A DNA stretch of 64,000 nucleotides from Amycolatopsis sp. FBCC-B4732 (lineage in GTDB: Bacteria > Actinomycetota > Actinomycetes > Mycobacteriales > Pseudonocardiaceae): assembly GCF_023008405.1 (NCBI RefSeq), contig NZ_CP095376.1, forward strand, positions 7,978,501 through 8,042,500, given 5' to 3'. Below the pieces are notes generated by a model. It did not search any database, had not been told where the DNA came from, and was given only the letters and a program-made list of their open reading frames with translations. Both the position numbers and the translations under genes were made by a program. Shown here piece after piece: positions 1-64,000 of the stretch; positions within the stretch are counted from its first letter, which is position 1, and each line of letters opens with the position of its first letter.

Positions 1-493
1 CCTCGGTGAAGTCGAGGAGCGCGAGCAGGCCGTACGCCTGGTCGCCGTGCGAGAAGACGCAGAGCAGTGACGACTCGTCGCCGTAGACGTCGCCGGTGCG
101 CCAGCACTCGCCGGCGCGCACCCGGCCCAGGTCACCGGCCCACGTCGGCGCGGGGATGCCGCGGCCGAGCACGACCTGCAGCCCGGCGTCGGCGGCCTTG
201 CGCTCGACGTCGGTTTCGGCGACGACCTTCAGCGCCGCCAGCAGCGCGGCCGCACCGGGGGTGATCTTGCGCTGCGCGAAGGCGATCAGCTCCAGGCTGA
301 GCGGCTCTTCGCCGTCCTCGACGGACACGTCGTGGAACTGGCCGAGCACCTCGGAGGCGAGCAGCTCGACGTCGACCGGCGCGGGCTCGGCACCCAGCGC
401 CGAGAAGTCGTTCAGGACGTCCTTGAACAGGCCGGTCACGCTGTGGGTGACGGGCTGCGGCTGCCTCTTGCGGGCACGACTCACCGGGCTCAT
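1..493 (-). CDS. Conserved hypothetical protein, C-terminus outside the window
   Basis: The frame starts at ATG 493-491 and runs off the left edge after 164 codons, so the stop is not seen. The protein begins MSPVSRARKRQPQPVTHSV, a basic, probably disordered leader. Helical, acidic sequence follows, then a segment ending in LLCVFSHGDQAYGLLALLDF. There is no signal peptide, membrane segment or recognisable catalytic motif. Codon use is strongly G/C-ending, as expected for a real gene here. The next gene upstream on the same strand is about 190 bases away, so it may have its own promoter. I do not recognise the family. Confidence 0.75.
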   Translation of the reverse strand, partial: MSPVSRARKRQPQPVTHSVTGLFKDVLNDFSALGAEPAPVDVELLASEVLGQFHDVSVEDGEEPLSLELIAFAQRKITPGAAALLAALKVVAETDVERKAADAGLQVVLGRGIPAPTWAGDLGRVRAGECWRTGDVYGDESSLLCVFSHGDQAYGLLALLDFTE

Positions 494-652
494 AGGCCCA
501 TGTTTTCACCTACCGGCGAGCCGGTCGCGGTGGCCCTGGCGCGGGTCCCGGTCGCGTGCCCGGCGGGGAGGCGCCGGGCGGGGCGACGGGACAGGGCCAC
601 CGCGACGGCGCTGGCCAGGACGTCTCCGCCATGGCGGGCTCGCGGTGCCCCG

Positions 653-664
653 GTGCACGTGCAC
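653..664. promoter_or_regulatory. 12-bp perfect palindrome between two minus-strand genes
   Basis: GTGCACGTGCAC reads identically on both strands. It lies in the 186-bp gap (494-679) between the partial gene and its upstream neighbour, about 160 bases before the ATG at 493. Its position suits an operator, but nothing identifies a regulator. I see nothing else in this gap. Confidence 0.3.
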
Positions 665-679
665 ACCGGTTCACTGCGG

Positions 680-2002
680 TCAACGAGGTGCGCGCGGGGA
701 GGTTACGGCTTTGGGCAACGCGATTCGCGCGGTGCGGATTTCCGTGATCAGCCGGGACTTCCGGCGGTGGGTTTCCACCAGCGCGGCCAGGTAAGCGGTG
801 AATTCTTCCGGCGTTTCGGCGCGTTTGTGCAAGCCGCGCAACAGCTTCAGCCGGCGGGCGGCTTCCTGGTACGCCTGCGGGTCCTTGCGCTCGATGAGCT
901 CGTCGACGTGCTCGCGGAAGACCGGGATCGTCTCGGCCGGGTGCCCGGCCGCGCGCAGCTCGGCCAGTTCGAGCTTCAGCTCCGGCGACGCCCCGAACCG
1001 GACGCAGGCGCGCCAGGCTTCGTCGGGACGGCCGTCGTCGAGCAGGACGCGGACGAGTTCGTCGGCCCCGCCTCCGGCGGCGCGTTCGCGCAGGGTCGCC
1101 AGCGCGTCCCGGCGCTGCGCCGTCCACTTGCCCGCGGCCTGCGCGGCTTCGCGCAGCGCGGCGAACGTCTCGCGGTCCGGCCGGGCGTCGAAGTCCTTGC
1201 GGCGGCGGGAAGTCTCGTCCTCGGGCTCCGGCGGCGCCGGCGGCTGCTTGTCGTGGGTGAGCGCGCGGGCGGCGTGCGCGATGGCCTCGCTGTGCCGTCC
1301 CGCGGCCCGCAGCACCCGGACGATCTTGAGGCTGACGTCGACGCGCGGCGGCTTGGCCGACAGGATCGCGACCAGCTCGTCGACGTCGCCGCGCACCTCG
1401 GCCAGCTGTTCCCGCAGCCGTTCGGCCACGTCCCTGCGGTGGCCCGGGACGTCCGCCGCGAGCACGTCGTCCACCACGGACTTGATCAGCTTGAGCCCGC
1501 GTTCGCCCAGCGCGGTCGCGAAATCGGCGAGGTCGATGACCGGCCACCCCGGGCCGTCGAACTCGACCTCGACGATCCAGCCGGCCAGCTTCTCCGGGTC
1601 CGGCGGGCGGGCGGCGCACGCGCGGGCGTACAGCTCGACGGCCCGGTCCAGCCGCTCGCCGAGGTCGCCGGGGTGGTCGCCGGCCTGCTCCAGCACCTCG
1701 CTGATGTCGTCGACCGTGCGCCGGGCCAGCGGCGCCAGGTCGGCGCGGCTGCCGGCGTCGAGCATCCGCTGCAGCGTGTCCAGCACCGCGCCGACCTTCG
1801 CGGTGTACTCGACGTTCCCGTCGGTCACGGCGGTGTCGAGCAAGCGGTGCGCCTCGCTGACGTCACCGGATTGGGTCGCCGCGCGCAGTTCGAGCGAGTG
1901 CCGCAACTCAGGGTCACGCTCGGCTTGGGCGTGCAGCAGGTCCGCCAGCGTCTCCGCGTCCAAAGTGCGCAGGTAGGGGCGAAGATCCGAGGGGGAACTC
2001 AC
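680..2002 (-). CDS. Hypothetical helical-repeat protein (440 aa)
   Basis: A soluble, Arg/Glu/Ala-rich, almost wholly helical protein, suggesting a TPR- or armadillo-like solenoid. It has no membrane segment and no catalytic motif. The frame stays open back to a TTG at 2029. I prefer the GTG at 2002 (VSSPSDLRPYLRTLD), with another GTG at 2008 possible. Segments such as LRPYLRTLDAETLADLL resemble tails of SWIM-zinc-finger-associated actinobacterial proteins, but no Cys/His zinc motif is present here. The function is unknown. It could be cotranscribed with the partial gene downstream. Confidence 0.75.
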   Translation of the reverse strand: MSSPSDLRPYLRTLDAETLADLLHAQAERDPELRHSLELRAATQSGDVSEAHRLLDTAVTDGNVEYTAKVGAVLDTLQRMLDAGSRADLAPLARRTVDDISEVLEQAGDHPGDLGERLDRAVELYARACAARPPDPEKLAGWIVEVEFDGPGWPVIDLADFATALGERGLKLIKSVVDDVLAADVPGHRRDVAERLREQLAEVRGDVDELVAILSAKPPRVDVSLKIVRVLRAAGRHSEAIAHAARALTHDKQPPAPPEPEDETSRRRKDFDARPDRETFAALREAAQAAGKWTAQRRDALATLRERAAGGGADELVRVLLDDGRPDEAWRACVRFGASPELKLELAELRAAGHPAETIPVFREHVDELIERKDPQAYQEAARRLKLLRGLHKRAETPEEFTAYLAALVETHRRKSRLITEIRTARIALPKAVTSPRAPR

Positions 2003-2090
2003 GCGCACCAGTCTGCCCGAGCCCGGCAAGGCGGCGTGTGGGCCAACCGCGTGCTCTTTTCGGAGTAACGAGTGACTCTCGGTGAGGCGC

Positions 2091-3011
2091 TCACTGGCGG
2101 CGCAAGTCGTCGAGCACGGCTTTCAGCGGCCACGGCTCGGGCACGCGCGGCCGTCGTGACCGTGCGTGGCGGGGACGCGGGATGGGCGAGCAGACGGTGG
2201 GGACCATGATCGGGACGACCGGCACCGGCACCCGCGCCACGAGCCGCCGCACCACGACCAGCAGGAGCACCGCGCCCAGCAGCAGCGCGGTCCCCGCGGC
2301 GAGCGCGCCGGCGAGCGTGCGGCGGCCGTCGTCGAGGGTGAGCTGCACGGCGTACTGGCTCTGCTGGGTGTAGAGCCGGCCGAGCTGCTCGGAGACGGTG
2401 AAGGCGGCGCTGCGCCACGTGGATTCGGCCACGGGCAGCGGTTCGGCGGCGGTGAACGCGTCTTCGGCGGCGGCGAGCCGGCTCCACTCGGCGCTGCGCG
2501 TGAGCGACTCGTACGCAGTCCGGCCGCTGTCGGTCAGCTGCGGCACGACCCGCGTCAGCCCGGCCCGGTAGGCGGCGACGGCGGAGGCGTACGGCCGCCG
2601 CGTGACGCCGTCGAGTCCCGCCAGCGCGAGGGAATCCGAGCGGTCCATGCCTTCGGCGACGGAGAGCAGCTCGACGGCGGTCGTCTGCTGGTAGGCCGAT
2701 TCGGCGTCCGGCGCGCGGCGGACGTAGTCGCGCAGCCCGGCGATGGCGGTTTCGATCCGCTGCGTGTAGCTCGCGTACGCGGCAGTCCGCAGCTCCGGCG
2801 CGGCCATCGCCGCGCTCCGCTGCGCCTGCAGCGCGACGACGGACCGCGCCGTCCGGTCCGCGGCGTTCGCCGTCTCGACCGCGAGGTCGCGCGTGCGAAT
2901 CGCTTGGTGGAGCAGGAAAGCGGTGATGACGATCGCCACGGCGACGAGGGCACCACCGGGGAGGAGAGCGATGCCCAGCATGCGGCCGCGGACGGATCGC
3001 AGGTACTTCAA
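2091..3011 (-). CDS. Orphan NIT-domain (nitrate/nitrite-sensing-type) membrane protein without a kinase
   Basis: The start KYLRSVRGRMLGIALLPG and the first membrane helix (about residues 12-36) match the N-terminus of large actinobacterial NIT-domain sensor kinases. A helical extracellular NIT-like region of about 190 residues follows, then a second helix near 228-252 (LLLGAVLLLVVVRRLV). The protein ends about 50 residues later in a basic, Pro-rich tail. HAMP, H-box and HATPase domains are all missing. I chose TTG 3011-3009 because a GGAAAGGA ribosome site lies 5 bases upstream and family members start here. The frame is open to 3083. It may be a truncated receptor or a ligand-binding partner. 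Confidence 0.75.
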   Translation of the reverse strand: MKYLRSVRGRMLGIALLPGGALVAVAIVITAFLLHQAIRTRDLAVETANAADRTARSVVALQAQRSAAMAAPELRTAAYASYTQRIETAIAGLRDYVRRAPDAESAYQQTTAVELLSVAEGMDRSDSLALAGLDGVTRRPYASAVAAYRAGLTRVVPQLTDSGRTAYESLTRSAEWSRLAAAEDAFTAAEPLPVAESTWRSAAFTVSEQLGRLYTQQSQYAVQLTLDDGRRTLAGALAAGTALLLGAVLLLVVVRRLVARVPVPVVPIMVPTVCSPIPRPRHARSRRPRVPEPWPLKAVLDDLRRQ

Positions 3012-3145
3012 GACGTTCCTTTCCCAGCCTTGGGGCCCCGCAAGCATCCCGACGAAGTGCAACCTATTGAGTGAGAGATTCACCGGTCAACGCCAATCCG
3101 CCATACGGCCGTTAGCGCACCGTGACGGCCGGGCACAATCGCCGC

Positions 3146-3463
3146 GTGACCTTCGACGACGTGACCCAGCGGCTGCGCGGCTTCGCGGCGGCCCGCGCCT
3201 GGGAGCCCTTCCACACGCCCAAAAACCTCGTGATGGCGCTCTCCGGCGAGGTCGGCGAACTGACCTCGCTGTTCCAGTGGCTGACACCGGAGGAGTCCGA
3301 CGCGTGGCGTGAAGACGCCGAGCTGGAGGCGAAGGTGCTCGACGAGATCGCCGACGTCACGCTGTACCTGCTGCAGCTGGCGGACCGCCTCGGCGTCGAC
3401 CTGCCTGCCGCGGCGCACGCGAAGATCGACCGCAACGAGGTCCGCTTCCCGCCGCCTGCCTAG
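3146..3463 (+). CDS. MazG-like nucleotide pyrophosphohydrolase
   Basis: A 105-residue all-alpha NTP-PPase of the MazG/dCTPP1 type, which removes pyrophosphate from non-canonical or surplus nucleoside triphosphates. The metal-binding signatures are visible: GEVGEL in the first long helix and DEIADVTLYLLQLAD in the second, giving the ExxE and ExxD ligands. GTG 3146 (VTFDDVTQRLRGFAA) fits the family; the frame is open to a GTG at 3122. The length is normal for a single-domain member. It ends 4 bases inside the convergent DUF3024 gene. Confidence 0.85.
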   Translation: MTFDDVTQRLRGFAAARAWEPFHTPKNLVMALSGEVGELTSLFQWLTPEESDAWREDAELEAKVLDEIADVTLYLLQLADRLGVDLPAAAHAKIDRNEVRFPPPA

Positions 3464-3762
3464 TCCCGCTCGCAACGCCGTTCGATCTCGGCTAGCAACG
3501 GCGGCGGCGTGCTCGCGACGGGCGCGTCCGGGTGCGCCAGCCACCGCCCGTTCTCCTCGGCCCAGAACACCGACCAGATCCCGAAGTCGTCGACGCGCAG
3601 CTGCGCGATCTTCTGCTCGCTCCCGGCCCGCAGCTCGACGATGGTGACGGCCCGCCCCCGCGTGCGGCACTCGACCCGCACCTGGTCCCGCAGGTGCTCG
3701 GGCACGCGTCGGGCACACCAGCGCTCGATCTGCCGCAGCGCGAATTCCGGGATGCCCGCCAT
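3460..3762 (-). CDS. DUF3024 domain protein
   Basis: A 100-residue soluble protein opening MAGIPEFALRQIERWCARRV and containing GRAVTIVELRAG and LRVDDFGIWSVFWAEENG. These match the small DUF3024 family of actinobacteria. No catalytic residues are established for the family and none stand out here. It lies just downstream of the P-loop kinase gene on the same strand (22-base gap), so the two are probably cotranscribed. Its end overlaps the convergent MazG-like gene by 4 bases. Confidence 0.8.
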   Translation of the reverse strand: MAGIPEFALRQIERWCARRVPEHLRDQVRVECRTRGRAVTIVELRAGSEQKIAQLRVDDFGIWSVFWAEENGRWLAHPDAPVASTPPPLLAEIERRCERD

Positions 3763-3784
3763 GCCGACAGTGAACCGGACCGCG

Positions 3785-4336
3785 TCACCGCCCGCTCAGC
3801 TGGGCGACGACGGCGTCGTAGGTTTCCTCGGGCGCCCGCCCGCCGGTCTCGACGACGACGCACCCGGGCCGCTGCGGGAGGTAGGCGGTGAGCTGGTCGT
3901 GGATCCGCTCGACCAGGGCGGTGCCGCCGCGCGCGTTCAGGACGCCGTCGACCCCTTCGGTTTCGGCATCCCCCTCCGCGGCCCGCTCGGCGAACCGCCG
4001 GGTGGCGACGGGCTTGCCGGCGGTGAGCAGGATTTCCCGGTACTCGGCCCCGCAGTCCGCGGCGACCCGCTCGAAGGCCTCGATGTCGGCGACCCGGGTG
4101 GCGAGCTGCGGCATGACGACGTCGTGCCCGCTCTTCAGGTGCGCCTCCGCCATGGCCCGGGTGAGCAGCTGCGCGGCCCGGAAGGTCTCGAAGAAGGTCT
4201 CCCGCCAGCCCCCGATCAGGCAGACGACCCGATCGGTGTCGAGGTTCAGCACCCCGGGGTGCCGCTCGGCGTAGACCCGCGCGATCGTGGACTTCCCGAT
4301 CCCGGACGGCCCGTTCAAGTGGATCAGCTTCGGCAC
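3785..4336 (-). CDS. P-loop NTPase of the small-molecule kinase type
   Basis: The Walker A motif GPSGIGKST sits at residues 9-17, directly after the first beta strand, and LNLDTDRVV follows as in kinases that phosphorylate small metabolites or antibiotics. QLLTRAMAEAHLKSGHDVVM resembles the region after the substrate-binding loop. Total length is 183 residues, a minimal single-domain kinase. The substrate cannot be deduced. The gene lies 10 bases downstream of the degenerate exonuclease gene and is likely in one transcript with it and the DUF3024 gene. Confidence 0.8.
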   Translation of the reverse strand: MPKLIHLNGPSGIGKSTIARVYAERHPGVLNLDTDRVVCLIGGWRETFFETFRAAQLLTRAMAEAHLKSGHDVVMPQLATRVADIEAFERVAADCGAEYREILLTAGKPVATRRFAERAAEGDAETEGVDGVLNARGGTALVERIHDQLTAYLPQRPGCVVVETGGRAPEETYDAVVAQLSGR

Positions 4337-4346
4337 TTCCCCGACG

Positions 4347-5744
4347 TTAGCGCGGCGCGGGCTCGGCCAGCCACCAGCCGCCGAGCAGGGCGCCGACCGC
4401 GAAGAACGCGAAGAAGATCCCGGCGGCCAGCGGTGTTCCCGCGAACATGCCGACGACGGTGAAGAACATCAGGAGCAGCCCGGCACCCATCAGGACCCGC
4501 CCGCCGACGACCTTCGGCAGCCGGGCCCTCTCCGGCGCCGGCGCCGGTGGCGCGGGCGCGAGCGGTGGTTCGAAGCCGAGCGCGACCGGTGCCGAGTGGA
4601 CGTCGAGCACGTCCGCACCGAGCTCGGCGGCGCGCGCCAGGCGCGGCTCGTTCGCGGGCACGCTCGGGTCGGCCACCAGGTGCGTCACGCTCGCGGTCAG
4701 CTTCTTGGCCAGCTGCACGCCCTCCGCCAGCACGCGGGCACGCAGCCGGTCGGCCGCCGCGGTGGTGCCGAGGACGAGCACCCGGGCCGGTCTGCCGTCC
4801 GCCGTCGGCCGCAGGTCGCCGGCGTCCGCGACGCCGAGAGCGGTCGCCACCTGCCACAGCTGACGGGCTTCCGCGGCGGTCACCACGCCGTCCCGTTCCG
4901 CCACTTCGCGCAGGGCGACCACGAACCGCTCGTGCGTCGAGCGCACGCGCTCGGCCGGCCAGCCGGCTTCGGCCGCCAGCCCGGCCAGCGCCGCCACCTC
5001 GTCCGGCGCCAGGTGCCGGTCGGCGACGACGCCGGCGAGCAGGTCCAGGTACGCGTCGCCGTCCGGGCCGATCGCCACCCGCTCGACGGCCTCGGCCATC
5101 CAGCCCGGTTCGCCGGCCGGGACGTCGGCGCGCGGGCGCAGCGGGCCGGCCGCGAACTGCGGCAGCGCGGGGAGGACGGGCGGCGAGGCGAACGTGAAGC
5201 CGTGGCGGCCGAAGAGGCTGACGGCGAGCTGCGCGACGGTGCGCGCGCCGGACAACGCCGTCCGGCCGGGCCGGGCCGCGATCCCGAAGGCGGGCGCCAC
5301 GGTGGCGAGCCGGTGGTTGGGCAGCCGGACGGCGGTCCGCGCGGCGGCCAGCGTGTCCACACCGGGCAGCACCGGCACGCGGGCGCCGATCCGGGCGGCC
5401 TCCGAGTCCAGGAAGGACGCGACGAACGGCAGGTCGTGCGCGACGACGACGCTGCCGCGGCACAGGTTCAGCAGCGAGCCCAGCGCCGCGCCGAACGCGG
5501 GTGCGCCGTCGAGGTCGGCGCGCGTGATGCCGTGCAGGGCGACCGGGCCGGGCGGCACGCCGGGTCCGGGGTCGACCAGGGTCGACAGTTCGCCGGCGAC
5601 CGTGCCGTCGGGGCGGACCCGCACGGCGGCCAGCTCGACGACGTGCCCCGGCCGCAGCCCGGTCGTGCGGATGTCCAGCGCGGTGAAGTCGGTGCCCCGC
5701 GCGGGATGGCCGCCGGCACCGAGCAGCGAGAGGGATTCGATCAC
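4347..5744 (-). CDS. Degenerate DnaQ-fold exonuclease with BRCT domain and two C-terminal membrane helices
   Basis: Residues about 15-180 have the layout of a DEDDh 3'-5' exonuclease, but the catalytic set is damaged. Motif I is DIRTTGL (D24 kept, the usual Glu replaced by R26). Motif II reads VVAHDLPFVASF without the expected FD. Motif III has GRTALSGARTVAQL where H-x4-D is normal. A middle helical domain is followed by a BRCT-like domain near 320-390 (VQLAKKLTASVTHLVADP) and two membrane helices near 418-460. It is probably a non-catalytic, membrane-tethered nucleic-acid or protein-binding factor (inference). It heads a likely operon with the P-loop kinase. Confidence 0.75.
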   Translation of the reverse strand: MIESLSLLGAGGHPARGTDFTALDIRTTGLRPGHVVELAAVRVRPDGTVAGELSTLVDPGPGVPPGPVALHGITRADLDGAPAFGAALGSLLNLCRGSVVVAHDLPFVASFLDSEAARIGARVPVLPGVDTLAAARTAVRLPNHRLATVAPAFGIAARPGRTALSGARTVAQLAVSLFGRHGFTFASPPVLPALPQFAAGPLRPRADVPAGEPGWMAEAVERVAIGPDGDAYLDLLAGVVADRHLAPDEVAALAGLAAEAGWPAERVRSTHERFVVALREVAERDGVVTAAEARQLWQVATALGVADAGDLRPTADGRPARVLVLGTTAAADRLRARVLAEGVQLAKKLTASVTHLVADPSVPANEPRLARAAELGADVLDVHSAPVALGFEPPLAPAPPAPAPERARLPKVVGGRVLMGAGLLLMFFTVVGMFAGTPLAAGIFFAFFAVGALLGGWWLAEPAPR

Positions 5745-5936
5745 GCCCCGCAGGTCGTTTTCCCGGCGGGCGTTGTGACAGCTTTTCGGCGTGGATCGGT
5801 GGTTCGTGACGGGATCGTGACGGCAACATTCCGTCCGATAACGACTGGTGGTCGATCACGGGAACGCGCGTAACAACGGCGGGAGATTTCGCGAGTACAC
5901 CGTCGGCACACCGCGTCGGAGAACAGGGAATCCCGG
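5745..5936. promoter_or_regulatory. Divergent promoter region between two degenerate nuclease genes
   Basis: These 192 bases separate the minus-strand exonuclease-fold gene from the plus-strand SNase-fold gene. Both genes must be transcribed from here. A direct repeat CGTGACGG lies near 5806-5824 (two copies, 3-base spacer). No clear -35/-10 pair is convincing, and no reading frame within the gap looks coding. Confidence 0.4.
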
Positions 5937-6749
5937 ATGAAGCGCATTCCGAACTGGCTGAAGATCGTCTTGGCCGCCTTCGGCGTCCTGTTCGTGCTCG
6001 GCGCCGTCTTCGGCGAGGCGCCCGCACCGAAGCCGGTCGCCGCGGCGGCGCCGGCGTCGGCCACACCCCCGCCGACCAGCACGACTCCGTCGCCGACGCC
6101 GACCCCGGTCGCGGTGACCCACACCGTCGGCACGGTGACCGACGGCGCCACCGTCGTCGTGAACGGCAGCGACGGCACCACGAAAACGGTGCACGTGCTC
6201 GGCGTCGTCGCCCCGCTCGCCGGCACCGGGTGCTACGCGACGGAATCGCTGGGCTGGGCCGCCACGACGCTTTCCGGCAAAGCCGTGACGCTCGGCGCGG
6301 AAACGGCGCAAGGCATCGCGGTCACGCTGGCCGACGGCCGCGATTACGCGGCGCTCGCGATCCAGCTGGGTTATCTGAAGTACGCGGCGAACGCGACCCT
6401 GCCGGCGCTCGCGGCCGCCGAAACCGCGGCGAAGCAGGCCACCACCGGGTTGTGGGGCCCGCCGTGCAACGGCACCATCGACGCCCCCGCGCCCGCGCCG
6501 GCCCCGGTGCCCACCACCGCGGCCCCGCCGGTCGCCCCGCCCGCGCCCGCGACCAAGGCGGCCCCGAAGCCGCCGCCCGTCGTCCGGACGACCGAGGAAG
6601 CTCCGCCGGCCCCGGAACCCGACCACAGCGCCTACTACGCGAACTGCTCCGCCGCGAAGGCAGCCGGGGCCGCCCCGCTGTACCGCGGGGAACCGGGTTA
6701 CCGGTCCGCGCTCGACCGCGACGGCGACGGCGTGGCCTGCGAACGGTGA
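5937..6749 (+). CDS. Exported or anchored SNase-fold protein with C-terminal excalibur domain
   Basis: An N-terminal hydrophobic segment (residues 6-25) is followed by a Pro/Thr/Ser linker. A staphylococcal-nuclease-like domain spans about 60-180 (start HTVGTVTDGATVVV, end GLWGPP). A long Pro/Ala linker leads to an excalibur calcium-binding motif at the C-terminus, DRDGDGVACER, with its partner Cys in YANCSAAK. Compared with active thermonucleases, DGDT is DGAT and the Arg/Asp/Glu catalytic set after the third strand is absent (VLGVVAPLAG), so nuclease activity is doubtful. It probably works at the cell surface. Confidence 0.8.
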   Translation: MKRIPNWLKIVLAAFGVLFVLGAVFGEAPAPKPVAAAAPASATPPPTSTTPSPTPTPVAVTHTVGTVTDGATVVVNGSDGTTKTVHVLGVVAPLAGTGCYATESLGWAATTLSGKAVTLGAETAQGIAVTLADGRDYAALAIQLGYLKYAANATLPALAAAETAAKQATTGLWGPPCNGTIDAPAPAPAPVPTTAAPPVAPPAPATKAAPKPPPVVRTTEEAPPAPEPDHSAYYANCSAAKAAGAAPLYRGEPGYRSALDRDGDGVACER

Positions 6750-6763
6750 TCTAACCTGGTCCG

Positions 6764-9022
6764 ATGACCACCGCCGAGGAACTGCTCGGCAGGCTCGCGG
6801 GCCTGGACCGGGACGGGCTGGCGAAGGTGCTGGCCCACCGGCCGGACGTGCTGGCGGAGCCGTGGCCGCGGCGGCTCGACGTCGTCGCGGCGAGGCTCGC
6901 GTCACCCGAATCCGTCGACGAAGTCCTGCTCGGGTTGTCCCTGCCGCTGACCCAGGTGCTGCGCGCGGTCCAGCTGTGCGACGCGCTCAGCCAAGGGCCC
7001 GTACCGCTCGACGACGTCCGCGCGCTGCTCGGCGGTGCCGCCGTCGAGTCCTCTGTGGACGAACTCGCCGAGCGCGCGCTGCTGTGGCGCGACGGCGACC
7101 GGATCGTGCTGCTGGAAGTGCTGCAGCGGAACAGCTTCCGCGCCGAGGGACTCGGGCAGCCCGTCGCCGACCTGCTCGCGGACCTCACCACGATCCAGCG
7201 GGCGCGCCTGGCCCGCAACCTCGGGGTGCCGCCGGCGGACCTCGTCCGGTACTTCCGCGACGGCGACCGCGTCCGCGCGCTGTTCGCCACCGCACCCGAG
7301 CAGACGCGGAAAGTGTTGCGGGACATGGCCGAGGGCGTCCCGGAGGTCGACGGCATGCCGCCGCTGGGCTGGGCGCTCGACCACGGGTTCCTGTTCGGCA
7401 CCTACTACGGCGGCACCGCGATGCCGATCGAGATCTCGCTCGCCCTGCGCGGGGCGGACCACCGGCTGCCCTTCACGCCCGAGGAGCCGGAGTACGCCGT
7501 CACGCACGTCGGGACCGAGGCGGCCGAGGCCACGTCGTCGGCCGCCGCGCTGCGGCTGCTCGACCGCGTTTCGGCGGTGCTCGACCTGGCCGCCGCGGAG
7601 CCGTTGCCGCTGCTCAAGGACGGCACGATCGGGGCCCGGCTGATCAAGAAGGTCGCCAAGGACACCGGGGCGACGCCGGCGGAGATCGAGCTGGCCATCG
7701 ACCTCGCGGCGCAGGCGGGTCTGCTGCTCGCCGACGAGCCGCCGGTTCTCCGCCGCGGCCAGAAGGCACCGCCGCCCACGCTCGCGCCGGATCCCGACCT
7801 CGCCCGCCCCGCGCCGGCGCTGCTGTACCGACTGCTGCTGACGACCTGGTGGCACCCGGTGCCGCCCGAACACGGAACGGACGTCGACGCGTTCGTCCGG
7901 CGGCTGGTCGTGCGGCTGCTGGCGCGGCTCGAGCCCGGCGCGGCGCTCACCGGCGACCTGACCCGCCTGGCCGAGTGGCACGCGCCGCTGCTGCCCACCG
8001 ACGACCTCGCCGCGTCCGTCGAGGCCGCCGTCGCCGAGGGTGAACTGCTCGGCCTCCTCGCGCACGGCGCGGTCACCGCCACCGGGCGCGCGCTGCTGTC
8101 CGGCGACGGGCTCGTCGAGGTCACCGGCGAACTCGTCGCCCGCGCGCGGACGACGGCGCTGTTCGGCACCGACCTGACGGCGATCGTGCCGGGCTCACCC
8201 GACGCCCGGCTGGCCGCGCTGCTCGACCGCGTCGGCGACCGCGAAGCCCAGGGCACCGCGACGAGCTGGCGGTTCTCCCCCGCGTCCGTCCGGCGCGCGT
8301 TCGACCAGGGCGCGACGGCCGCCGAGCTGCTCGCCGACCTCGGCGCGATCGCCGCGGGCGAGCTGCCGCAACCGCTGGTGTACCTGGTCAACGACGTCGC
8401 GCGGCGGCACGGGGAAGTCCAGGTGCTCGACGTCGCGAGCGTCGTCGTCGGGGAACCCGCGATGCTGGCCGAGCTCGCCGCGCACCGCAGGCTCGCCAAG
8501 CTCGGGCTGCGGTCCCTGGCGCCGACGGTACTGACGTCCACTGTGGACGCCGCCGGCACGCTCGAAGCGTTGCGCGAAGCCGGTTACGCGCCGACCCGCC
8601 ACGCCGCCGACGGCACCATCCTGCTGCCCGCGCGCGAACAACCCGAACCGAAGGCCGTCCTCCGCGACGCCGAACCCGGGGAACTCCCGCCCGATCCCGC
8701 CGACCACGCCGAACGGCTGCTGGCGGCCCCGGCGAGCGGCCCGGTGCTGCTGCGCGGCCAGCTGGCGCGCGCCATGAGCGACCGGTACGCGGGCCGGCTC
8801 ACGCCGAAGCAGCAGCAACTCTGCTGGCAGCTCGAAGCCGGGATCCCGGTGGACGTCGTGTACCGCGCGGCCGAAGCCGAGCCCGCGCGGCTGGTGATCG
8901 CGTATCCCGAGCTCGACGGCGACGTCCTCGACGTCTGGTCGCTCGGGGAGCACGCCTACCGGCGGCTCGAGCTCGCGCGGATCGACCTGGCTCAGACCTC
9001 GACCGCGCTCAGCCGGGCGTAG
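6764..9022 (+). CDS. Helicase-associated (XPB/Ssl2 N-terminal-like) domain protein
   Basis: A 752-residue protein that opens MTTAEELLGRLAGLDRDGLAK and closes PELDGDVLDVWSLGEHAYRR. This matches the actinobacterial family typified by Mycobacterium Rv0862c, built from winged-helix segments and an XPB N-terminal-like domain. It has no Walker motifs of its own. In mycobacteria the gene sits beside the XPB-type helicase gene; here no helicase is adjacent, so any partner is encoded elsewhere. The start lies 14 bases after the excalibur gene, suggesting cotranscription. Its 3' end overlaps the convergent sortase gene by 31 bases. Confidence 0.85.
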   Translation: MTTAEELLGRLAGLDRDGLAKVLAHRPDVLAEPWPRRLDVVAARLASPESVDEVLLGLSLPLTQVLRAVQLCDALSQGPVPLDDVRALLGGAAVESSVDELAERALLWRDGDRIVLLEVLQRNSFRAEGLGQPVADLLADLTTIQRARLARNLGVPPADLVRYFRDGDRVRALFATAPEQTRKVLRDMAEGVPEVDGMPPLGWALDHGFLFGTYYGGTAMPIEISLALRGADHRLPFTPEEPEYAVTHVGTEAAEATSSAAALRLLDRVSAVLDLAAAEPLPLLKDGTIGARLIKKVAKDTGATPAEIELAIDLAAQAGLLLADEPPVLRRGQKAPPPTLAPDPDLARPAPALLYRLLLTTWWHPVPPEHGTDVDAFVRRLVVRLLARLEPGAALTGDLTRLAEWHAPLLPTDDLAASVEAAVAEGELLGLLAHGAVTATGRALLSGDGLVEVTGELVARARTTALFGTDLTAIVPGSPDARLAALLDRVGDREAQGTATSWRFSPASVRRAFDQGATAAELLADLGAIAAGELPQPLVYLVNDVARRHGEVQVLDVASVVVGEPAMLAELAAHRRLAKLGLRSLAPTVLTSTVDAAGTLEALREAGYAPTRHAADGTILLPAREQPEPKAVLRDAEPGELPPDPADHAERLLAAPASGPVLLRGQLARAMSDRYAGRLTPKQQQLCWQLEAGIPVDVVYRAAEAEPARLVIAYPELDGDVLDVWSLGEHAYRRLELARIDLAQTSTALSRA

Positions 9023-9642
9023 ACGACGACGTTGTCCAGGTAGTTGCCGCTCGCCCGGTCGAACGCGCCGCCGCAGGTGATCAGCCGCAGCTCGGGATCG
9101 GCCGTGTCGCCGTACACCTGACCGGTCGGGAATTCGGCTTTCGCGTAGCGGTCGACGCGGTAGACGGTGAAGACCGCGATCCGCCCGTCGGCGCGGCCGA
9201 CCCGGGCCTGCTCGCCGGGGCGCAATTCCTTGAGCCGGGAAAACGCGCCGGGCACGTGCTTGTAGTCGACGTGCGCGGCCAGCACCGCCGGGCCGACCTC
9301 GCCGGGCGACGGCGCCCCGGTGAACCAGCCGACCGTCGTGGCATCCGGCGGGACCTCGAGCGCGCCGTCCGCGGTGAGCCCGAGGTCCTCGAGCGCGTCC
9401 GCCCGGACGCCGATCGCCGGGATGCTCAGTGACGCCGGTTTCGCCGCCGGCAGGCCGCCGGCGGTCGCGGTCGCGGTCCCCGGGGCGCCCGAGGTGCCCG
9501 TGGCGGCCGGGACCGCGGGGCTCGGCGGTGCGATCGGGTCCGGCGTCCGCGGCGACAGGACGAGGACGAGGGCCACGGCCAGGACCACCCCGAGCGCGGC
9601 GACGACCGCCGTGACCGCGGGCCACAGGCGCGGGTACCTCAA
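8992..9642 (-). CDS. Class F-type sortase
   Basis: A 216-residue transpeptidase with an N-terminal membrane anchor (about residues 6-28), a Pro/Thr/Ala linker and a compact sortase domain. The catalytic residues are visible: His in LAAHVDYK, Cys in LITCGG and Arg in FDRASGNYLDNVVVYA. I chose TTG 9642-9640 because it overlaps the stop of the preceding gene as TTGA, giving translational coupling. No alternative start lies downstream before the membrane helix. The coupled excalibur protein is the obvious candidate substrate or partner. The gene end overlaps the convergent XPB-N-like gene by 31 bases. Confidence 0.85.
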   Translation of the reverse strand: MRYPRLWPAVTAVVAALGVVLAVALVLVLSPRTPDPIAPPSPAVPAATGTSGAPGTATATAGGLPAAKPASLSIPAIGVRADALEDLGLTADGALEVPPDATTVGWFTGAPSPGEVGPAVLAAHVDYKHVPGAFSRLKELRPGEQARVGRADGRIAVFTVYRVDRYAKAEFPTGQVYGDTADPELRLITCGGAFDRASGNYLDNVVVYARLSAVEV

Positions 9643-10133
9643 CTCGGGCGCCGGCGCAGGTAGAGCACCATGCCGCCGGACGCCGCCGCGGCGACGAGGG
9701 CGCCGCTGAGCAGCAGGAAGCCGGGGACTTCGGGATCGGGTTCGCCGCCGCCGGTGGCCACGCCGCCGACCGGCTTGACCTTGACCTGGGTGCCGGTGTG
9801 CTGCTTGGTGGTCGTCTTCGGGGCCGGCTGGGTGCGGGTCTTCGTCGCCGTGGTGGGCCGCTCGGACGTCGGCGCGGGTGCGGTGCTGCCCTGCTGCGGG
9901 CGGTGCGGCAGGGATTCGCAGGCGATGCCGTCGTTGTCGGCGTCGAGGTGGTTCGGGTCCCCCGGCGTCGCGTCCAGGACGGCTTGCGCGTCTTCCTGGT
10001 ACTGGAAATCGGGGCAGTCGACGTCGGCCGCGAGCGGCGTCGCGAGCTGCGCGGAAGCGAAGGAGACGGGGCCGAGGATGGCGAACCCGGCGACGGCGAC
10101 GGACGTCGTCAGGGCACGACGGAACAAGGACAA
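9639..10133 (-). CDS. Exported excalibur-domain protein with C-terminal membrane tail, coupled to the sortase
   Basis: A signal peptide (about residues 1-29, cut near SFASAQ) precedes an excalibur domain with VDCPDF and the calcium loop DADNDGIACE. A long Thr/Lys/Pro linker follows. The C-terminus has the form of a sorting signal: hydrophobic stretch LLLSGALVAAAASGGMVLY, then RRRPS. The usual LPxTG is not present; the sequence before the helix is DPEVPGF. Its TGA overlaps the TTG of the sortase gene. It is either an unusual sortase substrate or simply membrane-anchored. Confidence 0.85.
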   Translation of the reverse strand: MSLFRRALTTSVAVAGFAILGPVSFASAQLATPLAADVDCPDFQYQEDAQAVLDATPGDPNHLDADNDGIACESLPHRPQQGSTAPAPTSERPTTATKTRTQPAPKTTTKQHTGTQVKVKPVGGVATGGGEPDPEVPGFLLLSGALVAAAASGGMVLYLRRRPS

Positions 10134-10337
10134 CGGAAGTCCTTTCAGAGGGGAATCGGTGCGATTGCGTGGTTAGTATCGCGACGTCCGCGACACCGTT
10201 ACGGACCATTCCCGAATTTCCGGAATGGCAGCGATCCACCACTGCGCGGGATTTCCGTGATTCTTTCCCGGTTCGGCTTCGACCTGCGGGTGTTCGGACC
10301 GGAAATGCGTACCGCGCGGAATGTTACGGCTCACGCG

Positions 10338-10367
10338 GTCACACGTTTGACGTAATTCACGTGTGAC
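10338..10367. promoter_or_regulatory. Inverted repeat upstream of the response-regulator gene
   Basis: Perfect 9-bp arms GTCACACGT (10338-10346) and ACGTGTGAC (10359-10367) are separated by 12 bases. They lie about 50 bases before the regulator start at 10418, a typical operator position. The rest of the 284-bp gap 10134-10417 is divergent promoter DNA for the excalibur and regulator genes, with no coding signal seen. Confidence 0.5.
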
Positions 10368-10417
10368 GGCACCGACCGGCCGCCGCCGGGCCGTGCGCGA
10401 CCCCGTAACCTCGGGGT

Positions 10418-11044
10418 ATGCCGATCCAGGTGCTGCTCGTCGACGACCACGAACTGGTCCGCCGCGGGCTCCGCGACCTCCTCGGCGACGAGCCCGACAT
10501 CGAGGTCGTCGCCGAGGCGAGCAGCGTCGAAGAAGCGCTGGCGGTGGCGATGCACGTCGAACCGGAGGTCGCGGTGGTCGACGTCCGCCTCGGCGACGGC
10601 GACGGCATCACGCTCTGCCGCGAACTGCGGTCGAAACCGAACCCGCCGGCCTGCCTGATGTTGACGGCGTTCGACGACGAAGAAGCGATGGTCGGCGCCA
10701 TCATGGCCGGCGCGGCCGGGTACCTGTTGAAGCAGGTGCGCGGGCAGGACGTCGTGCACGCGGTGCGCGAGGTCGCGGCCGGGCGCTCGCTGCTGGACCC
10801 GCTGAGCACCGCGCGGGTGCTGGACAAGATGCGCCACCCGCCGACGGACGAGCTGGCGACGCTGACCGAGCGCGAGCGCGACGTGCTCGAGCTGATCGGC
10901 CAGGGCCTGTCCAACCGCGAGATCGCCGAGCGGCTGTTCCTCGCGGAGAAGACGGTCAAGAACTACGTCACTTCGGTGCTCGCGAAGCTCGGCATGCAGC
11001 GCCGGACCCAGGCCGCCGCCTGGATCGCGCGGCGCGAGAAGTAA
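10418..11044 (+). CDS. NarL/DevR-type response regulator
   Basis: A 208-residue two-component regulator. The receiver domain (1-120) has the acidic pair DD at 9-10 and the phospho-acceptor Asp55 in VVDVRLGDGDG. A LuxR-type helix-turn-helix lies near 145-205 (LTERERDVLELIGQGLSNRE, then LAEKTVKNYVTSVLAKL). Overall it resembles DevR/DosR regulators, which pair with GAF-domain kinases of the HisKA_3 type. Just such a kinase is encoded convergently at 11253-13226, so the two are probably cognate although not in one operon. Confidence 0.9.
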   Translation: MPIQVLLVDDHELVRRGLRDLLGDEPDIEVVAEASSVEEALAVAMHVEPEVAVVDVRLGDGDGITLCRELRSKPNPPACLMLTAFDDEEAMVGAIMAGAAGYLLKQVRGQDVVHAVREVAAGRSLLDPLSTARVLDKMRHPPTDELATLTERERDVLELIGQGLSNREIAERLFLAEKTVKNYVTSVLAKLGMQRRTQAAAWIARREK

Positions 11045-11252
11045 CCCCTCGCGACCGGCGCGTCCGCAATCCGCCGTTCGCTGCGTGCTTTTTACGGACC
11101 GGTCACGGTCCGCCATGCCGTCCTGGCCATTTGCCGCACAAGATTCACTCGAACGTGAGTCGAATGTGTGTTCGATCAAGCGGTACGATCATTTCGAGGG
11201 CGTGGAAGGGAGGCTGGATGACCCGAGAAGGTTGAGTCCGCAGGAGAACCGG
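11045..11252. other. Gap between convergent regulator and kinase genes
   Basis: These 208 bases separate the two stop codons. An imperfect hairpin lies near 11143-11165 (ATTCACTC against GAGTcGAAT with one bulged base). A 6-bp inverted repeat CGGACC/GGTCCG follows a short T run near 11090-11112. Neither is a canonical terminator with a T tract, and I see no gene here. Confidence 0.3.
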
Positions 11253-13226
11253 TCAGTCAAGTGGGAGGTCGAACGCGACGAGTGTGCCGAGACTGGGTGA
11301 GGAGTTCAGGAAGAACTTCCCGCCCGCGGCGTCCGCGCGTTCGGCGAGATGACGCAGACCACGGGTGGCGACGCCCTGGGGAACACCGGAACCGTTGTCC
11401 CGGACGCGGAGTTTGACACCGTCGGAGTCCCTGGCCAGCGTCACGCGGGTTTCGCTCGCGCCGGAGTGTCTGACCACATTGGACAGTGCTTCGCGCAGAG
11501 CGGCCCGGATGTGGTCGGCGTGTTCCGCGGGGATGTCGGCGAATTCGCCGGACAGCTCCAGTGTCGGCGGGTAGCCGAGCAGTTCGCCGGCGATACGGAC
11601 CTCGCCGCGCGCCGACTCGGCGAGGTCGGTGGGCGTGCCGGTGTCGTGGCGAGGCTCCGGCGACCGCAGCGCGCGCACGGTGCCGCGGATCTCCTCGATG
11701 GTCTGGTCGAGCTGGTCGATCGCGTCGGAGAGCCGAGCCCCATCGGCTTGGGCGAACCGCTTGCGCATGTTGCGCCGGACCCGGTCCAGTTGCATGCCGG
11801 CGCCGTAGAGCCGTTGGACGATGACGTCGTGGAGCTCGCGGGCAATGCGCTCCCGCTCCTCGTACAGCGCGACCCGATGCCGCGCGTTGGCCCCCTCGGC
11901 GAGCGCGAGCACAACCCCGGCCTGCGCGGCGAAGGCGACGAGCATCTCGACGGTCCCCGCGGAGAAGGGCTCCCTGCCCCGCCTCCGGTAGACGGTCAGC
12001 GCCCCGAGCACCCGCCCCCCGGACCCGAACGGCGCCGCCGCGAACGGCCCATAGCCGTGCAGTTCGGCGGGAACGTAGGGCGCGGTCCGCGGATCGACGG
12101 TGAAGTCATCGCTCGCCACGGGTTCTCCCCCGCGAGCGACGTGCCCGGCAGCGGAATCGGCGGGCAGGGCGAGGCCCCGCAGCGACTCCCCGTTCGACAC
12201 GCCGGCACCTGAGCCGGCGGGATCGCCCGCGGCCGGGCCGGCGGTGCGATCGGCGCCTGGGCTGGCGGTGTCGCCCGCGGTGCGGTCGGCGCCTGGGTTG
12301 GCGGGGTCACCCGCGCTCGCGCCGGCGGGCGCGCTGGCGGGGCCGCTTGCGGCCAGACCGGCGGCGCGGGGGCTGGCGGTGTCGCCCGCGCTCGGGCCGA
12401 CGGGCCTGCTTGCGACCGGACCGGCGGTGCGATCGGCACCTGGGCCGGCGGGGTCACCCGCGCTCGCGCCGGCGGGCGCGCCGGCGGGGCCGCTTGCGGC
12501 CAGACCGGCGGCGCGGGGGCTGGCGGTGTCGCCCGCGCTCGGGCCGACGGGCCTGCTTGCGACCGGACCGGCGGTGCGATCGGCACCTGGGCCGGCGGGG
12601 TCACCCGCGCTCGCGCCGGCGGGCGCGCCGGCGGGGCCGCTTGCGGCCAGACCGGCGGTGCGATCGGCACCTGGGCCCGCGGCGTCACCCGCGCTCGGAC
12701 CGGCGAGGCCGCTTGCGGCCGGACCAGCGGTGCGATCGGCACCTGGGCTGGCGGCGTCACCCGCGCTCGGACCGGCGAGCGCGCTGGCGGGGCCGCTTGC
12801 GGCCGGACCAGCGGTGCGATCGACCCCTGGGCCTGCGGCGTCACCCACGCTCGGACCGGCGAGCGCACTGGTGGAGCCGCTAGCGACCGGACCAGCGGTG
12901 CGATCGACCCCTTGGCCCGCGGTCGGCTCGCCGGGCGCGGCACCGGGCTCGGCCGTGCGCGCACCGAACCCCAGGCCGGCTGCGGACCCGACGTGGCCGC
13001 CCGCGGCCGGGTGGGGGCTGGCGTAGTGGGCGGCCTCGACCACCACGCGGCCGTCGTCGGCGCTCACCATTGCCAAGCCCAAGTCGGCGTCGGCTAGCTC
13101 GGCTGCTCGGGCTACGACCGTGTCGAGCACCGCGCCCGGGTCGTCGCCGGAAAGGGCGGTGCTCGTGATCTCGGTGGCGGCGGACAGTGCCCGCGCGGCA
13201 AGCGTCGGATCCATGAGTGCCGTCAT
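11253..13226 (-). CDS. GAF-domain histidine kinase (HisKA_3 type) with a large repeat insertion in its GAF domain
   Basis: A 657-residue soluble kinase. The GAF domain begins near residue 30 (DLGLAMVSADDGRVVVEAAH at 48-67) and resumes near 348 (LRGLALPADSAAGHV through VLGALTVYRRRG). About 270 residues of Ala/Gly/Pro/Asp repeats separate the two halves. The phospho-acceptor is His466 in ERIARELHDVIVQRLYGAG. The ATPase has Asn583 in REALSNVVRHSGA and DNGSGVP at 610-616. The ATG at 13226 is 26 bases after the cydDC stop, so the kinase ends the cyd operon. That suggests a role in oxygen or redox sensing. The convergent regulator at 10418 is the likely partner. Confidence 0.85.
   Translation of the reverse strand: MTALMDPTLAARALSAATEITSTALSGDDPGAVLDTVVARAAELADADLGLAMVSADDGRVVVEAAHYASPHPAAGGHVGSAAGLGFGARTAEPGAAPGEPTAGQGVDRTAGPVASGSTSALAGPSVGDAAGPGVDRTAGPAASGPASALAGPSAGDAASPGADRTAGPAASGLAGPSAGDAAGPGADRTAGLAASGPAGAPAGASAGDPAGPGADRTAGPVASRPVGPSAGDTASPRAAGLAASGPAGAPAGASAGDPAGPGADRTAGPVASRPVGPSAGDTASPRAAGLAASGPASAPAGASAGDPANPGADRTAGDTASPGADRTAGPAAGDPAGSGAGVSNGESLRGLALPADSAAGHVARGGEPVASDDFTVDPRTAPYVPAELHGYGPFAAAPFGSGGRVLGALTVYRRRGREPFSAGTVEMLVAFAAQAGVVLALAEGANARHRVALYEERERIARELHDVIVQRLYGAGMQLDRVRRNMRKRFAQADGARLSDAIDQLDQTIEEIRGTVRALRSPEPRHDTGTPTDLAESARGEVRIAGELLGYPPTLELSGEFADIPAEHADHIRAALREALSNVVRHSGASETRVTLARDSDGVKLRVRDNGSGVPQGVATRGLRHLAERADAAGGKFFLNSSPSLGTLVAFDLPLD
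12195..12911. repeat. In-frame tandem repeats inside the histidine kinase GAF domain
   Basis: Ten degenerate units, most carrying the core GADRTAG or GVDRTAG with linkers such as SAGDPAGPGADRT, fill residues about 106-345 of the kinase. At DNA level, 12349-12495 and 12496-12642 are identical 147-bp copies (49 codons). Further towards 12900 the spacing becomes 72, 84 and 84 bp (24 or 28 codons). All spacings are multiples of three, so length changes keep the kinase in frame. Such arrays can change copy number by slippage or recombination. Confidence 0.9.
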
Positions 13227-13252
13227 TATCGCGCGGCGCAGTGGCGGTGCGA

Positions 13253-16200
13253 TCACGGCACCGGTACCCGGGTCACCACGCGGCCGTCGCGGACCTCGAG
13301 GACCACGTCCGCGCCGGCGGCCTCGTCGGCTCGGTGGGTCACGTGCAGCACCGTGCGGCCGGCCAGGGCTTCGCGCAGGTGGGTGCGCACCGCCTGGGCC
13401 GTCGGTTCGTCGAGGTGCGCGGTCGGTTCGTCCAGCAGGACGAGCCCCGCCGTCGGTGCGCCGAGGAGCGCTCGGGCCAGTGCGACTCGCTGGGCTTGGC
13501 CGCCGGACAGGCCGGTGCCGCCGCTGCCGAGGAGTGTGGCCGGGTCGACGTCGTCGAGGGCGGCCTCGTGGAGCGCTTGCCGGAGCTCCTCCTCGGTTGC
13601 CGTGGGGCGGGCGAGGCGGAGGTTCTCGGCGACCGTCGTGGCCGCGAGCATCGGCTCCTGCGGTGCCCACGCGACGACGTCCGGAACGCTGACCACACCG
13701 TCGCGCGGGGTGAGGAACCCCAGCAGGGCGGCGACGAGCGTCGACTTGCCCGCGCCGCTCGGGCCGACCACCGCGGCGTACGTGCCCGGCGCGAGGGTGA
13801 CGTCCACGTCGTGGAGCACGACCGGGCCGTCCGGCCAGCCGAGGTCCGCTCCCTTCAGCTCGACACCGGTCCCGGGGTGCGTGGGCCGGGCAGCCGCGGG
13901 CGGCGCGTCGGCCAGACGGTGGCGGGCGCGCTGCAGCGTGTCCCAGTGCTGCGCCACCGGCGGCAGCAGCGCGAGGACCTCCGCCAGCGCGAGCGGCACC
14001 AGCGCGAGCAGGGGCGCCAGGACCGGGTCGAGCTGCCCGGCCGAGACCGCCGAAGCGGCGAACGCCGTGCTGAGGACCGCGGCCGTTCCGCACGCCAGCG
14101 TCACCAGCGCTTCCGCCGCGCCCGCGCCGAACGCTTGACGGCGGGCTTGCGCGGCCAGGCGGGTGTCGGCGTCCGCCAGCGCGCCGCGGTGGGCGCGGGC
14201 CGTGCCGAAAGCGAGGAGTTCGGCCGCCGCTTCGAACAGGACCAGGACTCGCGAGGCCACGTCCCGGCGGCCCGTCGCCAGCGCCGACGTCGCCCGGCGT
14301 TCGGTGCGCAGCGCGACCCACGGCGCGCACAGGCCGAGGGCCACCGCCGCCGCGAGGGTCAGGCCGGCCGCGGGGAGGACCCACGTCTGGACGGCGATCG
14401 CGCCGGCCGCGACCAGTGCCACCACCAGCGGCGGCGAGACCACCCGGGGCAGCAGGTCGCGCACGGTGTCGACGTCGGCGACCAGGCGGCGTTGCCCTTC
14501 GCCCGCCCGCAGGCCGCGCGCGGGGCCGAGGCGGACCAGGGAATTCCACAACCGCACGCGCAGCCGGCCGGCGATGCGGAACGCGGCGTCGTGGGTGACC
14601 AGACGCTCGACGTAGCGCAGCCCGGCGCGGCCCAGCCCGAACGCGCGGACGCCGACGACCGCGACCGTCAGGGTCAGGATCGGCGGCTGCTGCGACGCCT
14701 TCGCGATGAGCCAGCCCGACGTCGCGGTCAGCGCCACCCCGGCCAGTAGCGCCACCGCACCCAACGCCGCTCCCCCGAAAAGCCGGCCGTCGAGGAGCGC
14801 GCGCCAGCCCAGGGACTCGTTCGAAGTATCCTTTGTGGACGGTTCAGGAATAGCAAAAACCTCGGGCGCGAGGGAAACCGCCGCCGTGCGCTCGTGGGCC
14901 GCGATGACGGCCGCGGCGCCGTTGTCGACCGCGCGCTGGACGGCGTCGAGGACCAGGCGCGCGGTGGCCTCGTCGAGGTGGGCCGTCGGCTCGTCGAGCA
15001 GGAGCAGCCAGGCACCGCGCTCGACCCGGACCAGCGCGCGGGCGACGGCGACGCGCTGGCGCTGGCCGAGCGACAGCTTCGCGACCGGACGGTCCGCGAG
15101 CCCGGTCAGGCCGAGTTCGTCGAGCAGGGCGGCCGAGCCGACCTCCTCGCGGACCGTGCCGCCGGTGAAGACCGGCGACTGCGGCACCCACGCGACCTGC
15201 TCGCGCCACCGCTCGAGGTCGGCGTCGGCGAGGTCGACCGGCCCGACCGTGATGGCGCCGTCGTGCGCCGGGACGAAACCGAGGAGGGCCGAGAGCGTCG
15301 TCGACTTGCCGCCGCCGCTCGGGGCGCGGAGCCAGACCGTTTCACCGGGGCGGACCGAGAACGTCTCGCCGTCGGGGGCGAACCCGTCGCGCCGGGCCAC
15401 GCGCAGCGAAGACACCCGCAGCTCGCCGCGGGCGGGGATCGCGGTGCCGGCCGCGGGGGCCGGCGTGGCCAGCAGGTCGGCGACGCGCCGGACCGCTTCG
15501 ACGCCGTCCTCGCTGGCGTGGAACGCGGCGCCGACCGCGCGCAGCGGCTGGTAGCACTCCGGCGCGAGGACCAGCACGCCGAGCCCGATGGCCAGCGGCA
15601 GGTGACCGCCGGCCAGCCGGACGCCGATGACCACCGCGACCAGCGCCACCGACAGCGTCGCGGCGAGCTCGAGGACGAACGCCGAGGAGAAGGCGACCTT
15701 CAACGTCTTGAGCGTCGCGCGGCGGTGGCGTTCCGACAGCCGCCGGACCGTCTCGCCCTGCGCGGCCGCGCGGCGGAACGCGGTCAGCACCGGCAGCACG
15801 CGCACGAGCTCGAGCAGCAGCCCGGACATCCGGTGCGTGGCGTCGGTCGCGCCGGCGACGCGCCCGGCCGTGTACTTGCCGACGAGGATCGCGAACATCG
15901 GGAGCAGCGGGACGGTCAGGGCGATGATCACGCCGGACGGCCAGTCGGCGAACAGGATCGCCGCGCCGGCGCCGAGCGGGACGACGGCCGCCGTCACGAG
16001 GGCGGGCAGGTATTCGCGGAAGTACGCGTCGAGCGCGTCGAGGCCGCGGGTGGTCAGCGCGGTCAGCTCGCCGTGGCCGCGCCGGGCGATCCACTCGGGG
16101 CCGAGGCGCAGCGCGTGGTCGACGGCCCGGGCGCGCAGCTCGCGTTGGGACGTCGCGGCCGCGCGGGCCGAAACCGTGCGCACCGCCCAGCCGGTCAGCG

Positions 16201-16486
16201 CGCGCGTCGCGACGAGTGCGAGCAGCGCGGCCAGCTGGGCGGTGCTTCCCCCGGAGCCTGCTCCGACGATCGCCGCGAGGACGTCGGCGAGCAGGAACGC
16301 CTGCGCCACCAGCGCGGCGGCGTTGAGGAACGAAAGGAACCCCACCAGGGCCAGCGCTCGACGCACAGCCGGCACCAGGGCCGGCAATGCGCCGAGCGGG
16401 CCCTTTCCCGGCCGCGCCGAGTCCACTGTGGACTCCGAGGCGGAAAGGGGAGCGCGCCCGGGAAGCTGGGACGGCCGGGGCCTCAC
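13253..16486 (-). CDS. cydDC: Fused CydD-CydC thiol-reductant ABC exporter
   Basis: A 1077-residue protein carries both halves of the heterodimeric exporter that moves cysteine/glutathione-type thiols to the periplasm and is required for cytochrome bd assembly. The first half has membrane helices, Walker A APSGGGKST, signature LSLGQRQRVAVARAL and Walker B LLLLDEPTAHLD. The second half has further helices, GPSGAGKST, LSGGQAQRVALARAL and LVLLDEPTAHLD. The start GTG 16486-16484 overlaps the cydB stop as GTGA, so translation is coupled. Fusion of the two subunits is known in actinomycetes. In a mycothiol producer the physiological substrate is uncertain. Confidence 0.93.
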   Translation of the reverse strand: MRPRPSQLPGRAPLSASESTVDSARPGKGPLGALPALVPAVRRALALVGFLSFLNAAALVAQAFLLADVLAAIVGAGSGGSTAQLAALLALVATRALTGWAVRTVSARAAATSQRELRARAVDHALRLGPEWIARRGHGELTALTTRGLDALDAYFREYLPALVTAAVVPLGAGAAILFADWPSGVIIALTVPLLPMFAILVGKYTAGRVAGATDATHRMSGLLLELVRVLPVLTAFRRAAAQGETVRRLSERHRRATLKTLKVAFSSAFVLELAATLSVALVAVVIGVRLAGGHLPLAIGLGVLVLAPECYQPLRAVGAAFHASEDGVEAVRRVADLLATPAPAAGTAIPARGELRVSSLRVARRDGFAPDGETFSVRPGETVWLRAPSGGGKSTTLSALLGFVPAHDGAITVGPVDLADADLERWREQVAWVPQSPVFTGGTVREEVGSAALLDELGLTGLADRPVAKLSLGQRQRVAVARALVRVERGAWLLLLDEPTAHLDEATARLVLDAVQRAVDNGAAAVIAAHERTAAVSLAPEVFAIPEPSTKDTSNESLGWRALLDGRLFGGAALGAVALLAGVALTATSGWLIAKASQQPPILTLTVAVVGVRAFGLGRAGLRYVERLVTHDAAFRIAGRLRVRLWNSLVRLGPARGLRAGEGQRRLVADVDTVRDLLPRVVSPPLVVALVAAGAIAVQTWVLPAAGLTLAAAVALGLCAPWVALRTERRATSALATGRRDVASRVLVLFEAAAELLAFGTARAHRGALADADTRLAAQARRQAFGAGAAEALVTLACGTAAVLSTAFAASAVSAGQLDPVLAPLLALVPLALAEVLALLPPVAQHWDTLQRARHRLADAPPAAARPTHPGTGVELKGADLGWPDGPVVLHDVDVTLAPGTYAAVVGPSGAGKSTLVAALLGFLTPRDGVVSVPDVVAWAPQEPMLAATTVAENLRLARPTATEEELRQALHEAALDDVDPATLLGSGGTGLSGGQAQRVALARALLGAPTAGLVLLDEPTAHLDEPTAQAVRTHLREALAGRTVLHVTHRADEAAGADVVLEVRDGRVVTRVPVP
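16419..16435. repeat. 17-bp palindrome containing GTCCACTGTGGAC
   Basis: GAGTCCAC-T-GTGGACTC is a perfect palindrome inside the 5' end of cydDC. The same 13-bp core recurs at 8536-8548 inside the XPB-N-like gene, and with one mismatch at 59172-59184 inside the Ser/Thr kinase gene. See the finding on this recurrent element. Confidence 0.5.
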
Positions 16487-17490
16487 GGTGCGTGGACCGC
16501 CGGGATGTGCTGGGTCCCGATGCGCTTGCGGAACACCCAGTACGTCCAGCCCTGGTAGATCAGCACGGCCGGGGCGCCGAAGACGGCGACCCAGGTCATC
16601 ACCGTCAGCGTGTACGGGCTCGACGCGGCGCCCTCGATGGTGAGCGTGTCGGCGGCGTCCAGGGTCGAGGGCAGGACGTTCGGGAAGAGCGAACCGAACA
16701 GGACCACCGCGGCCCCGGCGATGACGACGCCGAGCGCGGCGAACGCCTGCCCGTCGCGGTCGGCGCGCAGCCGCAGCCAGGCGACGACCGCCGCCACGGC
16801 GGCAACGCCGAACGCGAGCAGCGTCCACAGCGTGCCTTCGCGCCACTGGACGACCGCCAGGAAGGCGACGATCGGCACCATCGCGAGCGGCAGCGCGCGA
16901 ATCGCCAGCCTGCGGGCGCGTTCCCGCAGGTCACCGCTGGTCTTGAGGGCCAGGAACGCGGCGCCGTGCGTGATCGAGAAGGCGGCGATGGCGACCGCGC
17001 CGAGCAGGGTGTCCCAGCGAAGGGCGGCGAACGCGGACCCGGCGCGGTTGCCCTCGGCGTCCAGCGGCAGGCCGAGCACGGTGGTCGCGAGGATGAGCCC
17101 GACGCCCAGCGGCGGGACCCACGAGCCGAGCACGATGACGCGGTCCCAGTTCCGCCGCCAGCGGTCGGAGTCGACCTTGCCGCGGTATTCGAAGGCGACG
17201 CCGCGGCCGATGAGGGCGAGCAGCAGGAGCAGGAGCGGCAGGTAGGCGGCCGAGAACAGGCTGGCGTACCAGCCGGGGAAGGCCGCGAACATGGCTCCGC
17301 CGGCGACGATCAGCCAGACCTCGTTGCCGTCCCAGACCGGCCCGATGGTGTTGACCATGACCCGGCGTTCGGTGTTGTCGCGCGCCAGGATCGGCAGCAG
17401 CATGCCGACGCCGAAGTCGAACCCTTCGAGGAACAGGTAGCCGAGCCAGAAGAACGCGATGACGACGAACCAGACGATTTCGAGGGTCAT
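16483..17490 (-). CDS. cydB: Cytochrome bd ubiquinol/menaquinol oxidase subunit II
   Basis: A 335-residue integral membrane protein with about nine hydrophobic helices, beginning MTLEIVWFVVIAFFWLGYL and containing the family signatures EGFDFGVGMLLP and GPVWDGNEVWLI. It pairs with CydA to form the high-affinity terminal oxidase that reduces O2 to water. The start ATG 17490 has a strong GGGAGGAG ribosome site 8 bases upstream; the frame is open further back to 17529. Its stop overlaps the cydDC start. Confidence 0.96.
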   Translation of the reverse strand: MTLEIVWFVVIAFFWLGYLFLEGFDFGVGMLLPILARDNTERRVMVNTIGPVWDGNEVWLIVAGGAMFAAFPGWYASLFSAAYLPLLLLLLALIGRGVAFEYRGKVDSDRWRRNWDRVIVLGSWVPPLGVGLILATTVLGLPLDAEGNRAGSAFAALRWDTLLGAVAIAAFSITHGAAFLALKTSGDLRERARRLAIRALPLAMVPIVAFLAVVQWREGTLWTLLAFGVAAVAAVVAWLRLRADRDGQAFAALGVVIAGAAVVLFGSLFPNVLPSTLDAADTLTIEGAASSPYTLTVMTWVAVFGAPAVLIYQGWTYWVFRKRIGTQHIPAVHAP

Positions 17491-17521
17491 CGGGCCGCTC
17501 CTCCCACCTGGTCGCCGTGAG

Positions 17522-17565
17522 TTGTCCACAACTTGCCGAGTTGTCCACAGGTAGGCTGTGGGTAA
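17522..17565. promoter_or_regulatory. Cluster of three DnaA-box-like sites between cydA and cydB
   Basis: TTGTCCACA occurs at 17522-17530 and again at 17541-17549, exactly the box favoured by actinobacterial DnaA. TTACCCACA lies on the opposite strand at 17557-17565. All three fall in the 114-bp gap between cydA and cydB. This gap is unusually long for an otherwise tightly coupled operon. The sites could titrate DnaA or regulate cydB expression, or be chance. Confidence 0.5.
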
Positions 17566-17604
17566 CCCGCGAGGGTGATCACATCGGCACTCATCGTCAG
17601 CACC

Positions 17605-19077
17605 TCAGTAGGCGAAGGCGAGCGTGTCCTCGCCCGGTTTGTCGGAATCCTGCGTTTCCGGGGGCATCACCGCTTCGACGCCGCCGCGGATGTACTTCCG
17701 CATCAAGAACAGCTCGACCACGCCGAGAGCCGCGTACACCGTGGTCAGCGCGATGAGTGACGTCCACACCTCACCGGTCGTCAGCCGCGACACCGCCTGG
17801 GCCGTGAACATCCACACCCCGTCGACGCCCGACGGGTTCGGGACCACCACGAACGGCTGACGGCCCATCTCCGTGAAGATCCAGCCCGCGCTGTTGCCGA
17901 GGAACGGCGTCGCGATGCCGCCCAGCACCAGCAGCGGGAACCAGCGCGTGGTCGGGATCCGGTCGCGGCGGGTCAGCCACAGGGCCAGCAGCCCGATGCC
18001 CGCCGACACCGCGCCGAAGCCGATCATCATGCGGAAGCCCCAGTAGGTCACCGGGAGATTGGGCACGTAGTCGATCGGCTTGCCCGCGAGCGAGCCGAGC
18101 GCCGGGTCGTCCGGGTAGTTGGTGCCGTACTTCGCCTGGTACTCCGTGATCAGGTCCTCGACGCCCTTGACCTCGGTCTTGAAGTCGTTGTGCGCCAGGA
18201 ACGAGAGCAGCGCCGGCACGTTGAACGTCTTGACGTCCTCGCAGTTCGACCCCGCGACGTCGCCGATCGCGATGATCGAGAAGCTCGCCGGCTGCTCCGT
18301 GTGGCACAGCGCTTCCGCCGAGGCCATCTTCATCGGCTGCTGCTCGAACATCAGCTTGCCCTGCGCGTCACCGGTGACGGCGAGGACGGCGAAGGCCGCG
18401 ATGCCGACCCAGCCGCCGAGCCGCAGCGACGAGCGCCAGACGTCCTGGTTCGAGCGCCGCCGCCAGAGGTGCCAGCCCGCGACGCCCACCAGGAACGCCG
18501 CCGCCACCGAGAACGCGCCCGCCAGGGTGTGCGGGATAGCGGCCAGCGCCGTGTTGTTCGTCAGCACCGCCCAGATCGAGTTCATCGTCGGCTTGCCGTT
18601 CTCGAACGTCACGCCGACCGGGTGCTGCATCCACGAGTTCGCCGCAAGGATGAAGTATGCCGAAGCCATCGTGGCCAGCGAGAACGCCCAGGCGCACGCC
18701 AGGTGCACCTTCTTCGGCAGCCGGTCCCAGCCGAAGATCCACAGGCCGAGGAAGGTCGACTCGACGAAGAACGCAACGAGCCCTTCCATGGCCAGCGGCG
18801 CGCCGAAGACGTCGCCGACGAAGCGGGAGTACGCGCTCCAGTTCATCCCGAACTGGAACTCCTGCACGATGCCGGTCACGACGCCCATCGCGAAGTTGAC
18901 CAGCAGCAGCTTGCCCCAGAACTTCGTCATTTTGAGGTGCCGCAGCTCGCCGGTGCGGACCCACCGGGTCTGCATCGCCGCGACCAGGATCGACAGCCCG
19001 ATGGTCAGCGGAACCATCAGGAAGTGGTAGACGGTGGTGATGCCGAACTGCCACCGCGCTAGCTCTAGGACCTCCAC
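17605..19077 (-). CDS. cydA: Cytochrome bd ubiquinol/menaquinol oxidase subunit I
   Basis: A 490-residue membrane protein that binds the haems of the bd oxidase. The N-terminus LELARWQFGITTVYHFLMVP includes the axial His18. The quinol loop is the short type and contains QQPMKMASAEAL, and GRQPF is the counterpart of the conserved GRQPW. The start is GTG 19077; no strong ribosome site is visible. It lies 38 bases downstream of the S41 peptidase gene, so its promoter is either in that gap, inside the upstream gene or shared with it. It is the first gene of cydA-cydB-cydDC-kinase. Confidence 0.96.
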   Translation of the reverse strand: MEVLELARWQFGITTVYHFLMVPLTIGLSILVAAMQTRWVRTGELRHLKMTKFWGKLLLVNFAMGVVTGIVQEFQFGMNWSAYSRFVGDVFGAPLAMEGLVAFFVESTFLGLWIFGWDRLPKKVHLACAWAFSLATMASAYFILAANSWMQHPVGVTFENGKPTMNSIWAVLTNNTALAAIPHTLAGAFSVAAAFLVGVAGWHLWRRRSNQDVWRSSLRLGGWVGIAAFAVLAVTGDAQGKLMFEQQPMKMASAEALCHTEQPASFSIIAIGDVAGSNCEDVKTFNVPALLSFLAHNDFKTEVKGVEDLITEYQAKYGTNYPDDPALGSLAGKPIDYVPNLPVTYWGFRMMIGFGAVSAGIGLLALWLTRRDRIPTTRWFPLLVLGGIATPFLGNSAGWIFTEMGRQPFVVVPNPSGVDGVWMFTAQAVSRLTTGEVWTSLIALTTVYAALGVVELFLMRKYIRGGVEAVMPPETQDSDKPGEDTLAFAY

Positions 19078-19115
19078 GTGGTCCAGCGTGCTCCGGCGCG
19101 GATGGGGCAGCTAGA

Positions 19116-20108
19116 TCAAACGGTCCCGTCCACCCCAGGACCAACGTCCTTCACCTGGTCGAGTGCCCGGCGGGCCTCGTCCGCCACCGCGCGGCGCGGG
19201 CCGTCGTCCCCGAGCTCGAGAACGTGGCGCAACGCGAGCCCGTACGCCGTGTCGAACGCCTTGCCGGCCGCCACCGGCAGGTCGGGGCGGACGCCGGTGC
19301 CTTCCCAGTTCTCCCCCGTTTCCGGGTGGAGCGAGCGCGCGATCGAGATCGTGACGTCGAGGTAGGTGTCCACCTTGTACTGCTCACGCGGGTGGGCGCC
19401 GCCGCGGGTGGCCTCGCCGACCGTCTTGGCGCGGCCCTGCTGCTGGAGCGAGAACGCCAGGTCCTCGCCGCCGGAGAACGTCCGCGGGCCGGTCAGCACC
19501 CAGATCGGCTTCGTGCCGCCGAAGCGCGGGCCCGGCACGTACGGCAGCGTCCACATCTGGGTCGTCTTGTCGCCCTCGCGCTCGTAGATGTCGAGGTAGT
19601 GCACCTGCTCGTCGACCAGGTAGGTCTGGAGCAACGCGCTGGTGCCCGGGCTGCCGCCGCGGTTGCGGCGCACGTCCAGCAGCAGCGCGTCGGCCGGCGC
19701 GAGCAGCGTCATCGCGGCCGCGATCGCCGGGCCGGCCAGCTCCGCCGGGTACAGCATCGTCGTGTCGAGGTAGCCGACGTTGCCGGCGAGCCGCCGGACC
19801 TCGGCGATGCCGTAGCTCTCCAGCTCGGCCTCGATCCGGAAGCCGTCGGAGTTCACCGCCGCGTCGCCGTCGTCGGCCACCGGGTCGGTGTGGTGGCGCA
19901 GGCGCAGGTGCGGGTCCCCGTTGACCGACTGCAGGTCCGCTGTGACGAGCGTCGCGAACTCCGCGTCGTCGACGTCCGCGTACGCACCGTCATCGAGCCG
20001 GTGGCGGAGCGCGTCCGCCAGTTTCGCCGCGACGTCGGGGAAGACGTAGTGCGCTTCCAGCCGGCGGATGACTTCGTTGACCTGCGCAGCACGCGCCTGT
20101 GACCCCAT
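19116..20108 (-). CDS. S41 family (tail-specific/IRBP-type) peptidase
   Basis: A 330-residue protein with the N-terminal helical domain typical of IRBP-type S41 proteases (VIRRLEAHYVFPDVAAKL). The protease core contains DALLLDVRRNRGGSPG, the nucleophile Ser in GPRTFSGGEDLAFSLQQQ, and ATRGGAHP. There is no signal peptide or PDZ domain, so it is probably cytoplasmic. I chose ATG 20108 (MGSQARAAQVNEV); the frame is open to 20132. Its gene is divergent from the GDT1-type transporter and directly upstream of cydA. Confidence 0.88.
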   Translation of the reverse strand: MGSQARAAQVNEVIRRLEAHYVFPDVAAKLADALRHRLDDGAYADVDDAEFATLVTADLQSVNGDPHLRLRHHTDPVADDGDAAVNSDGFRIEAELESYGIAEVRRLAGNVGYLDTTMLYPAELAGPAIAAAMTLLAPADALLLDVRRNRGGSPGTSALLQTYLVDEQVHYLDIYEREGDKTTQMWTLPYVPGPRFGGTKPIWVLTGPRTFSGGEDLAFSLQQQGRAKTVGEATRGGAHPREQYKVDTYLDVTISIARSLHPETGENWEGTGVRPDLPVAAGKAFDTAYGLALRHVLELGDDGPRRAVADEARRALDQVKDVGPGVDGTV

Positions 20109-20141
20109 ACCGCTCAACCTACCGCAGCCCACAAACGAAAA

Positions 20142-20155
20142 TTCGGCATGCCGAA
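20142..20155. promoter_or_regulatory. 14-bp palindrome upstream of the GDT1-type transporter (candidate metalloregulator site)
   Basis: TTCGGCATGCCGAA is a perfect palindrome in the 174-bp divergent region between the S41 peptidase and the transporter gene, 34 bases before the peptidase start. Its form suits a dimeric metalloregulator of the DtxR/MntR class. The downstream gene belongs to a Mn/Ca transporter family. The identity of the regulator is inference. Confidence 0.5.
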
Positions 20156-20244
20156 GAAAATTGTGCGCCCGGACTGGATGACAAATTCATGGCCGCCGAC
20201 CCGTCGATTTCGCGAACGCCATCAGCTTGCGGAACTCTGAATCA

Positions 20245-20270
20245 CCCCTTTATCGTTGCAGTGAAAGGGG
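20245..20270 (+). promoter_or_regulatory. Hairpin covering the ribosome-binding region of the GDT1-type gene
   Basis: CCCCTTT (20245-20251) pairs perfectly with AAAGGGG (20264-20270) across a 12-base loop. The right arm ends 12 bases before the ATG at 20283 and is the purine-rich stretch nearest the start. Folding could hide the ribosome site. It does not look like a full yybP-ykoY riboswitch. Confidence 0.4.
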
Positions 20271-20282
20271 CGAAGAAAGCAC

Positions 20283-20882
20283 ATGAATTCCGCGATGGTG
20301 GCGCTGATCAGCGCGTTCGGCCTGGTCCTCGCCGTGGAACTGCCGGACAAGACGCTGGTCGCGACGCTGGTGCTGACCACTCGTTTCCGCGGCGGTCCGG
20401 TGTTCGCCGGCGTGTGCGCCGCGTTCGCCGTGCAATGTGTCATCGCCGTCGCGTTCGGCAGTGTCCTGACGCTGTTGCCGGACCTCGTCCTTTCCCTCGT
20501 CGTCGCCGCGATGTTCGGCCTCGGTTCTTTCATGCTCCTTCGCGAGGGATTCAGCGAAGCGGACGAAGCCGGTGAAGACGCTTCGCGCACCGGCCCGACG
20601 CCGCAGACCTTCCTGCGCTCCGCGATGACGTCGTTCGGCGTGCTCTTCGCCGCCGAGTGGGGCGACGCCTCCCAGCTCGCCACGGCCAGCCTCGCCGCCC
20701 GCATCGGCAACCCGATCGCCGTCGGCATCGGCGCCTTCGCCGCCCTTGTCATCGTCGCCGGCCTGGCCGTGTTCATCGGCGGGAAGATCCGCAACCGGAT
20801 CAAGCCGAAGCTGATCCAGCGCGGCGCCGGGTTCGTCTTCGCCGGCTTCGCGGCCTTCGCGCTGATCCAGCTGGCCTTCTGA
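20283..20882 (+). CDS. GDT1/TMEM165 (UPF0016) family cation transporter
   Basis: A 199-residue membrane protein with two homologous halves of three helices. The family signature occurs in both: VELPDKTLVATLVL near residue 18 and AAEWGDASQLATASL near 124, the expected E-x-G/P-D-K/R/A-T/S motifs. Members export Mn2+ or exchange Ca2+. The gap between halves (EADEAGEDASRTG) is acidic. Upstream sit a palindrome and a hairpin that could provide metal control. Confidence 0.9.
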   Translation: MNSAMVALISAFGLVLAVELPDKTLVATLVLTTRFRGGPVFAGVCAAFAVQCVIAVAFGSVLTLLPDLVLSLVVAAMFGLGSFMLLREGFSEADEAGEDASRTGPTPQTFLRSAMTSFGVLFAAEWGDASQLATASLAARIGNPIAVGIGAFAALVIVAGLAVFIGGKIRNRIKPKLIQRGAGFVFAGFAAFALIQLAF

Positions 20883-20943
20883 GCCGACAGCTCCTTCACA
20901 GGGTCGCCGGGTAACCTTTCGGAAACGAAAGGGTGGAAGCCAG

Positions 20944-21591
20944 GTGAACAAGCCACTGCCTGCCGTCTCGCCCGTGCACGGCCGGATCGCGCTCGGCGGC
21001 ATCGGTCTCGCGGTGGTCATCTCGATCGACCTGCACCTGCGCCTGTCCGGGCAGGTGAGCCCGATCTGGCAGACCCTGTCGGAGTACGTCTACGGCCGCC
21101 TCGGCAACGGCTCGGCCGCGCCGCTGTTCAGCGTGATGTGCCTGGCCCTGTCGCTCGGCTCGGTCGCCCTGCTCGCCGGCATCGCGAAGGCGCACCGGCC
21201 GGGCACCACCGCCGTCTGCGTGCTGCTCGGCGTGTGGTCGGCCGGGCTGCTCGTGTGCGGGCTCGTCCCCGTCGACCCGGACGGCCAAGCGCGTTCGCTG
21301 GCCGGACAGGTCCACAACCTCGCCGCGCTCACGGCGTTCGTCGCCTTGCCCGCGGCCGCGTTCGTGCTGACCAAGAAGGGCCGCGAGCGCTGCCCGTGGG
21401 AGCCGCGGCGGACGACGATCCGGTGCCTGGCCACGGCGAGCTTCGCCAGCGTCGGCGTGGTGCTCGGCGGGTTCGTCCTCACGCTCGTGCTCGGCCCGGC
21501 GAACCAGGAGGTCACGCTGGGCCTGTTCGAGCGGCTGCTGTTCACGGTCGACGTCACGCTGCTGCTGACGATGGTCCGGCCGCTGCGCTAG
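20944..21591 (+). CDS. DUF998 family membrane protein
   Basis: A 215-residue protein with six predicted helices. It shows the DUF998 pattern: SEYVYGRLGNGSAAPLFSVM after helix 1, GLVPVDPDG after helix 4 and VHNLAALTAFV leading the next. No biochemical role is established for the family. The GTG start at 20944 follows GGGTGGAAG. It may be cotranscribed with the GDT1-type gene (61-base gap). Its stop shares CTAG with the convergent IclR gene stop. Confidence 0.85.
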   Translation: MNKPLPAVSPVHGRIALGGIGLAVVISIDLHLRLSGQVSPIWQTLSEYVYGRLGNGSAAPLFSVMCLALSLGSVALLAGIAKAHRPGTTAVCVLLGVWSAGLLVCGLVPVDPDGQARSLAGQVHNLAALTAFVALPAAAFVLTKKGRERCPWEPRRTTIRCLATASFASVGVVLGGFVLTLVLGPANQEVTLGLFERLLFTVDVTLLLTMVRPLR

Positions 21592-22229
21592 CTGTCGGTC
21601 TTCAGGATGTCGGCCAGCCGGAGGGCGGCCGCGACGACCTGCGGGCCCACCTCGGCGGCCTTCAACGGCTCCATCGAGACGACGCCGACGCTCGCCTTCA
21701 GCCCCGGCACCCCGCGGACCGGGGCCGCGACCCCGGACGCCCCTGCTTCGAGCTCACCCGCCGACGTCACCCAGCCGTCGCCGCCCGGCCGCAGCGACAT
21801 CGCCTTGCCCGCCGCGCCGGCGGTCAGCGAGTGCCGGCTCCCGACGCGGTAGGCGACGTGGAAGTTCGTCCACGACGGCTCGACGACCGCCACCGCAAGC
21901 GCTTGCGTCCCCTGCGCGACCGACAGGTGGGCGGTCGCGCCGACCTTCTCGGCCAGCTCGCGCAGCACCGGCCCGGCCGCGTCCCGCAGCTGCGGGAGAA
22001 CCTGCCCGGCCAGCCGCAGCAGGCCGACGCCGAGCCGGACCTTGGTGCCGTCGCGCCAGACCAGCCCGCGCTCCGACAGCGGCACGAGCAGCCGGTAGAC
22101 GGCCGCGCGGCTGGCCCCGATGGTGACCGCCAGCTCGGAGATGGTCGCCGCGTCGCCGCCGGCGTCGGCCACTGCCTGCAGCAGCGCCAACCCCCGGTCG
22201 AGCGTCAGCGACCCCTCCCGGCTGGTCAC
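21588..22229 (-). CDS. IclR family transcriptional regulator
   Basis: A 213-residue regulator with an N-terminal winged helix (TISELAVTIGASRAAVYRLL, residues 29-48) and a C-terminal effector domain of IclR type. It is a little shorter than the usual 250 residues. The start GTG 22229 overlaps the upstream hypothetical gene's stop as GTGA. Genes of this class often control aromatic catabolism, and homogentisate dioxygenase lies divergently 0.9 kb away, so it is the likely regulator of hmgA. Confidence 0.88.
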   Translation of the reverse strand: MTSREGSLTLDRGLALLQAVADAGGDAATISELAVTIGASRAAVYRLLVPLSERGLVWRDGTKVRLGVGLLRLAGQVLPQLRDAAGPVLRELAEKVGATAHLSVAQGTQALAVAVVEPSWTNFHVAYRVGSRHSLTAGAAGKAMSLRPGGDGWVTSAGELEAGASGVAAPVRGVPGLKASVGVVSMEPLKAAEVGPQVVAAALRLADILKTDS

Positions 22230-23119
22230 AGCAAGCCGAGTTCGCCCAGGTCGGCGACCGGCTCATCGAACGACGCGGCCGCGTACGACGCGAAGAGCGC
22301 CCGCACGGCCTTCGCGGCCGGCTCGGACAGCGCCCGGGCCTCGTCGGCCAGCGCCTGGGCGTCGGTCGACTCCAGCGCCGCCCGGACGTCGCCGCCGGCG
22401 AGGCTGCGCGCGGAGGCCACGAGCAGGTTGAGGAAGCCGTGGTGCACGAAGCCGGTGTCCGGGTCCGTGTGCCGCACCGCGCGGTGCAGGCTGTTCGTCG
22501 CCTTGAACGACGCCCCGCTCGATCCGGAGACGACGGCGAGGAAGTCCGCGACCTCGTCGACGTTGGGGAAGTTCTCCCCCGCCTTGCCGCCGCAGCGGAT
22601 CTTCGGCCAGCTGCCGTGCTCGATCACCTTGCGCACGCCGTCCAGCCAGCCGACGCCGCGCCGCGGCTCGACCACCCGGATGACGTCCTCGGGGACGAAC
22701 TCCGAGACGCGCTCCAGCCACACCTCGTCGACGTCCGACGGCGCGGGCATCTCGACCATCCGCAGCGCCAGCAGCTCACTGCGCGACTCGACGATCGAGA
22801 TGGCCTTCGGGACGCCGCCGAGGCCGGTGTCGATGATCAGCGAAAGCGGCAGGGGCTGCTTCGGCTTGATCTTGATCAGCTCGGTGATCAGCTCCGGCAA
22901 CCGCGAGGCCTGGCAGAGAAAAACCCCCAGGACACCGGCGTGTTCGGACTCCCGGCTCGCGAAATGCGCGCGCAGGGCTTCGGGCATGGCCGCATCGCCC
23001 GGAGGGAACAGCGCCGAGTCGTCGACGAGCCTCGCGAACAGGGGAGGAATCCCACGGGGGCCGGGGGGCGTGAGTTCCACAGCGCTTGACACGACTGACA
23101 CGCTAGTAGCGTACGGCAT
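22226..23119 (-). CDS. Hypothetical protein of the homogentisate dioxygenase locus
   Basis: A soluble protein of about 297 residues with recurrent alpha/beta character (LPLSLIIDTGLGGVPKAISI, IRCGGKAGENFPNVDEVADF). It shows no cofactor motif that I recognise. It is divergent from hmgA and translationally coupled to the IclR gene, so a role in tyrosine/homogentisate metabolism is plausible but unproved. The start is uncertain. I give ATG 23119, but GTG 23080 (VELTPPGPRGIPPLF) would free the palindrome at 23100-23112 to be promoter DNA. Confidence 0.78.
   Translation of the reverse strand: MPYATSVSVVSSAVELTPPGPRGIPPLFARLVDDSALFPPGDAAMPEALRAHFASRESEHAGVLGVFLCQASRLPELITELIKIKPKQPLPLSLIIDTGLGGVPKAISIVESRSELLALRMVEMPAPSDVDEVWLERVSEFVPEDVIRVVEPRRGVGWLDGVRKVIEHGSWPKIRCGGKAGENFPNVDEVADFLAVVSGSSGASFKATNSLHRAVRHTDPDTGFVHHGFLNLLVASARSLAGGDVRAALESTDAQALADEARALSEPAAKAVRALFASYAAASFDEPVADLGELGLL
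23086..23112 (+). promoter_or_regulatory. hmgA promoter region: TTGACA and a 13-bp palindrome
   Basis: A perfect -35 hexamer TTGACA lies at 23086-23091. The palindrome ACGCTA-G-TAGCGT occupies 23100-23112, overlapping where the -10 would fall (TAGCGT, 15-base spacing). This arrangement fits an operator for the nearby IclR-type regulator acting on hmgA. The assignment of the regulator is inference. Confidence 0.5.
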
Positions 23120-23165
23120 GAGGACAAAATCGTCCGCACAGCGGACACGTCTGGAGGGCACGGCG

Positions 23166-24338
23166 ATGCCTTACTACCGGCAAGTAGGCGAGATCCCGCA
23201 CAAGCGACACACGGCGTTCCGCAAGCCGGACGGCGGCCTCTACGCCGAGGAGCTGATGGGCGTCGAGGGCTTCTCGGCCGACTCCGCCCTGCTCTACCAC
23301 CGCGGCCTGCCGACGGCGATCGTCGACGCCGTGGCGGTCGAGGAGGACCGCGGCTCGCTGACGCCGAACCTGCCGCTCAAGCCGCGGGCCTTCAAGACGC
23401 AGGAGCTCAAGTTCGGCGGCGAGACCGACGCCGTGACCGACCGGCGCCGGCTGTTCGGCAACAACGACGTCACCATCGGCTTCGTCACCGCGACCGCGCC
23501 GAGCCCGCTGTACCGCAACGCGGCCGGCGACGAGCTCTTCTACGTCCACGGCGGCTCCGCGACGGTCGAGACGATCTACGGCAGCATCGACGTCGGCGAC
23601 GGCGACTACCTCGTGATCCCGACGTCGTGCACCTACCGCGTCGTCCCCCACGGCGAGGTCAACCTCTTCACGCTGGAGGCGCGCGGCCACATCGGGCCGC
23701 CGAAGCGGTACCTGTCGGCGAAGGGCCAGTTCCTGGAGCACGCGCCGTACTGCGAGCGCGACATCCGCGGGCCGTCGTCGCCGCTCGTGGTGGACGGCGA
23801 GGACGTCGAGGTGCTCGTGCGGCACCGCGCGGGCCTCACGCGCTACACGTACGCGACGCACCCCTTCGACGTCGTCGGCTGGGACGGCTGCCTCTACCCG
23901 TGGGCGTTCAACATCGACGACTTCGAGCCGATCACCGGCCGCGTGCACCAGCCGCCGCCCGTGCACCAGACGTTCGAGGGCCCGAACTTCGTCGTCTGCT
24001 CGTTCTGCCCGCGGAAGGTCGACTACCACGAGGACTCGATCCCGGTGCCGTACAACCACGCGAACGTCGACTCCGACGAGCTGATGTTCTACGTGCGCGG
24101 CAACTACGAGGCCCGCAAGGGCTCGGGCATCGGCGTCGGCTCGCTGTCGCTGCACCCCTCCGGGTTCACGCACGGCCCGCAGCCGGGCGCGGCGGAGGCG
24201 TCGATCGGCGCGGAGTTCTTCGACGAGACCGCGGTCATGGTCGACACGTTCGCGCCGCTGGACCTCGGCGAGGCCGCCGACGCGTCCGAGGATCCCGGGT
24301 ACGCGTGGACGTGGTCGCGCCGCGGACCCAAGGGATAG
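23166..24338 (+). CDS. hmgA: Homogentisate 1,2-dioxygenase
   Basis: A 390-residue Fe(II) cupin enzyme that opens the ring of homogentisate to maleylacetoacetate in tyrosine/phenylalanine catabolism. The N-terminus MPYYRQVGEIPHKRHTAFR and ELMGVEGFSADSALLYHR are family-typical. The iron ligands are expected in YNHANVDSDELMFY (His and Glu) and HPSGFTHGPQPG (His). ATG 23166 has GGAGGG upstream. No fumarylacetoacetase or maleylacetoacetate isomerase gene is adjacent, so the rest of the pathway is elsewhere. Confidence 0.95.
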   Translation: MPYYRQVGEIPHKRHTAFRKPDGGLYAEELMGVEGFSADSALLYHRGLPTAIVDAVAVEEDRGSLTPNLPLKPRAFKTQELKFGGETDAVTDRRRLFGNNDVTIGFVTATAPSPLYRNAAGDELFYVHGGSATVETIYGSIDVGDGDYLVIPTSCTYRVVPHGEVNLFTLEARGHIGPPKRYLSAKGQFLEHAPYCERDIRGPSSPLVVDGEDVEVLVRHRAGLTRYTYATHPFDVVGWDGCLYPWAFNIDDFEPITGRVHQPPPVHQTFEGPNFVVCSFCPRKVDYHEDSIPVPYNHANVDSDELMFYVRGNYEARKGSGIGVGSLSLHPSGFTHGPQPGAAEASIGAEFFDETAVMVDTFAPLDLGEAADASEDPGYAWTWSRRGPKG

Positions 24339-24365
24339 TCAAGTTTCCCGAATTACCGTCCCGTT

Positions 24366-24409
24366 CCCGTTCCGCTGCCGGATAATGAAATTTCCGGTGG
24401 CGGAACGGG
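24366..24409 (+). terminator. Hairpin between hmgA and the solute-binding/VWA gene
   Basis: CCCGTTCCGCTGCCGG and CCGGTGGCGGAACGGG form a 16-bp stem with two mismatches and a 12-base A/T-rich loop, 28 bases after the hmgA stop. It has no T tract and ends 9 bases before the next start. It may terminate hmgA or shape the next gene's leader. Confidence 0.45.
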
Positions 24410-24418
24410 GAGGGTTCG

Positions 24419-26227
24419 ATGATCAATTCCCAACCAGCACGGCGAAAGAGAAAGATTCTCCCGTTCCTGGCCGCGATCGTGGTCGCCGCCGGGCTGATCA
24501 TCGGGATCCGCGCCTGGACCAGCGACTCGGGTGACGAGGCCGAGGCGCCGAAGTGCACCGGCTCGGACGCCGTCGCGCTGAACGTCGCTTCGTCACCGGA
24601 AAAGGCCGGCGTCGTCCAGGAAGCCGCGAAGGCCTACTCCGGCCGGACCGTGGCCGGCCATTGCGTCGACGTCGTCGTGAAGTCGAAGTCGTCGGGCATC
24701 GCGATGCAGGCGCTGGCGAACGGCTGGAACGAGGCCACCGACGGCCCGCGCCCGGACGTCTGGACGCCGGCCGCGAGCGGCTGGGTCAACCTGCTGCGCG
24801 TCAACGCCAAGGGCGACACCGGGTCGATCGTGCCGGACGGCGACCCGCAGTCGGTCGCGAACTCGCCGCTGACCGTCGCCATGCCGAAGCCGATGGCCGA
24901 GGCGCTGGGCTGGCCGGCGAAGCCGATCGGCTGGAAGGACCTCGCCACGCTCGCCACCGACCCGGCGGGGTGGGCGAAGTACGGCCACCCGGAGTGGGGC
25001 AGGTTCCGGCTCGGCAAGACGAACCCGAACATCTCGACCGCGGGCCTGAACGCCACCATCGGCGCGTACTACGCGGCCACCGGCACGTCGTCCGACCTCA
25101 CCGCGGCCGCGCTCGAGAAGCCCGAGGCCCGGCAGTTCGTCACGAACATCGAGCAGGCGATCGTGCACTACGGCGACAACACGCTCACCTTCCTGACGAA
25201 CCTGCAGAAGGCCGACGACCGCGGCGCGGCGCTGTCCTACATCTCGGCGGTGACCGTCGAGGAGAACTCGCTGATCGGCTACAACCTGGGCAACCCGACC
25301 AACGACCCGGCCAAGGTCGGCCAGCACGCGCCGCCGAAGGTGCCGCTGGTCGCGCTGTACCCGGCCGACGGCACGCTCAACTCCGACCACCCGTTCGTCA
25401 CGCTGAACTGGGCCGACCCGACGCGCAAGCAGATCGCCGCCGACTTCCTCGGCTACCTGCGCGGCCCGGAGACGCAGCAGCGCTTCGCCGCGCTCGGCTT
25501 CCGGTCGTTCGAGGGCAAGCCGGGGCCGCAGGTGACGACCCAGAACGGTGTCCAGCCGGACGCGAAGATCAATTTCATCCGGCCGCCGTCCCCGACGGTG
25601 CTGTCGAAGCTGCTGGCGTCGTGGACCGAGCTGCGCAAGAAGGCGAACGTGCTGCTGGTCGTGGACGTCTCGGGCTCGATGGGTGACGAGGTGAAGGGCA
25701 CCGGCAAGAGCAAGATCGACCTGGCCAAGCAGGCCGCGATCGACGCGCTCGGCCAGTTCGTGCCGCGGGACCAGGTCGGGCTCTGGCAGTTCTCCACCCA
25801 CCTCGACGGCGACAAGGACTACCAGGAGCTGGTCCCGCTGCAGGCGCTGGGAAACAGCGGCAAGGAGACGCTCGCGATGCGGCTGAGCGGGCTGACGCCG
25901 CAGGCGGGGACCGGGCTCTACGACTCGTCGCAGGCCGCGTACGAGTACCTGAAGGCGCACCTCGACCCGGCGGCGATCAACGCGGTCGTGGTGCTGACCG
26001 ACGGCCGCAACGAGGATCCCGGCGGCGTCGACCTCGACCACCTGCTGCCGCAGCTGCGGCCGGAGGGCAACGCGGAGACGGTCCGGCTGTTCACCATCGC
26101 CTACGGCTCGGACGCCGACCAGGACGTGCTGAAGCGCATCGCGGAGGCGACCGAAGGATCGGAGTACGACTCGTCCAAACCGGACTCGATCAACCAGGTC
26201 TTCACCTCCGTGATCTCGAATTTCTGA
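24419..26227 (+). CDS. Membrane-anchored solute-binding domain fused to a von Willebrand A domain
   Basis: A 602-residue protein. A basic N-terminus and one helix (13-31) anchor it. Residues about 45-370 resemble an extracellular solute-binding protein (VALNVASSPEKAGVVQEAAK, DVWTPAASGWVNLL). Residues about 405-600 are a VWA domain with the metal site DVSGSMG and VVVLTDGRN. The fold implies metal-dependent ligand or protein binding on the outer face of the membrane. It is followed after 13 bases by a coiled-coil membrane protein, its probable partner. No transport permease or MoxR ATPase is nearby. Confidence 0.85.
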   Translation: MINSQPARRKRKILPFLAAIVVAAGLIIGIRAWTSDSGDEAEAPKCTGSDAVALNVASSPEKAGVVQEAAKAYSGRTVAGHCVDVVVKSKSSGIAMQALANGWNEATDGPRPDVWTPAASGWVNLLRVNAKGDTGSIVPDGDPQSVANSPLTVAMPKPMAEALGWPAKPIGWKDLATLATDPAGWAKYGHPEWGRFRLGKTNPNISTAGLNATIGAYYAATGTSSDLTAAALEKPEARQFVTNIEQAIVHYGDNTLTFLTNLQKADDRGAALSYISAVTVEENSLIGYNLGNPTNDPAKVGQHAPPKVPLVALYPADGTLNSDHPFVTLNWADPTRKQIAADFLGYLRGPETQQRFAALGFRSFEGKPGPQVTTQNGVQPDAKINFIRPPSPTVLSKLLASWTELRKKANVLLVVDVSGSMGDEVKGTGKSKIDLAKQAAIDALGQFVPRDQVGLWQFSTHLDGDKDYQELVPLQALGNSGKETLAMRLSGLTPQAGTGLYDSSQAAYEYLKAHLDPAAINAVVVLTDGRNEDPGGVDLDHLLPQLRPEGNAETVRLFTIAYGSDADQDVLKRIAEATEGSEYDSSKPDSINQVFTSVISNF

Positions 26228-26240
26228 GATCCTGCCGGTC

Positions 26241-26978
26241 ATGAAGTTCGCCCGTGAGCTCGCCGAACCGTGGGGGCTGCTGTTCGCCGTCACGTCGGCC
26301 GGGGTGGCCTGGGCCGTGCAGCTGCCGGTCGTCGCCGCCGTCGGGGTCGGGGTGGCGGTGCTCGCCGCGCGGGCGGGCGTCGCCGTCGCAACCCGCGAGA
26401 AGGAGCCGGAACAGCGTGCGGCGCGCGTGCTCGACGTCGCGCCCGGGTCGGCCGAGGAGAACTGGCTGCGCCGGGCCGAAAGCGCGGCTGAAGGCTTCGG
26501 CTCGCTCAGCGACTCGCTCGATTCGGGTCCGCTCGCCGACCGCGTCGCGGACATGGAACCGGTGGTCCAGGAGACGCTGGTGACGCTGCGGCGGCTGGCC
26601 GGCCGCGCGTCGGCGACCGGGAAGGCGCTGTCCCGGGTGGACCTCGACGCCGTCGGGAAGGAGCGGCGCCGGCTGGACCGCGAACTGCGTTCGGCGAGCG
26701 CGGAAGTGCGCGGCGACCTCGAACAGGCGCTGGCGGCGGTGCAGGCCCAGGCCGACGTGCACGCGCGGCTCTCCGGCGCGCGCGACAAGCTGCTGGCGCA
26801 GCTGCAGTCCGGCGCGCTCGGCCTGGACAGCCTGGTGGCGCGGGTCGCCGAGCTGACGGCCGCGACGACGGACTTCGCCGTGGACACCGGCGCCGTGCGG
26901 GAGCTGAGCGACCAGCTGGAAGGCATCCGCCAAGGCGTGCTGGAGACCGAGCAGGCGACGCGGAAGTCGCTGGGCTAG
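26241..26978 (+). CDS. Membrane protein with coiled-coil domain, partner of the VWA protein
   Basis: A 245-residue protein with two close N-terminal hydrophobic segments (about 10-48). A charged, Leu/Ala-heptad region follows to the C-terminus (RRRLDRELRSASAEVRGDLE, VRELSDQLEGIRQGVLETEQ) and should form a long cytoplasmic coiled coil. It has no known catalytic motif. The 13-base spacing after the solute-binding/VWA gene indicates one transcript and probably a joint function. I do not recognise the family. The end overlaps the MFS gene by 4 bases. Confidence 0.8.
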   Translation: MKFARELAEPWGLLFAVTSAGVAWAVQLPVVAAVGVGVAVLAARAGVAVATREKEPEQRAARVLDVAPGSAEENWLRRAESAAEGFGSLSDSLDSGPLADRVADMEPVVQETLVTLRRLAGRASATGKALSRVDLDAVGKERRRLDRELRSASAEVRGDLEQALAAVQAQADVHARLSGARDKLLAQLQSGALGLDSLVARVAELTAATTDFAVDTGAVRELSDQLEGIRQGVLETEQATRKSLG

Positions 26979-28182
26979 ACGGCGACCGGCGTCCGGTCGC
27001 GCCGCGGCAGCAGCACCGGCGTCGCGAGGATGAGGACGCCGGCGATCCCGATCGCGACCCGCGGACCCGTGACGCCGGCGAGCACGCCCCACACCGCGGT
27101 CAGCGCGGCGATGGCCGCCTTCGTGCTGACCGACCACGCCGAGAGCGTGCGGCCGGCGCGGTCCGGCGGCAGCTGTTCGAGCCGGTAGGTGGCCAGCACG
27201 GGGTTGAACACGCTGCAGCTGACGATCAGGCCCAGTTCGACGACCATGACGAAGACCAGCCCGCCCGTGCCGTGGGGCAGGAAGGCGAGCGCGAGGAGCC
27301 AGCAAGCCCGGACCGCGCCCGACTTCAGCAGCACGGGGTGCCGGCCGAAGCGCGCGACGAGCCGCGGGGTCAGCCGCGAGCCGGCGAGGCCGCCGAGGCA
27401 CGGCACCGCGAACGCGAGCCCGTACTGCCACGGCGTGAGCCCGAGCTCCCCCAGCATCAGCACGGCGAGCAGCGGCTCGGTCGCCATGACCAGGCCGTTG
27501 AAGACCATCGTGTTGAAGAGCAGGGGACGCAGGCCGGGGTGGGCCAGCAGGAAGCGCCACCCGTCGGCCAGGTCCCGTGCACGCGGGCGCTCGGTGGTGC
27601 GCGGGCGCGGCTCGTCCCCGCCGATCGCGCGGAGCCCGAGCGCGGAGAGCAGGAAGCTGGCGGCGTTGGCCGCCACCGACGTCACCGGCCCGAGCACCGC
27701 GAACGCGGCCCCGCCGAGCGGCGGCCCGAGCGCGGTGGCCGTCCAGTTCGTCGACTCGAACCGGCCGTTGGCGACGAGCAGGTCTTCGGGCGGGACGAGC
27801 CCCTTCAGGAAGGCGCCGCTCGCCGAGGTGAAGGTGATGTCCGCCGCGGCGACGACCACCGAGACGGCGAGCAGCTGGCCGAAGCTCAGCACGCCGAGCG
27901 CGTAGCAGGCGGGCACGCTGAGCAGCGCGCCGAACCGGACCAGGTCCATGGCCACCATGACCGGCGCTTGCGGCGCCGGTCGACCCACGGCCCGAGCGGC
28001 ACTGCCACGAGCGCCCCGACGGCGGGCCCGATCGCGGCGAGCGCCGACACCGCAGCCGGACCGGCGTGCAGCACGAGGATGGCGAGCATCGGGAAGGCGC
28101 CGAACCCGAGCCAGGTGCCGAACGCGCTCACGGCGTAAGCCGTCCACAACCACCGGAACCGCCGCCCGAGCCGCCTGCGCAT
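26975..28182 (-). pseudogene. MFS transporter gene interrupted by a frameshift near 27961
   Basis: The 5' part (ATG 28182, MRRRLGRRFRWLWTAYAVSA) encodes two helices and MFS motif A as GPWVDRRRKR, then leaves frame. The rest, from VMVAMDLVRFGALLSVP to a natural end near 26975, is in another frame and encodes the remaining ten helices. One extra C at the junction would restore RRRKRPVMVAMD. Both parts have normal codon bias and hydrophobicity, so the break is recent or a sequencing error. If intact it would be a drug-efflux-like exporter of about 400 residues. A LysR gene is divergent. Confidence 0.8.
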
Positions 28183-28225
28183 CACCGGGAGATCAAAGCG
28201 AGGAGTGGGTGGGCGGCGCAAACAA

Positions 28226-28258
28226 CCGACGCGTCGGCGAGCCACAACGCGGCGTTGT
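28226..28258. promoter_or_regulatory. Two palindromes in the MFS-LysR divergent promoter
   Basis: CCGACGCGTCGG (28226-28237) is a perfect 12-bp palindrome. ACAACGC-G-GCGTTGT (28244-28258) is a perfect 15-bp palindrome. They lie 6 bases apart in the 95-bp gap between the LysR gene and the divergent MFS gene. Paired sites of this kind suit a LysR tetramer's recognition and activation sites. Confidence 0.55.
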
Positions 28259-28277
28259 GAACCTAGAGTCGGTCGCC

Positions 28278-29195
28278 GTGGACCTCGACGCAGTGCGCAC
28301 CTTCGTGGCCGCCGTGGCGGCGGGCCGCTTCCAGGACGCCGCGGTGGATTTGTCGATCACGCAGCAAGCGGTCTCGAAGCGCATCGCGGCGCTGGAGAAG
28401 ACGCTCGGGGCGAGGCTGTTCACCCGCACCGCCCGCGGCGCGAGGCTGACGGCGGCGGGCGAGGCGTTCCTGCCGCACGCGCGCGAGCTGCTTTCGGCGG
28501 AGGCGCGAGCGCTCGCTTCGGTGCGGACCGGACCGTTGCGCGTCGACGTCATCGGCAGGCGCCTGTGCCCGGCGACGTTGCTGCGGGAGTTCCACGAGGC
28601 CCATCCGGAGATCGCGCTGGAGGTCGTGACCCTCTTCGACACCGCGGTCGCCGCGCTCCGGAACGCTTCGATCGACGCGACCTTCCGCGCGCTCGTGGAG
28701 GTGCCGCCGGACCTCGACGCGCAGTGGGTGTTCGACGAGCCCATCGAGCTGCTGTGCGGCCCGGGTCATCCGCTGGCCGGGTCGGCTTCGGTGACGCCGG
28801 CCGAGCTGGCCGGGCACCGGCTTTGGCTGCCGGGCATGGTGCCCGGGACCGAGTGGGGCGCCTACTACGCGGCGTTCGCGACGGCGTTCGGGCTGTCGAT
28901 CGACGCGGCCGGGCCGAACTTCGGCACCGAGGTCGTGCTGGACACGATCGCGAAGTCGGCGGAGGTGGCCACGCTGCTCCCCACGGGCGCCCGGCTGCGG
29001 TGGCCCGCGGAGTACGACTTGCGGCGGGTGAAGCTCGAACGGCCGGTGCCGGTCTACCCGCATTCGCTGATCTGGCGCCGGGACAACGCGCACCCCGCGC
29101 TGAAGGCGCTGCGGACCCACTTGGGCAGGGGAACGCGGGCAGCCGAGGCGTGGTGGCCGGGTCAGCCGAGCCAGACCGTGCCCAGCACCGGGTAG
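28278..29195 (+). CDS. LysR family transcriptional regulator
   Basis: A 305-residue regulator starting at GTG 28278 (VDLDAVRTFVAAVAAGRFQ). The winged helix is at 1-60 (AVDLSITQQAVSKRIAALE). The effector-binding domain follows (LRVDVIGRRLCPATLLREFH). Its gene is divergent from the MFS transporter gene with palindromes between them, so it most likely controls that transporter and itself. Its 3' end overlaps the convergent membrane-protein gene by 34 bases. Confidence 0.92.
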   Translation: MDLDAVRTFVAAVAAGRFQDAAVDLSITQQAVSKRIAALEKTLGARLFTRTARGARLTAAGEAFLPHARELLSAEARALASVRTGPLRVDVIGRRLCPATLLREFHEAHPEIALEVVTLFDTAVAALRNASIDATFRALVEVPPDLDAQWVFDEPIELLCGPGHPLAGSASVTPAELAGHRLWLPGMVPGTEWGAYYAAFATAFGLSIDAAGPNFGTEVVLDTIAKSAEVATLLPTGARLRWPAEYDLRRVKLERPVPVYPHSLIWRRDNAHPALKALRTHLGRGTRAAEAWWPGQPSQTVPSTG

Positions 29196-30190
29196 CCCGG
29201 CAGGCCCGTCCGGGCCGCGCCCGGGCGGGGGACTCCCGCGATCCACAGGCGGCCCGTCGCCGCGATGTTCGCCGCCATCGACGGGTCCGCCTTCGGCAGG
29301 CGGAAGGCGACCACCGTGCCGTCGGCCAGCATCGTCAGGCCGCTCAACCGCGCCGAACCGCGGCGGCCCATGCGGACCGGGCCGTCCAGGACCGCGCGCA
29401 GTTCCGTCCAGTGGTCGGCCGGCAGGGGACGGCGGTGGGCGAGCGAACGCAGGCCCGTCGCGAGCGCGCCCAGCAGCGCCCCCGCCGCGAACGCCCACGC
29501 GATCCAGCCCATGACCGGGAAGTCGAGCCGGACCCACAGCGCGAAACCGGCCAGTATCAGCAGGAACGCGGCCGTCGTGCGCAGTTCACGGGCGAGCTGG
29601 CGGCGGTGCGCGGTGAGCACCGGGTCGAGCCGCGGCGAGCCCGAGCCGGCCGGGGCCAGTACCGCAACCGCACCTGACGGCGGCGTCTCGTGCATCCGGG
29701 CGCGGCGGACGCGGACCAGCCCGGAGAAGCCGACGAACACCTTCGGGCCGCGGCCCAGCAGCCAGACGCGGCGGTGGCCGGCCAGCAGCAGCCGGTGGGC
29801 CTCGTCGAGGCGGACGCGCAGCCAGCGGCCGTCCGGCAGCCGGACGCCGACCGTCCGGCCGGCCACGACCAGGCCGTCGGCGGTGACGTCCACCTGCCGG
29901 AACGCTTCCCGCTTCAGCCGCTTTTCCGGCACGTGGGCGTACGCGCGGTGGAGCCACCACGCCTCGACCGTGCCGGCCAGCGCGAGCGTGCCCACCGGCA
30001 GCGCGACGCCGGCGCCGGTGAAGAACTGGGCGACCCCGAACACCAGGAAGAGCCAGGACAGCAGCCGCTGGTCGGCGGTGTTCCGGCCGATCCGGTCGAG
30101 GTATTCGCCGAAGATCGGCAGCGCGCCGGACGGCATCGCGGGATCGAGTTCGAACGCGGGCACGCGTTCGGGAACCGGGACGATCTGCAC
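29162..30190 (-). CDS. Hypothetical membrane protein (342 aa)
   Basis: The GTG start at 30190 (MQIVPVPERVPAFELDP) follows GGTGGGGGC. Two hydrophobic segments near 44-76 and two near 205-250 bracket a basic soluble domain (VDVTADGLVVAGRTVGVRLP), which may bind membranes or nucleotides. No known domain is recognised. It has no close operon neighbour. The gene end overlaps LysR convergently. Confidence 0.75.
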   Translation of the reverse strand: MQIVPVPERVPAFELDPAMPSGALPIFGEYLDRIGRNTADQRLLSWLFLVFGVAQFFTGAGVALPVGTLALAGTVEAWWLHRAYAHVPEKRLKREAFRQVDVTADGLVVAGRTVGVRLPDGRWLRVRLDEAHRLLLAGHRRVWLLGRGPKVFVGFSGLVRVRRARMHETPPSGAVAVLAPAGSGSPRLDPVLTAHRRQLARELRTTAAFLLILAGFALWVRLDFPVMGWIAWAFAAGALLGALATGLRSLAHRRPLPADHWTELRAVLDGPVRMGRRGSARLSGLTMLADGTVVAFRLPKADPSMAANIAATGRLWIAGVPRPGAARTGLPGYPVLGTVWLG

Positions 30191-30288
30191 GCTGGGCCCC
30201 CACCGTGTCGGCTTTGGTCAACGGCTTTTCGGTGAATCGGTCACCGGCGTTACCGGATACTCCGTTCAGACTACCCAGACCGCGAAAT

Positions 30289-30307
30289 TCAGGTTAGGCT
30301 CACCTAA
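30289..30307 (+). promoter_or_regulatory. IdeR/DmdR-type iron box upstream of the DUF2470 gene
   Basis: TCAGGTTAGGCTCACCTAA matches the 19-bp actinobacterial iron box (TTAGGTTAGGCTAACCTAA) at 17 of 19 positions. It sits 14 bases before the GTG start at 30322, immediately before the AGGAGGT ribosome site. Iron-loaded regulator bound here should repress the gene, so it should be induced by iron starvation. Confidence 0.88.
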
Positions 30308-30321
30308 GTAGGAGGTGAGCC

Positions 30322-31116
30322 GTGACCGAGGCCCCGACATCCATCCGCCGCCCGCCGGCACCGAACCCCGCCGAGCGCGCGAAGACGATCGCCACTCGCA
30401 ACGGGCCGGCGTCGCTCATGCCCACCTGCGAACGCGCCGGCCTAGACGGCGAGCGCGTCGTCCCGGTCCTGCACCACGTGCACCACAGCGGCAGCGTCAG
30501 CGTGCTGCTGCCCGACGACCACCCGATGGTCGGCGCGGCGAAGCAGACCCAGCGCGGCGAGCTGGCCGTGATGGTCGAGCTCGCCGACCAGGCGCCGGTC
30601 GCCCTGCGGGAACCGATCCGCGGGCTGCTGTGGATCACCGGCTGGCTGCGGCCGCTTTCGCCGGTGTCGGCCCGCGCGCGGGCGATCGCGATCGCCGAAT
30701 CGCGCCCGGACGAGCGCCTGCTCGACGTCGGCCACGGCGTCACGCTGCTGCGGCTCACCCCGGCGTCGCTCGTGCTCGCCGACGCCGAGGGCACGCACTC
30801 GCTGCGCCCGCACATGTTCAGCGCCGCGCCGCCGGACCCGTTCCACGACTACGAGGCCCAGTGGCTGCGGCACCTGGAAAGCGACCACTCCGACGTCGTC
30901 GGCCAGCTGGCGAAGCACCTGCCGGCGGACCTGCGGGCGGGGAGGATCCGCCCGCTCGGGCTCGACCGGTTCGGGCTGCGGCTGCGCGTCGAGTCCGAGG
31001 CGGGCGACCACGACGTCCGGCTGGCGTTTTCGAAGTCCGTCGACAGCCCGCCGCAGCTCGCGATGGAGCTGCGGCGGCTGGTCGGCTGCCCGTTCCTGCG
31101 GGGCGCGTCAGGCTAG
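30322..31116 (+). CDS. DUF2470 domain protein under iron control
   Basis: A 264-residue soluble protein whose C-terminal third is a DUF2470 domain (HLESDHSDVVGQLAKHLP, GLDRFGLRLRVESEAGDHDV), as found next to split-barrel haem-degrading or iron-handling proteins of the HugZ type. The middle part resembles a flavin split barrel. An iron box and AGGAGGT precede the start. A role in iron or haem use, or in siderophore-iron release, is likely but not shown. The last 9 bases overlap the convergent PPOX-fold gene. Confidence 0.85.
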   Translation: MTEAPTSIRRPPAPNPAERAKTIATRNGPASLMPTCERAGLDGERVVPVLHHVHHSGSVSVLLPDDHPMVGAAKQTQRGELAVMVELADQAPVALREPIRGLLWITGWLRPLSPVSARARAIAIAESRPDERLLDVGHGVTLLRLTPASLVLADAEGTHSLRPHMFSAAPPDPFHDYEAQWLRHLESDHSDVVGQLAKHLPADLRAGRIRPLGLDRFGLRLRVESEAGDHDVRLAFSKSVDSPPQLAMELRRLVGCPFLRGASG

Positions 31117-31569
31117 TTCGGCGGGGAAGCCGCCCTTGGCGAGCGGGCCCCAGCTCTCGATGGTGACCCGGATGATGCTCTTGCCCTGCTTGACCATGGC
31201 TTCGCGGTATTCGTCCCAGTCCGGGTGTTCGCCGGAAATGGCGCGGAAGTAGTCCACGAGCGGCTCGACCGAATCCGGGATGTCCAGCACTTCCGCGGTG
31301 CCGTTGAGCTGCACCCACTGGTCGTTCCACTCGTCGGACAGGATGCACGCGGAGACCTGGGGGTTCCGCTTGATGTTCACGATCTTGGCGCGCTTCGGGT
31401 AGGTCGAGATGACCAGCCTGCCCTCGGCGTCGACCCCGCAGGTGACCGGCGAGAGCTGCGGCCCGCCGTCGGCCTTCGTGGTCAGCAGGATCGCGCGGTG
31501 GCGGGTGGACAGGAACTCGACGAGCGCGGCGCGGTCGACGGTTTCGTTGGTGGCGATGCTCCTCGGCAT
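31108..31569 (-). CDS. PPOX-class (pyridoxamine oxidase-fold, probably F420-dependent) enzyme
   Basis: A 153-residue split-barrel protein with STRHRAILLTTKADGGPQLSP-type opening, LVISTYPKRAKIVNIKRNP (cofactor phosphate contacts) and a closing SWGPLAKGGFP. These features fit the F420-binding PPOX proteins common in actinomycetes, which reduce diverse substrates. ATG 31569 is the family-consistent start although the frame is open upstream. Its promoter region is shared with the divergent CPBP gene. Confidence 0.88.
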   Translation of the reverse strand: MPRSIATNETVDRAALVEFLSTRHRAILLTTKADGGPQLSPVTCGVDAEGRLVISTYPKRAKIVNIKRNPQVSACILSDEWNDQWVQLNGTAEVLDIPDSVEPLVDYFRAISGEHPDWDEYREAMVKQGKSIIRVTIESWGPLAKGGFPAELA

Positions 31570-31591
31570 ACCCCGAAGGTAGCGTGCGCGC

Positions 31592-32404
31592 ATGACGTTC
31601 ACCGCGCGATCGTGGCTGGCCCCGGCCCGCCCCGAGTTCCCCGGGACGATCGAGGACCCGGCGGAGCGCCGCGCGATCAAGATCGAGCTGGTGATCGTCT
31701 TCGGGATCACCCTCGGCCTGTCCGGCGTGCGCAGCCTGCTGTCCCTTGTGGACTCGCTGCTGCAGCCGGCGCCGCTGGCCCAGCAGCAGGTCCAGCTCAA
31801 CGTGCCCCAGGCCGCGGCGAGCCTGATCGACCTGCTCAAGCAGCTGCTCTCGGCCGCCCAGCTGGTCGGCTGGGGCGCGCTCGGGCTGTACTTCCTGTGG
31901 CGCGCCGGGATCAAGATCGCGCAGGTCGGGCTGGACCGCCGCACCCCCGGCCGCGACGCGCTGCTCACGCTCGGGCTCGCCGCGGTGATCGGGATCCCCG
32001 GCCTGGCGCTCTACTTCATCTCCTACCACCTCGGCTTCAGCCTGGCGGTGCAACCGTCCACATTGAACGACACGTGGTGGCGGCCGGTCACGCTGACGCT
32101 GTCGGCGTTCGGCAACGCCTTCGCCGAGGAAGTCCTGGTCGTCGGCTACCTGCTGACCCGGCTGCGGCAGCTCGGCGTCCGCGAGAACAACGCGGCGTTC
32201 GGCGCCGCCGTGCTGCGCGGGTCGTACCACCTTTACCAGGGCTTCGGCGGGTTCGTCGGCAACTTGGTGATGGGGCTGGTGTTCGGGCGGCTGTGGCAGA
32301 AGACGAACCGGCTGTGGCCGCTCGTGGCCGCGCACACGCTGTTCGACTTCGTCTCGTTCGTCGGGTATTCGCTGCTCAAAGGTCACGTTTCCTGGCTGCC
32401 GTGA
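31592..32404 (+). CDS. CPBP family intramembrane metalloprotease
   Basis: A 270-residue protein with about seven hydrophobic helices. The three signature motifs are present: FAEEVLVVGYLLTRL (EExxxR-like, here followed by Leu-Thr-Arg), RGSYHLYQGFGGFVGN and AHTLFDFVSF. The family includes prenyl-protein CAAX proteases and bacteriocin-immunity proteins; the substrate is unknown. The arginine deiminase gene begins 13 bases downstream, so they are probably cotranscribed. Confidence 0.9.
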   Translation: MTFTARSWLAPARPEFPGTIEDPAERRAIKIELVIVFGITLGLSGVRSLLSLVDSLLQPAPLAQQQVQLNVPQAAASLIDLLKQLLSAAQLVGWGALGLYFLWRAGIKIAQVGLDRRTPGRDALLTLGLAAVIGIPGLALYFISYHLGFSLAVQPSTLNDTWWRPVTLTLSAFGNAFAEEVLVVGYLLTRLRQLGVRENNAAFGAAVLRGSYHLYQGFGGFVGNLVMGLVFGRLWQKTNRLWPLVAAHTLFDFVSFVGYSLLKGHVSWLP

Positions 32405-32417
32405 ATAGGATCGGGTG

Positions 32418-33632
32418 GTGAACGACGAAACGACACCTCCCCGGGTGGACAGCGAAGTCGGACCCCTGCGCGCGGTGCTGCTGCACCGGCCCGGCAACGA
32501 GCTCAAAAGGCTGACGCCCCGCAACAACGACCAGCTCCTGTTCGACTCGATCCCGTGGGTCGACCGGGCCCAGGCCGAGCACGACGCGTTCGCCGAGGTG
32601 CTGCGCAGCCGCGGCGTCGAGGTGCTGCTGCTGGCCGACGCGCTCCGCACCGCGCTGGAGGACGACCGCGCCCACGCGGCGGGCGTCCACGCGGCCGTCG
32701 ACGACCGGCGGCTCGGCGGCGACCTGGCCGACTCGCTGCGGTCGCACCTGTCCGGCGTCAGCGCGCCCGGCCTCGCCGAGGTGCTGATGGCCGGGATGAC
32801 GTTCGAGGAGCTGCCGTCCGCCGAGGGCGCGTCGCTGGTGCGGATGATGAACCACCCGCACGACTTCGCCGTCGACCCGCTGCCGAACCTGCTGTTCACG
32901 CGCGACTCGTCGGCGTGGATCGCCGACCGGGTCGCCGTTTCGTCGCTGACCATGCCCGCGCGCCGCCGGGAAACCGCGGTGCTCGACCTGATCTACGCCT
33001 ACCACCCGCGGTTCCGGCACGCGGCGCGCGCGTACGGCGCGCACTCCGCGCCGATCGAAGGCGGCGACGTCATGCTGCTGGCCCCGGGCGTGCTGGCCAT
33101 CGGCGTCGGCGAGCGCACTACGGCGGCCGGCGCCGAGTCCCTCGCCCGCTCGGTGTTCGCCGACGGCATCGCGCACACCGTGCTGGCGGTGCCGATCGAG
33201 CAGTCCCGCGCGACCATGCACCTGGACACGGTGTGCACGATGGTCGACGCCGACGCGGTCGTGATGTACCCGCTGGCGCGCGACTCCCTCACGGCGTTCA
33301 CGCTGCGCCCGACCGGCGACGGCGGCGTGAAGGTGGCCGGCCCGGCCCCGTTCCTGGTGGCCGCGGCCGAAGCGATGGAGATCGACCGGCTGCGCGTCAT
33401 CGACACCGGCCTCGACCCGGTCACCGCCGAACGCGAGCAGTGGGACGACGGCAACAACACGCTCGCACTGGCCCCGGGCGTCGTCGTCGGCTACGAGCGG
33501 AACGTCGAGACGAACGAGCGGCTGGAGGCGGCCGGCATCGAGGTGCTGCCGATCGCGGGCTCCGAGCTGGGTTCCGGCCGCGGCGGGCCGCGCTGCATGT
33601 CGTGCCCGATCCACCGCGAACCGTTGCGATAA
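32418..33632 (+). CDS. arcA: Arginine deiminase
   Basis: A 404-residue enzyme of the guanidino-group-modifying superfamily, hydrolysing arginine to citrulline and ammonia. Visible signatures are [36 protein letters not shown], the catalytic His in [11 protein letters not shown] and the nucleophile Cys in [12 protein letters not shown] 32418 sits 7 bases after AGGA; an in-frame GTG at 32415 is possible. No arcB, arcC or arcD is nearby, so this is a lone deiminase rather than a full ATP-yielding pathway. Confidence 0.95.
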
Positions 33633-33635
33633 ACG

Positions 33636-33683
33636 AAGTAAGCCTTCCCTAAATGCGCGCGACAATTTAGGGAAGGCTTACTT
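33636..33683. terminator. 19-bp perfect inverted repeat after arcA, doubling as two iron boxes
   Basis: AAGTAAGCCTTCCCTAAAT (33636-33654) is the exact complement of ATTTAGGGAAGGCTTACTT (33665-33683), with a 10-base spacer, 3 bases after the arcA stop. As RNA it would form a long hairpin able to end arcA transcription. As DNA each arm is an iron-box-like site. See the separate entry. Confidence 0.6.
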
Positions 33684-33720
33684 AAATAAGGTCTGTCTAC
33701 TTTAGGAATGGTAACCCTAA
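33667..33720 (+). promoter_or_regulatory. Iron-box array upstream of the ferritin gene
   Basis: TTAGGGAAGGCTTACTTAA (33667-33685) matches the 19-bp iron box at 15 of 19 positions. TTAGGAATGGTAACCCTAA (33702-33720) keeps the TTAGG/CCTAA ends and matches 13 of 19. The inverted copy at 33634-33652 is a third site. The nearest site ends 62 bases before the ferritin start, which suits activation by the iron regulator, as known for mycobacterial bfrB, rather than direct blockage of the promoter. Confidence 0.75.
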
Positions 33721-33768
33721 TAGGGGGTAGATCACCAGTACCGAGTGGTCTTTTCGCCAATCTTGACC

Positions 33769-33774
33769 TATTCT
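33769..33774 (+). promoter_or_regulatory. Probable -10 element giving a leaderless ferritin mRNA
   Basis: TATTCT fits the actinobacterial TANNNT -10 and ends 7 bases before the ferritin ATG at 33782. No ribosome-binding site lies between. Transcription would therefore start at or next to the ATG, producing a leaderless message. No strong -35 is visible, consistent with a need for an activator. Confidence 0.5.
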
Positions 33775-33781
33775 GATCCAC

Positions 33782-34336
33782 ATGGCCCTCACCAAGAAGA
33801 AAGAACCGCGCTCGAAGTTCTACGAACTGCTGCAGGCGCAGATCCACAACGAGTTCAACGCGTCCCAGCAGTACATCGCGCTCGCGGTGTGGTTCGACGC
33901 CGAGGACCTGCCGCAGCTGGCGAAGCACTTCTACAAGCAGTCCGTCGAAGAGCGCAACCACGCGATGGCGCTCGTGCAGTACATGCTCGACCGCGACCAC
34001 CACGTCGAGATCCCGGGCACCGGTGAGGTGCGCAACGAATTCTCGGGTGTCACCGAGCTCATCGAGCTGGCGCTGGCGCAGGAGAAGGAGGTCGCCGTCG
34101 ACATCTCCGCGATGGCGAAGGCGGCGCGGGCCGAAGAGGACTACATCAGCGAGCAGTTCACGCAGTGGTTCCTCAAGGAGCAGGTCGAAGAGATCTCCCA
34201 GATGAGCACCCTGCTGAACCTCGTCAAGCGCGCGAACGGCAACCTGTTCGAGGTCGAAAACCACCTCCACCGCGAGTCGGTCGGTGACGGCGGCACCGAC
34301 TCGCAGATGCCGCCCGTGGCCGGCGGCGCGCTCTAG
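33782..34336 (+). CDS. bfrB: BfrB-type ferritin
   Basis: A 184-residue non-haem ferritin subunit forming a 24-mer iron store. The ferroxidase residues appear in IHNEFNASQQYIALAVWFDA (Glu, Tyr) and SVEERNHAMALVQY (EExxH). EQFTQWFLKEQVEEISQM supplies the second helix-pair ligands. The sequence and C-terminal extension closely resemble mycobacterial BfrB from memory. Iron boxes upstream and a strong terminator downstream make it a single-gene, iron-activated unit. Confidence 0.93.
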   Translation: MALTKKKEPRSKFYELLQAQIHNEFNASQQYIALAVWFDAEDLPQLAKHFYKQSVEERNHAMALVQYMLDRDHHVEIPGTGEVRNEFSGVTELIELALAQEKEVAVDISAMAKAARAEEDYISEQFTQWFLKEQVEEISQMSTLLNLVKRANGNLFEVENHLHRESVGDGGTDSQMPPVAGGAL

Positions 34337-34360
34337 GGTTTCGCTCCCACCACGGTAAAC

Positions 34361-34402
34361 CGGAAGCCCGGGCCCTCCCCCTGTGGATGGCCCGGGCTTC
34401 CG
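34361..34402. terminator. Strong bidirectional terminator after the ferritin gene
   Basis: CGGAAGCCCGGGCC (34361-34374) pairs perfectly with GGCCCGGGCTTCCG (34389-34402), a 14-bp G/C-rich stem with a 14-base loop. It lies between the convergent ferritin and anti-sigma-like genes and can serve both. Confidence 0.85.
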
Positions 34403-34416
34403 CGTGCGCCGGCCGA

Positions 34417-35241
34417 TCAGCCGGCGCAGTCCTGGTTGACGCTCATCAGGCTCGTCTGCGCGACCCCGGCGTCCCCGAGCAGGAAGTGGTAGTCGGCGGC
34501 CGCGCTCGCCGGCGCGACGACACCGCCGGTCTCGTCCTTGGCCGTGGGGTAGGCGGCGAGCACCTGCTCCTTGGTGGCTCCGGCGCCGACCCCTTCGGCG
34601 GTGTGCGCGACGACGTCCGGGGTGACGACCACGAGCCCGACCGCCTTCGAAATGACGACGCTCGCGGTGGCGGGCACCCCGCTGCCGTCCGCCTTGTAGA
34701 CGGTGCAGCTCGCCCCGGTCTGCGCCTCGCTGAGCGTGACGCTCTGCGCGGTGACCTCGGCCTCGGACATGCCGAGCTTGAGCCGCCCGAAGCCGTCGGC
34801 CGCGAGCAGCGGCCCGGTCGAGACGCTCGGCAGCGCCGTCGGCTGGTGCGAAGACACCGGCCGCGACGGCTTCGGCGTCGTCGTCCCCGGCGGCGCGGCA
34901 ACCTCGATGCTCTGGGTACCGGTCGGCCCCGGCGTCGACGGCTGCGGCGGCCGCCCCTGCGTCAGGTTCTCCGGCGGTTTGACGCTGATGTCGGTCCCGT
35001 CGGCGGACATCACCGCGGTGCCGTCCTCGGTGTGGATCCGGACCATCGTCAGCCCGGCCGCCACGACGACCACGGCCGCGGCGGCCCCGGTGACGGCCTG
35101 CAGGTTCCGGCGCCGACGACGACGTCGTCCGGCACCGGCGACGATGGCCGCGCTCGCGTCCCCGGGCGGCGGCAGGTCCAGCCGCTCGTCGGCGAACATC
35201 GCGCGCAGGCGCTGCTCCAGCTCGTCCTCGGAGATGTTCAA
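34417..35241 (-). CDS. Single-pass membrane protein, probable anti-sigma factor
   Basis: A 274-residue protein with a cytoplasmic N-terminus (ISEDELEQRLRAMFADERLD), a basic stretch, one helix near 48-67 and a Pro/Thr-rich extracellular part ending in a domain with Cys residues (GASCTVYKADG, SVNQDCAG). Its TTG start (35241-35239) overlaps the sigma-factor stop as TTGA, so the two are translationally coupled. Position and topology argue for an anti-sigma role, but it lacks a clear zinc-finger anti-sigma motif. Confidence 0.8.
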   Translation of the reverse strand: MNISEDELEQRLRAMFADERLDLPPPGDASAAIVAGAGRRRRRRRNLQAVTGAAAAVVVVAAGLTMVRIHTEDGTAVMSADGTDISVKPPENLTQGRPPQPSTPGPTGTQSIEVAAPPGTTTPKPSRPVSSHQPTALPSVSTGPLLAADGFGRLKLGMSEAEVTAQSVTLSEAQTGASCTVYKADGSGVPATASVVISKAVGLVVVTPDVVAHTAEGVGAGATKEQVLAAYPTAKDETGGVVAPASAAADYHFLLGDAGVAQTSLMSVNQDCAG

Positions 35242-35888
35242 CCCGCGTCACTCCCTTCGCCCTCGTTGTCGGTCGCCTTGAGTTTCATCCGCAGCGACGT
35301 GATGGCCTTGCTGGCCTGGCTCTTGACGGTGCCCTGCGTGACGCCGAGCGCCCCGGCGATCTCCGCTTCGGAGAACCCCTCGTAGTAACGCAGCACCATG
35401 ACCGCGCGTTGCCTCGGCGGCAGCGTCCGCAACGCACGCCACAGCGGCTCGTGCTCGAACGGGTCGGCCGGCACGTGCGGGCTGGTGTCCGGCAGGTCGG
35501 CCACGAGGTTTTCGCGCCGCGTCCGACGCCAGCGGCTGACGTGCGCGTTCGCCATCGACCGGCGGACGTAGGCCAGCGGGTCGCCGGTCTTCTCGTGCAC
35601 GTGGTGCCAGCGCGAGCCGATCTTCTCCAGCACGGTCTGCACCAGGTCGGCAGCGTCGTGCGGGTTGCCGGTGAGCGCGTGGCCGTACCGCAGCAGCCCC
35701 GGCAGGGTGGCCTGCACGAAGTCGCCGAAGTCGGTGAGCTCGCCGGGCAACGTCGCGGCCCTCCCTCGGCCTGCGCTGGCCACCCACGTATCTCCCCCGG
35801 TGAAGACGGGTGCCGCAGCCGTCACCGTATCGCCTCCCATCGGGGTCGGATAGCCAGAAGCCGACTCGCTTTCTCCCCCAACACGCAT
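35238..35888 (-). CDS. SigE-family ECF RNA polymerase sigma factor
   Basis: A 216-residue protein. Region 2 is LTDFGDFVQATLPGLLRYGH through NPHDAADLVQTVLEKIGSRW. Region 4 is LPPRQRAVMVLRYYEGFSEA with the helix-turn-helix IAGALGVTQGTVKSQASKA. This is the actinomycete SigE-type ECF group. It has a longer N-terminus (about 50 residues) than most. ATG 35888 follows GAGGGGG; an adjacent GTG at 35891 is possible. It is coupled to the downstream anti-sigma-like gene. Confidence 0.92.
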   Translation of the reverse strand: MRVGGESESASGYPTPMGGDTVTAAAPVFTGGDTWVASAGRGRAATLPGELTDFGDFVQATLPGLLRYGHALTGNPHDAADLVQTVLEKIGSRWHHVHEKTGDPLAYVRRSMANAHVSRWRRTRRENLVADLPDTSPHVPADPFEHEPLWRALRTLPPRQRAVMVLRYYEGFSEAEIAGALGVTQGTVKSQASKAITSLRMKLKATDNEGEGSDAG

Positions 35889-35948
35889 CACAGCCCCCTC
35901 AGGTTGCCTGCGTTCCCGCCCGAATCCGGACGGTTCGATCTGCCCACG

Positions 35949-36302
35949 TCAGCGGTGCGCGAGCGCGGACGGCAGCCGGAATCCCCCGCCGTCCACCTCG
36001 CCGAACTCGTGCACGCCGACGACCGCGGAGTGCGGCAGCGGCCCGTACACGTGCGGGAACCGGACCCCGGCCGGGTGCGGCGGCTCGCCGTCCTCCCAGC
36101 GGACCGGGACGCCGACCTTCCCCGGGTCGATCTCGAGCAGCACCAGATCGGTGCGGCCCCGGTAGAGCGCGTCGGCCGGCAGGTGCGCCGTGCCGAAGTC
36201 GGAGCAGTGGATGAACCCGACGTCGTCCAGCGACGGCGGCCGGTACTCCCCGCCCTCGCCCACCTCGGCCCAGTCGGCCGCCCCGCAGATGTGGAGTATC
36301 AC
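35949..36302 (-). CDS. DUF952 family protein
   Basis: A 117-residue protein starting at GTG 36302 (VILHICGAADWAEV), the usual beginning of DUF952 proteins; the frame is open to 36353. Characteristic segments are GFIHCSDFGTAHLPADALY and HVYGPLPHSAVVGV. The fold is related to ADP-ribosyltransferase-like or glutathione-transferase-associated domains, but no activity is established. It is a monocistronic-looking gene. Confidence 0.87.
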   Translation of the reverse strand: MILHICGAADWAEVGEGGEYRPPSLDDVGFIHCSDFGTAHLPADALYRGRTDLVLLEIDPGKVGVPVRWEDGEPPHPAGVRFPHVYGPLPHSAVVGVHEFGEVDGGGFRLPSALAHR

Positions 36303-36370
36303 GCCGAGAATCGTCCCACCGGCGCGTTCGGTCGGCGGTGTCTCGTGCGCCACAAAAGCCCTGGTTGAAA

Positions 36371-36400
36371 GCTCACCGAGTGTCGGACCACCCGGTGAGC
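36371..36400 (-). terminator. Terminator after the DUF5926 gene
   Basis: GCTCACCG (36371-36378) and CGGTGAGC (36393-36400) form an 8-bp stem. Read on the minus strand it is followed by TTTC. It lies just beyond the DUF5926 stop at 36406. Confidence 0.6.
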
Positions 36401-36405
36401 GCCGA

Positions 36406-37287
36406 TCAGCGCAGCGTGAGCTGACGTCCGATGAGCCCGTCCCGCGCGCGACGCTCGGTGGCGTTCAGCGGCTCGTCGTCGAGCGACTTGAGCGCCGTCT
36501 CGAGCCGGGCGCCGAGGGCGTCCTTCGCTTCGGCCCACTCGCGGGCGTGGGCCTCGGGGTCGAGGTCCCACACCGGGACCAGCAGGCCGTGCGCCCGGAA
36601 CGAGCCCGCGTACCGCGTGCCCTCGCCGAGGCCGAGCTCGCCGGCCGCGGACAGCCGCGCCAGCGCCTGGAGCAGCAGGTTCTCCGGCTCCGGCCGCACC
36701 CAGCGCAGGTGCGCCTTCTCGCCGGCGAGGACCCAGTAGGCACCCGCGCCGAGCCGTTCGGTGGGCATGATGGCGGCGTTCGCGCGCTCGAGCGACACCG
36801 CGACGTCCCCGCTGGCGTCGGCGTCTTCGGGCAGCCACCACGCGAAGTCGGTGTGCAGCGTGACGTCGAGTTCGGCACCCGGCGCCAGCAGGTCCTGCAG
36901 CCGCGCGTGCTCGTCGGCGGACGGCGGCGTGGTGGTGTCCGGCACGCCGAGGACGTCGCCCTCCTTGGCGTCGAGCAGCCACTTCAGCGACCGGCCGAGG
37001 TCCCGGCTGATGTCGGAGGAGCGGGTCTGGACCTGCAGGCCGAGGTAGCGCTCCCCGTCCGACCGCACGAACGCGGCGGCCGCCATCGGCAGCACGGTGC
37101 CGAGCGTGACGTCCCCGCCGTCGGCGAGGGTCAGCTTGGCCGTCGCGGACGGCACGAACTCGCGCAGCGCGATCAGCTCGGGCTCCGCCGCCAGTCCCTC
37201 GAAGGGCTGACCGACGAAAACGTCGCGCACCTTCGGCTTGCGGTCCGAAGCCTGCTTGGGACCCTTCTTGCGCGCGCCCTTGCCCAC
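36406..37287 (-). CDS. DUF5926 family protein
   Basis: A 293-residue soluble protein beginning MGKGARKKGPKQASDRKPKV, a basic tail, then PFEGLAAEPELIALREFVPS, as in the actinobacterial DUF5926 family. The body is mixed alpha/beta with many Trp residues in the middle (DFAWWLPEDADASG). No catalytic motif is known. The gene is divergent from the P450 gene across 53 bases. Confidence 0.85.
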   Translation of the reverse strand: MGKGARKKGPKQASDRKPKVRDVFVGQPFEGLAAEPELIALREFVPSATAKLTLADGGDVTLGTVLPMAAAAFVRSDGERYLGLQVQTRSSDISRDLGRSLKWLLDAKEGDVLGVPDTTTPPSADEHARLQDLLAPGAELDVTLHTDFAWWLPEDADASGDVAVSLERANAAIMPTERLGAGAYWVLAGEKAHLRWVRPEPENLLLQALARLSAAGELGLGEGTRYAGSFRAHGLLVPVWDLDPEAHAREWAEAKDALGARLETALKSLDDEPLNATERRARDGLIGRQLTLR

Positions 37288-37340
37288 TGCTGCCTCCTCT
37301 GGCTCGGCCTGGAACGCTATCGAAGGGTTAGTCTCGCGAC

Positions 37341-38507
37341 GTGTTCGACCCCCGCGATCCCGAGTTCCTCGAAGACCCGTACCCGGCCTTCGCCGCCCTC
37401 CGTGCCCAAGGCGACGTCCATTTCCACGAAGGCCTGGGCATGGCCATCGCGGTATCGCACGCGGCTTCGTCGGCCGTCCTCCGCCACCGCGGCCTGGGCC
37501 GCATCTGGCAGGACGCCCAGCCGCTGGAGCGGTTCGCCTCGTTCAACCTCCTGCACCGCAATTCCCTGCTGGAGAACGAGCCGCCCGCCCACACCCGCCT
37601 CCGCCGCCTGATCGCGGGCGCGTTCGGCCGCGGCCACGTCCAGCGCCTGCGGCCGATGGTCGCCTCACTGGCCGCCGACATGGTCGACGACCTCGCCGCC
37701 GCCATCGCCACCGACGGCAGCGCGGACCTGCTGGAGCACCTGGCCCAGCCCCTGCCGGTCGCGGTGATCGCCGAGCTGCTCGGCGTGCCGGGCTCGGACG
37801 GGCCGCGGATGGTCGAGCTGTCCAACGCCATCGTGAAGATGTACGAGTTCGGCCGCCCGGAGTCGGACCGCGACGCCGCCGAGCAGGCTTCCGCCGAGTT
37901 CGTGTCGTACGTCCGCTCGGTGGCTTCGGCCCGCGCAGCGGCCCCGGGCGACGACATCATCAGCGACCTCCTGCGCAGCGAGCTGACGCCCGACGAGCTG
38001 GTGGCCACCGCGGTGTTGTTGCTGATGGCGGGCCACGAAGCGACGGTGAACGTGCTCGGCAACGGGATCACGGCGCTGCTGACGCACCGGGACCAGTGGG
38101 AGCGTCTGCTGGCTTCACCTGCCCTTCTGGATTCGTGTGTGGAGGAGCTGATCCGGTTCGACGCCCCGCTGCAGCTGTTCGAGCGGACGGCCACCGAGGA
38201 CGTGTCGATTCGCGGGTATGTCGTTTCGCGGGGCGAGAAGATCGGGGCGCTGCTGGGTGCCGCAGCGCGGGATCCGGAGGTGTTCGACTCGCCGGACCGG
38301 TTGGACATCGGGCGGACGCCGAACGCGCATCTCGGGTTCGGGATGGGGATTCACTACTGCGTGGGTGCTCCTTTGGCTCGGGTGGAGATCGGGGCCGCGT
38401 TGAGCGCGTTGGCGGAGAAACTGCCGGGGTTGAGGTTGGCGGAGACGCCGGCGCGGCGGCCGGAGTTCGTGATCCGCGGGTTGAAGGAGCTGCGGGTCAC
38501 GGTGTGA
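37341..38507 (+). CDS. Cytochrome P450
   Basis: A 388-residue soluble class I bacterial P450. The oxygen-binding I-helix is LLLMAGHEATVNVLG, the K-helix ExxR is in VEELIRFDAPLQL, and the haem-ligand loop is FGMGIHYCVGAPLARVE with the proximal Cys. GTG 37341 (MFDPRDPEFLEDPYPAF) is the natural start. No ferredoxin, reductase or biosynthetic gene is adjacent, so the substrate is unknown and redox partners must come from elsewhere. Confidence 0.93.
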   Translation: MFDPRDPEFLEDPYPAFAALRAQGDVHFHEGLGMAIAVSHAASSAVLRHRGLGRIWQDAQPLERFASFNLLHRNSLLENEPPAHTRLRRLIAGAFGRGHVQRLRPMVASLAADMVDDLAAAIATDGSADLLEHLAQPLPVAVIAELLGVPGSDGPRMVELSNAIVKMYEFGRPESDRDAAEQASAEFVSYVRSVASARAAAPGDDIISDLLRSELTPDELVATAVLLLMAGHEATVNVLGNGITALLTHRDQWERLLASPALLDSCVEELIRFDAPLQLFERTATEDVSIRGYVVSRGEKIGALLGAAARDPEVFDSPDRLDIGRTPNAHLGFGMGIHYCVGAPLARVEIGAALSALAEKLPGLRLAETPARRPEFVIRGLKELRVTV

Positions 38508-39017
38508 GGCCGGGCCGGTCGGCGGCGCGAAGCCGGGCGGCCCGGTGCCGGGGTAGAGCCTGGGCAGCGGTCGGCGGGGCCAACGGCGGCAGGCATTGGA
38601 CCGCCGACCGGGCGGGGCAGCATTCGGCAGCGCGGGCCCCTGGCCTGGGCTGGCGGCGGTGCGAAGGCGGGCGGCCCGGGCAGCGGTCGGCGGGGGCGAA
38701 CGCGGCAGGCATTGGACCGCCGGCCGGACGGGCAGCATTCGGCAGCGCGAGCGCCCGGCCTGAGCGGTCGGCGATGCGAAGCCGGGCGGCCCGGTGCCGG
38801 GGTGGAGCCCGGGCAGCGGTCGGCGGGGCCAACGGCGGCAGGCATTGAGCCGCCGACCGGACGGGGCAGCATTCGGCAGCGCGAGCCCCTGGCCTGAGCG
38901 GTCGGCGGCGCGAAGGATGCCGGCCTGCGCCGGGCCGGGCCGGTCGAGGCGGAGTGAGGCGGGCGGACCTGCGCCGGGGCGGGGCTCGTGACGTGGCGAG
39001 GGCGTGGGGCTTGCCGG
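38508..39017. repeat. Non-coding G/C-rich tandem repeats between P450 and mca
   Basis: This 510-bp gap between convergent genes holds direct repeats. The word GCGAAGscGGGCGGCCCGG begins units at 38527, 38661 and 38776, and its first part recurs at 38910, so the periods are 134, 115 and 134 bp. Each full unit also carries GGCAGGCATTG (38588, 38704, 38837) and GCATTCGGCAGCGCG (38620, 38735, 38869). Frames are open on several strands because stops are rare in such DNA, but none has a start signal or conserved length, so I call no gene. Confidence 0.8.
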
Positions 39018-39863
39018 TCATGGGGTCACTCCTGCGAAAAGGTCGTCCTCCTGAGCGGGGCCTGGGGCCGGGTGGGCCAGGTGGTAGTCCTCGTAGGGCC
39101 AGGCCTCGCGCTCGATCTCGCGCGAGTGAGCGAAGAACGGGTGCGCCGGGTCGACCTGGGTGGTGTGGGACAGGAGGGCCTTATCGCGGGTGGCGAAGTG
39201 GTCGGCGCAGCGGATTCGGGTGGTCACCTTGAGGTTGTCTTCGGGTGGGAGCTCGGCCAGGACCTCGGCCATCGCTGACTCGAGGCCGGCGGCCAGGGTG
39301 GCTTCGTGGAGGGCGACGAACCACGCTCGGCTCAGGGTGGCCTGGTAGTACAGCTTCTGCGGTTGCCAGGGGTCGCCCGTGCCCGGGTAGCGGGTGGGGT
39401 CGGCGGCCGCCGAGAAGGCTTCGACCGTTGCCTCGTGGGTGCGGATGTGGTCCGGGTGGGGATAGCCGCCCGTTTCGTCGTACGTGATCACTACGTGGGG
39501 GCGGAACTCGCGGATCAGGGCGACCAGCGGGGCGGCCGCCGCCGAGAGCGGGAGGGCGGCGAAACAGCCTTCGGGCAACGGCTCGCCGTCGGCCGGGAGG
39601 CCGGAGTCGGTCAGGCCGAGGAAGCGGTGGCGGACGCCGAGGATCTCCGCGGCCGCCGCCATTTCGCGACGGCGGATCGCCGGGAGGTTCGCGCGGTTCT
39701 CCTCCGTGTCGACGGCCGGGTTCAGGATGTCGCCGCGCTCGCCGCCGGTGCAGGTGGCCACCAGGACCTCGACGCCTTCGGCGGCGTAGCGGGCCAGGGT
39801 GGCCGCTCCTTTGCTGGACTCGTCGTCGGGGTGGGCGTGGACGGTCAGGAGACGCAAGCTCAT
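39018..39863 (-). CDS. mca: Mycothiol S-conjugate amidase
   Basis: A 281-residue zinc amidase of the LmbE/PIG-L fold. It cleaves mycothiol S-conjugates of toxins and antibiotics to a mercapturic acid and glucosaminyl-inositol. Zinc ligands are in AHPDDES (10-16) and in the later HPDHIRTH; VATCTGGERGDILNP is typical of the Mca/MshB group. Length and the C-terminal HPFFAHSREIEREAWPYEDY favour Mca over MshB. ATG 39863 overlaps the stop of the DHA2 exporter gene as ATGA, so translation of the two is coupled. Confidence 0.93.
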   Translation of the reverse strand: MSLRLLTVHAHPDDESSKGAATLARYAAEGVEVLVATCTGGERGDILNPAVDTEENRANLPAIRRREMAAAAEILGVRHRFLGLTDSGLPADGEPLPEGCFAALPLSAAAAPLVALIREFRPHVVITYDETGGYPHPDHIRTHEATVEAFSAAADPTRYPGTGDPWQPQKLYYQATLSRAWFVALHEATLAAGLESAMAEVLAELPPEDNLKVTTRIRCADHFATRDKALLSHTTQVDPAHPFFAHSREIEREAWPYEDYHLAHPAPGPAQEDDLFAGVTP

Positions 39864-41206
39864 CGGGGACTCCTCCAGGGAAAGAACGCGGCGGGGATCA
39901 GGGTCAGGACCGACAGCGCCAGCGCCCACGAGAACGTCGTGCCGAACGCCGTCGGGGGCGCCGACACGGTCAGCTCGCGGTGCAGGATCGCGACCAGCAA
40001 GGCCGTGCCGAGGGAGCCGCCGATGCGGTTGACCACGTTGAACGCGCTTGCCGCGCGCGGGATGCGGGACCGCTCCAGGGAGCCGTACAGCGTTGTCATG
40101 CCGGGGGTGGTGGCCGCGCCGAGGCCGGCGCCCCGGACCAAGAGGGACAGGGTCAGGAGGAGACCGCTCGGGTGCGAGCCGAGCTGGGTGAACGCGATCG
40201 TGCCCAGTACCGACAGCCCGATGCCGGCCAGCATCATCCGACGGGGCCCGAAGCGGTCCAGGAGACGGCCGCCGGCGAGCAGCACCGCCGCCGAGCCCAG
40301 GGCCTGGGGTGCCAGCAGCAGGCCCGCGCGCAACGCGCTCGCCTGCTCGACCTGCTGGTAGTACAGCGGGAGGAGCAGCATCGAGCTGTACAGCGACGCC
40401 CCGAGCAGGAACGTGCTCGCGCTCGCCACCGCGAACCCCCGGTTCCGGAACAACGTCAGGTCCAGCACCGGCGACGCGGTCCGCGACGCGTGGACGCCGT
40501 ACGCCAGCAGCAGGACCGCGCCCGCCGCCGTGGCCACGAGGACGCCCTCGGACAGGCCGTAGACCAGCGTGCCGAGCCCCGGCGAAAGCAGCGCGATGCC
40601 GACGACGTCGAGCGGTGCGCGGACGCCGCCGGGCTCCGGGGCCGGGAGGAGGCGGCGGGCGAACACGAGCGTCGCCACGCCCAGCGGGACGACGCCGAAG
40701 AACATCCAGCGCCAGCCGAAGTCCGCCACCAGCGCGCCGCCGAGCATCGGGCCCAGCACCGGGGCGACCGTCGCCGGCAGGGTGATCACGCCGATCATCC
40801 GGCCCAGCGCCGGACCCGCCGCCTGCGCGAACACCGCCTGGCCGACCGGCTGCATGAGCCCGCCACCCAGCCCGTGGAGCACCCGGAACGCGATCAGCGC
40901 CGGCGCCGACCACGCGAAGCCGCACAGCAGCGTGCCCGCCGTGAACAGCGCGACCGCGGTCAGCCACACCGCGCGGCCGCCGAAGCGGTCGGTCAGCCAG
41001 CCCGACAGCGGGATCGCCACCGAGGCCGCCAGCAGGTACGCGCTCGCCACCCACTGCACCGTCGTCAGCGGGCTCTCCAGGTCACGGGCGATCGAGTCGA
41101 TCCCCACGGTCACGATCGTCGCGTCCAGGATCGACAGCACCGCACCCATGATCAGGACCCCACCCAGCCCCCACAGCGCCGCGTCAGGACGAACTGCCGT
41201 CGTCAT
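39860..41206 (-). CDS. DHA2-type MFS multidrug exporter
   Basis: A 448-residue protein with about 12-14 helices. MFS motif A is WLTDRFGGRAVW, and motif C-like LPATVAPVLGPMLGG marks drug:proton antiporters of the EmrB/QacA group. ATG 41206 follows GTGGGGGGTGGGA; the frame is open to 41224. The gene is divergent from a TetR regulator, with operators in between, and coupled to mca. The arrangement suggests export of the drug, its mycothiol conjugate or the mercapturic acid. Confidence 0.92.
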   Translation of the reverse strand: MTTAVRPDAALWGLGGVLIMGAVLSILDATIVTVGIDSIARDLESPLTTVQWVASAYLLAASVAIPLSGWLTDRFGGRAVWLTAVALFTAGTLLCGFAWSAPALIAFRVLHGLGGGLMQPVGQAVFAQAAGPALGRMIGVITLPATVAPVLGPMLGGALVADFGWRWMFFGVVPLGVATLVFARRLLPAPEPGGVRAPLDVVGIALLSPGLGTLVYGLSEGVLVATAAGAVLLLAYGVHASRTASPVLDLTLFRNRGFAVASASTFLLGASLYSSMLLLPLYYQQVEQASALRAGLLLAPQALGSAAVLLAGGRLLDRFGPRRMMLAGIGLSVLGTIAFTQLGSHPSGLLLTLSLLVRGAGLGAATTPGMTTLYGSLERSRIPRAASAFNVVNRIGGSLGTALLVAILHRELTVSAPPTAFGTTFSWALALSVLTLIPAAFFPWRSPR

Positions 41207-41242
41207 TCCCACCCCCCACTTCATTAGGTCGAATCTCAGATT

Positions 41243-41289
41243 AGGTCCGACCCACAGACTGGGTCAAGCACAATCTTGGGTCCGACCCA
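41243..41289. promoter_or_regulatory. TetR operator cluster between the exporter and TetR genes
   Basis: The perfect palindrome TGGGTC-C-GACCCA lies at 41277-41289, 14 bases before the TetR start. GACCCA-CAGAC-TGGGTC is a perfect inverted repeat at 41249-41265, and AGGTCCGACCCA at 41243-41254 repeats the core. These sites cover both divergent promoters, as expected for a self-regulating TetR repressor. Confidence 0.8.
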
Positions 41290-41303
41290 GTAGAGTGACG
41301 GGC

Positions 41304-41894
41304 ATGAGCGAGGGACTCCGTGCCCAGAAGAAGCACGAGACCAGGAAGACCATCTCGGACGTGGCCACGAAGCTGTTCATCCGCGAGGGCTTCGACGACG
41401 TGACGATCGCCGAGATCGCCGCCGCCGCGCGGGTCGCCAAGATGACCGTCACGAACCACTTCCCGCGCAAGGAAGACCTGGTCTTCGACATCCGCGCGGA
41501 CTTCGCGTCCTGGCCGGCGAACCTGGTCCGCGACAGCGTCTTCCACGACACCCGCGAGCTCTACTTCGAAGCCCTGGGCGCGGAGCACGCGCTGGTCGGC
41601 TTCTCGGGTCCCGGCTTCGTGCGGATGATCAAAGAGAGCCAGGTACTGACGAACGCCCTGCACGAGATGCACCGCGAGCGCGAGGCCGCCCTCACGCACC
41701 TGCTGATCCGGCGCCACCCCGAGCAGGGGCTCGAGCCGGTGCTCGCCGCCGCCCACCTCGCCACCGTGCTGCGGGTGCTCTTCCAGGAGGTCTTCGACCG
41801 GACCCTGGAAGACGAGAAAGGGATCGCCGACGCGGTGTGGCCCGCCGCCGAACAGGCCTTCGACCAGCTCGAACCGACGTTCGGCCGGTACTAG
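41304..41894 (+). CDS. TetR family transcriptional regulator
   Basis: A 196-residue repressor. The helix-turn-helix is at about 22-60 (FDDVTIAEIAAAARVAKMTV then TNHFPRKEDLVFDI). The C-terminal ligand domain contains FSGPGFVRMIKESQVLTNAL. ATG 41304 is preceded by AGTAGAGTGACGGGC. It is divergent from, and almost certainly controls, the exporter-mca operon. Inducer unknown. Its last 4 bases overlap the convergent DUF4328 gene. Confidence 0.92.
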   Translation: MSEGLRAQKKHETRKTISDVATKLFIREGFDDVTIAEIAAAARVAKMTVTNHFPRKEDLVFDIRADFASWPANLVRDSVFHDTRELYFEALGAEHALVGFSGPGFVRMIKESQVLTNALHEMHREREAALTHLLIRRHPEQGLEPVLAAAHLATVLRVLFQEVFDRTLEDEKGIADAVWPAAEQAFDQLEPTFGRY

Positions 41895-42913
41895 CGCGCG
41901 GCTCCGGCGGGTCGCGCGGTGCGCAGTTCGGGCTCCGGCGCGCCGGACACCTTGAGCACGCGCATCGAGCGCACGGCCCGCGCGTCCGACGGCGCGAGCA
42001 GGGCCGAGAACCGGCGGACCACCAGCGCGGTCACCACCGCGAGCGCGGCCGCGGCCAGGTCGGTGAACGCGACCAGCACGACGCTGTCGGCCATCGACTG
42101 CACGTCGTCGCGGAAGCGCCAGACGATCGACACGCCGAGCAGCACCCAGTTCAGCAGCCAGCCGCCCCACCACACCAGGACCTGGCGGGACGGCTTCGGG
42201 CGGACGTCACGCGGGCGGCTCAGCACCGCGTGCTCCAGCTCGCCGACGACCGACAGCGCCATCGGCAGGTTCACCACCGGCACGAGGACGCCGACCAGCA
42301 CCTGCCACACCGGGCGCGGCGGGTCGTCGCCCGAGACGTCGGCCGCCGCCTGGCGCGCGACCAGCAGCCACCACAGCGAAAGGCCGGCGGGCAGCAGCGC
42401 GAGGATCGAGGCCAGCAGGCCCGCGGTGAGCACGAACCCGTCGGAGAACGCCACGACCGAGCGGGACAGCGCGGAATCGCGGCCCAGCACGAGCAGCACG
42501 TACCGCCAGATCTCCGCGCCGGCGGCGACCACGGCGAGCGCCGCAAAGCCGAAGAGGACGGCGATGAGGCTGCGGCTGAGCACCGGTACGCGGTCGATCG
42601 GGCGGATCTCGTCGGACGCCGTGCCGGGCACCGACGTCGGACGCCGCCAGACGAGGTTCGGGAAGCCCCAGCGGGGCGGGACCGGGTACGACGGCGGCCC
42701 GAGGTAGCGCTCGGGCACGACCACCCGGCGCCGCGGCCACGCGCCGGGCGGCGGGGTGGCCACCCAGCGCAGCTTCGGCCGGTGGGCCGGGCGGTGGTGG
42801 TACGGGTACGGCTCCGACCGGGCGGCCAGCGTCCGGCCCTGCAACTGCTGGGCGTTCGGCGGCGGGGCCTGGCGCGGCCAGTACCCCGGTGGAGGCGGCG
42901 GACCCGGGTGCAA
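41891..42913 (-). CDS. DUF4328 domain membrane protein
   Basis: A 340-residue protein with a Pro/Arg/Tyr-rich cytoplasmic N-terminus (HPGPPPPPGYWPRQAPPP), then six hydrophobic helices between about 120 and 320, as in DUF4328 proteins. WRFRDDVQSM and DPPRPVWQVLVGVLVPVVNL are characteristic. The TTG at 42913 starts 2 bases after the rhodanese stop and is the only start that keeps the Pro-rich leader. No biochemical role is known. It is probably cotranscribed with the rhodanese gene. Confidence 0.8.
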   Translation of the reverse strand: MHPGPPPPPGYWPRQAPPPNAQQLQGRTLAARSEPYPYHHRPAHRPKLRWVATPPPGAWPRRRVVVPERYLGPPSYPVPPRWGFPNLVWRRPTSVPGTASDEIRPIDRVPVLSRSLIAVLFGFAALAVVAAGAEIWRYVLLVLGRDSALSRSVVAFSDGFVLTAGLLASILALLPAGLSLWWLLVARQAAADVSGDDPPRPVWQVLVGVLVPVVNLPMALSVVGELEHAVLSRPRDVRPKPSRQVLVWWGGWLLNWVLLGVSIVWRFRDDVQSMADSVVLVAFTDLAAAALAVVTALVVRRFSALLAPSDARAVRSMRVLKVSGAPEPELRTARPAGAAR

Positions 42914-42915
42914 GG

Positions 42916-43275
42916 CTAGATCACTTCGGGGTCGATGCCGGGGTGCTCGCCGACCATCGGCCGGCCTTCGCGCTGCCACGCGCCCATGCCGCCGGCGACG
43001 TTCACCGCGTCCCAGCCGCTCTGGTTGAGCCACGCGGTCGCGCGGGCGGACCGGCCACCGCTGCGGCAGATCACGTGGATCGGCTGGTCGTCGGGCAGGT
43101 CGGTCAGCTCGCCGACGCGGGCGGGCAGCTCCCCCATCGGGATGTGCACGGCACCGGGCGCGTGCCCCGCGGCCCACTCGTCGTCTTCGCGGACGTCGAG
43201 CAGCACGAGGCCGTCCTTGGGCAGGTCGCGGACCTCGGCGGTCGGCAGTTCAGCAGGGCTCACCACGATCTCCAT
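42916..43275 (-). CDS. Rhodanese-like sulfurtransferase
   Basis: A 119-residue single-domain rhodanese. VLLDVREDDEWAAGHAPGAV and the active-site loop ICRSGGRS, with the persulfide-carrying Cys, are clear. A small catalytic domain of this kind can pass sulfur to cyanide, thiols or proteins. It lies 52 bases after the ActP-type symporter and just before the DUF4328 gene. Confidence 0.93.
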   Translation of the reverse strand: MEIVVSPAELPTAEVRDLPKDGLVLLDVREDDEWAAGHAPGAVHIPMGELPARVGELTDLPDDQPIHVICRSGGRSARATAWLNQSGWDAVNVAGGMGAWQREGRPMVGEHPGIDPEVI

Positions 43276-43327
43276 GCTGCCATGCGGGGGCGTTGCCCGC
43301 GCGTGAGGTCACGCCCCCGCAAGGTGG

Positions 43328-44956
43328 TCAGTGCGAGACGGCCTTCTCGGCACCCGCACCGGTCAGCGCGCGCACCTCCATCTCGGCGTACTTCTTCGGG
43401 TTCCGCTCCTTCGACAGCACCGTGCCCAGCCAGCCGAGCAGGAACGCGGCCGGGATCGAGACCAGGCCCGGGTTGTCGAGCGGGAACCAGTGGAAGTCGA
43501 CGCCCTGGATCATCGACGCGCTCTTGCCCGTCTTGGCGTCCACCGGCTTGCCCGACACCGCGGGCGAGAAGACGATCAGCACGATCGTGACCAGCAGGCC
43601 GCCGTAGATCGACCAGAGCGCGCCCTGGGTGTTGAACCGCTTCCAGAACAGCGAATACAGGATCGTCGGCAGGTTCGCCGACGCCGCCACCGCGAAGGCG
43701 AGCGCCACCAGGAACGCCACGTTCTGGCTCTTCGCCAGGATGCCGCCGGCGATGGCCAGCGCGCCGATCACCAGCGCGGTGAGCCGGGCGACCTTCACCT
43801 CGCCGCCGGTGGAGACCTGGCCCTTCTTGATCACGTTGGCGTAGACGTCGTGCGCGAACGACGCCGACGCCGTGATCGTCAGGCCCGCGACCACCGCGAG
43901 GATCGTCGCGAACGCGACCGCGGAGATGAACCCGAGCAGCACCGGGCCGCCCAGTTCCAGAGCGAGCAGCGGCGCCGCCGAGTTCGTCGTGCCGGGTGCC
44001 TTCGAGATCTTTTCCGGCCCGACGAGCGCACCCGCGCCGTAGCCGAGCACCAGCGTGAACAGGTAGAACACGCCGATCAGCACGATCGCCCAGACCACCG
44101 AGCGGCGCGCGTCCTTCGCGGTCGGCACGGTGTAGAAGCGCATCAGGACGTGCGGCAGGCCCGCCGTGCCGAGCACCAGCGCGATGCCCAGCGACAGGAA
44201 GTCGAGCTTGGTCGTGCCGGTCTTGCCGTACTGCTTGCCCGGGTCGAGCAGCGCCGCGCCGCCCTTGCCGCCCTTGTCGACGGCGGCCTGGAACAGGTCG
44301 GACAGGTTGAAGCCGTACTTGCCGAGCACCCACAGCGTCATCGCGAACGCGCCGACGATCAGCAGCGCGGCCTTGATGATCTGCACCCAGGTGGTGCCCT
44401 TCATCCCGCCGATCAGCACGTACAGGATCATGATCACGCCGACGACGGCGATCACGACGTCCTGCCCCGCCTCACCGGAAATGCCGAGCAGCAGGTTGAC
44501 CAGACCACCGGCCCCGGCCATCTGCGCCAGCAGGTAGAAGAACGAAACTGCGAGCGTCGAAACGGCGGCCGCCGCGCGCACCGGCGTCTGCTTCATGCGG
44601 AACGCGAGCACGTCGCCCATCGTGAACTTGCCGGTGTTGCGCAGCAGTTCCGCGACCAGCAGCAGCGCGACGAGCCACGCGACCAGGAAGCCGATCGAAT
44701 AGAGGAAGCCGTCGTACCCGTTGATCGCGATGGCGCCCGCGATGCCGAGGAACGACGCCGCCGAAAGGTAGTCGCCGGATATCGCGATGCCGTTCTGCGG
44801 GCCGGTGAACGCGCGCCCGGCGGCGTAGTAGTCCGACGCCGTCTTCGTGTTCCGGCTGGCGCGGAACACGATCACCAGCGTGATCGCGACGAAGACCAGG
44901 AAGATGATGATGTTGAGGGTGGAGTTGCTGCCCTCCACGCCCGCCGCGAGGTTCAT
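43328..44956 (-). CDS. actP: Cation/acetate symporter (SSS family, ActP-type)
   Basis: A 542-residue sodium/solute symporter with about 13 helices. SASDYYAAGRAFTG-like TASDYYAAGRAFTGPQNG, ISGDYLSAASFLGIAG and LGTAGLPHVLMRFYTVP are ActP signatures for uptake of acetate, glycolate or other short monocarboxylates. ATG 44956 overlaps the stop of the DUF485 gene as ATGA. The pair corresponds to the yjcH-actP arrangement of enterobacteria, here without acs. Confidence 0.93.
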   Translation of the reverse strand: MNLAAGVEGSNSTLNIIIFLVFVAITLVIVFRASRNTKTASDYYAAGRAFTGPQNGIAISGDYLSAASFLGIAGAIAINGYDGFLYSIGFLVAWLVALLLVAELLRNTGKFTMGDVLAFRMKQTPVRAAAAVSTLAVSFFYLLAQMAGAGGLVNLLLGISGEAGQDVVIAVVGVIMILYVLIGGMKGTTWVQIIKAALLIVGAFAMTLWVLGKYGFNLSDLFQAAVDKGGKGGAALLDPGKQYGKTGTTKLDFLSLGIALVLGTAGLPHVLMRFYTVPTAKDARRSVVWAIVLIGVFYLFTLVLGYGAGALVGPEKISKAPGTTNSAAPLLALELGGPVLLGFISAVAFATILAVVAGLTITASASFAHDVYANVIKKGQVSTGGEVKVARLTALVIGALAIAGGILAKSQNVAFLVALAFAVAASANLPTILYSLFWKRFNTQGALWSIYGGLLVTIVLIVFSPAVSGKPVDAKTGKSASMIQGVDFHWFPLDNPGLVSIPAAFLLGWLGTVLSKERNPKKYAEMEVRALTGAGAEKAVSH

Positions 44957-45303
44957 CGGCGCGGTTCCCCTTCGATTTCGGCGCGGATCGAGTCGGCGAC
45001 CGGGTCGAGCTTCCGGTTGGCGTAGCGCACGTACAAGCCCGTGATGACGAACGTCGAGACGAACTGCAACAGGCCGAAGACCAGGCCGACGGTGATGTTC
45101 CCGAAGAGCTTGGTGCCCATGAAACCGTGCGCGTAGTCCGCGAGGAGCACGTACAGCAGGTACCAGACCAGGAACAGCGCGGTCATCGGGAACACGAACA
45201 CCCGCAACCGGCGGCGCAGGTCCGTGAATTCGGGACTTCCCTGGATCTGCTCCCAGTCGGTCTGCGGCTCAGCGCCACCGATGTCTTGTTCGGTGCTGCC
45301 CAC
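44953..45303 (-). CDS. DUF485 (YjcH-type) membrane protein
   Basis: A 116-residue protein with two helices (VFPMTALFLVWYLLYVLLAD, then ITVGLVFGLLQFVSTFVITG) and the DUF485 ending YVRYANRKLDPVADSIRAEI. It is the small partner regularly encoded before ActP. GTG 45303 has GGTGGAG upstream; the frame is open further back. The 116-bp gap before it (45304-45419) probably carries a promoter. Confidence 0.92.
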   Translation of the reverse strand: MGSTEQDIGGAEPQTDWEQIQGSPEFTDLRRRLRVFVFPMTALFLVWYLLYVLLADYAHGFMGTKLFGNITVGLVFGLLQFVSTFVITGLYVRYANRKLDPVADSIRAEIEGEPRR

Positions 45304-45419
45304 GGTGGATCTCCACCTTCCCATATTTCTTGCTGGTAGAAACCAACGGAACGTATGGGTCGATCGTGTAGTTCGTAATCCCTCGATCGGGTATCAATTT
45401 CTTACTGACTGTCAGCGCA

Positions 45420-47210
45420 TTACTTGCGGTGCCGGCCTCGGCCGGCGATTCGCGTCTTTTCTTCGGCTTGTCCGAATCGTGCGACCGCCCTGTCCCGCAT
45501 GAAGCCGAGCGGGTCGGGGGCGTGCAGCCGCAGCATGATGTCGTGGACGTGCTCCGGGCGGCCGTATCCGGTCGCACGGCTGACGAAGTACGTCGTGACG
45601 AACGCGGCCGGCACCGTGATCAGCGCCGGCTGGTTGACGAACCAGGGCGCCCAGTCGCCGCTGTAGCCGCTCACGACGTTGACGATCAGCGCGGCCAGCA
45701 CCAGCCCGCCGCCGACGAACATCCCGGCCAGCGCACCGGGCCAGGACAGCTTGCGCCACCAGATGCCCAGCACCAGCAGGGGGCTGAACGTCGACGCGGC
45801 GAGCGCGAACGTCAGCCCGATCGACAGCGAGATGTCCTCCGGCCGCAGCGCGACCGCCAGCGCGATCGGGAACAGCGCGACCAGCCCGGTCGCCACGCGG
45901 AAGTCGCGCACCCGGCCGGGCAGCAGGTCGGTCGACACCACCCCGGCGACGCTCACCAGCAGCCCGGACGTGCTGGAGAGGAACGCGGCGAACGCGCCGG
46001 CCGCGGTGACCGCGCCGAGGATCTGCCCGCCGATGCCCGGCAGGATCGCCGAAGGCAGCCGCAGGATCGCCGCGTCCGTCTTGCCGGTGACCAGCAGCTC
46101 CGGGACGTACATCCGGGACAGCGCGCCCAGCAGCGTCGGGAACAGGTAGAACAGGCCCAGCAGCAGCAGGACGTGCACGGTGGTGCGGCGCGCGGCCTTG
46201 CCGTCGGGGTTGGTGTAGAAGCGGACCAGCACGTGCGGCAGGCCCATCGTGCCGAGGAACGTCGCGAACATCAGCGAGTACGTCTGGAGCAGGTCGGTGA
46301 GGCTGCCCGAGCCCGGGTGCAGCCAGTTCGCGTTGTCCGCGACCGAGTCGCTGACCACCGGCACCGGCGTGCCGGCCAGGAACTTCAGCGTCGTGCCCTC
46401 GGAGACGGTGTGCGGGGCCAGCGGGGTCCAGCGCGTCGGCCCGGCGGCCGGGCCGTTGTCGGTGCGGCCGTAGGCGTATAGGAAGGTGTCCGAGGTGACG
46501 TGCAGCGTGACGTCGGTCTGCACGTCCACCGTGGTGTCGCCGGTGAACACCGGCGGCGCGGCCGCGCCGAGCGGGCGGAAGCCGTCCGGGCCGCCGCCGG
46601 CGAAGAAGACCATGCACAGCACGAACGCGGGCACCGCGATGGCGAACAGCTTGAGCCAGTACTGGAAGGCCTGGACGACGGTGATCGCGCGCATGCCGCC
46701 GGCGATCACGTTGACCGCCACCACGACCATCACCGCGATCGCGCCCGTCCAGACCGGCACCGGGAGGATCGTCGCCAGCGTCAGGCCGGCGCCCTGCAGC
46801 TGCGGGACCATGTAGAGGATCCCGATGAACACGACGAACGCCGTCGAGAACCGGCGCAGGCCCTTCGAGCCGAGGCGCATTTCGACGAAGTCGGGCAGCG
46901 TGTACGCGCCGGAGCGCCGCAGCGGCGCCGCGACGAACAGCATCAGGGCGAGGTAGCCCGCGGTGAAGCCGATCGGGAACCACAGCGCGTCGGCGCCGTC
47001 CTTGAGCACGATTCCGGCGATACCGAGGAACGACGCCGCCGAAAGGTATTCCCCGGAGATCGCGGCGGCGTTGCGGCGGGACCGCACGGTGCGGCGGGCG
47101 ACCAGGAAATCGTGCGTGCTCGTGGCGGAACGCGCGGAGCGGTGACCGATGAAGAACGTCACCACGGCGACCAGCACGATGCCGGCCAAGGCCCACGGGT
47201 TCAGCTGCAC
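45420..47210 (-). CDS. Second acetate-type sodium/solute symporter
   Basis: A 596-residue SSS transporter of the ActP-like group. ISGEYLSAASFLGIAGIVLK and LGTMGLPHVLVRFYTNPDGK are diagnostic. Unlike its neighbour it has an extra extracellular insertion of about 90 residues (GDTTVDVQTDVTLHVTSDTF onward). GTG 47210 is the start. It is the last gene of an operon with a LytTR regulator and a small membrane protein, so substrate uptake is probably induced through that regulator. Confidence 0.9.
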   Translation of the reverse strand: MQLNPWALAGIVLVAVVTFFIGHRSARSATSTHDFLVARRTVRSRRNAAAISGEYLSAASFLGIAGIVLKDGADALWFPIGFTAGYLALMLFVAAPLRRSGAYTLPDFVEMRLGSKGLRRFSTAFVVFIGILYMVPQLQGAGLTLATILPVPVWTGAIAVMVVVAVNVIAGGMRAITVVQAFQYWLKLFAIAVPAFVLCMVFFAGGGPDGFRPLGAAAPPVFTGDTTVDVQTDVTLHVTSDTFLYAYGRTDNGPAAGPTRWTPLAPHTVSEGTTLKFLAGTPVPVVSDSVADNANWLHPGSGSLTDLLQTYSLMFATFLGTMGLPHVLVRFYTNPDGKAARRTTVHVLLLLGLFYLFPTLLGALSRMYVPELLVTGKTDAAILRLPSAILPGIGGQILGAVTAAGAFAAFLSSTSGLLVSVAGVVSTDLLPGRVRDFRVATGLVALFPIALAVALRPEDISLSIGLTFALAASTFSPLLVLGIWWRKLSWPGALAGMFVGGGLVLAALIVNVVSGYSGDWAPWFVNQPALITVPAAFVTTYFVSRATGYGRPEHVHDIMLRLHAPDPLGFMRDRAVARFGQAEEKTRIAGRGRHRK

Positions 47211-47240
47211 GGGGGAATCCTCGCACGACTCGGCGCGGAA

Positions 47241-47771
47241 CTAATTCTCGATCATGTCCACGAACGCGCGTTCGTTGCGTTCGGCCAGCCGGTTGTACCA
47301 GATCCCGACGCCGAACAAGAACGGGAACGGCAGCACGCCGAGGATCAGCCAGGCCACCGGGATACCGCCCAGGCTCGACCGGGAGAACCCGGGAACCAGG
47401 TAGAACAGCGCCGGCAGGGAACCGAACACGACGACGACCAGCAACGCCAGGAGCACCGCCGTCCGCAGCTGCACCTTCACCAGGTGGTCGCGGACGAGCA
47501 GCTTCCCCCAGCTGGTCTGCTCTTCCAGCTCGACGCGGGCGCGCAGGGTGCCGCCGGCGCGACGCGGGTCGGCCAGGATCACCCGCTCGCGCTTGGGTTT
47601 CGCGTGGTGCTCCGGCTTCGGCTGCTTCTCCGGTTCCGGCGCGGGCGGCAGCGATTCGACGACGGCCCGGTCGGTCGGCTGCGGCAGCGGCCGCTGGCGG
47701 GCCCGCCTGCCGAGCGTCGGATCCGGTTCGCGCACGCCGTTCGCGCGGCGCTCGTAGAAGTCGTCGGTCAT
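47241..47771 (-). CDS. Small membrane partner of the second symporter
   Basis: A 176-residue protein with about 95 charged, Pro-rich cytoplasmic residues and two helices (AVLLALLVVVVFGSLPALFY and VAWLILGVLPFPFLFGVGIW), ending YNRLAERNERAFVDMIEN. The topology and position mirror DUF485/YjcH before ActP, so it is probably its functional analogue with an extended N-terminus. It lies 13 bases after the LytTR gene and 30 before the symporter. Confidence 0.82.
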   Translation of the reverse strand: MTDDFYERRANGVREPDPTLGRRARQRPLPQPTDRAVVESLPPAPEPEKQPKPEHHAKPKRERVILADPRRAGGTLRARVELEEQTSWGKLLVRDHLVKVQLRTAVLLALLVVVVFGSLPALFYLVPGFSRSSLGGIPVAWLILGVLPFPFLFGVGIWYNRLAERNERAFVDMIEN

Positions 47772-47784
47772 GACCGGGCCCAGG

Positions 47785-48618
47785 TCAGCCGTTCCGGCCC
47801 GAACCGACCAGCCGGTCCTTCAGCGCACGGGTGTGCCGTCGGCTCACCGGCAGCACCTTCTCCTCGTTGCCGATCACGACCTGGTAGCCGCCCTGGCCCA
47901 TCCGCAGTTCGGTGATCAGCGGCAACGCGACCAGGAACGACCGGTGGATCCGGACGAAACCGGCCTTTTCCCAGCGTTCCTCGAGCTGCGCCAGCGGGAT
48001 CCGGACCAGGTGGCTGCCTTCGGTGGTGAACAGTCGCGCGTAGTCGCCCTGCGCCTCGACCCAGCGGACCGAAGAGCGCGGGATGAGCTTGGTGGTGCCG
48101 GCCAGTTCGACCGGGATGACCTCGTCGTCGTTCTTCACCGGCTCGCCACCCAGCGCGCCCGGCGGGGGCGCGGCAGCGGCGGCCAGCTTGTCGATCACGC
48201 GCGTGATCGCGCGGTCGAGGCGGTCCTGCTGGTACGGCTTCAGGACGTAGTCGAGCGCACCGAGGTCGAAGGCGTTGACCGCTTCTTCGGCGTGCCCGGT
48301 GACGAAGACCAGCGCGGGCGACGGCCGGAGCGCGGCGAAGACGCGGGACATCTCCATCCCGGACAGCCCGGGCATGTCGATGTCCGCGAAGACGGCGTCG
48401 ACGATCGGCAGGCCGCGGTCCTTGCGCTCGCGCAACCGCGGGTCGTCGGTGGACAGCAACCGAAGCGCCTCGGAGGCGTCGATCGCCGGGAACACCTTCG
48501 CCACGTGCGGGCTGTTGCGCAGGCAGTGGACGAGTTCGTCAAGACCGTTCGGCTCGTCGTCCACAGCCAGGACCACGAGTTTCCGGGTGTCATCGTGAGC
48601 ACTCACAGTGAAACGCAT
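47785..48618 (-). CDS. LytTR-type response regulator
   Basis: A 277-residue regulator: receiver domain at about 10-130 with phospho-acceptor Asp in VFADIDMPGLSG and the KPYQQDR end. A LytTR DNA-binding domain follows at about 175-270 (SSVRWVEAQGDYARLFTTEG, FVRIHRSFLVALPLI). Such regulators are activated by LytS-type kinases. One is encoded at 51495-52820, separated by the GH16, hypothetical and sppA genes. The regulator leads the operon containing the second symporter. ATG 48618 was chosen; GTG a few codons later is possible. Confidence 0.9.
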   Translation of the reverse strand: MRFTVSAHDDTRKLVVLAVDDEPNGLDELVHCLRNSPHVAKVFPAIDASEALRLLSTDDPRLRERKDRGLPIVDAVFADIDMPGLSGMEMSRVFAALRPSPALVFVTGHAEEAVNAFDLGALDYVLKPYQQDRLDRAITRVIDKLAAAAAPPPGALGGEPVKNDDEVIPVELAGTTKLIPRSSVRWVEAQGDYARLFTTEGSHLVRIPLAQLEERWEKAGFVRIHRSFLVALPLITELRMGQGGYQVVIGNEEKVLPVSRRHTRALKDRLVGSGRNG

Positions 48619-48672
48619 CCTGCCCATTGCCGAGTGCAATGTCCAGCCCCCGTCTGCCTGAAGTGAGAGGCC

Positions 48673-48703
48673 GACCCGCGGACGGCACCGCCGCCCGCGG
48701 GTC
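48673..48703 (-). terminator. Terminator after the GH16 gene
   Basis: GACCCGCGG (48673-48681) and CCGCGGGTC (48695-48703) form a perfect 9-bp stem with a 13-base loop, just beyond the GH16 stop at 48713. It separates the secreted enzyme from the LytTR operon. Confidence 0.65.
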
Positions 48704-48712
48704 CTTCCTGTC

Positions 48713-50104
48713 TCAGTGCACGAACGTGAACCAGTTGAGGTTCACGAAGTCGGCGGGCTGGCCGCTCGTGAACGTCACGTACACGTTGTGCACGCCGGTG
48801 ACCGCGCTGATGTTCGCGGGTACCGTCCGCCAGCTCTGCCAGCCGCCCGTGTTGCCGACAGCGAAGCTGCCGATGGGGGCGTTGGACAAGCTGTCCAGCC
48901 GGACTTCGACCAATCCGCTGACGCCGTTCGCTGCGCCGGACGCCACCCGCGCCTGGAAGTTCGTCGCGGCGGAGCTGCCGAAGTCGACGTTCGGGTAGAG
49001 CGCCCAGTCGCCGTTGCCGGCCGGCCCAATGTTCTGGCCGCCGCCGGTGTCGCTGGTCGTCTGCTTCGCAAGGCCGTTCTGCTGGCTGTACGACTCGGCC
49101 TGGATGGTGCTGTACGCGCTGCCGCCGTTCCCCGGCGGTGTCGTCGTGGTCGGCGGGGTGGTGGTGCCGCCGCCCGTCCCGCCGCGCGTGCTGACGGTGA
49201 CGTAGTCGACGACCATCGGGTGCCCCGGCACGATCCCCGGCCCCGGCGTCGTGGTGCCGGAGTTGTTGTTCGGGAACGCGCCGCCGATGGCGACGTTCAG
49301 CAGCACGAAGTAACCCTGGTGGGTGGTCATGTTCGCCCAGGTCGTGGCGTCGACCTGGTTCTGGCTCACGGAGTGGAACTGCTGGCCGTCGACGAACCAG
49401 CGGAACACCTGCGGGCTGGTGCTCGCGTCCCATTCGAAGCGGTAGGTGTGGAAGGCCGACTGGCAGCTGCTGCCGGGGCAGGCGCGGTTGGCGACGATGC
49501 CGGTGGTCTCGTTGCACGGGCCGCCGGGGTTGACTCCGCAGTGCAGGACGCCCCAGACGGAGTTGATCCCGTTGACGTTTTCCATGATGTCGAACTCGCC
49601 GACGGCGGGCCAGTTCCACCAGTTCCCGCGGTACGGGCCGCCGAGCGCCCAGAAGGCGGGCCAGTACCCGAGCGCGGCGGCGCCGGTGACGTTCGGCATC
49701 TGGATCCGGCTCTCGATCCGCATGACCCCGCCGGCCGGCGGCTTGAAGTTCGTCCGCTGGGTTTCGATCCGCGCCGACGTCCAGTTGCCCGCCCCGTCGC
49801 GCAACGGCGTGATGCGGAGGTTGCCGGCGCCGTCCTGCGAGAGGTTACCGGTGCTCGAGGTGTAGTTCTGGATCTCGCCGGTGCCCCAGTTGCCGGGGCC
49901 GCCGGGGTAGCTGTGGCCGGTGTCGACGATCCAGTTCGCGCTCGACGGCAGGGTGTTCGCACCGCCGGTGAAGTCGTCGGCGAAGACGGTGGTCCAGCCC
50001 GATTCGGGCGGCGGGATCGAGGCTGCGGCGGGCAAGGTCAGGGGAACGGCGATGAGCGCTGCGCCGAGCACGGCGGCGAGTGCGAATCTTCGGGAGTGGG
50101 GCAT
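48713..50104 (-). CDS. Secreted GH16 beta-glucanase with CBM6
   Basis: A 463-residue exported enzyme. The signal peptide (1-29) ends near PAAASIP. The GH16 catalytic domain (about 35-290) carries the retaining-enzyme motif GEFDIMENVN with its two Glu residues, and aromatic substrate residues nearby (GYWPAFWALGG). A Gly/Thr/Pro linker leads to a C-terminal CBM6 domain (STIQAESYSQQNGL, GNGDWALYPNVDFG). It most likely hydrolyses laminarin-type beta-1,3-glucans. It is flanked by its own operator-like repeat and terminator. Confidence 0.93.
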   Translation of the reverse strand: MPHSRRFALAAVLGAALIAVPLTLPAAASIPPPESGWTTVFADDFTGGANTLPSSANWIVDTGHSYPGGPGNWGTGEIQNYTSSTGNLSQDGAGNLRITPLRDGAGNWTSARIETQRTNFKPPAGGVMRIESRIQMPNVTGAAALGYWPAFWALGGPYRGNWWNWPAVGEFDIMENVNGINSVWGVLHCGVNPGGPCNETTGIVANRACPGSSCQSAFHTYRFEWDASTSPQVFRWFVDGQQFHSVSQNQVDATTWANMTTHQGYFVLLNVAIGGAFPNNNSGTTTPGPGIVPGHPMVVDYVTVSTRGGTGGGTTTPPTTTTPPGNGGSAYSTIQAESYSQQNGLAKQTTSDTGGGQNIGPAGNGDWALYPNVDFGSSAATNFQARVASGAANGVSGLVEVRLDSLSNAPIGSFAVGNTGGWQSWRTVPANISAVTGVHNVYVTFTSGQPADFVNLNWFTFVH

Positions 50105-50295
50105 CGGGTACGACCTCCTCGTCGTCCGGATTTGTTGCCGATCGCAACAAAGCCCGTCGATCAGGAGACCTGACGTCTTGCTTCGGAGCCAGGGGCGTTA
50201 TGAAGGAAGGGTGATGTAGGTCACAAAGTCTGCCCGGAAGTACTCAAACCGGACACGGAAGTCGCGAAGCGGTCGCCACGTCTTGCGGGCATCGT
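50105..50295. promoter_or_regulatory. GH16 promoter region with a 21-bp operator
   Basis: TTTGTTGC (50131-50138) and GCAACAAA (50144-50151) are perfect 8-bp arms with a 5-base centre, 27 bases before the glucanase start. Position and symmetry suit a LacI- or GntR-type sugar repressor. I see nothing else in these 191 bases. Confidence 0.55.
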
Positions 50296-50598
50296 TCAGG
50301 CGTCCGTGGGGCCCGGTACCGGACCGAAGTCCTCGTCGATCGGACCGCTGGGCTTGCCGGCGAGTACCGGATCAGCGTGGATGGCGGCGGTGCTGCGCCA
50401 TTCCATGATCGTTTGGGCGAGCACAGACCACTGCCCCAGCTCCGCGGAAGCCTGGAACGCACGCGCGAAGTCGTGGACGAACTGCGCCTGCTCCGCGGCC
50501 GGCAGAACGTCCACCCAGGGGAACTCGTCGAGCAGCGCCGCCGCCACATCCCGCGGGAGGTGAGCGAGTACATTGCGCAGCGCACGGGCTGCGGCCAC
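50296..50598 (-). CDS. Small hypothetical protein (100 aa)
   Basis: An acidic, helical soluble protein (LAHLPRDVAAALLDEFPWVD, VLAQTIMEWRSTAAIHADPV) ending in a Pro/Asp-rich tail. Codon bias and the 30-base gap after sppA support a real gene, probably at the end of the lytS-sppA transcript. The family is not recognised. It resembles the small regulatory or antitoxin-like proteins common in Pseudonocardiales, with no direct evidence for that role. Confidence 0.65.
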   Translation of the reverse strand: MAAARALRNVLAHLPRDVAAALLDEFPWVDVLPAAEQAQFVHDFARAFQASAELGQWSVLAQTIMEWRSTAAIHADPVLAGKPSGPIDEDFGPVPGPTDA

Positions 50599-50628
50599 AC
50601 TTTTTCAGAAGTCTGCGCAAGTCACTCG

Positions 50629-51474
50629 TCAGAGGCCGAAGCGGGACCACGCTGCCTTCTGCGTCACCGCGTCCAAGACCGCTGAAGCCGCTGCTGGGGC
50701 GCCGATGCCGAGGCGGGCCAGGAGGGGGCGCTTCGGCTCGGCCACCGAGATCTCCGCGTCCGGGAAGCGCTCCGTGATGATCTGGCGGAGGCTGCCCAGG
50801 CCGTCGATCAGGCCCAGCTCAGCCGCTTTCGCGCCGAGCCAGACGTCGCCGTTGAAGAGGTCCTCCGTGCTGGTCAGGCGGTCGCCGCGGCGTTCCTTGA
50901 CCCAGCTGACGAACAGGTCGTGGAGCTGGGTGTGCATCTTCTTGAGCCACTCGACGTCTTCCGGCTTCTCCGGCGAGAACGGGTCGAGGCGGGACTTGTT
51001 CGCGCCCGCCGTGTGCAGGCGGCGCTCGATTCCGAAGCGCTCCAGAAGCCCCGTGAAGCCGAAGCCGCCGCTGATCACGCCGATCGAACCGACCATGGAG
51101 GTGCGGTGGGCGTAGATCTCGTCGGCCGCGCACGCCAGCCAGTAGCCGCCGGAGGCCGCCACGTCCTCGCAGAACGCCAGTACCGGAACCTTTTTCTCGT
51201 CGGCCAGCTGGCGGATGCGCTCGGCGACCAGCCCGGACTGCGTCGGCGCGCCGCCCGGGGAGTTCACCAGCAGGGCGACCGCCTTCAGCCGCTCGTGGCC
51301 GAAGGCCCTGGTCAGGGCCGATTCGACGGCGCTCAGGTTGATCGCGCCCCTGGCCAGCGGGGACGGCGACGGCGTGATCACGCCGTGCAGCTTCACCACG
51401 GCCACGACGTCTTTGCGCTCCACGCGGTCGGCGAGCACCGGGATCCGCGAAGCCAGCTTCTCCGTAACGCTCAT
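50629..51474 (-). CDS. sppA: S49 family peptidase (SppA/SohB-type)
   Basis: A 281-residue serine peptidase of the signal-peptide-peptidase group. ALLVNSPGGAPTQSGLVAER forms the oxyanion region, the nucleophile Ser is in CEDVAASGGYWLACAADEIY, and the general-base Lys is expected in TAGANKSRLDPFSPEKPEDV. There is no obvious N-terminal helix, so membrane association would be peripheral. It lies 20 bases after the LytS-type kinase gene and is likely cotranscribed with it. Confidence 0.92.
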   Translation of the reverse strand: MSVTEKLASRIPVLADRVERKDVVAVVKLHGVITPSPSPLARGAINLSAVESALTRAFGHERLKAVALLVNSPGGAPTQSGLVAERIRQLADEKKVPVLAFCEDVAASGGYWLACAADEIYAHRTSMVGSIGVISGGFGFTGLLERFGIERRLHTAGANKSRLDPFSPEKPEDVEWLKKMHTQLHDLFVSWVKERRGDRLTSTEDLFNGDVWLGAKAAELGLIDGLGSLRQIITERFPDAEISVAEPKRPLLARLGIGAPAAASAVLDAVTQKAAWSRFGL

Positions 51475-51494
51475 GAAGCCAGGCTAGCCGGGAC

Positions 51495-52820
51495 TCAGCC
51501 CATGGGGAGGATGCCCGAGCGCGTGCCGTTGACTCCGCTCACGTCGGCGCCGTTCAGCTGGGCCGGGCCGCTCTGCGTGGGGACGTCGGCCGGCGCGGTG
51601 TCGTTGTCGGAGCTGTAGTCCGGCATGTTCGGGCGGACGCCCGGGACGAACTTGGGCACCCGCAGCGTCACCTTCATGCCGGCGCCGGGGGCGGTCTCGA
51701 CCATCACCGCGTAGTCGTTGCCGAAGACCTGCTGCATGCGCTGGCTGATGTTGCCGAGCCCGACGTGCGCGCCGGTGCTGTGCGCGTTCTTGACGTCGTT
51801 GAGCCGCCGCGGGTCCATGCCGATGCCGTCGTCCTCGACGCTGATCAGCGCCTCGGTGCCGTGGTCCTGTGCGATCACCGTGACGCAGCCGCCGCTGGGC
51901 TTGCTCGCCAGCCCGTGCTTGACCGCGTTCTCCACCAGCGGCTGGATGATCAGGAACGGCACGACGACGCTGAGCACCTCGGGCGCGATCTTCATCCGCA
52001 CCTCGAGCCGGCCGCCGAAGCGGGCGTTCTCGATGGTCAGGTAGCGGTCGATGTTGCGCAGTTCCTCGGCGAGCGAGGTGAACATGCCCGACGAGCGGAA
52101 CGAGTAGCGCGTGAAGTCGGCGAAGTCCTGAAGCAGCTCTCGCGCCTCTTCGGGGTCCGTGCGGATCAACGCGGAGATCGTGTTCAGCGCGTTGTAGACG
52201 AAGTGCGGCGAGATCTGCGCGCGCAGCGCCTTGATCTCGGCCTGCTGGAGCTGCTGCTTCGACTCGTCGAGCCGGGACAGCTCGAACTGCGTGCAGACGA
52301 ACTGCGCGACCGCGTCGGCCATCTGCACCAGGCGCCCGCGGGTGCGGCCGACGACGATCAGCGCCGCCTCGGTCTCGCCCTCGACGAGCAGCGGCACGAT
52401 GACCGCGGTCTTCATCCGGCAGGTGCCGCGGTGGTTGCAGGGCATCCGGTCGTGCGCGACGACCTCGCGGCGGTGCTTGCGGATGGCCGCGCCGATGGCC
52501 TCTACGAGATCGACGTAGTGCTCGTTCGCCTCGCCGTCCCAGGACAGCAGCGTGCCTTCGCTGTCGGTGATGCCGACGGCGACGCAGTCGAGCATCTGCA
52601 GCAACTGCGTGGTGATCTTGTCGGCGGCGTCCTCGTCAAGCCCGGACCGCAGGTTCGGCGCGGCCTTCGACATCCGGTGGACGGCCTCCAGCATGGCCTC
52701 TTCCTTCAGGCTGGCCGGCTTGCGCTGTTTCACGAGCAGCACGATCACCACGACGAGGAGCAGGACCGCGACACCCCACGGGATGATCTGCGCAAGCGGA
52801 AACCCGGACACGGCGTCCAT
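51495..52820 (-). CDS. LytS-type sensor histidine kinase
   Basis: A 441-residue kinase with one N-terminal helix (about 12-31) and a GAF-like sensor domain with two CxxxxxxC Cys (MPCNHRGTCRMK). The PF06580-type phospho-acceptor is in LRAQISPHFVYNALNTIS. The ATPase has QPLVENAVKHGLASK and DDGIGM. ATG 52820 was chosen; a TTG at 52871 would add 17 residues. It is the probable partner of the LytTR regulator 3 kb downstream. Such pairs (for example BtsSR and YpdAB) control carboxylate transporters. Confidence 0.9.
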   Translation of the reverse strand: MDAVSGFPLAQIIPWGVAVLLLVVVIVLLVKQRKPASLKEEAMLEAVHRMSKAAPNLRSGLDEDAADKITTQLLQMLDCVAVGITDSEGTLLSWDGEANEHYVDLVEAIGAAIRKHRREVVAHDRMPCNHRGTCRMKTAVIVPLLVEGETEAALIVVGRTRGRLVQMADAVAQFVCTQFELSRLDESKQQLQQAEIKALRAQISPHFVYNALNTISALIRTDPEEARELLQDFADFTRYSFRSSGMFTSLAEELRNIDRYLTIENARFGGRLEVRMKIAPEVLSVVVPFLIIQPLVENAVKHGLASKPSGGCVTVIAQDHGTEALISVEDDGIGMDPRRLNDVKNAHSTGAHVGLGNISQRMQQVFGNDYAVMVETAPGAGMKVTLRVPKFVPGVRPNMPDYSSDNDTAPADVPTQSGPAQLNGADVSGVNGTRSGILPMG

Positions 52821-52970
52821 GCTCTGCGCTCGACCAACCGGGTGCAAGGCCTGTTCCCACTTTCTGTCCAACTGTGATGACCGAGGGTTGAAGGGACCCT
52901 ACCGAGAGTCGGAACCGGGCCCGCGCGGTCACTGTCCGCAACACGCGGGAGGCGTCGCCTGTTCCACCCC

Positions 52971-53010
52971 TTCCGGCGAAAGCCGCAGGAAGGAGTGGGT
53001 TTCGCCGGAA
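52971..53010 (-). terminator. Hairpin after the Fpg/Nei gene
   Basis: TTCCGGCGAAA (52971-52981) pairs perfectly with TTTCGCCGGAA (53000-53010). It sits about 60 bases beyond the glycosylase stop at 53068, in the 247-bp gap before the kinase gene. The remainder of the gap shows no gene. Confidence 0.6.
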
Positions 53011-53067
53011 GCGGACCCGCGGCCGGAGACGCCCGGCGCAGCACGTGCGGCCGAACGGGCGAATCTG

Positions 53068-53928
53068 CTACTTGAGGAGCCGCGACATCCGGCGGTCGGC
53101 GAGTGGCTTGCCGCCCGTCTGGCAGGTCGGGCAGTACTGGAACGACTTGTCGGCGAACGAGATCTCGCGGATCGTGTCGCCGCAGACCGGGCACGGCAGG
53201 CCGGTTCGTGCGTGGACCCGCAGGCCCGAGCGCTTCTCGCCCTTCAGGCGCGCCGCCTTCTGGCCGACCGAGCGCTTGACGGCGTCGGACTCGATTTCGA
53301 CGATCGCCTCGGCGAGGGTTTCCAGCGCGCCGTCGTCGAGCTTGCCGATCGTCGCGTACGGCGAGAGCTTCGCGCGGTGCATGATCTCGTCGGAGTAGGC
53401 GTTGCCGATCCCGGCGATGAGCGACTGGTCGGTGAGCGCCCACTTCAACCGGGTGTTCCGGCCGGCGAACAGCTCACGCAGCTGGGTCGCGTCCAGGGAC
53501 AGGGCGTCCGGGCCGAGGCGCGCCACGCTCGCGATCTCCTGGGGGTCCTTGACGATCCACACCGCCAAGCCCTTCTTCGTGCCCGCTTCGGTCAGGTCGA
53601 AGCCCGGCCCGGTCGCGGACTCGAGGTGCACGCGCAGCGAGATCGGGCCCTTGCCCGGCTTCAGCGGCGCCGCGGCGAGGCCGTCGGACCAGCGCAGCCA
53701 GCCCGCGCGCGCCAGGTGGACGACCAGGTGCAGGTCACCCGCGACGACGTCGAGGTGCTTGCCGTGCCGGGTCGCGCCGGTGATCTCGCGGCCGTGCATG
53801 TCGGTCCACGGCGGGGTCGCCGTCTTCAGCACGCTCAGCGATGCGACATCGATGCGGAAGATCGTCTGGCCGAGCGCGTTCTCACGCAGGTGGTGGGCCA
53901 GCGCTTCGACCTCGGGTAGCTCGGGCAT
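53068..53928 (-). CDS. Fpg/Nei family DNA glycosylase
   Basis: A 286-residue base-excision repair enzyme. The N-terminal PELPEVEAL carries the catalytic Pro2 and Glu3. GIGNAYSDEIMHRAKLSP is the helix-two-turn-helix. A four-Cys zinc finger closes the protein (CPVCGDTIREISF then YCPTCQTGG). It removes oxidised bases and nicks at the abasic site. Whether it prefers purines (Fpg) or pyrimidines (Nei) cannot be decided. The gene appears monocistronic. Confidence 0.93.
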   Translation of the reverse strand: MPELPEVEALAHHLRENALGQTIFRIDVASLSVLKTATPPWTDMHGREITGATRHGKHLDVVAGDLHLVVHLARAGWLRWSDGLAAAPLKPGKGPISLRVHLESATGPGFDLTEAGTKKGLAVWIVKDPQEIASVARLGPDALSLDATQLRELFAGRNTRLKWALTDQSLIAGIGNAYSDEIMHRAKLSPYATIGKLDDGALETLAEAIVEIESDAVKRSVGQKAARLKGEKRSGLRVHARTGLPCPVCGDTIREISFADKSFQYCPTCQTGGKPLADRRMSRLLK

Positions 53929-53967
53929 GTCCCCAGTTTCACCCCTTCGGCCGAATTCCGGTACCGG

Positions 53968-54408
53968 CTATTCGACCGGGTGCAGCGGCCCGTCGAAGTC
54001 CGGCAGCGAGTGCCGCTGGATGGTCTTGGAAATCTTCTTGACCTCGCCCTGCACGGTGAACATGCCGCGGATGGTGCCGACCCAGCGCTCGGACGGCCGG
54101 TCACCGGTCACGTCGCCCTCGGTCTCCGCGACGACCGTCCAGGGGCGGCGCAGGATCCACCGCAGGGGGAAGAACAGGATGACGAGCAGCAGCGCCAGCA
54201 GCACCCACGCGGGGATGTTGACCTGGTCCGGCGTCCACACGACGAGGATGACGGCCAAGAGCGCGGTCACCACGATCATCGCGATGCCGGGGCCGTAGCT
54301 GCCCGCGACGTCGTGCTCGAAGTCGTCGGCCGTCGCCGGCGCACGCCATTCCATCTGGGCACGGACCACCCAGTCGCGGCCGTCTTCGCCGCGCACCAGC
54401 CGGTTCAT
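53968..54408 (-). CDS. Hypothetical two-helix membrane protein
   Basis: A 146-residue protein starting MNRLVRGEDGRDWVVRAQME. Two adjacent helices occupy about 43-84 (IAMIVVTALLAVILVVW, VLLALLLVILFFPLRWIL). A soluble C-terminal part contains RWVGTIRGMFTVQGEVKKIS. It is conserved-looking in composition, but I do not recognise a family. It lies 39 bases before the glycosylase gene on the same strand and could share its transcript. Confidence 0.75.
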   Translation of the reverse strand: MNRLVRGEDGRDWVVRAQMEWRAPATADDFEHDVAGSYGPGIAMIVVTALLAVILVVWTPDQVNIPAWVLLALLLVILFFPLRWILRRPWTVVAETEGDVTGDRPSERWVGTIRGMFTVQGEVKKISKTIQRHSLPDFDGPLHPVE

Positions 54409-54511
54409 TCAGTTGCCTCCAGGGCCGCCCGCAGGGTGAGCAGCACAACGGTACCGTGCCCGGCCGCGACCGCGCGAGGGAGGAATCGGACATCCCACCC
54501 GGCGAAGTGGA

Positions 54512-56041
54512 TCACCGCTGTTCGGAGCCGGTCGCGGTCGATTCCGAAGGTTCGCTCGAACCAGTGACTTCCGACGTGCTGCTCGGGCACGGTTTTCCGG
54601 ACGTCGGCGTGACCGTCGTCGTCGGCTCGGTCGTGCCGCTCTCGTCGTCCTTCGGCTTCGTGCCGTCGGACGGCGGGGTGGAGGCTTCGGGGCGGCCCGT
54701 CGGCGACAGCTCGGGCACCTCGGCGCTCTCCGGCGAGTCGCTCGACTCGGTGGTCATCGTCAGGTCCGGGGTCGTCGTCGTGTCGAGCCGCGGCGACGTC
54801 GCCGGGTGGTCGGGTGCGCTCAAGGTCGAGGACGTGAGGTCTTCGCGGGGCGTGAGTCCGTCGCCGCCGCCGACCTCGCCGGCCGGGACGTCGCCGGCGG
54901 GGACGTACGGCACCTCGTTCGCGCCGAGCTGCCCGGCGCCGGCCCGCGGCCGGACCGGGAGGGCGATGCCGGTACCGCGGCCGTTGAGCACGCCGATGCC
55001 GATCTGGGCGTCGGGCTGCTGCGGTGGCGGCTGGTGGTGCGTCTCGGTCGGCGGCACCACGACGAGCTCGGGCGCCCCGCCGGTCAGCCCGACGTCCTGG
55101 ACCGACGCCGACCCGAAGACCACCGGCCCGGCGGCCACCCCGACCGCGCCCACGGCGGCGGTCGACGCCAGCGCGAGCCCGATCTTGACCTTCGACCCGA
55201 CCAGGACGCCCTTGATCGTCGTGCCGAGCCCGGCCAGCACGCCGCTGCCGCCGACCGACGCCGCGGCGGGCACCAGCAGCACCAGCACGCCGGCGTGCGC
55301 GCGCAGCGACGAACAGACGTCGCGGAGCTCGTCCTGGGTGGCGCGGCACGACGCGCAGCCGTGCAGGTGCGCCTTGATGCGCTCGGCCTCGGCGCCGGTG
55401 ACGCTGCCCGCGGTGAACCCGCCGAGCTTCTCGACGACCGAGCGGCACGAGTCCGGCCCGCGGTTCACCGAAAGGTGTGCCTGCAGGTACGCCGCGCGCA
55501 GCCCCTGGCGCGCCCGGCGGGCCAGCGCCGCGGTGGCGTTCGCGCTCAACCCGAAGTGGGGCGCGACCATGGCGGGCTGCTCGCCCTCGACCTCGGTCTG
55601 CCACAGCACGGTCCGCCAGCGCTCCGGCAGGCTGGTGAACGCGGTGGTGATCAGCGTGTGCTCCGCGGTGCGGGCGTGCGTGTCGGCACCCGCCCCGGCG
55701 CGGAAGGTCAGTTCGTCGTCGGACACCGGGACGTCCCGGCGGGCACCGTGCCACTCCCACGAGACGCGGCGGGCGACGGTGAGCAGGTAGGCGCGGACGT
55801 AGTCGCGAGGGCCGGCCCCGCGGCGAAGGGCCTGCAGCACGCGGAAGAAGGTCTCCGCGGTGATGTCCTCGGCCTCGGACCGGTCGGCGGCCAGGCTCTG
55901 CGCGAGCCGGCGGACGGCGGCGGCGTGCAGCTCGAACAGCTCCCCGAACGCGGCGTCTTCGCCGTTGCGGAGCCGTTGCAGCAGTGCCTGCTCGTCGGAT
56001 TCCGAGGCCGCTGGTGGCGGCACCGTGCCCAGCTCGGTCAT
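54512..56041 (-). CDS. ECF sigma factor fused to an anti-sigma-like, membrane and extracellular tail
   Basis: A 509-residue fusion. Residues about 20-190 are sigma-70: region 2 in FGELFELHAAAVRRLAQ, region 4 in LPERWRTVLWQTEVEGEQPA. A zinc anti-sigma motif follows (AHLHGCASCRATQDEL, H-x3-C-x2-C). Hydrophobic segments lie near 250-310 (VLVLLVPAAASVGGSG, IGLALASTAAVGAVGVAAG). The last 200 residues are Thr/Ser/Pro/Glu-rich and probably extracellular. ATG 56041 was chosen; 56053 is possible. The polypeptide thus joins promoter recognition to a membrane signal, and would need proteolysis or in-place action to work. Confidence 0.87.
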   Translation of the reverse strand: MTELGTVPPPAASESDEQALLQRLRNGEDAAFGELFELHAAAVRRLAQSLAADRSEAEDITAETFFRVLQALRRGAGPRDYVRAYLLTVARRVSWEWHGARRDVPVSDDELTFRAGAGADTHARTAEHTLITTAFTSLPERWRTVLWQTEVEGEQPAMVAPHFGLSANATAALARRARQGLRAAYLQAHLSVNRGPDSCRSVVEKLGGFTAGSVTGAEAERIKAHLHGCASCRATQDELRDVCSSLRAHAGVLVLLVPAAASVGGSGVLAGLGTTIKGVLVGSKVKIGLALASTAAVGAVGVAAGPVVFGSASVQDVGLTGGAPELVVVPPTETHHQPPPQQPDAQIGIGVLNGRGTGIALPVRPRAGAGQLGANEVPYVPAGDVPAGEVGGGDGLTPREDLTSSTLSAPDHPATSPRLDTTTTPDLTMTTESSDSPESAEVPELSPTGRPEASTPPSDGTKPKDDESGTTEPTTTVTPTSGKPCPSSTSEVTGSSEPSESTATGSEQR

Positions 56042-56228
56042 CCGGCCCGGCACCTCCTCCCCGAAGGTCTCCCCGTTCGGTCGAATGGGGACACCATACG
56101 GAGGGAATCAGCCGTCGTCACCCCTTGTACGCCAGCTGTGACGCCGAAGCACCGGGTCAGGGCACCGGGGGACCCGGCGTTCGGCCCAGTAGGGGCAGGG
56201 TATAGAGTCTTCACATCAGCAAGGCAGT

Positions 56229-56301
56229 GCGGATGTAGCGCAGCTGGTAGCGCATCACCTTGCCAAGGTGAGGGTCGCGGGTTCGAATCCCGTCATCCGC
56301 T
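56229..56301 (+). tRNA. tRNA-Gly (anticodon GCC)
   Basis: The 73-base cloverleaf is complete. The acceptor stem is GCGGATG/CATCCGC with discriminator T. The D-loop has AGCGCAGCTGGTAGCGC, and the anticodon stem TCACC/GGTGA encloses TTGCCAA with GCC at 56262-56264. The T-arm is GCGGGTTCGAATCCCGT. CCA is not encoded. A possible -10 TATAGA lies at 56201-56206. Confidence 0.97.
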
Positions 56302-56302
56302 C

Positions 56303-56351
56303 AAGACTGAAGGCCGTTTCCCGGTTCGACCGGGAGGCGGCCTTCAGTCTT
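56303..56351 (+). terminator. Terminator after tRNA-Gly
   Basis: AAGACTGAAGGCCG (56303-56316) pairs perfectly with CGGCCTTCAGTCTT (56338-56351), a 14-bp stem starting 2 bases after the tRNA. Its right arm ends in TCTTT. Confidence 0.85.
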
Positions 56352-56395
56352 TCGGGTGGTCCCCGGCGATCGTCATCTCGGTCGGCCGTCCGCGG

Positions 56396-56689
56396 TCACA
56401 CCGCGGTGGTCTTGTACGGGTCGTGCTCGGCGAGGAGCTTGTCGAGTCGGGCCTGGTCGACGCGGGAGACCACCGAGGTCTCGTCCTGTCTGTCGCGGAC
56501 GCACTTGGCGAGCGTGAACGTCGAGGTCACCAGGTAGAGCATGCCGAGCGCGAGGAAGCCGCGGACCCAGCCGTTCACCGGGAGGTACGCGATGCCGCCG
56601 GTGATCGCCGCCATTGCCAGGGCGAAGGAGAGGGCCGCCTGGATGTAGAAGGCCGTCGTGGTGGGGGACGTCGTTCCGGTTTTGGTCAT
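56396..56689 (-). CDS. YiaA/YiaB family inner-membrane protein
   Basis: A 97-residue protein with two helices. TTAFYIQAALSFALAMAAI and YLPVNGWVRGFLALGMLYLV followed by TSTFTLAKCVRDRQDE match the YiaA/B two-helix domain closely. The C-terminus is cytoplasmic and charged. The cellular role is unknown. ATG 56689; it is monocistronic as far as can be seen. Confidence 0.92.
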   Translation of the reverse strand: MTKTGTTSPTTTAFYIQAALSFALAMAAITGGIAYLPVNGWVRGFLALGMLYLVTSTFTLAKCVRDRQDETSVVSRVDQARLDKLLAEHDPYKTTAV

Positions 56690-56758
56690 GTGACCACGGT
56701 CTCGTCCGGCGGTCGCGGGTGTCTTGAGCAGTACTACTCAGCCGCGGTTGCAATGTGG

Positions 56759-57160
56759 CTACAGCTCGTAGACGTCGAGAACCGTCGGGGCGACCGGGGT
56801 CAGGTGGGGGTCTTCGCGCTCGGTGACCTGGCCGCGGGCCATGCGGTAGACGCGGAACTCGTTGTCGTGCTCGGTGTCCTGGTCGTCCCACGTGTACAGC
56901 AGGCCGTACGAACCCGCGGCCAGCTCGCCCACCCGGGTGAACAGGTCCAGGAGCTCCGGGCCGAGGCGGCCGCCGTGCTTGTCGAAGCCGGCGAAGTGGA
57001 GCATCGGCATGCCCGCGCTCCAGCGGAGGTCGACCAGGTCGAAGTCACCGGCGTCGCGGACCGCCCGGTGGACGCGGTCGACCAGGCGGTCCAGGAGCGC
57101 CGCGTCGTCGTCGCCGCTCGCGGTCGCCTGGATCGTCAGCCAGCCGTGGTACTCGAACAC
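56759..57160 (-). CDS. Imm7-like immunity protein family member
   Basis: A 133-residue soluble protein beginning MFEYHGWLTIQATASGDDDA, with AAGSYGLLYTWDDQDTEHDN and the ending LTPVAPTVLDVYEL. This pattern matches the Imm7 family of polymorphic-toxin immunity proteins. No toxin gene is next to it, so it could be an orphan immunity gene or a housekeeping relative. The DUF2716 gene upstream on the same strand (33-base gap) may be cotranscribed; that family also occurs among immunity-type genes. Confidence 0.78.
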   Translation of the reverse strand: MFEYHGWLTIQATASGDDDAALLDRLVDRVHRAVRDAGDFDLVDLRWSAGMPMLHFAGFDKHGGRLGPELLDLFTRVGELAAGSYGLLYTWDDQDTEHDNEFRVYRMARGQVTEREDPHLTPVAPTVLDVYEL

Positions 57161-57193
57161 CAGCAGAACGGTAGCAAGAGATCAACGCCGGGC

Positions 57194-57748
57194 TCAGCGG
57201 GCCAGCGCGGACGGCTTCCCGTCGCGGCGCAGGACGTTGGTCAGCACGCCTTCGCCGTGGCGCTCGAACGCCGGCACCAGCTTCTCGCCGAAGACGCACA
57301 GCGTGCGCTCCCACGGGTGGCCGAGCGTGCCGAACGAGAAGTCGGACGCCAGGAACAGGTGGTAGTCCGCGCGCGGGAACGCCGGCACCGGCCAGCGGGC
57401 ACCTTCGGTCATCAGGTGCGGGCGGACGCGGTAGGTCTGGTGCTGCCAGTGCAGCGCCCACAGCCAGTCGTCCGGGCCGCAGACCTCGCGGAACGCGGCC
57501 AGCGCGATGGCGGCCACCTGGTGCTCCTCGACCGCGTACGGGCCGAGGCGGAACTCGGCGGAGGCGCGGTCCAGGTCGCCGGGCGAGAGGTCCCAGGTGC
57601 GCGACGGCGCCGGCTCGCGGAAGCCCGGCCACGCGTGGGCGTAGGTGCTCGGCCAGAACCCCAGCTTGTCGTACACCCAGTACCAGGCGGGCTCGTCCAC
57701 GACGCGGGAGACGGCTTCCCAGGCAGCATTCACGTTTACCAATGGCAC
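57194..57748 (-). CDS. DUF2716 family protein
   Basis: A 184-residue soluble protein with many Trp residues. LGFWPSTYAHAWPGFREP, VPAFPRADYHLFLASDF and FGTLGHPWERTLCVFGEKLV are characteristic of DUF2716. I chose GTG 57748 (MPLVNVNAAWEAV) because CGAGGT lies about 9 bases upstream. The frame is open to 57850, which would overlap the promoter of the divergent hydrolase. Function unknown. It may work with the neighbouring Imm7-like protein. Confidence 0.83.
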   Translation of the reverse strand: MPLVNVNAAWEAVSRVVDEPAWYWVYDKLGFWPSTYAHAWPGFREPAPSRTWDLSPGDLDRASAEFRLGPYAVEEHQVAAIALAAFREVCGPDDWLWALHWQHQTYRVRPHLMTEGARWPVPAFPRADYHLFLASDFSFGTLGHPWERTLCVFGEKLVPAFERHGEGVLTNVLRRDGKPSALAR

Positions 57749-57881
57749 AGCACGACCTCGAAGTTGGCCAGGCACGGAAGAACACGCGAAAGCTTCGTGT
57801 TCGACCCTCGGTTTGTCCAGTCCCCGTCCGCCCGCCGCGAACTGTGTCACTCGACCGGGTGGGTTCTGTCAGGTTGTCACC

Positions 57882-58553
57882 ATGCGAATCGTCTTCGTCC
57901 ACGGCGCCTTCGTCCGCGACGGCGCCTGGTGGTGGCAGCCGACGGCGGACCTACTCGCGCGGCGGGGTTTGCGCAGCTCAGCGGCGGTGTTGCCGAGCTG
58001 CGAAACCGAGCCGCGCGGTGACCTCCACGACGACGCCGCGGCCGTCCGCGCGCTGCTCGACGCCTCCGACGAGCCCGCGCTGCTGGTCGGGCATTCCTAC
58101 GGCGGGATGGTGATCACACAAGCCGGGCGCCACCCCGCGGTCCGCCGGCTGGTCTACGTGACGTCGTTCCTGCCGGACGCCGGCGAGGCGCTGGCGGACT
58201 TCGGCGGCGGCGAGCCGCGGCACGTCAGCCACGGCGACGGCACCGCGAGCGTCCGGGAAGAACTCGTGCGGCCGCTCTTCGCCCAGGACTTCGACGACGC
58301 CACCTACGCGGCGGCCGCGGCGAGGCTCGCCGCGCAGAACGAAGTCGTGTTCGGCCAGCGGACGAGCGAGGTGGCGTGGCGGGAGGTCCCGTCGACCTAC
58401 GTCGTCTGCGGGGACGATCTCGCGACTCCGCCGGAGAAGCAGCGGGAGCACGCCGGGCGCGCGACCGACGTCGTCGAGCTGCCGGTGGCGCACCACCCGT
58501 TCGTCACGCGGCCGGAGCTCGTCGCCGAGGTGCTGCTTCAGAGGACGAGGTAG
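57882..58553 (+). CDS. Alpha/beta-fold hydrolase
   Basis: A 223-residue compact hydrolase. MRIVFVHGAFVRDGAWWWQP supplies the oxyanion HG, the nucleophile Ser is in LLVGHSYGGMVITQAG, and the catalytic His is in VAHHPFVTRPELVAE. It is like the small esterases related to plant hydroxynitrile lyase/MenH-type proteins; the substrate is unknown. ATG 57882. Its 3' end overlaps the convergent Ser/Thr kinase gene by 16 bases. Confidence 0.92.
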   Translation: MRIVFVHGAFVRDGAWWWQPTADLLARRGLRSSAAVLPSCETEPRGDLHDDAAAVRALLDASDEPALLVGHSYGGMVITQAGRHPAVRRLVYVTSFLPDAGEALADFGGGEPRHVSHGDGTASVREELVRPLFAQDFDDATYAAAAARLAAQNEVVFGQRTSEVAWREVPSTYVVCGDDLATPPEKQREHAGRATDVVELPVAHHPFVTRPELVAEVLLQRTR

Positions 58554-60058
58554 CCCATCAGGAACTCCTTCTTCTTGCCCTCGCAGCCGGCGTCGAGGGA
58601 GTCGAAGTGGCTCGCACCCGCGTTGCAGCGGTACAGCGCCCGCGCGCTCGCCCCGGACGGCGGGTCGGCGTAGATGCTGCCCAGCAGGCCGAGCGCCTGC
58701 TGGCCCTCGCACTTCCCGCTCTGGTCGGGCGAGGTGAACCAGTCCTTCTGGTCCTTCACCTTGCAGGCGAACAACTTCCGCGTCCCCGGCTCGGCCGTCG
58801 CGACGAGCGAACCGAAGGTGCCTTCCTTGGTGAAGCCGGGCGGCGGGCCGACCTTCCTCGTGCCGCTGAAGTGGCCACCGTCGGCTTGGTGGAAGCGGAT
58901 CAGCGGCACCTTCGCCGGGTCGGGCTTCGCCGCGGTGCCCGAGGTCGGTGCAGTGGTCGCGGACGCGCTCGGGGACGGGGACTTCTTGTGGCCGGCCGAC
59001 GCGGTCTTCGACGGCGCCGAAGTGGACGCCGGTTCCGAGGTCACGCCCGCGGCCGCCACCGGTGTCGAGGCCGTCGGCTTGAGGAGGAAGATCGCGCCGA
59101 GCGCGACGACCACCGCCGCCGCGACCCCGGCCAGCACCAGCGGGAGCCGCTTCTTGGGCGGCCGGTCCCAGTCCACTGTGGTCGGTGACGGCGCGGCCAC
59201 CTTCGCCGTCACCGGCTCGAAGACGATCGTCGGCAGCGACGCCGGGTCGACCGCCTGCGTCGGAGAGTCGGTGATCGCCGTGCGCGCGGTTTCCAGCAGC
59301 CCCCGCACCCCGGACGCGGTCAGCCGGTCCGAAGTGGACTGCGTGAGCAGGCCGCGGACGGCGTCGGCGAGCGGCCCGCGGCAGCGCTCCAGCACCGGCT
59401 GGTCGTACATGATCGCGTGCAGCGTCGCGGCCGTGGTGGTGCGCTGGAAGGGCGCGCGGCCTTCGGCGGCGTGGAACAGCGTCGCGCCGAGCGACCAGAG
59501 GTCCGCCGCGGGCGACGGGCCGGCGCCGGCGAACAGCTCGGGCGCCATGTAGCCGGGCGAGCCCATGACGCCGCCGGTCTGCGTCAGCCCCGGGTCGTCC
59601 ATGGCCCGTGCGATGCCGAAGTCCGCGAGCTTCACGCGGTCGCCGGGCAGCACCATGATGTTGCTGGGCTTGACGTCCCGGTGCACGATCCCGGCCCGGT
59701 GCGCGCTTTCGAGCGCGCCGAGCACCTGCAGGCCGAGCGCGGCGACGCGGTCGTTCGCCAGCGCGCCTTCGCGGCCCACGACGTCCGCGAGGGTGGGCGC
59801 GACGACGAGTTCCATGACGATGAACGTGGCGCCCTGCTCGCTGACGACGTCGTACACCGTGACGACGCCGGGGTCGCTGAGCCGGCCCGCGGTCCGGGCT
59901 TCGCGCATGACGCGTTCGAGGTTGGTGCCCGGCGGGGTGGCCAGTTCCTTCAGCGCGACCGGGCGCCCGAGCACCTGGTCTTCGGCGCGCCAGACCACGC
60001 CCATCCCGCCGCGGCCGAGCTCGGCCGAGATCGCGTACCGCCCCGCGACCAGTCTCAT
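58538..60058 (-). CDS. Receptor-type Ser/Thr protein kinase (PknB-like)
   Basis: A 506-residue eukaryotic-type kinase. The catalytic domain (1-270) shows the Gly loop GRGGMGVVWRAED, Lys37 in VALKEL, HRDVKPSNIMV, DFGIARAM and GSPGYMAPELF. One helix (about 305-325, PLVLAGVAAAVVVALGAIFL) precedes a Ser/Thr/Ala linker and an extracellular domain of about 110 residues with four Cys (FACKVKDQ, GKCEGQQ, YRCNAGA, DAGCEG), probably two disulfides. It lacks PASTA repeats, so it senses something other than muropeptides. Confidence 0.93.
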   Translation of the reverse strand: MRLVAGRYAISAELGRGGMGVVWRAEDQVLGRPVALKELATPPGTNLERVMREARTAGRLSDPGVVTVYDVVSEQGATFIVMELVVAPTLADVVGREGALANDRVAALGLQVLGALESAHRAGIVHRDVKPSNIMVLPGDRVKLADFGIARAMDDPGLTQTGGVMGSPGYMAPELFAGAGPSPAADLWSLGATLFHAAEGRAPFQRTTTAATLHAIMYDQPVLERCRGPLADAVRGLLTQSTSDRLTASGVRGLLETARTAITDSPTQAVDPASLPTIVFEPVTAKVAAPSPTTVDWDRPPKKRLPLVLAGVAAAVVVALGAIFLLKPTASTPVAAAGVTSEPASTSAPSKTASAGHKKSPSPSASATTAPTSGTAAKPDPAKVPLIRFHQADGGHFSGTRKVGPPPGFTKEGTFGSLVATAEPGTRKLFACKVKDQKDWFTSPDQSGKCEGQQALGLLGSIYADPPSGASARALYRCNAGASHFDSLDAGCEGKKKEFLMGYLVL

Positions 60059-60192
60059 CGTCGCCCCCTGAAAGCTCGGGGGCCGATGCTAGCGGCCCTT
60101 GGTTGCCAATCCGGCGGCAGTCACGGCGGAGACCGTCGCCTCGTGCGGATCGGCTGCGGACCGTGTCCGCCTGCTTTCGGCCGGATTGCCAA

Positions 60193-60224
60193 GGGGAGGC
60201 GCCGGGCGCTCCCGGCGCCTCCCC
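60193..60224 (-). terminator. Strong terminator after the 201-residue hypothetical gene
   Basis: GGGGAGGCGCCGGG (60193-60206) and CCCGGCGCCTCCCC (60211-60224) form a perfect 14-bp stem with a 4-base CGCT loop, 4 bases after the stop at 60229. The rest of the gap 60059-60228 holds only a looser 9-bp inverted repeat. Confidence 0.85.
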
Positions 60225-60228
60225 TGGC

Positions 60229-60834
60229 TCAGGCGGCGTCCCAGAGGGTCAAGAACGCGGACGCTTCACTGCGCGCCCAGGGCTTCAGCCGCTCGCGGTC
60301 ACGCGTCGAGAGCTGGTACTCCTTCGCGCGGCGGACGTCGATCACCAGTGCCTCGCCGCCGGGCAGGAGGTCGGGCATCGCCTGCTCCAGCACCCACAGC
60401 GCGAGCTGCGCCGAGGACTTCGCCAACGGCTCCTCCTTGAAGTAGAGCCAGGTGGCGTACCGGCGGCCGTCGCTCTTGCGGAGCCCCATCTGCGGGCTGA
60501 CGCCGATCTCCAGCTCGCCGATCCGGCAGCGGCCGCGGCCGACCTCGACCAGCCCCGGCGACTTGCGGCCGAGGTAGCGCAGCCAGCCGTCGGCGATCGC
60601 CGCGTAGTGCGGCTTCGTCCGGTCGTCGGCGGCGTTGACGAGGGCGCGCAAGGCGACTTCGTCCTGGTTCGCCGCCCGGCCGGACCGCACCGCGTTGGCC
60701 GCCCGCCGGTAGTAGTTGAACGCCGCTCGCGCCGGGTCTTCGTACTGCCTCCGCTGCCGCCGGACGAACGACGACCGCGACGGACCGGAACTCGCGCTGT
60801 AGCCCACGAACGTGGACAGGGTGATGTAGGCCAT
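60229..60834 (-). CDS. Hypothetical protein (201 aa) behind a DNA-damage-type promoter
   Basis: A basic, soluble alpha/beta protein. It opens MAYITLSTFVGYSASSGPSR and contains RAAFNYYRRAANAVRSGRA and LGRKSPGLVEVGRGRCRIGE. It has no membrane segment and no catalytic motif I recognise. ATG 60834 has an excellent GGAGGAAGGCAGGG ribosome site; the frame is open to 60879. The upstream region carries both a LexA-like and a PafBC-like element, suggesting induction by DNA damage, and a perfect terminator follows the gene. The basic charge would allow nucleic-acid binding, but that is speculative. Confidence 0.8.
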   Translation of the reverse strand: MAYITLSTFVGYSASSGPSRSSFVRRQRRQYEDPARAAFNYYRRAANAVRSGRAANQDEVALRALVNAADDRTKPHYAAIADGWLRYLGRKSPGLVEVGRGRCRIGELEIGVSPQMGLRKSDGRRYATWLYFKEEPLAKSSAQLALWVLEQAMPDLLPGGEALVIDVRRAKEYQLSTRDRERLKPWARSEASAFLTLWDAA

Positions 60835-60897
60835 GGCCCTGCCTTCCTCCATCACGCCACCCGCGGACGCGGGCGGCATCTCCCCTGGACAACGCCA

Positions 60898-60920
60898 ATT
60901 TTAGAACATATGTACGACAG
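60898..60920 (-). promoter_or_regulatory. Composite PafBC-like/LexA-like promoter
   Basis: Read on the minus strand, CTGTCGTAC (60920-60912) is followed after exactly 8 bases by TAAAAT (60903-60898). This copies the layout TTGTCRGTG-N8-TANNNT of PafBC-dependent damage promoters (TGTC core and -10 kept). The plus-strand word TAGAACATATGTACGA (60902-60917) differs at two fixed positions from the LexA box TCGAAC-N4-GTTCGA. The ATG at 60834 lies about 57 bases after the predicted transcription start. Confidence 0.5.
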
Positions 60921-61066
60921 TTTTCGGCCGCTCGACGGGTGACCCGGGAGGGGACTCCCGAAACCGGCCGACTTGCGCTACGTTGCCGATCAACCTCAAA
61001 CCGCAACCTCGCAGGTCGGCAGCGCGTGCCAGACTGATGCCCCGAACGGTGGATGGGGGTCCTTGG

Positions 61067-62203
61067 ATGAGCTGGCAGGAAGAGCTTCGCCGTCTCGACG
61101 CGGAGCTTGCCGAGGGTCGCATCGAGCCCGCTGACCACCGCAAACAGCGGGATGAGCTGCTCGCGCAGGCCTCCGGTTCGACCGTGCCGTCACCGGTGCC
61201 GTCGCCGCTACGCCGTCCGGGTGAAACCTGGCGAAGCGCGAACCCCGCGAGCCACCCCACGCCGGTCCACCCCGTCACGCCCGTGCAGCGCATGGAGTCG
61301 CCCCGGCCTGCGGTGCCGCTGCCGCCCCCGCCGTGGCAGCGGACCGGCCTGCCGAAGACGGTCTCGACGAGCCACGTGCCCGCCATCCCCGACCACATGA
61401 CGACCGCGCCGAGCCCGGCCGACATCACGCCGACCCGCTACCTGCGCGTCGACGGGCCGGCCGAGCAGGGGCCGGGCAGCCGGTTCCCGCCGATCACGCC
61501 GCCGGGCGGTGAGCCGCGGCCGCCGCAGCTCGAACCGGACGGCCCGTCGGGCAAGCACCGGTGGGACACCGAAGGCGGATCGCCGGGCCGGCCGACCTGG
61601 CCGTTCATCGCGCTCGGCGTGCTGGTCGTGCTCGGCATGGTCGTCGGGGCGACGATGTGGCTCGGCAACGAGGACCCGGCGCCCAGCGCCCTCTCGTCGT
61701 TCACGCCCTCCGTCACGCAGCCGCCCGCCGCCGCGACCCAGCCGCAGCTGGAGGACCAGGTGCCGCCGCTGCCCGGGTTGCAGCACCCGGAGAGCTCGAC
61801 GATGTCGCTGGCCCGCGGGCTCGACCTGAAGCTGTACCCCAAGGAAGCCGCGCAGGTCTTCTCCCAGCACGGCGTCACGCAGCTCGTCTACCGCGCTTCG
61901 TCGGCCGGGGACACCGGGTTCCTCGGCTACGCGATCCCCGCCGAGAACGCCGAAGGTGCGAAGGCGATCGTCGACTACCTGCGCGACGCCGCCGCGGCCG
62001 GCGGGTTCGCCCCGATCGCCGCCGACCCGGCGTCGGTCACCGGCCGCAACGACGACCAGCGGCTGGACGGCACCTGGTACACCTCGGGCAAGGTCGCCAT
62101 CGTGCTCTGGGCGTCGCAGCCGTTCGACAAGGACAAGAACGAGCTGAAGACCAGCCTCGACAACGCCGTCGCCGTGTTCAAGAAAGCGCTGCCGCCCAGC
62201 TGA
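61067..62203 (+). CDS. Hypothetical single-pass membrane protein with extracellular domain
   Basis: A 378-residue protein. The N-terminus MSWQEELRRLDAELAEGRIE, followed by ADHRKQRDELLAQA, is a short helical pair like SHOCT domains. A long Pro-rich cytoplasmic stretch follows. One helix lies near 184-204 (WPFIALGVLVVLGMVVGATM), and an extracellular alpha/beta domain closes the protein (QVFSQHGVTQLVYRASSAGD to KTSLDNAVAVFKKAL). ATG 61067 follows GGGGGTCC. The family is not recognised; a surface sensor or lipoprotein-like role is possible. Its stop abuts the convergent glycosyltransferase stop with no gap. Confidence 0.78.
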   Translation: MSWQEELRRLDAELAEGRIEPADHRKQRDELLAQASGSTVPSPVPSPLRRPGETWRSANPASHPTPVHPVTPVQRMESPRPAVPLPPPPWQRTGLPKTVSTSHVPAIPDHMTTAPSPADITPTRYLRVDGPAEQGPGSRFPPITPPGGEPRPPQLEPDGPSGKHRWDTEGGSPGRPTWPFIALGVLVVLGMVVGATMWLGNEDPAPSALSSFTPSVTQPPAAATQPQLEDQVPPLPGLQHPESSTMSLARGLDLKLYPKEAAQVFSQHGVTQLVYRASSAGDTGFLGYAIPAENAEGAKAIVDYLRDAAAAGGFAPIAADPASVTGRNDDQRLDGTWYTSGKVAIVLWASQPFDKDKNELKTSLDNAVAVFKKALPPS

Positions 62204-64000
62204 TCAGCCGCGCCGCTCGAGCACCCCGGTGAGCGTGCGGCGGGCGACGTCGGCGCCGAACAGGCGGTCCACCACCGTCTTGCCCTCTTCGGACAGCCGC
62301 TGCCACAGCTTGTCGTCCTCGAGCAGCGTGACGATCTCGTCGGCGAGCTCCTCGGCCGAAGCGCCGACGAGGACGTCCTGGCCGTGCGTCAGGTGCATGC
62401 CCTCGGCGGCCAGCGGGGTGGCGACCACGGGGACGCCGTAGCCGAGGCTCTCGCCCAGCTTCCCCTTCACGCCCGCGCCGAAGCGCAGCGGCGCGACGAC
62501 GACCCTGGCCTCGCCGTACGCGCTGTCGAGGTTCGGGACCCAGCCGCGGACGACGACGCCGTCGCGCTCGAGCTCGAACATCTCCTGCGGCGGGTTGCTG
62601 CCGACGATCTGCGCGACCGCGTCCGGACGGCGGCGGCGCACGAGCGGCATGATCTCCTCCGCCAGCCAGCGCGCCGCGTCCCGGTTGGGCAGGTGGTCGA
62701 AGCTGCCGACGAACAGCACGCCGGAGCGGCCTTCGGGAACCGCGACCGAGCCGTCGGCGTGGTGCACGTTGGACAGCACCTCGACGCGCGCCGACGGCAC
62801 CAGCTCCCGCAGCAGCGCGCGCTCCACATCGGACACGACGAAGGTGACGTCGGTGGCGCGGGTGAGCCCGAGTTCCGACTCCCGCAGCACTTCGGCGCGC
62901 CGCCGCAGCGTGAGCTCTTCGCGGGTTTCGCCGAGCTGCGCGGCCAGGTCGGCCTGCCGGTTGAGGCGGACGAAGTGCAGGTCGACCGTGTCGTAGGCGA
63001 TGACGCAGTCGGGCGCGTGCTCGCGGACCTGCTCCAGCAGCTGCCAGGCGACGTGCGGCCGGGACAGCACGGCCAGGCTCAGGTCGGCACCGGCGTCGCG
63101 CAGGAACTCCAGCTGCTCGCCGAGCCCGGTCACCACCGTGACGCCCGCGCGGTACAGCGCGTCGGCGTAAGGCTCCGGGAGCGCGTTGTTGAGCGGCATG
63201 AAGACGACGCGCTGCCCGAGGCCGACGAGCAGTTCGAGGATGCGGAACATCCGCACCGAGCCGGAGTCCTTGTCCGGCATCGGCACCTGGTGGTCGGCGA
63301 CCAGCACGGTGCCGCCGCGGTGGCCGTCCGCCGTGCGCTGCCGTCCGGCCCAGACCGCGCGCGGGCTCGCCTCGGGGAAGTGGTCGCGCAGCTGGACGCT
63401 CCACTTGTCGACGAAGACGCCGCGGTTGAGCTCCTGGTGGCGCTTCACGCCGGAGGAGACGTCGGTGCCGTTGGTGATGCCCTCGTGGTGCACGACGACC
63501 GACGCGGGCTGGACCATCGTCCGGTACCCCGCCGCGCGCACGGCGAACGCGAGGTCGGTGTCCTCGTAGTACGCGGGTGCGAAGCGCGTGTCGAAGCCGC
63601 CGATGCGCTCGAACAGCTCACGGCGGACGAGCAGCGCCGCGCCGGAGCAGTAGTCGACGTCGCGCAGGGCCTGGTACCAGGGCGCGTCCGGGTTCTGCAG
63701 CCTGCCGTAGTTCCAGCCGGTGCCGTCGGCCCAGATGATGCCGCCGCACTCCTGGAGGCGGCCGTCCGGGTAGACCAGCTTGGACCCGACGAGCCCGACG
63801 TCCGGCCGCGTCTCGACGACGGCGACCAGCTCGTCCAGCCAGCCCGCCTTGACCTCCGTGTCGTTGTTGAGGAAGAAGACGAACTCGCCGCGCGCGTTCT
63901 CCGCGCCCAGGTTGCAGGCGCCGACGAAGCCCAGGTTCTTCGGGGCCCGGATCAGCCGGACCCCGGCGCAGCCGGCCACGCGGTCGGCGGAGTCGTCCGG
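62204..64000 (-). CDS. GT2-GT4 two-domain glycosyltransferase, N-terminus outside the window
   Basis: The frame is open to the right edge; about 598 codons are visible. The first part is the end of a GT2 domain: NLGFVGACNLGAENARGEFV, the nucleotide-sugar/metal motif FLNNDTEVKAGWLDEL and GGFDTRFAPAYYEDTDLAFA. A linker leads to a GT4 (GT-B) domain with GVLFVGSFDHLPNRDAARWL and VVAPLRFGAGVKGKLGESLG, where the usual phosphate-binding E7E region lies. Fusions of this sort build rhamnan/O-antigen-like or other surface polysaccharides. Acceptor and sugar cannot be told. Confidence 0.9.
   Translation of the reverse strand, partial: PDDSADRVAGCAGVRLIRAPKNLGFVGACNLGAENARGEFVFFLNNDTEVKAGWLDELVAVVETRPDVGLVGSKLVYPDGRLQECGGIIWADGTGWNYGRLQNPDAPWYQALRDVDYCSGAALLVRRELFERIGGFDTRFAPAYYEDTDLAFAVRAAGYRTMVQPASVVVHHEGITNGTDVSSGVKRHQELNRGVFVDKWSVQLRDHFPEASPRAVWAGRQRTADGHRGGTVLVADHQVPMPDKDSGSVRMFRILELLVGLGQRVVFMPLNNALPEPYADALYRAGVTVVTGLGEQLEFLRDAGADLSLAVLSRPHVAWQLLEQVREHAPDCVIAYDTVDLHFVRLNRQADLAAQLGETREELTLRRRAEVLRESELGLTRATDVTFVVSDVERALLRELVPSARVEVLSNVHHADGSVAVPEGRSGVLFVGSFDHLPNRDAARWLAEEIMPLVRRRRPDAVAQIVGSNPPQEMFELERDGVVVRGWVPNLDSAYGEARVVVAPLRFGAGVKGKLGESLGYGVPVVATPLAAEGMHLTHGQDVLVGASAEELADEIVTLLEDDKLWQRLSEEGKTVVDRLFGADVARRTLTGVLERRG

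Follow-up and report, generated by a model that had tools for sequence, protein, structure and literature searches.

The 64 kb of Amycolatopsis DNA analyzed here (the window) contains, in minus-strand order, a cydA-like gene, cydB, a cydDC fusion and, 26 bases further on, a gene for a sensor histidine kinase (Table 1). Judged by its sequence, the product is a GAF-domain sensor histidine kinase of the HisKA_3 type, with all three domains scoring above the Pfam cut-offs (GAF 48.5, HisKA_3 49.5 and HATPase_c 35.7 bits, versus cut-offs of 22.4, 24 and 26.4). Its HisKA_3 domain has His466 in a RELHD motif. A second ATG is present at residue 5, where several database records start.

An earlier, sequence-only reading of this DNA had assigned the kinase to a cyd operon, and its position directly behind cydDC on the same strand supports this assignment within limits. 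That the kinase signal is respiratory or redox is a guess from this operon context. The NarL-type response regulator on the opposite strand is likely the kinase's partner. MadS and MadR are the best NCBIfam matches of the kinase and this regulator, a paired likeness that fits a cognate kinase-regulator pair. Both scores fall well under the curated cut-offs (76.8 of 500 bits for the kinase, 187.5 of 300 bits for the regulator), and we do not place either protein in it.

Table 1. Genes and features of the kinase locus, in positions of the window.
Feature	Position	Strand	Basis or remark
cydA-like gene	17605..19077	-	NCBIfam cytochrome bd subunit I, 319 bits, below cut-off of 968
cydB	16483..17529	-	NCBIfam TIGR00203, above cut-off
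cydDC fusion (limits are those of the open frame)	13253..16846	-	NCBIfam CydD and CydC, above cut-off
Sensor histidine kinase, GAF / HisKA_3 / HATPase_c, 657 aa	11253..13226	-	Start is the ATG at 13226
GAF domain, first part, residues 1-66 (helices 7-25 and 30-44, strands 49-55 and 61-68)	13029..13226	-	AlphaFold2 model
Hypervariable acidic loop, residues 67-348, 282 aa, predicted disordered	12183..13028	-	Relatives and AlphaFold2 model
DRTAG motif, eight exact copies (first 12891-12905, last 12237-12251)	12237..12905	-	Sequence
Exact tandem duplication, period 147 (12336-12511 = 12483-12658, 176 bases)	12336..12658	-	Sequence; TRF
GAF domain, second part, residues 349-440	11907..12182	-	Pfam GAF and model
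HisKA_3 domain, His466 within RELHD motif	11658..11858	-	Pfam; invariant alignment column
HATPase_c domain	11259..11519	-	Pfam
NarL-type response regulator, tail to tail with kinase	10418..11044	+	Pfam, NCBIfam

The GAF domain of this kinase is split by a long loop. Such a split had been read from the sequence and it stands, with the loop extending slightly beyond the span first proposed. In the AlphaFold2 model, both GAF halves are predicted to join into one ordinary GAF fold with the loop placed between strands 2 and 3 and the halves closing over it. Across residues 81-340, the model has pLDDT values of 30-39 and lacks secondary structure; the loop is thus predicted to be disordered, as had been suggested. 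It interrupts the domain, and the Pfam matches are consequently partial, covering residues 353-441 only for GAF (PF01590) and 342-441 only for GAF_2 (numbering with one extra leading residue). Profile-based annotation can miss part of a domain with such a loop inside.

Within the loop lies a tandem-repeat array. The perfect 147-bp duplication first described there (12349-12495 and 12496-12642) is exact at 147/147 bases, and the full match at a 147-base shift exceeds it, reaching 176 bases. TRF reports a period of 147 with 3.6 copies and a score of 833, the top score in the window. At the protein level, the earlier count of ten Asp-Arg-Thr-Ala-Gly repeats includes degenerate copies; eight are exact, at spacings of 28, 28, 24, 28, 49, 49 and 12 residues. 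The loop DNA has a GC content of 82.3%, and its best off-diagonal self-match scores 229, compared with 38 or less in 100 codon shuffles. The array is single-copy in its own genome, where the other three matches at E ≤ 0.01 span 29-73 bases, ruling out a dispersed or mobile repeat. A 308-aa open frame also runs antisense through the array (12100-13026, plus strand). The high GC content (82%) probably accounts for it; other reading frames are likewise often open among 14 long loops with DNA, and we put no weight on it.

To place the loop among relatives, we gathered 227 orthologous proteins, comprising the window, 37 of 39 loci returned (all Amycolatopsis orthologues; L046 and L047, which match part of the kinase only, were omitted) and database proteins P0002-P0190 (P0191 was not added). 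The protein searches supplied the best 120 of 1025, 938 and 383 matches, and scored only candidates sharing most words. The loop could be parsed in 208 of the 227, and the 19 unparsed proteins have short loops. Of the parsed proteins, 108 carry a long loop, a group defined by its first loop residues, and the remaining 100 have loops of 3-22 residues. Because the window, locus and database sets overlap, these 108 proteins represent 100 distinct loops, which range from 17 to 282 residues and take 62 different lengths. Among the Amycolatopsis loci, 13 have long loops (17, 33, 36, 47, 54, 57, 87, 96, 109, 122, 136, 152 and 170 residues, against 282 in the window), and loops in the other 24 measure 3-22 residues. 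The 14 long-loop genes for which we have DNA, and for which alone the clade is shown, form a single clade with a support of 100/100. Orthologues from Prauserella and Saccharomonospora have loops of 7-8 residues. The simplest reading is thus that the long loop is a trait derived within a single Amycolatopsis clade.

Loop length varies on kinases that are otherwise nearly unchanged. Across the 91 pairs of the 14 genes with DNA, the flanks show a median dN of 0.010 and a dS of 0.36 (0.23-0.49), with dN/dS at ~0.028, and not one pair has equal loop lengths. The sequence-only reading had anticipated differing insert lengths among relatives and named equal lengths in close relatives as the outcome that would speak against it; the former is what the orthologues display. 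In 31 protein pairs the flanks match exactly (368-373 residues); the median difference between their loops is 25 residues, and only four of these pairs have loops of equal length. One pair with identical flanks and equal loop length (L010 and P0002) nevertheless differs at 8 of 33 loop residues. The window's closest relative among the matches listed, P0049, shares all but one of 371 flank residues with it and has a loop of 148 residues, whose ends align with those of the window and whose middle has no end-to-end alignment. Overall, relatedness is a very poor guide to length difference (Spearman 0.08, 4851 pairs). In all 38 genes available at the DNA level, the frame continues to the end of the kinase, and no allele is out of frame. 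His466 does not vary across the 49 aligned orthologues, nor do the columns of the ATPase domain. The loop ends, HYATAHP and AGES, are partly conserved.

The repeats themselves also vary. Proteins with clear repeats carry differing units, including a 45-residue period in L025 and the five residues DNGDT in P0077. Internal repeats are significant at the protein level (p < 0.01) in 29 of the 100 distinct loops, comprising 25 of the 61 with at least 60 residues and 4 of the 39 shorter ones; the remaining 71 have no significant internal protein repeat. In DNA self-matches of 14 loops, six beat all 100 codon shuffles, three tie with the best shuffle and five fall below it. The best shift is in frame in 13 of these 14 loops, which is weak evidence because shuffled codons too favor multiples of three. 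This pattern fits repeated duplication with later decay, the duplication being inferred for loops that lack visible repeats. In P0077, from another Amycolatopsis strain, the kinase loop is a near-perfect run of its five-residue unit.

Every one of the 100 distinct loops carries a net negative charge (-2 to -16), and this holds with the conserved ends excluded as well. When the bases of the 14 DNA loops are shuffled, the resulting loops average a basic charge (+2 to +43). Cysteine is absent from 107 of the 108 loops, and V, I, L, M, F, Y and W together make up ~7% of residues between the conserved ends. Net charge falls by 0.027 per residue of length versus 0.083 expected (slopes of -0.027 and -0.083; 0/2000 permutations), with a similar result for 73 loops left after collapsing similar sequences. 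The spread of charge among long loops is also smaller (SD 2.93 versus 5.06; 1/2000 in the collapsed set). These permutation tests assume independent loops, though the loops are related, and collapsing similar ones leaves the 73. The slow slope arises mainly from acidic residues rising less than proportionally with length. A control over 22 residue contrasts weakens the case for strict charge buffering: once scaled for length, the scatter of charge is not significantly reduced (ratio 0.80, p 0.09; if His is treated as basic, ratio 0.76, p 0.036). We read the loop compositions as suggesting that selection favors an acidic, polar loop; a hold on total charge is possible, if unproven.

Neighboring genes provide a point of comparison. 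Aligned lengths are constant in 13/13 long-loop loci, as in the window, for cydB (333) and the regulator (208). In 12 of the 13 loci, the product of the neighbor at 9000-9699 has 229-235 residues and that of the neighbor at 6764-9022 has 750-762, with one value of 971. CydDC carries repeat-rich inserts of ~105-249 residues, located ahead of the second ATPase part in L014, L017 and L023 and between the two halves in L041; the cydDC query was out of frame at its N-terminus, and the CydDC lengths compared are therefore relative only. With limits set by eye, the net charges of the inserts are 0 (L014), +5 (L017), -3 (L023) and +19 (L041), and are not consistently acidic. These inserts rule out an expansion unique to the kinase, and the expansion process is therefore not peculiar to it. 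Among the genes compared, the kinase loop alone is long throughout the clade.

We consider it rather probable that the locus encodes a clade-specific, disordered, acidic tandem-repeat loop within an intact GAF domain, remade by in-frame duplication and decay and held to frame and composition. Slippage or unequal recombination would generate tandem copies in GC-rich DNA, and point mutation would afterwards erase them. Selection would purge frame shifts and hydrophobic or basic loops, and would barely see sequence or length. The loop may then act as an acidic, flexible bristle next to the sensor domain, in a kinase able to tolerate every length from roughly 17 residues upward. The most economical account is a loop that is tolerated and only weakly selected, at the level of composition. 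Against pure tolerance, every one of the 108 parsed long-loop proteins retains at least 17 residues, and this retention, together with the partly conserved ends, hints at some function beyond it.

The same retention, along with the shallow charge slope and narrow charge spread, counts in favor of a tuning role for loop length or charge, in which the bristle would control either how accessible the GAF site is or the coupling with the kinase core, at a lineage-specific setting. We regard such tuning as possible and clearly less probable than the tolerated loop: length scarcely follows relatedness, it differs on identical flanks without a compensating change in the kinase, and the length-scaled charge scatter is not convincingly reduced. 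More doubtful still is an electrostatic bristle of constant charge and free length, in which repeat turnover would rewrite the loop in each lineage and selection would hold its total negative charge, giving a strain-specific calibration of a respiratory kinase with an otherwise frozen fold.

The sequence-only reading had proposed a device resembling phase variation. In a contingency locus of this kind, the copy number would change frequently within one population and thereby switch the kinase. Long exact repeats are a plausible substrate for recombination, and the nearest relatives among the matches listed differ in loop length. The orthologues are nonetheless in frame throughout, and the observed lengths all vary between species and strains (flank dS 0.23-0.49), in sequence collections holding mostly one genome per species. 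We find this explanation very unlikely. Slightly less credible again is an assembly artefact in this genome. Exact repeats exceeding short-read length are error-prone, yet the genome is a single contig of 10,190,959 bases, and separately assembled relatives carry long loops of other lengths and units; an error could alter the copy number here but not the phenomenon. That the loop is debris in a decaying, non-functional kinase, as its unconserved sequence and its disruption of the domain for Pfam might suggest, we reject on the low dN/dS of the flanks and the invariant His466 and ATPase-domain columns.

The tolerated, composition-restrained loop we favor can be set beside known systems. DevS has two GAF domains, with the proximal heme histidine, His149, in GAF-A. 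The present kinase had been called DevS-like, and its GAF fold and ATPase domain do resemble those of DevS and DosT. It differs in having one GAF domain instead of two, plus the long loop in one clade. In addition, the column aligned with the heme histidine is Leu389, invariant in 49 rows, in an alignment that is weak (E 0.0006-0.02); the adjacent position 390 is His in 13/49. No well-kept Cys or His column occurs within the Pfam GAF match of the 49 aligned orthologues. His450 is well kept (44/49) and sits in a helix behind that match. With Leu in the aligned column, we set aside heme sensing of the DevS kind.

A search of one open-access library returned no paper on this kinase loop and nothing of use on MadS/MadR, and two partial parallels came from other proteins. 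The C-terminal linker of FtsZ is described as a disordered segment of an otherwise conserved protein, with hypervariable length, composition and sequence (PMC12607630). The kinase loop is similarly variable in length and sequence between conserved flanks. The FtsZ linker is essential and joins a globular domain to a tail peptide, whereas the kinase loop is predicted to lie inside a single GAF domain. Periscope Proteins vary in repeat number between strains, which alters protein length (PMC8201768). Those proteins are folded tandem domains at the cell surface; the kinase units are instead predicted to be disordered, are degenerate, and belong to a kinase with no predicted surface role.

Disordered regions of this hypervariable kind are familiar as tails and linkers; the present one lies within a single sensor domain. 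The series of 3-282 residues on closely related kinases constitutes a natural experiment, in which one can test directly whether selection preserves anything, and what, in a disordered region whose sequence and length are nearly free. A tuning role is testable because nature supplies a length series on nearly the same kinase, and the net-charge pattern yields a concrete prediction.

Elsewhere in the window, a second tandem repeat of about two copies of 115-133 bases occupies 38558-38934. It looks intergenic, lying between open frames at 37341-38507 (plus strand) and 39018-41054 (minus strand).
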